Shown here: positions 1-24,182 of the stretch, piece by piece
Position numbering within the stretch: the first letter of the stretch is position 1
Layout: each line of letters opens with the position of its first letter
NCBI GenBank assembly: GCA_905211505.1
Contig: CAJMAX010000011.1
Coordinates: 1-24,182 of the forward strand
DNA length: 24,182 nt
Reading direction: 5' to 3'
DNA from: an uncultured bacterium
GTDB taxonomy: Bacteria; Cyanobacteriota; Vampirovibrionia; Gastranaerophilales; Gastranaerophilaceae
The notes under the pieces: model-generated
Seen by the model: the letters and a program-made list of their open reading frames with translations, nothing else
Told to the model about the DNA's origin: nothing
Databases searched by the model: none
Made by a program: the position numbers and the translations under genes

Positions 1-218
1 GCACTCTTTCAGAATTACAAAACGAAATTAACTCTGTACGCTTAAATATTGAAAAATTTTCCGGAATGGTAGAGAAAAAGAAAGAAGATTTTATACAAAT
101 ATTTTCTAAAGATTTGATAACAAACTTAGGCTTTCTTGTTCTAAATACAAATGTAAAAAGCGTTTTAACATTTATCGATATCATTTTAACCATAAGAAAT
201 TTTCTAAAAAAGAAATAA
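1..218 (+). CDS. 3' end of an unrecognised gene (partial)
   Basis: An open frame enters from the left edge (first full codon at base 3) and ends at TAA 216-218, giving the last 71 residues of a protein whose start lies outside the window. The segment begins with a polar, probably helical stretch (LSELQNEINSVRLNIEKF), then lysine/glutamate-rich sequence, then a more hydrophobic stretch around LGFLVLNTNVKSVLTFIDIIL and a basic tail ending FLKKK. This would suit a coiled-coil region followed by a membrane-associated end. I do not recognise a family. That it is a real gene is supported by the stop being followed at once by a good rho-independent terminator (243-275) and by the lack of any competing frame. 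Confidence 0.6.
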   Translation, partial: TLSELQNEINSVRLNIEKFSGMVEKKKEDFIQIFSKDLITNLGFLVLNTNVKSVLTFIDIILTIRNFLKKK

Positions 219-242
219 ACTTAAATCTAACCAATAAATCAA

Positions 243-275
243 CAAGAGACTTAAAAATTTAAGTCTCTTGTTTTG
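243..275 (+). terminator. Rho-independent terminator between convergent genes
   Basis: Perfect inverted repeat CAAGAGACTT (from 243) with AAGTCTCTTG (to 270), followed on the plus strand by TTTTGTTT. It ends the partial gene at 1-218. The same hairpin lies just beyond the minus-strand prepilin-like gene (stop at 299), but the minus side has only a weak T-rich tail, so use in that direction is less certain. Confidence 0.8.
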
Positions 276-298
276 TTTGTAAATATAATGACAATCCT

Positions 299-1474
299 TT
301 AGTGTTGAATAAGGTGATAAGTTAAACCTTTATAAAGAATTGTTTTACCACCATTGGAAACATTTGTCCCTGACCAAATTAAAGTTTCTTTCGGATAATA
401 GCAAGAAGTGTTATAAACATCACCGGTAAAATAATAATTTTTACCATTTGAAGCATCTATTGCTTCCTGTAACGCATCCGATGTTAGGATAGACGATGTA
501 ACAGTTCCATTACCACATTTTACCTTAATAGTAAGACCTGTTGGTATTCGTAAAGTATTTGGTTCAATTCTTGTATTAGAACCAGATCTAGCATACGGAG
601 TTTTACCTACATTCACATCTTTCCCTGGAATTTGACCTCCTGTCGGATAATAGTCTACATGGATTGTAGCCTCATTATAACAAACAGGAATAGCACCAGC
701 TATATCAGTATTTAGACAACATTTATCATTCTTTTTAATAATTAAATTATTCGCTAATTTATATTCACAACAAGCATTACTATTATCATCAACAGATTGA
801 CACATATTATCTTTATCCGGAACTATAACATTTTCATCTGTTGACAGTACAGTATCATCACTGTCCTTATATGCAAATGTGTAATCCTGAACCCTTAAGC
901 TATGTTTTTCTATTAAATCTTTTGACAAGATATTCGGACCTTTTGGACCATTCAAATCAATAACTACTGTAGGTGGATTATTTGCAAGTAATTGAGGAGA
1001 AATACAAATACTAGTTCCATTATCAAGCTGCGCACAAGCTCCGGCTAAACCTAAATCAGAAACAGGAACATCTTTTTTCTGTTTATCTGAATATGAGTAA
1101 TACATTGGCGCAAAACATTCTGAGGCACCATTTCCATCAGGAGCACCGCAATATTTTGCAATTTTAAAATATTTTTTTAAAAATTTACCTGCTGTATCTT
1201 CTGGAGAATATGTAAAGGTTGATGAATACATCATCGTATCAGAAAAAGTTTTAACATTTTCAGTAACTGGCAATGAATATAAAACAGAGTTTATAGCCTG
1301 TACCTGACGTTGTCTTTTTAGTTCAAAACCTGAATTTTGTGATTTGTTTACAACAACAGGAACAACCAGTGCGGCAATTATTCCAACAATTGCCACGGCA
1401 AGTAATACTTCTGTCAAGGTAAAACCTTTTTTATTTATTATTTCTTTAAAAGCTTGTAATATGCGCTTAATCAC
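299..1474 (-). CDS. Type IV prepilin-like / pseudopilin protein with cysteine-rich body
   Basis: Secreted pilin-like subunit, probably a minor pilin or pseudopilin assembled in the inner membrane. A short basic leader ends in K-K-G followed by FTLTEVLLAVAIVGIIAALV: the prepilin peptidase site (G|F), the conserved Glu at +5, and a hydrophobic helix of about 20 residues. The body is far longer than a major pilin (about 390 aa in all) and cysteine-rich, including two CC pairs (near NACCEYKL and DKCC); it has no domain I can name. Start choice: an ATG exists at 1498, but GGAGGAG (1490-1484) lies 9 nt before GTG at 1474, so I place the start there; from the ATG the protein would be 399 aa. It has its own promoter (1554-1526) and runs divergently from the YtxH genes. 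No pilus assembly genes are adjacent, so partners are unknown. Confidence 0.8.
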   Translation of the reverse strand: MIKRILQAFKEIINKKGFTLTEVLLAVAIVGIIAALVVPVVVNKSQNSGFELKRQRQVQAINSVLYSLPVTENVKTFSDTMMYSSTFTYSPEDTAGKFLKKYFKIAKYCGAPDGNGASECFAPMYYSYSDKQKKDVPVSDLGLAGACAQLDNGTSICISPQLLANNPPTVVIDLNGPKGPNILSKDLIEKHSLRVQDYTFAYKDSDDTVLSTDENVIVPDKDNMCQSVDDNSNACCEYKLANNLIIKKNDKCCLNTDIAGAIPVCYNEATIHVDYYPTGGQIPGKDVNVGKTPYARSGSNTRIEPNTLRIPTGLTIKVKCGNGTVTSSILTSDALQEAIDASNGKNYYFTGDVYNTSCYYPKETLIWSGTNVSNGGKTILYKGLTYHLIQH

Positions 1475-1525
1475 AATCCTAAACTCCTCCGTTGTCATTA
1501 ATAATGTGTTTATATGATAATTAAT

Positions 1526-1554
1526 ATTATAACAAGTTTTTTATTTGTTTGCAA
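1526..1554 (-). promoter_or_regulatory. Promoter of the prepilin-like gene
   Basis: On the minus strand, -35 TTGCAA (1554-1549), a 17-nt spacer and -10 TATAAT (1531-1526). Predicted start near 1519, giving a leader of about 45 nt to the GTG at 1474 and about 20 nt to the ATG at 1498. Confidence 0.7.
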
Positions 1555-1625
1555 TAAAATATAAAAAAGAGAAATTCTGGCCAAACAGCCATCATTCAAT
1601 ATCAAAACGTTCTGTATATTTTATC

Positions 1626-1654
1626 TTGAAATTCATAAAAAAATATGTTACAAT
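1626..1654 (+). promoter_or_regulatory. Promoter of the YtxH/DUF948 gene trio
   Basis: -35 TTGAAA (1626-1631), a 17-nt spacer and -10 TACAAT (1649-1654) on the plus strand, about 27 nt upstream of the AACGAGG ribosome site of the first YtxH-like gene. Spacing and both boxes fit a sigma-70-type promoter. Confidence 0.7.
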
Positions 1655-1687
1655 TATGAAGAAATTTGAGAAACGAGGTTTACAACT

Positions 1688-2014
1688 ATGAGTAAAAACA
1701 AATCATTTATGTTTTCTATGGGCTTGATTGCCGGGGTCGTCGGCGGTATCATCGCCGGAGTTCTTTACGCACCAAAACCCGGTGAAGAATCACGGAAGGA
1801 ACTTAAAGACGCAGCCTGTGATTTTTATGAAGAACACGCTCCGCAGATAGCCGAAGCAAAAAAACAAGCAATGGAATCTATAGATTTAATGAAATACAAA
1901 TTAGAAAGACAATTCAGAAAAATAAATAATTCTGTAAAATCAAAAAAAATGCAGAAAGCTAAAGAATTAGAAGATTCTGAAAACAATAATAACGACAACG
2001 AATTTGATTATTAA
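1688..2014 (+). CDS. YtxH-like small membrane protein
   Basis: A 108-aa protein with one N-terminal glycine-rich membrane segment (about residues 8-27) running into APKPGEESRKEL, the signature of the YtxH family (small, often stress-linked membrane proteins first named in Bacillus; molecular role unresolved). After it comes a charged, probably helical cytoplasmic tail that ends in an Asn/Asp/Glu-rich, likely disordered stretch. The ribosome site AACGAGG is about 8 nt before the ATG. It is the first gene of a trio, 27 nt before the DUF948-like gene, and resembles the third gene of the trio, so duplication is likely. Confidence 0.8.
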   Translation: MSKNKSFMFSMGLIAGVVGGIIAGVLYAPKPGEESRKELKDAACDFYEEHAPQIAEAKKQAMESIDLMKYKLERQFRKINNSVKSKKMQKAKELEDSENNNNDNEFDY

Positions 2015-2041
2015 ATAACCAAAATAGAAAAGGATTAAAAT

Positions 2042-2407
2042 ATGAGTATTGAAGTATCACAGGTAATTCTTAACAATGGATTAACTTTTCTTGCAATCGC
2101 AACAGGAATTGTTGTACTTGTTGTTGCAGGATTTTTAGTAAAATTGTTAATTGAGTTATCAACATTAACAAAAAATGTTAACGAGACATCAATTATGTTA
2201 AATACAGAACTAAAACCAACATTGAAAGAATTAAATGAAACAATTCATTCAATAAATTCTCTTGTTCAAAGTACTGATGAGGGAGTAGGAAATGTCAAAC
2301 TTGGACTGGAAAACGCTTTAACGAAAACAAAAGCTTTTTCTGAAAGTATCTTTGGAGGTTTTCTAAAAGGTTTTATGACTGTTTATTCAATTTTTAAAAG
2401 AAAATAG
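2042..2407 (+). CDS. DUF948-like membrane-anchored coiled-coil protein
   Basis: A 121-aa protein with a single N-terminal membrane helix (about residues 14-37) followed by a helical region with regular Leu/Ile/Val and Asn/Thr spacing (LTKNVNETSIML, ELKPTLKELNETIHSINSLV), typical of the DUF948 family. Such proteins are commonly found beside YtxH proteins, as here; no biochemical role is established. The tail (GGFLKGFMTVYSIFKRK) is hydrophobic and basic and may touch the membrane. The ribosome site GAAAAGGA (2027-2034) is 7 nt before the ATG. It sits between two YtxH-like genes and is likely co-transcribed with them. The family call is from pattern only. Confidence 0.7.
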   Translation: MSIEVSQVILNNGLTFLAIATGIVVLVVAGFLVKLLIELSTLTKNVNETSIMLNTELKPTLKELNETIHSINSLVQSTDEGVGNVKLGLENALTKTKAFSESIFGGFLKGFMTVYSIFKRK

Positions 2408-2490
2408 AACTATAAAACTTAATAGACCTTTAGAGAATCGAATCCAAAAGTATACGGTTCATAATATTTAAGAAAAAAGGAGATTATAAT

Positions 2491-2811
2491 ATGTCAGTAT
2501 CTAGATTTATAGCAGGTTTTGTTGTTGGTGGAGCAATTGGGGCTCTTGCAGGGATTCTATTAGCTCCAAAATCAGGCGAAGAAACAAGAAAACTTTTAGC
2601 TGATTCAACCAAAGATATGGTAAGACGTGCTGATGAAACAGCAAAACAAATTCAATCAAAAGCTGATGATGCAGTATCTGATCTTCAAAAAAAAGGTGAA
2701 GAAATAAAAGATAAATTGCAAGACTTAATCAGCAAACAAAAAGAAGCAAAAACTGAAGACTCTGCTGAAAACGAAAACAAAGAAAATAAAGCTAAAGAAA
2801 CTTCTAAATAA
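2491..2811 (+). CDS. YtxH-like small membrane protein (second copy)
   Basis: A 106-aa protein with a glycine-rich membrane segment (residues 5-25) followed directly by APKSGEETRKLL, the YtxH signature also present in the gene at 1688. The rest is a long amphipathic, strongly charged helix (from about residue 40) in which Lys, Glu, Asp and Gln recur at coiled-coil spacing, ending in a disordered Glu/Asn/Lys tail. A strong ribosome site AAGGAGA (2477-2483) lies 7 nt before the ATG. It is the last gene of the trio and is followed by a clear terminator. The two copies share the signature but differ in the tail, suggesting they have separate roles. Confidence 0.8.
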   Translation: MSVSRFIAGFVVGGAIGALAGILLAPKSGEETRKLLADSTKDMVRRADETAKQIQSKADDAVSDLQKKGEEIKDKLQDLISKQKEAKTEDSAENENKENKAKETSK

Positions 2812-2834
2812 TAGCTGAAACATTTGCTAAATCT

Positions 2835-2866
2835 AAAAAAAGAGCCTAATATAGGGCTCTTTTTTT
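2835..2866 (+). terminator. Rho-independent terminator after the YtxH/DUF948 trio
   Basis: AGAGCC (2841-2846) pairs with GGCTCT (2855-2860) around an 8-nt loop; the stem is extended by an A-run upstream and a T-run (2861-2866) downstream. Confidence 0.85.
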
Positions 2867-2963
2867 AGTATTTATAAATAATTATAAACATCAAGACTTG
2901 AAAAAATTTTACTAAGTAATAAAATTGATATATGAATTAAAATTAATATAGGGAAAAATATAT

Positions 2964-5186
2964 ATGATAAAAAGTGAATATATTAACAGAACGAAAGAAT
3001 TCTTAGCTTCGTCCAAAGTAGTCAAGTTTTTATACTTAGTATCATATTCGTTCTTGATAACTGCAATTATCGCAAGTCAAAACTTCTTTTTTCAAAGCAT
3101 AATTGAAAATGGAATAAGTAAAAAAGATATTATTGCCCAAAAAACTCTAACAGTTGAAGATGTCAAAAGAACAGAACAACACAAAAGAGAAGTTGCGCAA
3201 AAAGTCGAACCAATCCTTGTTCCAGCAGAAGATGATTTTATTAAGTCTAATCTTGAAACGTTACAAAATTCAGTGATACAGATTCGAAAAAAAAGCACAA
3301 CAGAATCTGAAAAAATAAAAGAACTAAACATTTTATTTGACTTATCTGATAATCCTAAAAAGGACTTTATAATAGATTTTTTGCTACACGTTGATGATGC
3401 CAGCCTGCAAGAAGCTTTTGATAAAGCTTCCTTATCTCTTGTAAATATCTTACAGGTAGGGATTCCAGAAAAGGATTATGAAAAAGACAATATTAAAACA
3501 CTAATAAAAAACAATCTGGTTTCAAATGTCTCAAAACGTCAGGTTTCTGTTATTTCAGCACTATTAGAACAAGTTATTGTACCAAATCTTGTAGTTGATG
3601 ATGCTGCAACAGAAATCGCAAAGCTAAACGCGCAAGACTCTGTAAAACCATACAAAGTAACATTCCAAAAAGGTGAAAAAATAGTTTTTGAAGGGGAACC
3701 GGTTACAAGATTAAAACGAGATGCACTGCGTGAAGCCGGTTACAATGTTTATGAACTTAACTGGCAGGGCATACTTTCTATATATATACTGGTTTTGTTG
3801 ATAACAATAACATTTCTGGCTTATCTAAAATTCTTTGAAAAAGACTTTTTAGAAACCAGATATTTATCCCTAGCAGGAATGCTAACTACCATAATGGCCA
3901 CAATTGCAGTTGTACTTCCGACAGGTTCTTCACCGTATATACTGCCAATTCCTGCTGTAATCATTATTGCTGCGATATTTTTAAGCCCTAGAATAGCATT
4001 TCTTCTATCGACATTAATTTTAGTTGTCCTAACCGTCGGAATGCAATATGAAACACAATTTATGATAACATTTATCGTTTTAGCTCTCATTGGCATGATA
4101 ACTGTTTCTAAAATAAGATATTCAAAAAGAGTTGATTTAATTAGAGTTGGATTTCATCTTGGTATAGCCGGTGTATTAATTATGCTCAGCCTTTATTTTA
4201 TTGACAAATGTTTAATTGATGTTAGCAATTATTTGATATTAAGAAATTGCATATTTATATTTATAAACTGTTTAATCAGTTCGATTGCCGCACTGGGATT
4301 ATCACCACTTTTCGAAAGTACATTTCATATTATCACACCATACGGTCTTGCTGAACTCGGTGATCATAATCAACCATTGCTAAAAAGACTTCAAATTGAA
4401 GCGCCAGGAACATATCATCACAGCTTAATGGTTTCTACACTATGCGAAGCCGCAGCTGAAGCGATTGGTGCAAATCCTATATTAGCAAGAGTTGGAGCAT
4501 TTTACCATGATATAGGAAAATTAAAACGACCTTTATTCTTTATCGAAAATCAATCATATTTCAGTATTGAAAACCCTCATAATACCCTGAATCCACGACT
4601 AAGCAAAATGGTTATTACAGCACATCCTAAAGATGGCATTGATCTGGCCAAAGAATACGGCTTACCAGGCATAATTAACGATTTTATTTTACAACACCAT
4701 GGTGAAGGTTTAGCTAAATATTTTTATAATCAAGCAGTTCAAGAAGAAGGTCTTGAAAATGTAAAAGAAGAACAATTTAGATACACCGGACCAAAACCAA
4801 ATAGAAAAGAAACTGCAATACTAATGCTTGCAGATGCAGTGGAATCTGCAGTCAGAGCAATGAAAGGTGCCACAACAGAAGAAATTGAACAAATTATTGA
4901 TAAAATTATTGTTGAACGCTTAAATGACGGACAACTTGCAGACAGCCCTCTAACACTCAAAGATATAAAAATTATTGCTGCTACATTTAGCAGAATTCTA
5001 CGCGGAATGCAGCATAACAGAATCAAATACCAAGAAAATATCGCCGAAGAATTTGAAAAAAATAAAATTGAAATGCCAAATAAAATTTTAGACGAAGATT
5101 TTGAGAAAAAAATAAAAGAACTTGAAGATTCTAAAAACGGAAAAAATAATCAAGAACAAGCTGATGACAACAATAAGGACTTATGA
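2964..5186 (+). CDS. pgpH: 7TM-HD family cyclic-di-AMP phosphodiesterase PgpH
   Basis: Membrane HD-domain phosphodiesterase that hydrolyses the second messenger c-di-AMP in characterised relatives (PgpH/YqfF). The 740 residues show the family order: an N-terminal membrane helix (about 21-45), an extracytoplasmic domain (about 46-265), a block of about seven hydrophobic helices (267-450), then a cytoplasmic HD domain. Metal and catalytic residues are visible: H485, the H515-D516 pair in YHDIGK, H554 in ITAHPKDG, H578-H579 in QHHGEG, and D624 in LADAVES. The C-terminal 40 residues are charged and disordered. The ATG follows a weak ribosome site (AGGGAAAA). The stop overlaps the ybeY start by 4 nt (ATGA), so the two are translationally coupled. 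The order pgpH-ybeY-dgkA is widely conserved and supports the call. Confidence 0.93.
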   Translation: MIKSEYINRTKEFLASSKVVKFLYLVSYSFLITAIIASQNFFFQSIIENGISKKDIIAQKTLTVEDVKRTEQHKREVAQKVEPILVPAEDDFIKSNLETLQNSVIQIRKKSTTESEKIKELNILFDLSDNPKKDFIIDFLLHVDDASLQEAFDKASLSLVNILQVGIPEKDYEKDNIKTLIKNNLVSNVSKRQVSVISALLEQVIVPNLVVDDAATEIAKLNAQDSVKPYKVTFQKGEKIVFEGEPVTRLKRDALREAGYNVYELNWQGILSIYILVLLITITFLAYLKFFEKDFLETRYLSLAGMLTTIMATIAVVLPTGSSPYILPIPAVIIIAAIFLSPRIAFLLSTLILVVLTVGMQYETQFMITFIVLALIGMITVSKIRYSKRVDLIRVGFHLGIAGVLIMLSLYFIDKCLIDVSNYLILRNCIFIFINCLISSIAALGLSPLFESTFHIITPYGLAELGDHNQPLLKRLQIEAPGTYHHSLMVSTLCEAAAEAIGANPILARVGAFYHDIGKLKRPLFFIENQSYFSIENPHNTLNPRLSKMVITAHPKDGIDLAKEYGLPGIINDFILQHHGEGLAKYFYNQAVQEEGLENVKEEQFRYTGPKPNRKETAILMLADAVESAVRAMKGATTEEIEQIIDKIIVERLNDGQLADSPLTLKDIKIIAATFSRILRGMQHNRIKYQENIAEEFEKNKIEMPNKILDEDFEKKIKELEDSKNGKNNQEQADDNNKDL

Positions 5187-5701
5187 TAAATTTTAATTTG
5201 TATATAGAAAATGAGTTTCCAGACTGGAGACCCGATGAAAAAGTAATTATCAAAAATATCCAAGAAATTTTTAAATATTATATGACAATTCCTGATATTG
5301 CAGATAATTCCTGCTTAAAAGGATATGAATTTGATACAATATCGTTTGATTTTTTATTTTGCAATTCAGAAAAAACTCATTTAATAAATAAAGATTACAG
5401 AGGAAAAGATTATCCTGCAGATATTATTACATTCGCAGTATTTGCAGATTCTCCCCAGGAAGAAAAATTTGTTTTAGATTTTGAAATTAATTTAGGAGAG
5501 ATTATAATAGCATTAGATAAGATTATGGACGAAGCTGAAAAAAAAGAAATAGATAAAGAATGTGAACTTTATTTTCTGCTTAGCCATGGAATCTTACACC
5601 TGTTGGGATTTGACCATCAGACAGTAGAAGAATTTGAATTTGTTGTAAAACACCAAAAGGGTGCTTTAGCAAATATAGGAATAGCTTATGACAAAATTTA
5701 A
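5183..5701 (+). CDS. ybeY: Endoribonuclease YbeY, rRNA maturation factor
   Basis: Zinc-dependent single-strand endoribonuclease that acts in 16S rRNA 3'-end maturation and ribosome quality control. The 172-aa sequence carries the diagnostic metal motif HGILHLLGFDH (H135, H139 and H145 as the zinc ligands) and the upstream family block NKDYRGKDYPADIITFA (the usual N-x-x-Y-R-x-K-D-x-P-T-D). The GEI block before the zinc motif (LGEIIIALD) corresponds to the usual G-D-I/V. Length is normal, with a somewhat acidic N-terminal half. It overlaps pgpH by 4 nt and dgkA by 14 nt, so all three are probably made from one message. Confidence 0.93.
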   Translation: MINFNLYIENEFPDWRPDEKVIIKNIQEIFKYYMTIPDIADNSCLKGYEFDTISFDFLFCNSEKTHLINKDYRGKDYPADIITFAVFADSPQEEKFVLDFEINLGEIIIALDKIMDEAEKKEIDKECELYFLLSHGILHLLGFDHQTVEEFEFVVKHQKGALANIGIAYDKI

Positions 5702-6068
5702 AAAACAAAATTTTTCAAATACTTTTAAAAATGCCAGAAAGGGTATGCGTTTAACTCTCAAAAGTGAAAGAAATTTACGAATACACCTGTTTGTAGCTGC
5801 ACTGGTTCTAATAACCGCCTACTGCCTAAATTTTTCAATAACAAAATTCTGTATACTACTCCTTACCATAGCTACCGTGATTTCTGCAGAAATGTTTAAT
5901 TCAGCAATAGAATTTTCGCTTGATGCAATATTTCACAACAAATATTCAAGAATGGTAGGAATGGCAAAAGATATCGCAGCAGGGGCGGTTATGGTTGTAA
6001 CAATAACTGCGGTTATGATTGGAGTACTTCTTTTTGCTCCTCCGGTTATAAAACTAATAGCTGGTTAA
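5688..6068 (+). CDS. dgkA: Diacylglycerol/undecaprenol kinase, DgkA family
   Basis: Small integral membrane kinase (126 aa) of the prokaryotic DgkA family. Members phosphorylate diacylglycerol or, in many bacteria with this gene order, undecaprenol, recycling the lipid carrier for cell-wall and LPS synthesis; which substrate applies here cannot be read from the sequence. The signature is clear: E68-x-x-N71-S-A-I-E75 followed by D79, and the K94-D95 pair in AKDIAAGAV. Three hydrophobic helices (about 33-47, 51-72, 97-119) follow a basic amphipathic N-terminus. The start lies 14 nt inside ybeY. In many genomes era follows; here it does not, and the cluster ends. Confidence 0.9.
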   Translation: MTKFKKQNFSNTFKNARKGMRLTLKSERNLRIHLFVAALVLITAYCLNFSITKFCILLLTIATVISAEMFNSAIEFSLDAIFHNKYSRMVGMAKDIAAGAVMVVTITAVMIGVLLFAPPVIKLIAG

Positions 6069-6080
6069 AGAAACAAAATA

Positions 6081-6115
6081 AAAAGCCCTCACAATTTATG
6101 CAAGAGCTTTTATCT
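6081..6115 (+). terminator. Probable terminator after dgkA
   Basis: AAAAGC (6082 onward) and GAGCTTTT form an imperfect stem with a 2-nt bulge and a loop around ACAATTTATGCAA, followed by TATCTTTT. It is weaker than the other terminators in the window; it sits between dgkA and the convergent 67-aa gene. Confidence 0.45.
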
Positions 6116-6147
6116 TTTACCGAATATAAAACAACTTGTTATTAGTA

Positions 6148-6351
6148 TTAATTATTGCTTAATACCAAGCGGAAAGTAGCTAAATTTTTAATCGATAACA
6201 TAGCATGTTTGTTGTGCTGTTCTTCTGAAATATTAAAGATTCTAATTATTCTTTGAATTTCAGCCAAATCCTTATATGATTCAATTTTATAAACATTTTC
6301 AATTGGATCTGCAACAACTGACATCAATGTATTTAATTCTTGTTCTTTCAT
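6148..6351 (-). CDS. Small hypothetical protein (67 aa)
   Basis: A 67-residue, probably all-helical, soluble protein (MKEQELNTLMSVVADPIENV...), without signal peptide or membrane segment. I do not recognise it. The minus strand has AGAGGA 12 nt before the ATG, a longish spacing, and a leader motif (plus-strand 6369-6388) that recurs in front of the next small gene at 6468-6713; this shared leader is the best evidence that both are real and co-regulated. It converges on dgkA. Confidence 0.55.
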   Translation of the reverse strand: MKEQELNTLMSVVADPIENVYKIESYKDLAEIQRIIRIFNISEEQHNKHAMLSIKNLATFRLVLSNN

Positions 6352-6368
6352 ATTACCGATTATCCTCT

Positions 6369-6388
6369 TTCCTATATACTCTTATATA
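6369..6388 (-). promoter_or_regulatory. Leader motif shared by two small genes (copy 1)
   Basis: Read on the plus strand, TTCCTATATA followed by CTCTTATATA. The copy before the 81-aa gene (6716-6736) is TTCCTATATA, T, then CCCTTATATA: 19 of 20 positions plus a 1-nt insertion. It lies 17-36 nt upstream of the 67-aa gene's ATG and includes a possible -10 (TATAAG on the minus strand). Confidence 0.4.
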
Positions 6389-6467
6389 AAGTATTTTTTA
6401 TTCTGAGAATTGCCTTTTGGAGTTTATTTATATTAACAGAACTTAACAATTATTTTTAAAACAGATT

Positions 6468-6713
6468 CTATGCCAACAAATCTATATTTTGAGCTAATTC
6501 ATCCCCTGTGACATTTGGATGTTCAAGACTATATCCAGAATTACGATAGAATGCATTACTAAATTCATTATCAATCATAGTTATTAATTGCGGGGTTTTA
6601 TATTGAGACAATATACGATACAGAGTAACTTTGCTTGATGGATTAGTATTATTATAATCCATTACTTTTCCTATCGGAGATGTTGAATTAGAACCCGAGT
6701 AAACGTAGACCAT
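6468..6713 (-). CDS. Small hypothetical protein (81 aa)
   Basis: An 81-residue protein beginning MVYVYSGSNSTSPIGK, rich in Ser/Asn/Thr in its first third and more helical after residue 30 (LYRILSQYKTPQLITMIDNEF). No signal peptide, membrane helix or known motif; I do not recognise it. Upstream on the minus strand are TATAAT (6742-6737) as a likely -10, then AAGGGA and AGGAAT before the ATG. The same leader sequence precedes the 67-aa gene at 6148-6351, although the two proteins are not alike. Both could be a small accessory pair. The chance of a false gene is appreciable. Confidence 0.5.
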   Translation of the reverse strand: MVYVYSGSNSTSPIGKVMDYNNTNPSSKVTLYRILSQYKTPQLITMIDNEFSNAFYRNSGYSLEHPNVTGDELAQNIDLLA

Positions 6714-6715
6714 AT

Positions 6716-6742
6716 TCCTATATATCCCTTATATATATTATA
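6716..6742 (-). promoter_or_regulatory. Leader motif (copy 2) with -10 box of the 81-aa gene
   Basis: A minus-strand TATAAT (6742-6737) is followed by the second copy of the leader motif (6736-6716), which ends 2 nt before the ATG. In this copy the motif would be in the 5' leader of the message. Confidence 0.4.
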
Positions 6743-6991
6743 ACAGATTTAATAAAAATTTATAACCCTATAAGTTTACTTATATATAAAATTACACAAA
6801 ATCAACTCAACACACACACCTAATACAATTAACCTACTTAGTTCTGAATTTATTTATTAGCCTACTGAAACAAGTTCATGATGACATTTTACTTGCGATA
6901 ACTAACATAATATTAAGCAATATTAAGAAAATAATAAAAATATTCAAATAATATAGCAATTTTATATACTAAAAAAACTTTATATATATGT
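6743..6991. other. AT-rich spacer with a degenerate dispersed-repeat fragment
   Basis: No gene seen on either strand. At 6865-6886 it holds CTGAAACAAGTTCATGATGACA, here split as CTGAAACAAGTTC + ATGATGACA, a degraded copy of the intergenic repeat found at 15238-15263 and 20434-20453. The right end is poly-A/T with TATATATATG just before the candidate RNA at 6992. Confidence 0.5.
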
Positions 6992-7120
6992 AAACACGAG
7001 GAGTGCTTAAATTGAGGAATCACAAAAGACTTTTAAGCACACACTTCACACTTCACTATTACGAGGAATGGTACAGATTTTACATTCCAAGAGCCTTTTC
7101 TTTTAAAGGCTCTTTTTTTT
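6992..7120 (+). ncRNA. Candidate structured small RNA ending in a strong terminator
   Basis: An intergenic stretch with three consecutive stems. First, GTGCTTAAA (7003-7011) pairs with TTTAAGCAC (7032-7040). Then comes an unpaired linker with a direct repeat ACACTTC ACACTTC (7041-7054). Then GGAATG (7065-7070) pairs with CATTCC (7083-7088), followed by a strong terminator (7089-7120). GAGGA occurs three times (near 6999, 7015 and 7063), once within the first loop. The layout, hairpin then C/A-rich single strand then terminator, recalls the cyanobacterial small RNA Yfr1, but Yfr1's core motif ACUCCUCACAC is not present, so this is likeness of architecture only. The 5' end is a guess. A 42-codon frame from TTG 7012 to TAG 7140 also exists (see rejected items). 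Confidence 0.5.
7089..7120 (+). terminator. Strong rho-independent terminator of the candidate RNA
   Basis: AAGAGCCTTT (7089-7098) pairs perfectly with AAAGGCTCTT (7105-7114) around a 6-nt loop, and the T-run 7113-7120 follows. Confidence 0.85.
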
Positions 7121-7212
7121 GTTTGTGCTTTCACAAGTAGCACAACATCCCCAATATTACATATCATTAAAACTATCAATAGAAAAGAATTGGGATAGAA
7201 TAAAAAATAAAA

Positions 7213-7356
7213 TTATTTTTTTACAGTTAACAATATTTCTGCTAATTTACCGCCACGTCTGTTTTTAAAACGGATTTCTTTAACTGCAGGCTCTTTTGGT
7301 TTAAAGTCCTCTTTTTGATAACCGTACAAAAATTTCATAAATTCTTTACTATACAT
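7213..7356 (-). CDS. Small basic hypothetical protein (47 aa)
   Basis: A 47-codon gene on the minus strand: ATG 7356-7354, TAA 7215-7213. The product begins MYSKEFMKFLYGYQKEDF and ends LAEILLTVKK; the middle holds a basic patch (EIRFKNRRGGK) that could bind nucleic acid. No family is recognised. Support: AGGTG 7 nt before the ATG, a TATAAT (7410-7405) about 48 nt upstream, and amino-acid usage like a real protein (balanced Lys/Glu, few Ser/Cys). It sits alone between the candidate RNA and the SLH gene, divergent from the latter. Confidence 0.6.
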   Translation of the reverse strand: MYSKEFMKFLYGYQKEDFKPKEPAVKEIRFKNRRGGKLAEILLTVKK

Positions 7357-7525
7357 ATTACACACCTGCCCGATTTAAAACTTCACACATATATAATAAA
7401 ACATATTATACACAAATATTGCCAATTGTACATAAATTGTTACAAATTTAGCAGTTATAAATATTACCCTGTAGAATAAGTAGTTTTACTAATGTTTTCA
7501 AGTATCTGTAAAGTACATAATTTGG

Positions 7526-7571
7526 TATAAGTTTGTTTTTTAAATAAAACTTTTGTTTATTTTAAACAAAA
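7526..7571 (+). promoter_or_regulatory. Probable promoter and 5' leader hairpin of the SLH gene
   Basis: TTTGGTATAAG holds an extended -10 (TG, then TATAAG at 7526-7531); no convincing -35. The leader then contains a perfect hairpin, TTTTGTTTA (7551-7559) with TAAACAAAA (7563-7571), ending about 14 nt before the AAGGAGG ribosome site. An AT-only stem this close to the 5' end could stabilise an abundant message; that is inference. Confidence 0.45.
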
Positions 7572-7595
7572 CTCACACTTAACAAGGAGGTAAAA

Positions 7596-9623
7596 ATGTC
7601 AATTAAAAAACTAACTGTGGCAGCTGCGATTGCCGTTGGAATAGCAACGTGTTCCTTGACTTCTGCGATGGCAGCTTGCCCGTGCAACACCAAAGCACCT
7701 GAAGAGGCACTACCAGTAGTAACAGGCCCGGCTTGTCCTGTTGAAGCACCGCAAACCTGCACAAAATGTAAAAAATCAAAAACAGACTGCGAATGCAAAC
7801 AGAAAACACCATGTCCAGTAAAACAAGATCCATGCGATTGTCAGCAAAAAAAAGATGACTGCGGTTGTCCTGACGAAATCAGCTGCGACAAACCGGCAGT
7901 TCCGTCCTGTGCATTATGCCCGCAAACAGGAAAACCTGATAAAGCAGAAATGAAACAAGTTTACGGCTATCCTCAAGCTATTTACGGAACAAACAACTAT
8001 GTTGGTGAACCTGCAAATTCAATTTTCTCAACTGAAAGAGCAGCCAAAGGTTGTCCTGCCAGCAGAATGTCTTCAAACATAAGCGGAGCAACAGTTGCCA
8101 CTGACGGTCAAATGACAGGCGCAGCAACTCAAATGCCATGCTTGAATGAATGTCCTAATAAATATAACGGCATTTCTATTGATAGAAATGAATGTAAAAT
8201 GGATGGCAATGCATGTCCAATAGATATTCAATCTGCAAATTCAATAAATGCGGTTAAGAAAACATTAATTCCGTATGAAATTCCTCAACAAATTCAAAAT
8301 ATAACAGGCGCTGCAGCACCATTCGGCGGATGCCAATTCCCTGACGTTCCAAACAGTCACTGGGCTTCTTGCGACATTGATAAACTTGCAATAAATGACG
8401 TTGTTGTAGGTTACCCTGATGGATATTTTAAACCAAATAAAAATATTTCACGTGCAGAATTCGCAACAATGCTTGTTAAAGGATTTAACTTAAATTGTGA
8501 TTTGGATACACAGGTATTATTTTCAGACGTACCTAGAAGCAACTGGGCTAACGCTGCAATTGCAAAAGCTGTTGACGAAGACTTGTTAAAAGGTTATCCG
8601 AATAAAACATTCAGACCGCAAGCTCCCGTAACACGTGTTGAAGCACTGACTTCAATTGCAAAAGGTATGACCTGCGATATAGATAAATGTAAGGCTGATG
8701 AAATCCTTAGCAGATATGCTGATGGGAACAAAATCCCTGAATGGGCAAGAATTCCTGTAGCAAAATCATTAGATAGCGGTGCTCTGAAAGATTCACCAAA
8801 TCCTAACATGATTATGCCAAACAAAGATGCCTCCCGTGCAGATATTGCATCAATGATGCAAACAGTCCGCGTAGCTTTAGGATACGATACAAATCCTAAA
8901 ACTGCAAATCAAGCTTGTCCAGCTTGTCCTGTAGAGAAAAATGCGTTGATTGAACACGAAGAAATCGTAAAAATTCCTACATTGAAATTATCAATGATAG
9001 ACCAATTGACAGCTAAATCTTCTCACGTAGGTCAATACTTCAGAGCAAACACTCTTGAAGATATCACAATCAATGGTGTAACATACCCTTGCGGTTCAAC
9101 AGTTACAGGTCAGGTTGTTGAAGTTATCAGACCTTCAGGCTGTGAAAAAGGTGCATTAAAACTTGCATTCACAGAAATTAAAAACGGTGACTGCAAAACT
9201 AAATTACCAAAACAAATTCTACAAGCTCAAGTTAACAAGTCTAAAAACGTTAACCCTGTAGCAAGACTTGTTGAAATGCCATTCACATGGGCAGGCTCTC
9301 TGGTTGGTGTTGTTGGTAGAACCGCCGGTGGTATATTGACTAACGTAGGTAACGCAGCAGAAAATATTTCTAATGATGCTGGTTATATGTTAGGTCACGC
9401 CTTCCAGGGTCAGTTTGGTGCTGCAGCAAGAAGCTTAGGCGACGGTCTATTTGAAACAGTTAAAGCTCCAATTGACGTAACCAGAACAGCTCTATCAGGT
9501 ACTATGGGCTTATTCCAAACTACAGGTGATGAATTTGCTTACCTTGTTGATCCTCGCGGATATAAAATATCTGCTGTAAATCCAAGAGAACACGTTACTA
9601 TCGCTTTTGGTTGTAATGAATAG
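7596..9623 (+). CDS. Cysteine-rich SLH-domain envelope protein
   Basis: Exported 675-aa protein, likely a major surface or outer-membrane-linking protein. It has a signal peptide (residues 1-26, cleavage after S-A-M-A), then a Cys-rich region with 15 Cys between 28 and 108 (CPC, CTKC, CEC, CDC, CGC), a Ser/Asn/Gly-rich linker, and three S-layer-homology repeats (about 246-299, 308-357, 370-428). The repeats are marked by W256, GYPDGYFKP and R286-A-E; W317, GYPNKTFRP and R347-V-E; and W383 and R414-A-D (third degenerate). SLH domains bind pyruvylated cell-wall polymers or peptidoglycan. The 245-residue C-terminus has a small beta-rich part (TLEDITINGVTYPCGSTVTG) and a Gly/Ala-rich helical part. 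It does not look like the OprB-type barrel that follows SLH in cyanobacterial porins. There are 31 Cys in total. A very strong AAGGAGG site and high-quality leader suggest heavy expression. Confidence 0.88.
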   Translation: MSIKKLTVAAAIAVGIATCSLTSAMAACPCNTKAPEEALPVVTGPACPVEAPQTCTKCKKSKTDCECKQKTPCPVKQDPCDCQQKKDDCGCPDEISCDKPAVPSCALCPQTGKPDKAEMKQVYGYPQAIYGTNNYVGEPANSIFSTERAAKGCPASRMSSNISGATVATDGQMTGAATQMPCLNECPNKYNGISIDRNECKMDGNACPIDIQSANSINAVKKTLIPYEIPQQIQNITGAAAPFGGCQFPDVPNSHWASCDIDKLAINDVVVGYPDGYFKPNKNISRAEFATMLVKGFNLNCDLDTQVLFSDVPRSNWANAAIAKAVDEDLLKGYPNKTFRPQAPVTRVEALTSIAKGMTCDIDKCKADEILSRYADGNKIPEWARIPVAKSLDSGALKDSPNPNMIMPNKDASRADIASMMQTVRVALGYDTNPKTANQACPACPVEKNALIEHEEIVKIPTLKLSMIDQLTAKSSHVGQYFRANTLEDITINGVTYPCGSTVTGQVVEVIRPSGCEKGALKLAFTEIKNGDCKTKLPKQILQAQVNKSKNVNPVARLVEMPFTWAGSLVGVVGRTAGGILTNVGNAAENISNDAGYMLGHAFQGQFGAAARSLGDGLFETVKAPIDVTRTALSGTMGLFQTTGDEFAYLVDPRGYKISAVNPREHVTIAFGCNE

Positions 9624-9681
9624 GAGAAAAGTTTCTTCTCAATAAACAACGTAAAAATCATAGTTGATTTCATCACCAAAT

Positions 9682-9720
9682 AGAGGACCTCGTGCAAATA
9701 TTGCACGAGGCCCTCTTTCT
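9682..9720 (+). terminator. Long terminator hairpin between convergent genes
   Basis: CCTCGTGCAA (9688-9697) pairs with TTGCACGAGG (9701-9710). After one A/C mismatch the stem continues AGAGG (9682-9686) with CCTCT (9712-9716), and TTCTTTATT follows. It ends the SLH gene and may also serve the minus-strand transporter, whose stop is at 9737. Confidence 0.85.
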
Positions 9721-9736
9721 TTATTGAATATCAATA

Positions 9737-11059
9737 TTAACGCAAATATCTGAAATACAGATAGAATGAACTTAATACCAATGAAATTAGAGTCACCAGA
9801 GAACCGTATTTCATAAATCTGAAAAACGAAATCTTATGTCCCTTGGATGCCGCAGTTTCACTAACTAACACGTTTGCTGCCGCACCAATAATGGTTAAGT
9901 TACCTCCAAGACAAGCTCCCAAAGATAAAGCCCACCATAAAGCATGAGTATGTCCTGTAATGGCATGTGGATTTGCAGGATTAACAAGTTCAGAAATCAA
10001 TGGAGCCATAGTTGCTGTATATGGAATATTATCAATTATACCTGATAATATACCGGATGCCCAAAGTATAATCATTGTTGCAGCTTCAAGACTACCATTT
10101 GTTAAAACAATCAACTGGTCTGCAAGGAATTTGATACCACCGTTTGCTTCAAACCCGCCGATAATAATAAATAAACCAATAAAGAAGAATATTGTTAACC
10201 ATTCAACATCTCTATAAATTTCTTTTGGTTTTTCAAAAAGAAGCAAGAAAGAAGCACCTGCAACCGCGAATACAAATGCTGAAATATGTGTAATATCATG
10301 GGTTACAAACCCTAAAATAACTAATCCAAGAGTTATGACAGAACGAATCATTAGATTTTTATCTGTAATAGTTTTAGAATTGTCAAGATTTGCAATATGA
10401 GCCATTTTTTCCGGAGTAGCTTTTAAACCCTTTCTAAATAAGAATACAAGAGTTGAAACCGAAATCAAGAATATAATAAATACTATTGGAGAAAGCTCTA
10501 CAACAAAGTCCATAAAGCTTAAACCTGCTCTTGTACCGATAATAATATTTGGAGGATCTCCAATCAAAGTAGCTGTACCTCCAATATTAGATGCCAAAAC
10601 TTCTGTAATTAAAAATGGAACAGGATCTGTTTCAAACTCTTTTGCAATTACAAAAGTAATAGGCATCATAAGTACAACAGTTGTAACGTTATCCAAAAAT
10701 GCAGATGCGATAGCTGTAAATGCAGCCAATGCAAATAAAACAGTTTTAGGATGACCTTTAGTCGCTTTTAATAAGTTAAGCGCCATCCATTTAAATACGC
10801 CGCTTCGGCTTGCAATATTTACAATAATCATCATGCCGATAAGTAAAAATATTACTTCAAAATCAACGTATTCAAAAACACCTTTGACGTTATCTTCAAG
10901 ACTAAGAGATAACGGAATTAACCCTAGTAACATTGTAAGAGATGCTCCAACCAATGCCACTACAGATTTTTGAATTTTTTCGCTGGCAATGAATATGTAT
11001 GCAATCAAAAGAATTGCACCTGAAATTATCATCCCATGCGAGTGAATAAAATCTAACAT
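9737..11059 (-). CDS. ArsB/NhaD-superfamily membrane transporter
   Basis: Polytopic inner-membrane ion transporter of 440 aa, with about 11-12 hydrophobic segments in two related halves. Each half carries the family's paired blocks. First half: AFLDNVTTVVLMMP (D123-N124) and SNIGGTATLIGDPPN (157-171). Second half: GIIDNIPYTATMAP (D343-N344) and CLGGNLTIIGAAANVL (383-398). These are seen in ArsB, NhaD and related anion/sodium permeases; substrate (arsenite, sodium/proton, dicarboxylate or other) cannot be fixed from sequence, and no arsR or arsC lies nearby. The ribosome site AGGGAGA is 8 nt before the ATG. It lies 73 nt after rseP, and a TATAAT just upstream may give it its own promoter. Confidence 0.85.
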   Translation of the reverse strand: MLDFIHSHGMIISGAILLIAYIFIASEKIQKSVVALVGASLTMLLGLIPLSLSLEDNVKGVFEYVDFEVIFLLIGMMIIVNIASRSGVFKWMALNLLKATKGHPKTVLFALAAFTAIASAFLDNVTTVVLMMPITFVIAKEFETDPVPFLITEVLASNIGGTATLIGDPPNIIIGTRAGLSFMDFVVELSPIVFIIFLISVSTLVFLFRKGLKATPEKMAHIANLDNSKTITDKNLMIRSVITLGLVILGFVTHDITHISAFVFAVAGASFLLLFEKPKEIYRDVEWLTIFFFIGLFIIIGGFEANGGIKFLADQLIVLTNGSLEAATMIILWASGILSGIIDNIPYTATMAPLISELVNPANPHAITGHTHALWWALSLGACLGGNLTIIGAAANVLVSETAASKGHKISFFRFMKYGSLVTLISLVLSSFYLYFRYLR

Positions 11060-11132
11060 TTTAATATCTCCCTTATTATATCAATGCTAATTATAACATA
11101 AACAAACCAGCAGATATTAAAAATTTGAGTAA

Positions 11133-12500
11133 TTAGAATTTATGTTTTACCAGTGCATAAATATCATTAAACACAACCAGTACCATAAATATAATTAGCA
11201 ACAAGAAGAAAAATGAACTTACCTTGTTTATAGTTTCTTCATCAACAGGCTTTCCTCTCAATTGTTCAATTAATAAGAACATAAAGTGTCCACCGTCAAG
11301 AGCCGGTATAGGCAAGAAATTCACAAGAGCTAAATCCAATGATATCATCGCTGTTAATAGAAGTCCTGAGAAAAATCCGCTATTTTGAATAACATCTCCA
11401 CCTATTTTTGTAATAACAACAATCCCATGAAGATCTTTTACCGGAATTTTACCCGTAAACAATTGCCACAAACCATAGACAAGAATATATGTTTGTTCCC
11501 ACATATATTTAAAACTTCCAGAAATTGCAGCTATCGGATTTTTGGTAGGCACAAGTACCTGCCTTGCTTCTACAGCAACACCAATCATTCCTTTGCTATT
11601 CGGATAAATAGTCTTCAATTGAATTTGCTTTCCATTTCTTAATACAGTCAAATCCAATGGTCTTAAATTATCAGATAAGGCATATGCTAAATCATTTAAG
11701 GTTGTTTTTCCATTCGCAACATATGTATTTTTACCTTTTATAGAATCTCTTAACTTCTTCTGATTCTCAGCTAACAAAACTTGAGTATCTTTATACAATT
11801 TATAACCTTTTAAGGTTTCATCATCTATTTTTAAAGCAGGTTCAGATTTAATATCTGGTAAAGCAACTACAGTTAAATTTTTAATAGCCTCATTTTCTTT
11901 TATTTTTGGATTAAGTTTTTTCAAATTTTCTAAATTTGACTGAACAAACTCAGAATCAACTTTACCATCATAAGGTTTGCTATTCTGTGCATATAAAGTA
12001 AGAGCATAGCTTGAATTTATGTTCGAACCGTTTATTTTTACAACTCTATCGCCGTTTTGCAATCCACTTTGCCATACAGACTCACCTTTTGCAGCTGCAA
12101 TTTTATTAATATAAACATCATATTGCCCTGACGGTAATTTTCCCCAAACAACAGCTGTAATAAATACTAATAAAAATGCGGTAATAATATTTGCAATAAC
12201 ACCTGCTGAAATTACAACCATTCTCTGCCACACAGGCTTATTAATAAACCTATCTTCTGAATCTGCAGGTAAATCCGAATCTTTCTCATCGTCAGGAAAA
12301 GATACATAACCTCCAAGCAAAAATGCATGAACAAGAACTTCTACATCACCAATTTTCTTACTCCACAAAGTCGGTCCAATCGGAAGTCCAAAACCAAACT
12401 TGGATACTTTAATTTTGAAAGCTCTGGCAGCAAAAAAGTGTCCGGCTTCATGAACCAAAACTAAAAAACTCAGTAACAAAATCATTATTATAATTGACAT
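11133..12500 (-). CDS. rseP: RseP-type site-2 membrane zinc protease (M50)
   Basis: Intramembrane metalloprotease that cuts membrane-bound regulators such as anti-sigma factors or clears signal-peptide remnants. The 455-aa sequence has H17-E18-A-G-H21 (HExxH) in the first membrane helix, a beta-hairpin region with GFG and LLGGYV, and the third metal ligand D402 in NFLPIPALDGG near the C-terminus, followed by a last membrane helix. The periplasmic part starts like a PDZ domain (GLQNGDRVVKINGSNI, about 146-161) and ends like one (LAYALSDNLRPLDLTVLRNGKQIQL, about 271-295), but some 95 charged, helical residues sit between. AGAGGA is 6 nt before the ATG. It is 54 nt downstream of pheS on the same strand. 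Confidence 0.93.
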   Translation of the reverse strand: MSIIIMILLLSFLVLVHEAGHFFAARAFKIKVSKFGFGLPIGPTLWSKKIGDVEVLVHAFLLGGYVSFPDDEKDSDLPADSEDRFINKPVWQRMVVISAGVIANIITAFLLVFITAVVWGKLPSGQYDVYINKIAAAKGESVWQSGLQNGDRVVKINGSNINSSYALTLYAQNSKPYDGKVDSEFVQSNLENLKKLNPKIKENEAIKNLTVVALPDIKSEPALKIDDETLKGYKLYKDTQVLLAENQKKLRDSIKGKNTYVANGKTTLNDLAYALSDNLRPLDLTVLRNGKQIQLKTIYPNSKGMIGVAVEARQVLVPTKNPIAAISGSFKYMWEQTYILVYGLWQLFTGKIPVKDLHGIVVITKIGGDVIQNSGFFSGLLLTAMISLDLALVNFLPIPALDGGHFMFLLIEQLRGKPVDEETINKVSSFFFLLLIIFMVLVVFNDIYALVKHKF

Positions 12501-12554
12501 AAAAATCCTCTACCTATCTGTATCTAATAAAAGTTTCAATATTACAATTTAAGT

Positions 12555-13592
12555 TTACTTAAACTGCTTCAAAAATCTTACATCGTTATTAAAGAACAGT
12601 CTTATATCATCAATTGCATATTTTAACATAGAAAGTCTTTCAACCCCCATCCCAAAAGCAAAACCTGAATAAACTTCCGGATCAATACCCACTCCGCGTA
12701 ATACATTAGGGTCAACCATGCCGGCACCTAGTATCTCTAACCAGCCTGTTCCGGAACAAGTTCTACAGCCTTTACCTTCACACATGATGCACTGAACATC
12801 TATCTCTGCTGACGGTTCAGTAAACGGGAAGAAACTGCTTCTGAATCTTGTAGGACGACTTTCACCAAAATATATTCTAATAAATTCGTTTAACACCCCT
12901 TTCAAATCACCAAATGTAATATTTTTATCAACATATAACCCTTCAATCTGGTGGAAGAAATTATTTTTACGTGAATTTATATTTTCATTTCTGTAAACTC
13001 TACCTGGTGCAATAATTCTAATTGGAGGGTTTTTACCTTCCATAGCATGAATTTGAGCACCTGAAGTTTGGCTTCTTAACACAACATTTTTTGCAACATT
13101 TGTATAGAAAGTATCTTGCATATCACGTGCAGGATGATCTTTTGGCACATTCAACATATCAAAATTATAGTATTCAGTCTCAACTTCCGGAGCAAATTCA
13201 TCAGGAACAACCGAAAAACCTAAACTCTGAAAAATTGAACAAATTTCATTTGTTGTTGAAGTCAAAGGATGAACATGACCTCTTGGTATGTATTGCCCTG
13301 GTAATGTAACATCTATTTTTTCTTTTTGAAGTTTTTCATTCAATTCTTTTTCATAGAATAGTTGAAATTTCTCTTTTATAGACGACTCTAATTTTTGAGT
13401 AATCTCATTAGCCAGAGAGCCAATTATTTTTTTATCTTCTACAGAAAGGTCTTTTAACCCTTTTTTTATTTCGTTAAATTCACCTTTTCGGCTCAAATAC
13501 TTAAATTTAATATCTTCTAAATCTTTAACGGTAGCGGCCTTTTCTATATCTGCGGCAGCATCTGAATAAATTTTTTCTAATTGATTTTTCAT
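12555..13592 (-). CDS. pheS: Phenylalanine-tRNA ligase alpha subunit
   Basis: Catalytic alpha subunit of the class II phenylalanyl-tRNA synthetase, acting with PheT (not in this window). The 345 aa show the N-terminal coiled-coil (about 1-90), class II motif 2 (R-V-Y-R-N-E, then NNFFHQIEGL at 210-219) and motif 3 (GMGVERLSMLKY...DIR, 314-331), and the Phe-site block FFPFTEPSAEIDV. A C-x2-C-x4-C-x2-C knuckle (C268, C271, C276, C279; CIMCEGKGCRTC) precedes GTGWLEILG; four-Cys insertions here occur in some bacterial PheS and would bind zinc. AGGTGAAATT precedes the ATG. A repeat with interleaved inverted arms (13605-13679) lies just upstream. Confidence 0.96.
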   Translation of the reverse strand: MKNQLEKIYSDAAADIEKAATVKDLEDIKFKYLSRKGEFNEIKKGLKDLSVEDKKIIGSLANEITQKLESSIKEKFQLFYEKELNEKLQKEKIDVTLPGQYIPRGHVHPLTSTTNEICSIFQSLGFSVVPDEFAPEVETEYYNFDMLNVPKDHPARDMQDTFYTNVAKNVVLRSQTSGAQIHAMEGKNPPIRIIAPGRVYRNENINSRKNNFFHQIEGLYVDKNITFGDLKGVLNEFIRIYFGESRPTRFRSSFFPFTEPSAEIDVQCIMCEGKGCRTCSGTGWLEILGAGMVDPNVLRGVGIDPEVYSGFAFGMGVERLSMLKYAIDDIRLFFNNDVRFLKQFK

Positions 13593-13604
13593 AATTTCAC
13601 CTAT

Positions 13605-13679
13605 TTATGAGATTCTTCGAATATTACAGGTCATTCTGAGTAAAGCAAAGAATCTCATAACTTATAGTCTCAGAATGAC
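13605..13679. repeat. Intergenic repeat with two interleaved perfect inverted repeats
   Basis: TTATGAGATTCTT (13605-13617) is the perfect complement of AAGAATCTCATAA (13648-13660). GTCATTCTGAG (13630-13640) is the perfect complement of CTCAGAATGAC (13669-13679). The order is B-A-B'-A', so the 13-bp and 11-bp stems interleave. The sequence TCATTCTGAG...AAGAATCTC is of a type that, from general knowledge, recurs in intergenic regions of unrelated bacteria; relatives in this window are at 15238 and 20322. Confidence 0.75.
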
Positions 13680-13688
13680 AATAAAACA

Positions 13689-14315
13689 TTATATATTTAA
13701 AATTTCGTTATATTTCTTTTCATAACCTATTGTAGTTTTTGCACCATGTCCCGGATAAACTTCTGTACTTTCCGGCAGAGAGAATAAAACATCTTTTATA
13801 CTATTTACAAGTTTATTAAAATTTCCACCCGGTAAATCACACCTTCCGACAGAATTTTTAAACAAAGTGTCACCTGAAAATAACTTATTCTCCACTAAAT
13901 AACTCATTCCGCCTTCTGTATGCCCCGGAGTAGCAATCGCTTTAATTTTAGTATCTCCAATAAAAAATTCATCTCCGTCTTTTACATATTTATTTATACA
14001 ACTTATATTTACAGGTTCCATCCCGGAATAAAACTGCATCATTTGACCTGCAGCCTCAATTTGCATAATATCATCTTTTGAAACATATGTATCAGTTCCA
14101 AAAAATTTTTTAAAACCTTCTGCACCTAACAAATGATCATAATGGCCATGAGTTAAGAGAATATATTTAAGATTAACACCAAGATTTTTAATTTCTTCTA
14201 AAACCTCAGGTCTTGAATCTGAACAGTCTATTAGCACCGCTTCTTTTGAATTTTCATCAATAAGAAGATAATTATTAGCGTCTATTGGGCCTTCAACAAA
14301 AACTTTTATAATCAT
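13689..14315 (-). CDS. Metallo-beta-lactamase-fold hydrolase, glyoxalase II-like
   Basis: Binuclear metal hydrolase of 208 aa in the glyoxalase II/YcbL-like group, which hydrolyses thioesters such as S-lactoylglutathione; the actual substrate is open. All metal ligands are visible: T-H56-G-H58-Y-D60-H61, H132 in TPGHTEGG, D149 in FSGDTLF, and H190 in YPGHGAKT. The core ends soon after the last His, so it is the short type without the C-terminal glutathione-binding domain of classical GloB; the usual HxHxDH spacing is intact. Its ATG shares one base with the kdsA stop (TAATG at 14315), so translation is coupled to kdsA. Confidence 0.9.
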   Translation of the reverse strand: MIIKVFVEGPIDANNYLLIDENSKEAVLIDCSDSRPEVLEEIKNLGVNLKYILLTHGHYDHLLGAEGFKKFFGTDTYVSKDDIMQIEAAGQMMQFYSGMEPVNISCINKYVKDGDEFFIGDTKIKAIATPGHTEGGMSYLVENKLFSGDTLFKNSVGRCDLPGGNFNKLVNSIKDVLFSLPESTEVYPGHGAKTTIGYEKKYNEILNI

Positions 14316-15145
14316 TACACATTGCCCCGTACCAATTCAAATATATTTTTACACATTGAAAATAATTCTTTTGCATCTTTTAATGCTACCATATTAGGTC
14401 CATCACAAAGAGCTTTATCGGGTTCCGGATGAACCTCAAAAAACAAAACATTTGCTCCAACTGCCATTGCAGCTTTTGCAAGAACAGGTACAAATCTTCG
14501 GTCACCGCCTGAACAAGTACCATTAGCTCCAGGTAACTGAACACTATGAGTAGCGTCAAATACAACAGGATACCCGAATGATTGCATAATTGGAATTCCT
14601 CGAAAATCAACAACTAAATTGTTATAACCAAAAGAAGTTCCTCTATCGGTTAACAAGATATTATGATTTCCAGAATCCTCAACTTTTTTAATCAAACTTT
14701 TCATTTGTTCCGGTGCCAAAAACTGCCCCTTTTTAATATTTACAATTTTACCTGTTTTTGCAGCTGCAACAAGCAAATCCGTCTGCCTGCATAAGAATGC
14801 AGGAATCTGGATAATATCAGCAACTTCCCCAACAACTGGAGCTTGATCAGGAGTATGTATATCTGTTACTATCGGTAAATCATACTTTTCTTTAATAGTC
14901 TTGAGCATTTCAAGCCCTTTTTCCAATCCAGGACCCCGAAATGACGTAATTGACGAACGATTTGCTTTGTCAAAAGAAGATTTGAATACAAAATTTATGT
15001 CCAATTCTTCGGTAATTTTTTTCAAACCTTCAGCGGTTTGTTCCAAAATTTCTATGTTTTCAATAGCACAAGGACCGGCAAGGATAGTTAATTTATCTCC
15101 CCCGATCTCAAAATCCCTTAGTTTAATTCTTTTTGTATTTTCCAT
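14315..15145 (-). CDS. kdsA: 3-deoxy-8-phosphooctulonate (Kdo-8-P) synthase
   Basis: Condenses arabinose-5-phosphate with phosphoenolpyruvate to Kdo-8-phosphate, the committed step to Kdo of LPS inner core; hence evidence for a diderm, LPS-type envelope. The 276 aa contain FKSSFDKANRSS (54-65), QIPAFLCRQTDL (112-124), TDRGTSFGYNNLVVD (166-180) and SGGDRRF. The N-terminal AGPCAIE carries C26, and with H200, E237 and D248 this gives the four ligands of the metal-dependent class (Aquifex type), not the Asn of the E. coli type. No ribosome site precedes the ATG; a TTGTAT/TATAAT promoter ends 6 nt before it, so the message may be leaderless. Other LPS genes are not adjacent. Confidence 0.96.
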   Translation of the reverse strand: MENTKRIKLRDFEIGGDKLTILAGPCAIENIEILEQTAEGLKKITEELDINFVFKSSFDKANRSSITSFRGPGLEKGLEMLKTIKEKYDLPIVTDIHTPDQAPVVGEVADIIQIPAFLCRQTDLLVAAAKTGKIVNIKKGQFLAPEQMKSLIKKVEDSGNHNILLTDRGTSFGYNNLVVDFRGIPIMQSFGYPVVFDATHSVQLPGANGTCSGGDRRFVPVLAKAAMAVGANVLFFEVHPEPDKALCDGPNMVALKDAKELFSMCKNIFELVRGNV

Positions 15146-15151
15146 ACAAAA

Positions 15152-15180
15152 ATTATATGAAAAATAAATTAAAAATACAA
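15152..15180 (-). promoter_or_regulatory. Promoter of kdsA placed for leaderless transcription
   Basis: Minus-strand -35 TTGTAT (15180-15175), a 17-nt spacer and -10 TATAAT (15157-15152). Only 6 nt (TTTTGT) separate the -10 from the kdsA ATG at 15145, so the expected start site falls on or next to the A of ATG. Confidence 0.65.
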
Positions 15181-15237
15181 GGTTAAATCAATTCAACTAT
15201 ATGCAAATTTCCACAAAATTTATGAAACATTTTAAGT

Positions 15238-15263
15238 GATTCTGAACCAAGTTCTGGATGACA
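15238..15263. repeat. Dispersed intergenic repeat fragment
   Basis: Reads GATTCTGAACCAAG then TTCTGGATGACA. Related to 6865-6886 and 20434-20453 (AACCAAGTTC followed by ATGACA), and to the ATTCTGA/AGAATGA parts of 13605-13679. It lies in the 264-nt gap between the SPOR gene and kdsA. The rest of that gap holds only the palindrome CTTTGCAAAG (15325-15334), two CGTACAG words and the kdsA promoter. Confidence 0.55.
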
Positions 15264-15409
15264 ATCGTATTTCACATTTATTCTCGCCTCAAAACGTACA
15301 GGGTAAATTCATCAACACTTAGCTTTGCAAAGTTTTAAGAATAACAATTTTAATCGTACAGAATAAAAATTATGCAAGTCTAAAATAAAGAAATCCAATA
15401 TTTTTTAAA

Positions 15410-16168
15410 TCATTCAACAATAACTCTTGCCGGAAAATTACTTTTCAACAAATTATTTGCAGCCTGTTGAGCTTTTTCTCGAGACGTATAAGCTCCAACC
15501 TGTAATGTATAATATCCGCCAAGATTTTTCACAATTGGTGTGACTCCTACTCCTGCATCCTGAATTATAGTTTTTGCAACTTCAGCTTGTTTTTCTGTTG
15601 CATAATATCCAACAACGACTTTAGCATTTACAATTTGAGCAGGCTGTGCCGGCATTGGAGCTTTCTCATTTGATTTTATGGTCTCATTTTTTTCTACCTG
15701 AGGGGAGCGTTGTTCCATCTGCTGCTGAACATGCTTTGTATCATCTTTAACCTGCTGTTCCAGCTTTTGAGAATTCATTAAATCCGCCATTTCTACTTCC
15801 ATTTGACCAACAGTCTTTTTATTATGATTTGGAAGGACAACTTTTTCATCCAACTCCGGAGAAAACATCTCTTCGTCGCCTTCTTTTTTTCCAGAATCCT
15901 CCATTTGTATTCGTTTCAAACGCTCATCAATTACCGACTGAACAACCTCTTCTTCATCAACAGCCACAGCAACCTCATTGCCATCAGATATTTCAACATC
16001 AACATTTGGGGATAATATTTTTGCAAAACCAAGTAATATCAAAACACCAATTATAAATACTGACGCAAACACAATTACATCTTTATTAGGACTTTTCTTC
16101 ACCTTTTTTTTATACTGGTTATATGAAAAATGAGCAGAAGTCTCATATTTATCAGCATCTTTTAACAT
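15410..16168 (-). CDS. Membrane-anchored SPOR-domain protein
   Basis: A 252-aa single-pass protein with a short basic cytoplasmic N-terminus, a membrane helix (about 30-52), a long acidic, Gln/Glu/Lys-rich probably disordered linker (55-180), and a C-terminal SPOR-like domain (about 182-252) with two repeated half-units (VVVGYYATEKQAEVAKTII and YTLQVGAYTSREKAQQAANNL). SPOR domains bind denuded glycan strands of septal peptidoglycan, so a role at the division site is likely; it has no enzyme domain and is like FtsN/DedD in layout only. Its ATG shares a base with the stop of the DUF366 gene (TAATG at 16168), so it is translationally coupled as the last gene of the queC unit. No clear terminator follows. 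Confidence 0.85.
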   Translation of the reverse strand: MLKDADKYETSAHFSYNQYKKKVKKSPNKDVIVFASVFIIGVLILLGFAKILSPNVDVEISDGNEVAVAVDEEEVVQSVIDERLKRIQMEDSGKKEGDEEMFSPELDEKVVLPNHNKKTVGQMEVEMADLMNSQKLEQQVKDDTKHVQQQMEQRSPQVEKNETIKSNEKAPMPAQPAQIVNAKVVVGYYATEKQAEVAKTIIQDAGVGVTPIVKNLGGYYTLQVGAYTSREKAQQAANNLLKSNFPARVIVE

Positions 16169-16722
16169 TAAACACCTCTAACTTTTGTACTGGCTAATAC
16201 AATATCCTCAATTTCCGCACTGTAGTTAAGCATAACTTCAGTGGCAAAATCTTTTACATCATTTATACCCAAATCACTTTCTAATCCTGATACAGGAATA
16301 GGTGCCCCCTCTGATAATATATTAACACCGGTATGAATCAAAACTGAAGTTAATGATTTTGTAGCAATAGATACGGATAATTTTTTATCATTAACAAATA
16401 AATCATCGCCATCACGCTTTACCACAAAACCTCTTTTCTCAAGAGCTTCTTTTATACAACAAATGAGCAACCTCTGCCTAAATACACCTTCGACAAGCTC
16501 AACATTAAACTGTTCTGTAATAAAACTAAGCATATATTTACTATAAATTGGCTCATTGTTTATTACATCTTCAATGTCGACCATTTCTGTCAATTTAACT
16601 TCGCATTCGCCACAAAAAGCAACAATCGCATCTCCCTGAATTTTGAAATTCTTATAAATCCAGTGAGGAGCAAGCTGAGAGCCTATATATTTTATATCAC
16701 TATCTATAAATAAAGTTTTCAT
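16168..16722 (-). CDS. DUF366 family protein, queC neighbour
   Basis: A 184-aa soluble protein that I recognise, from pattern only, as DUF366: QLAPHWIYKNF with GDAIVAFCGECEV, MVDIEDVINNEPIYS, the RQRLL block (82-86), RDGDDLFV (103-110), KLSVSIATKS (114-123) and LIHTGVNI with H130. The order and the invariant look of R-G-D-D-L and S-V-S-I-A-T suggest an enzyme; a biotin/lipoyl-ligase-like fold has been proposed for such sequences, to my memory. Function is not established. It begins 3 nt after the queC stop; its ribosome site (GGGTAGAAG) spans the queC stop. Position directly after queC points to 7-deazaguanine/queuosine metabolism. Confidence 0.7.
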   Translation of the reverse strand: MKTLFIDSDIKYIGSQLAPHWIYKNFKIQGDAIVAFCGECEVKLTEMVDIEDVINNEPIYSKYMLSFITEQFNVELVEGVFRQRLLICCIKEALEKRGFVVKRDGDDLFVNDKKLSVSIATKSLTSVLIHTGVNILSEGAPIPVSGLESDLGINDVKDFATEVMLNYSAEIEDIVLASTKVRGV

Positions 16723-16725
16723 CTT

Positions 16726-17391
16726 CTACCCGAATAAAATATTTGTATAATAAGTGTCATTATTTGCTTCCAGAGCATGTTTCAACCTTAAACATGACTC
16801 ACATATCCCGCAATGCTTTTCCCCGCCCTGGTAGCAACTTCTGGTCAATTCCAGAGGAATACCATGCCTTAAAGCTAACATGACTATATCATTTTTAACA
16901 TAATTTATCAAGGGTGCAACAACTTTTGGGTGTTTTCTTGTAGAATAAAGGAATTCAGCATTTATTGAATCTATAAATTCCTGCGTATTATCAGGAAAAG
17001 TTTGCCCCTCCTCTTTGTTTGCACCTATCAAGATATAATCAAAATCTTCTGAATCCGCAAAACTGCCGGCAATATTCAGAAACAGCCCGTTTCTATTTGG
17101 AACCCACACCGATTTTGCGGTATCTTCAGATAGAACAAGACTTTTTCCGGTTGGTATATTATCTTTAGCAACCAACGATGTATGTGTAATATCTTTCAAC
17201 CAGTCTAACTTTATTATTATATGTTCTAAATTATAGTAGTCACAGATTTTTTTTGAAGTTTGAATTTCTTGTTGTACAGATTTTTGACCATAATCAAATG
17301 TTAATGCTAATGAGATATTCAATTCTTCCTTTTTTAAACCCAAACTAACAAGAGAATCCAGTCCGCCTGATAATAATATCAAAGATTTCAC
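16726..17391 (-). CDS. queC: 7-cyano-7-deazaguanine (preQ0) synthase
   Basis: ATP-dependent PP-loop enzyme that converts 7-carboxy-7-deazaguanine and ammonia to preQ0, precursor of queuosine in tRNA. The 221 aa carry the PP-loop S-G-G-L-D-S (8-13), FDYGQK (32-37), VPNRNGLF (97-104), and a C-terminal zinc site C186-x7-C194-x2-C197-x2-C200 (CYQGGEKHCGICESC). It starts with GTG at 17391, only 2 nt after the stop of the HEAT gene; the ribosome site GGGGAG lies within the last HEAT codons, 7 nt before the GTG. queD, queE and queF are not in the window. Confidence 0.96.
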   Translation of the reverse strand: MKSLILLSGGLDSLVSLGLKKEELNISLALTFDYGQKSVQQEIQTSKKICDYYNLEHIIIKLDWLKDITHTSLVAKDNIPTGKSLVLSEDTAKSVWVPNRNGLFLNIAGSFADSEDFDYILIGANKEEGQTFPDNTQEFIDSINAEFLYSTRKHPKVVAPLINYVKNDIVMLALRHGIPLELTRSCYQGGEKHCGICESCLRLKHALEANNDTYYTNILFG

Positions 17392-17393
17392 TA

Positions 17394-18362
17394 TTATTCT
17401 CCCCTTTCACTTTCAGATTCATACTCATCCAAAATTGCAACAGCTTCCATTTTTAAATTATCAGAATAGCTGCTCGAAGCAATAACTTCATCAAGAATTG
17501 TTCTATCCGACAAATTATATAAAGCTATTAATGCATTTTTCTTAACTTCTTCATCACTATCGTTGATTAAACAGCTTTTTATAGTGTCAAAAGCTTTTGG
17601 ATTGTCACTATCCATTAGAGCTTCAATTGCATTAATTCTAACCTGCGCCGATTCATCAGACAACGAATCTTTCAACGCTTTATATACACGTTCATTATCA
17701 CCAAACCCCATCTTAATTAATGCCTCTATTGCTCTTTCTTTCAAAAAAGTAAACTTGTTTAAAATACCCTGCTTTGTTTCCAGAATACTAACCAGCGGAT
17801 CAAGAGCTCTTGTATCCCCCAGCAGACCCAGAGCAGAGACTGCTGACTCTCGTAAATATACAGATTTTTCATCCTCATCTTTTACTACTTCAATTAATGG
17901 AGCTACAGCAAACCTATCTCCTATTCGTCCCAGAGCATCAGCGCATGCCAGACGCACTTTGTAATGCTCATCTTTATTATTTAAACAGTATAAAAGAGAG
18001 GATACAACATCTGTATTTTTTTGATTGGCAATAGCTTTAGCACACATAACCCGTACATTTATAAACTTTTCTTTCTGGATATTGTCCTGACCGGTTCCCT
18101 TTTTTAACAGCAAAATATCAACAAGAACCTCAAGACTGGAAGCGTCTCTATATATGTCAACACAATGAATCAAATACATAATAACATCTGGCTCATCTGC
18201 ATTAGAAAGCAAATAATTATATATTTGTACCAAATCTTTTTGTGTATAAATATTTTTCAAATTATCAATATTTGAGATAACAAAATTCGTATCCGAATAC
18301 GAAAACAAACCGCAATTTTCCGCTATTAACCTAAAATCAAGATTTGTATTGTTGCTCACCAT
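17394..18362 (-). CDS. HEAT-repeat scaffold protein
   Basis: A roughly 322-aa protein made largely of HEAT-type helical repeats of about 30 residues. Clear units are VRVMCAKAIANQKNTDVVSSLLYCL, VRLACADALGRIGDRFAVAPLIEVV, LRESAVSALGLLGDTRALDPLVSIL, LKERAIEALIKMG and VRINAIEALMDSDNPKAFDTIKSCL, with one more near EVKKNALIALYNLSD. Some resemble PBS-lyase HEAT-like repeats, which in photosynthetic Cyanobacteria act on phycobilins; with no phycobilisome genes here, a protein-binding scaffold is more likely. Start: ATG at 18398 is possible, but the promoter -10 (18383-18378) lies inside that extension. GCGAGG just before ATG 18362 / GTG 18359 marks the real start; the GTG has the better spacing. It is the first gene of the unit with queC. 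Confidence 0.85.
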   Translation of the reverse strand: MVSNNTNLDFRLIAENCGLFSYSDTNFVISNIDNLKNIYTQKDLVQIYNYLLSNADEPDVIMYLIHCVDIYRDASSLEVLVDILLLKKGTGQDNIQKEKFINVRVMCAKAIANQKNTDVVSSLLYCLNNKDEHYKVRLACADALGRIGDRFAVAPLIEVVKDEDEKSVYLRESAVSALGLLGDTRALDPLVSILETKQGILNKFTFLKERAIEALIKMGFGDNERVYKALKDSLSDESAQVRINAIEALMDSDNPKAFDTIKSCLINDSDEEVKKNALIALYNLSDRTILDEVIASSSYSDNLKMEAVAILDEYESESERGE

Positions 18363-18377
18363 TAACCTCGCAACTAA

Positions 18378-18406
18378 AATATATACCAAATAATACATTT
18401 TTTCAA
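18378..18406 (-). promoter_or_regulatory. Promoter of the HEAT-queC-DUF366-SPOR unit
   Basis: Minus-strand -35 TTGAAA (18406-18401), a 17-nt spacer and -10 TATATT (18383-18378). Predicted start near 18371, leaving a leader of about 9-12 nt that contains GCGAGG. It rules out the upstream ATG at 18398. Confidence 0.65.
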
Positions 18407-18541
18407 GCCAATACCGCTCATAACCAATAACATTTATTAATAGCTCTTAATTGTAACATTTTTGTAACCATGTGTCAAAAATAAATATTCTTTGATTTAA
18501 AATAATTGTGTAGCAGTTATTAATTTTATAAATGGTGCAAA

Positions 18542-19399
18542 ATGAATATAGACTCAATTAAGAATTATCCCACTGGAATTTTAATCAAGAATAAGCCTGC
18601 GTACGGGCTTGAGAACAAACAGAAGAACAGAAGTGCGGAATTGTGCGACAATAAAAAATTGAATAGAGGATATTACAGCGGTAGCTTTACGGGATTGAAC
18701 GGAGCTGCCGCTGGGGCTTCTAGGGGTATGTTAAACAAAATATTAGATCTTTGTGATTCACATACAGTAATTGCACAAAACCTTGTAGCACTTGTTTTAG
18801 CCGCTGGATTAAGACCTATTGCAATTATGTCTTTACCGGGTAAAAAAGATAAAGAAGACAAAATTTACGCATCAGGTCACTCTATCGCTTCAGGTCTTAT
18901 CGGTTTTGGTTTTTCTAGTATTGTAATGTACCCTCTGGGCAAAGCTGTAAAGAAAACAATTAGCTCATTTAAAGATGCAGCATCTGCAATTTCACTTTTA
19001 AAATCAAAAGCAACAGAAGAACTTACTGAAAAAGAACTTAAGAATTTAAATAAACTTAAAGATAAATACAAACTTTCAAATATTAAAGATATTGAAAACG
19101 TAAAAGTATTTAAACGATTAAAAGAAATTTATAACATTGAAAACTTAGCAGAACTTGAACATTCAAAAGCATTCAAGAATGTTACAAAAATGCTGGATAT
19201 GGCACCGGATGTATTCGTATTCGGTATAGCAAAAGCAATGTTAACAGTTGCTCTTATTCCTCCAATTCTGAAATACGGATTTGGACTTGAAAAGAAAAAG
19301 AAACCAGCAGCCCTTGAAGTTGTTCCACAACAAACAGCTCCAATACCTCCAACCATGGAAAAACCGGAAATTACAAAATTTGCAGGAGGGTTAAAATAA
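18542..19399 (+). CDS. Membrane protein with N-terminal SFTG motif (lineage-type)
   Basis: A 285-aa protein of unknown function. The N-terminal 45 residues are polar, Asn/Lys-rich and probably disordered, with no signal peptide, and end in GSFTGLNG (S48-F-T-G51). Hydrophobic segments follow at about 78-97, 113-136 and 222-246, the first two split by a short charged loop (PGKKDKEDK). Between the second and third is a long charged helix (140-215) with repeating Lys/Leu/Glu. The tail is Lys- then Pro-rich. The layout matches the next gene (SFSG in place of SFTG; VFGIAKAMLTVALIPPI against VFGTVYRFLAPVLVTPI), so they are probably divergent paralogues. TATAAA (18527-18532) ends 9 nt before the ATG and there is no strong ribosome site, so the leader may be very short. 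Such N-terminal F-(S/T)-G proteins seem common in Gastranaerophilales from memory; not checked. Confidence 0.8.
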   Translation: MNIDSIKNYPTGILIKNKPAYGLENKQKNRSAELCDNKKLNRGYYSGSFTGLNGAAAGASRGMLNKILDLCDSHTVIAQNLVALVLAAGLRPIAIMSLPGKKDKEDKIYASGHSIASGLIGFGFSSIVMYPLGKAVKKTISSFKDAASAISLLKSKATEELTEKELKNLNKLKDKYKLSNIKDIENVKVFKRLKEIYNIENLAELEHSKAFKNVTKMLDMAPDVFVFGIAKAMLTVALIPPILKYGFGLEKKKKPAALEVVPQQTAPIPPTMEKPEITKFAGGLK

Positions 19400-20232
19400 T
19401 GAATATCACTTTAAACACAAATAACTTTAGCTCTCAGCAATCTAACAGAATAAATAATAATTATAAAAATAAAAATTCATACAAACAAATTTCAAATAAC
19501 AATCAACCGTCTTTCAGCGGAATTGAAATACCTACAAAGTCAAAAGTTCTGGCTCCATTCCATAGAGCTATGGATAATTTGACCAGCTGGATATCTAAAA
19601 ATTATACAGAAAAACTTTATACCTCTAAATTTGCCGGGTATCTTGCAAAAAAAGCAGATAAATTAAGCAGCGTAGTTGACCATATGCAAGTTATGGGCTC
19701 AATCATTATTTCAGGAATGTACATGACTGAAACGCTACGAAACAAACAACTGGATGAAGATAGAAGAAGAACTCTTGCTATAAATCAAGGTTTAACATTT
19801 GCGGTATCAACTGCAGGCTCATACATCATTGATGATATGCTGGACAGCAAATGGGAAAAATTAACCACTAAATATGCAGCAAAAGAAATCGGCGACGATA
19901 AACTAGCTGAAAAAATTGAAAAACTCAATCAAAAATTAAAAGCCGAGTTTGATGCAAAAAATATCAATGGAGCTGGTAAAGGAAAAGCTGCAAAATTCAA
20001 ACCAATGACAGTATTAAAATATATTGAAGACAATCAACCAAATACTACATTAGAAAAAAGACTAAGAGGTATGGGTGTATTGAAAAAACTAGTAGTCTTT
20101 GGTACAGTATACAGATTCCTTGCTCCAGTACTTGTAACACCAATAGCCAGCAGTTTAGGTGAAAAATATATCAAAAACAAAAAAGAAAAAGCAACCCAAC
20201 CTAAACCAAATCTTGATGTCAAAAATGCATAA
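19399..20232 (+). CDS. Membrane protein with N-terminal SFSG motif, paralogue of its neighbour
   Basis: A 277-aa protein of unknown function. The first 36 residues are almost all Asn, Ser, Gln, Lys and Tyr, followed by PSFSGIEIP (S38-F-S-G41). Then come an amphipathic stretch, a hydrophobic segment (96-112), a charged loop (NKQLDEDRRR), a second hydrophobic segment (126-146), a long charged helix (150-190), and a third hydrophobic segment (229-250) in KKLVVFGTVYRFLAPVLVTPIASSLG, ending Lys-rich. Same order as the gene before it. The ATG shares one base with the upstream stop (TAATG at 19399) and AGGAGGG (19384-19390) lies 8 nt before it, so the two are made together and could form a complex. 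A terminator follows. Confidence 0.82.
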   Translation: MNITLNTNNFSSQQSNRINNNYKNKNSYKQISNNNQPSFSGIEIPTKSKVLAPFHRAMDNLTSWISKNYTEKLYTSKFAGYLAKKADKLSSVVDHMQVMGSIIISGMYMTETLRNKQLDEDRRRTLAINQGLTFAVSTAGSYIIDDMLDSKWEKLTTKYAAKEIGDDKLAEKIEKLNQKLKAEFDAKNINGAGKGKAAKFKPMTVLKYIEDNQPNTTLEKRLRGMGVLKKLVVFGTVYRFLAPVLVTPIASSLGEKYIKNKKEKATQPKPNLDVKNA

Positions 20233-20246
20233 TTCATAAATCACAC

Positions 20247-20278
20247 AAAAAAGAGTTCAAGTTTATGAACTCTTTTTT
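20247..20278 (+). terminator. Rho-independent terminator after the SF(S/T)G pair
   Basis: AAAAAAGAGTTCA (20247-20259) pairs perfectly with TGAACTCTTTTTT (20266-20278) around a 6-nt loop. Confidence 0.9.
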
Positions 20279-20559
20279 GTTGATGCTCATATGCAAAATT
20301 ACGCTAACAAGATGAGAACTATCATTCTGAACATTACAAATCGAAGCGATGAGAAGATATATAAATCGACTAAACCTGATGCAAGTATACAGAACCCAAA
20401 CGTTGCAGAGCCGAGTTAACAAACTCAATTCCAAACCAAGTTCGTAATGACACAACAACAATAACATTTATGTTTTAGTTTTGCACCAACAAGTATAACT
20501 AATAATTGCCATACTTAACTTGGTTCAATAGTTTTAAAACATTCAATCAAACTATTAGG
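20279..20559. repeat. Repeat-rich spacer with degraded dispersed-repeat copies
   Basis: No credible gene. It holds TCATTCTGAACATTACAAA (20322-20340), followed by TCGAAGCGATGAGAAG, AACCAAGTTCGTAATGACAC (20434-20453), and AACTTGGTT (20517-20525), the perfect complement of 20434-20442. These are pieces of the same intergenic repeat type seen at 6865, 13605 and 15238, decayed to different degrees. A 77-codon minus-strand frame here looks accidental. Confidence 0.55.
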
Positions 20560-21048
20560 CTATAATTTTTGAGGTTTACAAAAATACGGATTATTCTGGT
20601 ACTTTGCCCAGACAATATAAGCTCTATTACCCTTAATTGTCCGAGTTCCGGCCACTATATACTTAATATTTCCTGTCTTAGGATCTTTATGTTCTCTAAA
20701 TATTTCCAACTCATGTTTTTCAGGTTCTTTTGATCTATCTTTCATTGCATTATAAAGTTCATCGACCTGCACATTTGTAAAATTACAATTTACTTGAAAC
20801 TTATCTTTTGACGATGAAATAACTTCTTGGTACTTACAAAAACCATTTCTCCACCCGATAATTTTCCGACTTGAGGTAAATGTTTCCCCCTCAAATTCTG
20901 AAGTTGTAGTTTCTTCATAAGGATCACAGTCTTGAAAACTTTTTTTAAACTTAGATGAAAACTTAGTATATTCAGCAGCAAAAACACAAGTTAAAGCAGC
21001 ACTAAAAGTTACCAAAAGAGCAAGGATTAAAACTAAAGATTTTTTCAT
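20560..21048 (-). CDS. Small secreted protein, four cysteines
   Basis: A 162-aa exported protein of unknown function. The signal peptide is classic (MKKSLVLILALLVTFSAALTCVFA, cleavage near residue 24-25). The mature part has four Cys (C41, C71, C88, C157), enough for two disulfides, and mixed polar/charged sequence including GWRNGFCKYQEV and the C-terminal RAYIVWAKYQNNPYFCKP. No lipobox is evident, as the Cys at 21 lies within the hydrophobic core. I do not recognise a family. Ribosome site GGAGGGAG is 7 nt before the ATG, with a good promoter upstream (21109-21082). It stands alone. Confidence 0.8.
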   Translation of the reverse strand: MKKSLVLILALLVTFSAALTCVFAAEYTKFSSKFKKSFQDCDPYEETTTSEFEGETFTSSRKIIGWRNGFCKYQEVISSSKDKFQVNCNFTNVQVDELYNAMKDRSKEPEKHELEIFREHKDPKTGNIKYIVAGTRTIKGNRAYIVWAKYQNNPYFCKPQKL

Positions 21049-21081
21049 ACCTATTCTCCCTCCATAAGTTTTAATAGCAAC

Positions 21082-21109
21082 ATTATAGCAAAAATTTATA
21101 TTTAGTAAA
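21082..21109 (-). promoter_or_regulatory. Promoter of the small secreted protein
   Basis: Minus-strand -35 TTTACT (21109-21104), a 16-nt spacer and -10 TATAAT (21087-21082), about 33 nt before the ATG at 21048. Confidence 0.6.
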
Positions 21110-21309
21110 CAAATTTAGCCACAAAATTTAAAGAATTAGTAACAAAACTCGTAAACCCAAACCATAACATGCTTTGAAATACGCAATCAATGATAAGATG
21201 TATAAATGAAATTTCAAATCTCATCATTTTGTATGATTACAAAAATTTTATAGATGATAACATAACAATATACTCCTTAGAGACTAAGATACACATATCC
21301 CTAATCAAC

Positions 21310-21340
21310 AGCTATGCACCTCAGTACATAGCTTTTTTTT
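21310..21340 (+). terminator. Orphan rho-independent terminator
   Basis: AGCTATG (21310-21316) pairs with CATAGCT (21327-21333) around a 10-nt loop, followed by a T-run to 21340. There is no gene on the plus strand between 20278 and here. Confidence 0.7.
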
Positions 21341-21424
21341 GTGCTACGCACATAGATTTGCTACCATTAATAACAACAAAACATCAACCATTCAGCTCCG
21401 CAAAGTGCTACGCACGCAGATTCG
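21341..21424. repeat. Two direct copies of a GTGCTACGCAC word
   Basis: GTGCTACGCACATAGATTTG (21341-21360) and GTGCTACGCACGCAGATTCG (21405-21424) match at 17 of 20 positions; each begins with a 4-bp palindrome, GTGC-TAC-GCAC. Confidence 0.6.
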
Positions 21425-21437
21425 CGGACAGCAAATT

Positions 21438-21465
21438 TTGGCAAAAAATATGTTTATAATATAAT
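21438..21465 (+). promoter_or_regulatory. Promoter of mnmE placed for leaderless transcription
   Basis: -35 TTGGCA (21438-21443), a 16-nt spacer and -10 TATAAT (21460-21465). Only 6 nt separate the -10 from the ATG at 21472. An overlapping TATAAT at 21455-21460 has no good -35. Confidence 0.6.
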
Positions 21466-21471
21466 TACATT

Positions 21472-22821
21472 ATGAATATTATACAAGAATTTGAAACAAT
21501 AGCTGCAATTTCGACTCCAATTGGAACAGGTGGAGTCGGTGTTATTAGAATCTCCGGCGATAAAAGTTTTGATATTGCACTAAAAATATGCAGCAGAAAA
21601 GAACTGCCAGCCGGCAAAATTTGTCACGGATGGGTTATTGACGGTGACACAAAAATAGATGAAGTTGTCATTCTTCCATTCAAAAATCCAAACAGCTATA
21701 CAGGAGAAGATGTTATTGAAATTCAGTGCCATGGCGGTGTAAACGTTGTAAGAAATATTCTGGATGTTGTATTAAAAAACGGAGCCAGAATGGCTGAGCG
21801 CGGAGAGTTTACCAAAAGAGCATTCCTAAATAAAAAATTAGACCTCTCTCAAGCCGAAGCCGTAGATGATTTAATTCATGCAAAAACATCAAATTTTGCA
21901 ATACAATCCGCAAAAAACTTATCAGGTGTACTGGCAACAAAAATCAACGAAATAAAAAAAGAATTATTTGAAACACTTTCAAGAATTGTTGCAGGAATTG
22001 ATTTTCCTGAAGATGTTGCAGAAGTAGAATATTCTTTCCTTATAACAAAATTCACAAACGCAATAACTGAAATTGATAAAATTCTTGACTGCGCAAAATC
22101 ATCTGATATCTTGCGTCAAGGAGTTAAAGTAGCAATTGTTGGGCGTCCTAATGTTGGGAAATCTTCACTGTTCAATGCTCTTTTAAACCTTGACAGAGCA
22201 ATCGTAACTGACATCGCAGGAACTACAAGAGATATTATTAAAGAAAATTTGGATCTGGGAGTTGCTGTAACATTGATAGATACCGCAGGAATTCGAAAAG
22301 ATGATAATATCGATAAAGTTGAAGAAATTGGAATTGAGTATTCTAAGCAATCAGCTCAAGATGCAGATTTGATATTATTTTTATATGATGCAAAAACAGG
22401 TTTAATCAAAGAAGATAAAGAAATTTACGAAATAATAAAAGATAAAACCCACATTGTTGTTGCAAATAAAATTGATTTAATCAAAGATAACAATTTCATT
22501 GAAGAAATACAAAATACAGCAAAACTTTCAACATATTCAAAAGATGGGCTGAATGATTTAAAAGAAAAAATGAAAAATATTATCTGTAATTTTTCTCTTG
22601 AAGATACCGAATTTATAACAAATAAAAGACAACAATCATGCCTGATTAAATGTAAAGAAGCTCTGACCAGAGCTCTACAAGCCGCAGAAATCGAAGAACT
22701 TCAGGATATGATATATATTGATTTAAAATCTGCACTATTACAACTTGATGAAATTACAGGAGAAGTAATTACTGACGAAATTTTAAACAATATCTTTGAC
22801 CATTTTTGTATTGGAAAATAA
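21472..22821 (+). CDS. mnmE: tRNA modification GTPase MnmE
   Basis: GTPase that, with MnmG, adds the (carboxymethyl)aminomethyl group at U34 of certain tRNAs. The 449 aa show an N-terminal folate-binding domain (TIAAISTPIGTGGVGVIRISG; SYTGEDVIEIQCHGG; FTKRAFLNKKLDLSQAEAV), a central helical part, the GTPase domain (G1 GRPNVGKSS 224-232, IAGTTRD 248-254, G3 DTAGIR 270-275, G4 NKID 332-335), and the C-terminal C446-I-G-K motif required for modification. Length is normal. No ribosome site is visible before the ATG, and a consensus promoter ends 6 nt before it, so the message may be leaderless. mnmG is not in the window. A bidirectional terminator follows. Confidence 0.97.
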   Translation: MNIIQEFETIAAISTPIGTGGVGVIRISGDKSFDIALKICSRKELPAGKICHGWVIDGDTKIDEVVILPFKNPNSYTGEDVIEIQCHGGVNVVRNILDVVLKNGARMAERGEFTKRAFLNKKLDLSQAEAVDDLIHAKTSNFAIQSAKNLSGVLATKINEIKKELFETLSRIVAGIDFPEDVAEVEYSFLITKFTNAITEIDKILDCAKSSDILRQGVKVAIVGRPNVGKSSLFNALLNLDRAIVTDIAGTTRDIIKENLDLGVAVTLIDTAGIRKDDNIDKVEEIGIEYSKQSAQDADLILFLYDAKTGLIKEDKEIYEIIKDKTHIVVANKIDLIKDNNFIEEIQNTAKLSTYSKDGLNDLKEKMKNIICNFSLEDTEFITNKRQQSCLIKCKEALTRALQAAEIEELQDMIYIDLKSALLQLDEITGEVITDEILNNIFDHFCIGK

Positions 22822-22845
22822 AATTTCAATAGTTATAATTCATAA

Positions 22846-22871
22846 AAAAGAGACCCAAAAAGGTCTCTTTT
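22846..22871. terminator. Bidirectional terminator between mnmE and the EF-hand gene
   Basis: AAAAGAGACC (22846-22855) pairs perfectly with GGTCTCTTTT (22862-22871) around 6 nt. A T-run follows on both strands, so it can end mnmE (plus) and the EF-hand gene (minus, stop at 22901). Confidence 0.85.
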
Positions 22872-22900
22872 ACTTCACACTCATTTTTCAAATATAAACT

Positions 22901-23461
22901 CTAAGAATTTGATGAATTAAAATTTTTATACTTATAACTTAAAATACTATATGTAGAAGGCTCTGAGGCACTATCATCACCATAAAAAACAGACATACTT
23001 GTAGCTTTTTTATAATTTTCCTCATCAATTTTTTCCTGTTTGTTACAAGAATAAGAAAAACTTGAGATTTCCGCACTAGTTACACGCCCATCATGGTTTG
23101 TATCCATTTCATCAAAATTCTCCAAAATTTTATTTACCATATCTCCGGATAACGAGCCGGACGCAGCAAGCTGAGATAATTCAGTTCTTGATACACCGGC
23201 AGTTGAAATTGTATTTGTCAAATTATTCATTTCTTTGGCACTTATAACACCATCTCCATCTTTATCCAAAGAGGAGAAATTATTTTGCATATAAGACGCA
23301 AAGGACTGATTCAAAGTTAAATAATTCGTTTTATCATTTCTTGCCGCTGTTATATTTTCATAAGTTACACCATCCTTAGGATACAAAGAAGACAAATATG
23401 CATGTGTATTAGTCAATCCTGAAGATATATTTGTTATAATAGAATTTCCGTATGATGCCAT
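22901..23461 (-). CDS. EF-hand calcium-binding protein
   Basis: A 186-aa protein with two canonical EF-hand loops: DKDGDGVISAKE (66-77; ligands D66, D68, D70, V72, E77) and DTNHDGRVTSAE (120-131; D120, N122, D124, R126, E131). They are joined by a helical, Ser/Leu-rich linker. The first 50 residues are Ser/Thr/Asn/Tyr-rich and the tail after 140 is polar. There is no signal peptide or membrane helix, so the place of action is unclear (cytosolic, or exported by a route not visible here). It could act as a calcium sensor or buffer; no partner is evident. The ribosome site AAAAAGGA lies 7 nt before the ATG, with a strong promoter at 23529-23502. It is divergent from the TsaC-family gene. Confidence 0.85.
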   Translation of the reverse strand: MASYGNSIITNISSGLTNTHAYLSSLYPKDGVTYENITAARNDKTNYLTLNQSFASYMQNNFSSLDKDGDGVISAKEMNNLTNTISTAGVSRTELSQLAASGSLSGDMVNKILENFDEMDTNHDGRVTSAEISSFSYSCNKQEKIDEENYKKATSMSVFYGDDSASEPSTYSILSYKYKNFNSSNS

Positions 23462-23501
23462 GTTAAATCCTTTTTTGTTATGTACTATCTACCTTTACCT
23501 T

Positions 23502-23529
23502 ATAATAATGATGTTTTGAAAAATGTCAA
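23502..23529 (-). promoter_or_regulatory. Promoter of the EF-hand gene
   Basis: Minus-strand perfect -35 TTGACA (23529-23524), a 16-nt spacer and -10 TATTAT (23507-23502). Predicted start near 23495, giving a leader of about 34 nt. Confidence 0.7.
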
Positions 23530-23593
23530 GTTTATACCTGTTAGGATTATGAATATTTACATGCTAAAATATATAAATAAAAGCGAGGTTGCT

Positions 23594-24178
23594 ATGATAA
23601 AGAACAAAGAAAAAATTATAAATACACTTACTAGTGGCGGAGTTATCACTTATGTTACAGATACGGTATGGGGATTAGGCTGCCTGCCGGATAACGAAAA
23701 TGCCGTAAAAAAAATTTATGACATAAAAAAACGAGAAGCTCAGAAACCGCTTATTTTAATGTCAAACGAAATATACAACCTGCTCAGTTATGTAAAACCA
23801 ATACCAAAAATCGGTCAAAAACTAATTAAAAAATACTTTCCTGGCGCGCTTACAATCGTAACCGAAAAAAGTGAAAACACTCCGGATTATATTACATCCA
23901 ATATGCAAACAGTTGGTATAAGGGTTCCTGATAACGAAGTTTTTAAAGAAATTTGCGAAATAATTCCGGGTCACGTACTAGCAACAACAAGTGCAAACCT
24001 TTCTCATCAGCCATCTGCAAAAACATATGAACAAGCTCTGGAAAATATGACCGGTCTTTCAGATTTGGTTATAGAAGATTACGGACACACTGCTAAAGGA
24101 TTAGAATCTACTGTTGTAGGTGTCATGGGGAATGAACTCAGAATTTTCAGACAGGGTGAAATATTAATTGATATATAA
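23594..24178 (+). CDS. tsaC: L-threonylcarbamoyladenylate synthase (TsaC/Sua5 family)
   Basis: Makes threonylcarbamoyl-AMP from threonine, bicarbonate and ATP, the first step to t6A at position 37 of ANN-decoding tRNAs. The 194-aa protein shows YVTDTVWGLGC near the N-terminus (usual YPTET.YGLG), IKKREAQKPLI (K-R-x4-K-P-L), YFPGALTIV, VGIRVPDN, TTSANLS and GLESTVVGV. It is the short TsaC-like form without the C-terminal Sua5 domain; YciO, a look-alike of unclear role, is a less likely alternative. Start: the frame stays open upstream to 23480, but GCGAGG lies 5 nt before ATG 23594, the family N-terminus fits there, and the extension would overlap the divergent EF-hand promoter. The stop is 4 nt from the window edge. 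Confidence 0.92.
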   Translation: MIKNKEKIINTLTSGGVITYVTDTVWGLGCLPDNENAVKKIYDIKKREAQKPLILMSNEIYNLLSYVKPIPKIGQKLIKKYFPGALTIVTEKSENTPDYITSNMQTVGIRVPDNEVFKEICEIIPGHVLATTSANLSHQPSAKTYEQALENMTGLSDLVIEDYGHTAKGLESTVVGVMGNELRIFRQGEILIDI

Positions 24179-24182
24179 TATT

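Follow-up and report, generated by a model that had tools for sequence, protein, structure and literature searches.

The window, a stretch of 24,182 nucleotides from an uncultured bacterium of the Gastranaerophilales, carries two adjacent genes for membrane-type proteins, here called A and B, which are listed with their associated features in Table 1. The sequence-only reading had described these genes as overlapping in a TAATG, and both open reading frames and the one-base overlap of stop and start are found. The same overlap is present in 16 of the 19 loci where A and B are separate genes, the other three showing spacings of -4, -14 and +17 bases. The pair keeps its neighbours in L001 to L003: a HEAT-repeat protein, a gene which we take to be queC-like, a DUF366 gene and a SPOR protein on one flank, and a small protein with a hydrophobic start and a presumably mnmE-like gene on the opposite one. 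In L046 and L051 the HEAT, queC-like and DUF366 genes still adjoin the pair, but lie 3' of B on the same strand. The small protein (20560-21048 in the window) begins with an N-terminal stretch that appears hydrophobic and signal-like by eye, has no Pfam match, and adjoins the pair in L001-L003. A protein with EF-hand calcium-binding motifs (22901-23461) also keeps its position in L001 to L003. The conserved block upstream of A is a candidate promoter by its appearance, an assignment that stays conditional because the sigma-70 scan did not include CTTTGATTTAAAATAATTGTGTAGCAGTTA among its listed promoters. The palindrome after B has A/T flanks, which would produce a T-run on either strand.

Table 1. 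Features of the A/B locus, in positions of the window
Feature	Position	Strand	Basis
Promoter-like conserved block CTTTGATTTAAAATAATTGTGTAGCAGTTA upstream of A	18490..18519	+	Many invariant columns in a 13-locus alignment
Gene A (P0001, 285 aa), first half of the membrane pair	18542..19399	+	ORF list
RNA hairpin in the A coding region, 13 bp, 12-nt loop, overlapping codons 45-57 and SFTG	18676..18713	+	RNAalifold, covariation
SFTG motif of A (residues 48-51)	18683..18694	+	A sequence, 121-row alignment
A hydrophobic segment 1 (residues 81-99, mean 1.93)	18782..18838	+	Kyte-Doolittle
A hydrophobic segment 2 (residues 115-133, mean 1.46)	18884..18940	+	Kyte-Doolittle
A hydrophobic segment 3 (residues 224-242, mean 2.02; VFVFGIAKAMLTVALIPPI)	19211..19267	+	Kyte-Doolittle
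Conserved A C-terminal end KFAGGLK, a further FxG	19376..19396	+	26 sequences
TAATG junction, A stop and B start, one shared base	19397..19401	+	Identical in 16 of 19 loci
Gene B (P0002, 277 aa), second half of the membrane pair	19399..20232	+	ORF list
PSFSG motif of B (residues 37-41)	19507..19521	+	B sequence, 121-row alignment
B hydrophobic segment 1 (residues 89-107, mean 1.13, weak)	19663..19719	+	Kyte-Doolittle
B hydrophobic segment 2 (residues 126-144, mean 1.13, weak)	19774..19830	+	Kyte-Doolittle
B hydrophobic segment 3 (residues 231-249, mean 1.76; LVVFGTVYRFLAPVLVTPI)	20089..20145	+	Kyte-Doolittle
Terminator-like palindrome after B	20245..20280	.	Scan lists the minus strand

Neither protein aligns to an established family in the collections searched: the best matches, with E values of 0.12 in Pfam and 0.042 in NCBIfam, fall far under the cut-off, and the best match in PHROGs (E 0.11) is not significant. 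The suggestion that the pair belongs to no described system is left intact by these searches. At E ≤ 1e-3, A has 552 homologues and B has 153, the best 120 being listed in each case (120 of 552 and 120 of 153). A search for a viral carrier found no relative of A among viral contigs. Profiles of A and B match 83 and 81, respectively, of 97 genomes sampled from the order (E ≤ 0.001), and A matches 104 of 244 genomes sampled from the phylum (E ≤ 1e-4). A and B are not always separate: they form one open frame in the fetched loci L035 to L041, L044, L047 and L048 and in many further proteins. Many genomes of the order also carry a second, compact fused A/B paralogue (25 read, 297 to 364 aa), whose halves match the two families in hhalign (A, 99.8%, score 180.2; B, 98.9%, score 113.3). 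Since the two proteins occur as a single chain elsewhere, in the long fusions as well as in the compact paralogue, the most plausible reading is that each contributes one half of a membrane complex. The overlap, the fusions and the single-chain model suggest that the A and B halves touch each other.

Three hydrophobic segments had been claimed for each protein, and 19-residue Kyte-Doolittle means locate them in both, the first two of B counting as weak membrane segments on account of their low means. The claimed lack of a signal peptide also holds in terms of hydropathy: no 19-residue window reaches a mean of 0.9 before residue 81 in A or residue 89 in B, as a Sec signal peptide would. An AlphaFold2 model of the natural fusion P0243 (118 rows) has a pLDDT of 81.1 and a pTM of 0.77. 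Each half of the model has a pair of shorter helices, one helix of 23 or 24 residues, another of 41 or 45, and ends in a long one; the order of helices is similar in the two halves. B modelled alone reaches a pLDDT of 74.2 and a pTM of 0.55. The leads, which had been called disordered, are indeed modelled with pLDDT below 50, in residues 1-53 of P0243 and in residues 1-15, 17-21 and 25-44 of B. Foldseek and VIA against the PDB, and Foldseek against viral models, returned no match that stands out from the background. Several positions outside the leads are invariant: R91-P92 and K231 across the 26 A sequences compared, and Y238-R239 across sets of 30 and 67 B sequences. The C-terminus of A is likewise conserved, with G282, G283 and K285 invariant and F280 nearly so in 26 sequences.

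The similarity in plan between the two proteins had been interpreted as divergence from one ancestor, a claim that the sequence comparisons did not bear out. BLASTP of A against B finds no match. Profiles of the A and B halves reach an hhalign score of 25.0, below the 26.4 and 27.8 of the reversed controls, and the compact halves give 10.3 and 18.3 against the opposite family. The second segments of A and B can be seen to align in register, without significance, and the V-F-G match proposed as a shared feature does not extend to distant A relatives, which have, for example, IGIPQAMITIALIPP or TAIPKSMLTIALIP. Weak cross-matches of the B model to the TM2 and charged-helix part of some A relatives were not accepted as homology. 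Common ancestry of A and B is thus not supported at the level of sequence.

Small membrane halves encoded by adjacent or fused genes, with an odd number of segments per half, are characteristic of the split and fused dual-topology families of the DUF606/SMR type. A and B resemble these families in occurring as adjacent or fused genes and in the odd segment number of each half, but no homology was detected between their halves or with any Pfam family, and they carry long disordered leads with a shared motif. The three segments per half, the split and fused forms and the invariant residues R91-P92 and K231 of A and Y238-R239 of B would suit a transporter or channel composed of two halves in opposite orientation, as in dual-topology families, with the motif being incidental. 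We consider this quite unlikely: the halves lack sequence homology and a clear fold match, the compact paralogue has another residue in place of R239 (IYYG), and this reading does not account for the motif on soluble enzymes.

The N-terminal SF(S/T)G motif, claimed for both proteins, is present in each (Table 1), and it persists in their relatives, where the approximate consensus is [VIPLG]-[SNPT]-F-[TKNSG]-[GSA]. A regular expression written for it matches 118 of the 121 A rows and 116 of the 121 B rows, so that the motif recurs in relatives as the earlier reading had supposed, beyond what chance would explain. In B, F39 is F in 120 of 121 rows, that is, in all rows with a letter, and in all 67 rows of a separate alignment; columns 27 to 32 of B, by contrast, are almost unconstrained, with an entropy of 2.8 to 3.1 bits. 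Position 49 of A is F in 94 of 121 rows, and other rows have SVSFGA or a similar sequence close by. In the fusions the motif reappears within the chain, in the linker ahead of the B half. An FxG-type motif is found there in all 49 long fusions, 20 of which form one close group (P0243 to P0261 and L048), against a mean of 27.4 and a maximum of 36 in residue shuffles. Among compact fusions it is found in 23 of 24 linkers (shuffles: mean 5.4, maximum 11), the exception, L053, reading IFFTG; the 25th, L127, which was left out because its linker bounds are lacking, holds ISFTG. In the model of P0243 both motifs, VTFSG (46-50) and PAFTG (273-277), lie within stretches of pLDDT under 50. The description of the motif as an N-terminal tag behind a disordered lead therefore holds in part: the disordered lead is confirmed, but in the fusions the motif also occurs within the linker that precedes B and is thus not confined to the N-terminus.

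To what extent the motif is used by other proteins was assessed in the N-terminal 75 residues of proteome ORFs against shuffles, with several forms of the regular expression tried once the motif was already known. A strict pattern is found in 21 of 382 ORFs of genome G001 (shuffles 8.2, maximum 18; interior windows 14 of 924) and in 11 of 164 ORFs of G005 (3.6, maximum 9); in G010 the count, 15 of 355, is not beyond all shuffles (8.4, maximum 17). A genome of the same phylum, G118, has 2 in 173 ORFs (2.7, maximum 9), and is a weak control because of its GC content of 67%. With a looser pattern the counts in G001 (38 of 382, maximum 38), G010 (25 of 355, mean 25.2) and G005 (16 of 164, maximum 19) are not beyond all shuffles, and a narrower pattern yields 13 of 343 ORFs in G082 (4.3, maximum 10) and 5 of 354 in G047 (4.5, maximum 11), the latter not beyond shuffles. 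Proteome-wide enrichment is modest, exceeding all shuffles in G001, G005 and G082 and not in G010 and G047, and conservation of the motif within families is the stronger evidence. The idea of a motif shared by many proteins of the lineage is borne out for several unrelated families that keep it, and only modestly at the level of whole proteomes. When the incomplete gene sets of five genomes were compared, eight families had the motif in at least two of them; in three of these families (INFGG, GPFTG and AAFTA/SAFKA) we judged it to be part of a folded domain. Sixteen of 20 tagged candidates scanned have no Pfam match at E 0.01. An association between the presence of A/B and the presence of the tag was considered and dropped: G005 has tagged proteins and no A/B match.

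The tag is kept by soluble enzymes of unrelated families. An amidohydrolase (PF04909; L062:17202-18302, L184-L213) has its catalytic core directly after a short SFxG lead (SFKG-KIIDSHVH). The motif is detected by regular expression in 22 of its 30 loci; variant forms (PKFTG or QVFKG, for example) are seen in L192, L198, L199, L200, L201 and L210, and a lead is absent from L202 and L203. Of 30 loci of an alpha/beta hydrolase (PF12146; L068:9546-10508, L154-L183), the 13 most closely related (L154 to L166) carry the motif. A hydrophobic stretch within residues 1-70 is absent from all of these tagged sequences but present in 14 of the 17 more distant untagged ones, and the FxG tag may replace an anchor among these relatives. 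In both hydrolases the codons of the motif are varied, which indicates that the peptide is what is kept. Both M20-type peptidase sequences read also carry the motif, as LAFKG (G005) and LSFKG (G012).

A separate membrane-type system, C, is tagged as well. It occurs as a fused protein of 679 aa in G082 (L260:4791-6830) and as a homologous split pair in G010 (L092:14783-16916; 351 and 363 aa, 14-base overlap). The motif is found in the leads and, in the fused form, in the linker too. C matches no Pfam family and has no detectable relation to A/B, hmmsearch scores being near zero. It matches 88 of the 97 sampled genomes of the order (E ≤ 1e-5), including 7 of the 13 genomes with neither an A nor a B match (G005, G008, G012, G013, G018, G029 and G091). 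The A/B and C systems are thus widespread, in 81 to 88 of the 97 sampled genomes, and have no Pfam name.

Two explanations of the motif other than docking draw on these distributions. The motif could be a protease site at which the lead is cut off and the fusions are cut into the same two chains as the pair. Its location between a disordered lead and a folded part, directly ahead of the amidohydrolase core and at the A/B border of the fusions, would suit such a site. The residues after the motif vary, however, no protease is known, and a cut at the C-terminal FxG of A (FAGGLK) would take off almost nothing; we think this explanation unlikely. The lead could alternatively be a Sec-independent signal for export or secretion, being N-terminal, disordered and rich in N, K and S, and occupying in the alpha/beta hydrolase the place where 14 of 17 untagged relatives start hydrophobic. 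An N-terminal signal makes little sense of a motif kept inside fusions and before membrane segments, and A and B are themselves membrane-type proteins, which renders this possibility very unlikely.

The start of gene A shows a second kind of constraint, at the RNA level. Across 14 loci, rare synonymous codons are kept in 5 of 33 testable columns within codons 1-74 of A, as against 1 of 104 later; these are CCC at P10, AAG at K18, TTG at L34, ACG at T50 and GCC at A56. RNAalifold on 13 loci predicts one stem in this region, of 12 pairs, 6 of them with compensatory changes. In a 10-pair core compared over 18 loci, 97.8% of cells are paired, and changes on both sides are seen in 6 of the 10 pairs and in 14 cells. 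The covariation score of the hairpin is 0.352, against 0.204 in shuffles and at most 0.160 in slid versions. Four of five measures were reached by none of 500 shuffles and the fifth, further pair types, by 44 of 500; these figures cannot be taken as probabilities, given the kinship of the loci and the fact that the structure itself comes from them. This stem is present in 18 of the 29 starts of A genes that were read; another 3 form a different stem at roughly the same position, and the remaining 8 lack one there. The three variant stems (L043, L044 and L045) each lie below 60 of 60 codon shuffles (0/60, at equal scan steps). An additional pairing of TATCCC near the start with GGATA, noticed by eye in alignments, was dropped, being broken in L001, L003 and L014.

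The hairpin does not resemble an intrinsic terminator or attenuator: no T-run follows the stem in the window, where the sequence is GGGCTTCTAGGGG instead, and the terminator scan did not list it. In L043 and L045 the variant stem (AAAGACCGC/GCGGTCTTT), about +155 from the A start, has a T-rich end (TTTCT) and could be terminator-like there. None of the Rfam covariance models reached its gathering score in 12 sources; sub-threshold matches had E above 1 and were all on the other strand. A model of the hairpin itself, searched over 1,620,984 bases, yields matches below E 0.6 at two places only, gene A of the window and gene A of G001; the G010 counterpart (L049) scores E 3.0 and lacks this stem. 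With its compensatory stem near the 5' end of one operon, the hairpin is similar to the cis-regulatory RNA hairpins collected in Rfam, and differs from them in matching no family and in lying inside a coding region, at codons 45-57.

Stable structure at the motif is particular to A among the families compared. In 70-nt windows at the motif, from genes with a match to the regular expression only, the mean folding energy is -24.6 kcal/mol for A (n=13), an unusual stability. No stable stem is seen in B (-7.9 kcal/mol, n=8 of 12), the amidohydrolase (-9.1, n=22 of 26), the alpha/beta hydrolase (-6.8, n=13) or the compact linkers (-7.5, n=19). C may be an exception in one of its two split genes: in the first C gene of G010 (L092:15861-16916) a window at about +85 to +135, just after PSFRG, has -21.4 kcal/mol, with 2 of 60 codon shuffles as low, whereas the second C gene of G010 and the fused C of G082 have no such stable window (29 of 60 and 32 of 60 codon shuffles). 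Since the stable window is found at the motif in A and not in B, the hydrolases or the compact linkers, we rejected the spread of FxG by palindromic insertion. The palindromic elements of Rickettsia, which are in-frame palindromes within coding regions, are comparable to the A hairpin in this respect. Unlike them, the hairpin is not dispersed in 1.62 Mb and its stem changes by compensation, and the four other FxG families have no stable stem at the motif.

The relation of peptide and hairpin bears on whether the motif of A is only a by-product of the RNA structure, with its occurrences elsewhere due to composition or chance. The Thr codon of SFTG in A is the rare ACG in all 10 loci with SFTG, and the modest proteome enrichment also agrees with this explanation. 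We regard it as highly improbable. An FxG, FxA or FxS lies in the stem or at most 9 bases after it in 21 of 21 stem-bearing genes, where stretches of equal length from other parts of these proteins predict 3.4, and its position shifts between the 5' arm, the loop, the 3' arm and the sequence just downstream. In L036 and L037 SFTG has become SFTD or SFTS, yet LSFKG follows just after the stem. Such maintenance of an FxG-like peptide at shifting places of the stem, including in L036 and L037, makes the peptide and the RNA look separately selected. Other families, moreover, carry the motif with varied codons, the four tested have no stable stem, and F39 of B is invariant. A coding-region hairpin that is kept by compensation at the codons of a kept peptide constitutes a double constraint that is directly testable.

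The account we favour, tentatively and with somewhat less than an even chance of being right, combines these observations: A and B as halves of one membrane complex, FxG as a docking or sorting tag, and the hairpin as a control element in cis. A and B would form the two halves of an inner-membrane complex of about six helices specific to the Gastranaerophilales, produced in this genome as two subunits with coupled translation and elsewhere as a single chain. The flexible lead or linker before each half would display the short linear motif, and a putative common receptor would most likely dock or sort the motif-bearing membrane proteins and hydrolases at a shared place in the envelope. The hairpin at codons 45-57 probably sets or paces the translation of A and, through the coupled start, that of B. 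From the distribution of the motif and the compensated stem we infer both the docking role of FxG and the cis-acting role of the hairpin. A variant of this account, which we find unlikely, ties the two more closely: FxG would be a lineage-wide peptide address and the A hairpin would pause the ribosome, coupling delivery to translation. A putative receptor would then read FxG in disordered leads and linkers, gathering split or fused membrane complexes and selected hydrolases, and the hairpin at the tag codons would hold the ribosome while the conserved N-terminus (MNIDSIKNYP) exits the tunnel.

Topology poses a difficulty for docking. Three segments per half would put the motifs of the A lead and of the fusion linker on opposite sides of the membrane, which fits poorly with a single cytoplasmic receptor; either not all segments cross, or the motif works on both sides, or cytoplasmic docking is wrong. 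Also counting against the favoured account are the weak hydrophobicity of B segments 1 and 2, the modest proteome-wide enrichment, the 8 of 29 A-gene starts without the hairpin, and the one hairpin measure that 44 of 500 shuffles reach. Short sorting or docking peptides in the flexible termini of unrelated proteins are otherwise familiar from encapsulation peptides and microcompartment leaders, whose residues differ from FxG. The FxG motif is similar to them as a short peptide in a flexible terminus of unrelated proteins, and differs in occurring also inside chains, ahead of membrane segments. In the part of the literature that our search reached, no paper was found on an N-terminal motif or a riboswitch of the Gastranaerophilales. 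If the docking account is true, a sorting or docking motif common to proteins without kinship, across an entire order of gut bacteria, would provide insight into the organisation of their cells and offer a shared starting point for many proteins of yet unassigned function.

Some further occurrences of the motif were encountered in the course of the comparison. Families without assigned function carry it in two genomes each: L083:4801-7167 and L262:154-2907; L059:5465-7345 and L107:228-2120; and L269:6750-7085 and L255:472-795. Two adjacent small proteins, L065:16027-16497 and 16500-17063, start with MKILPISSNYSNLSFSS and MLISPVSNNIYTFRAN, and are possibly another tagged pair.
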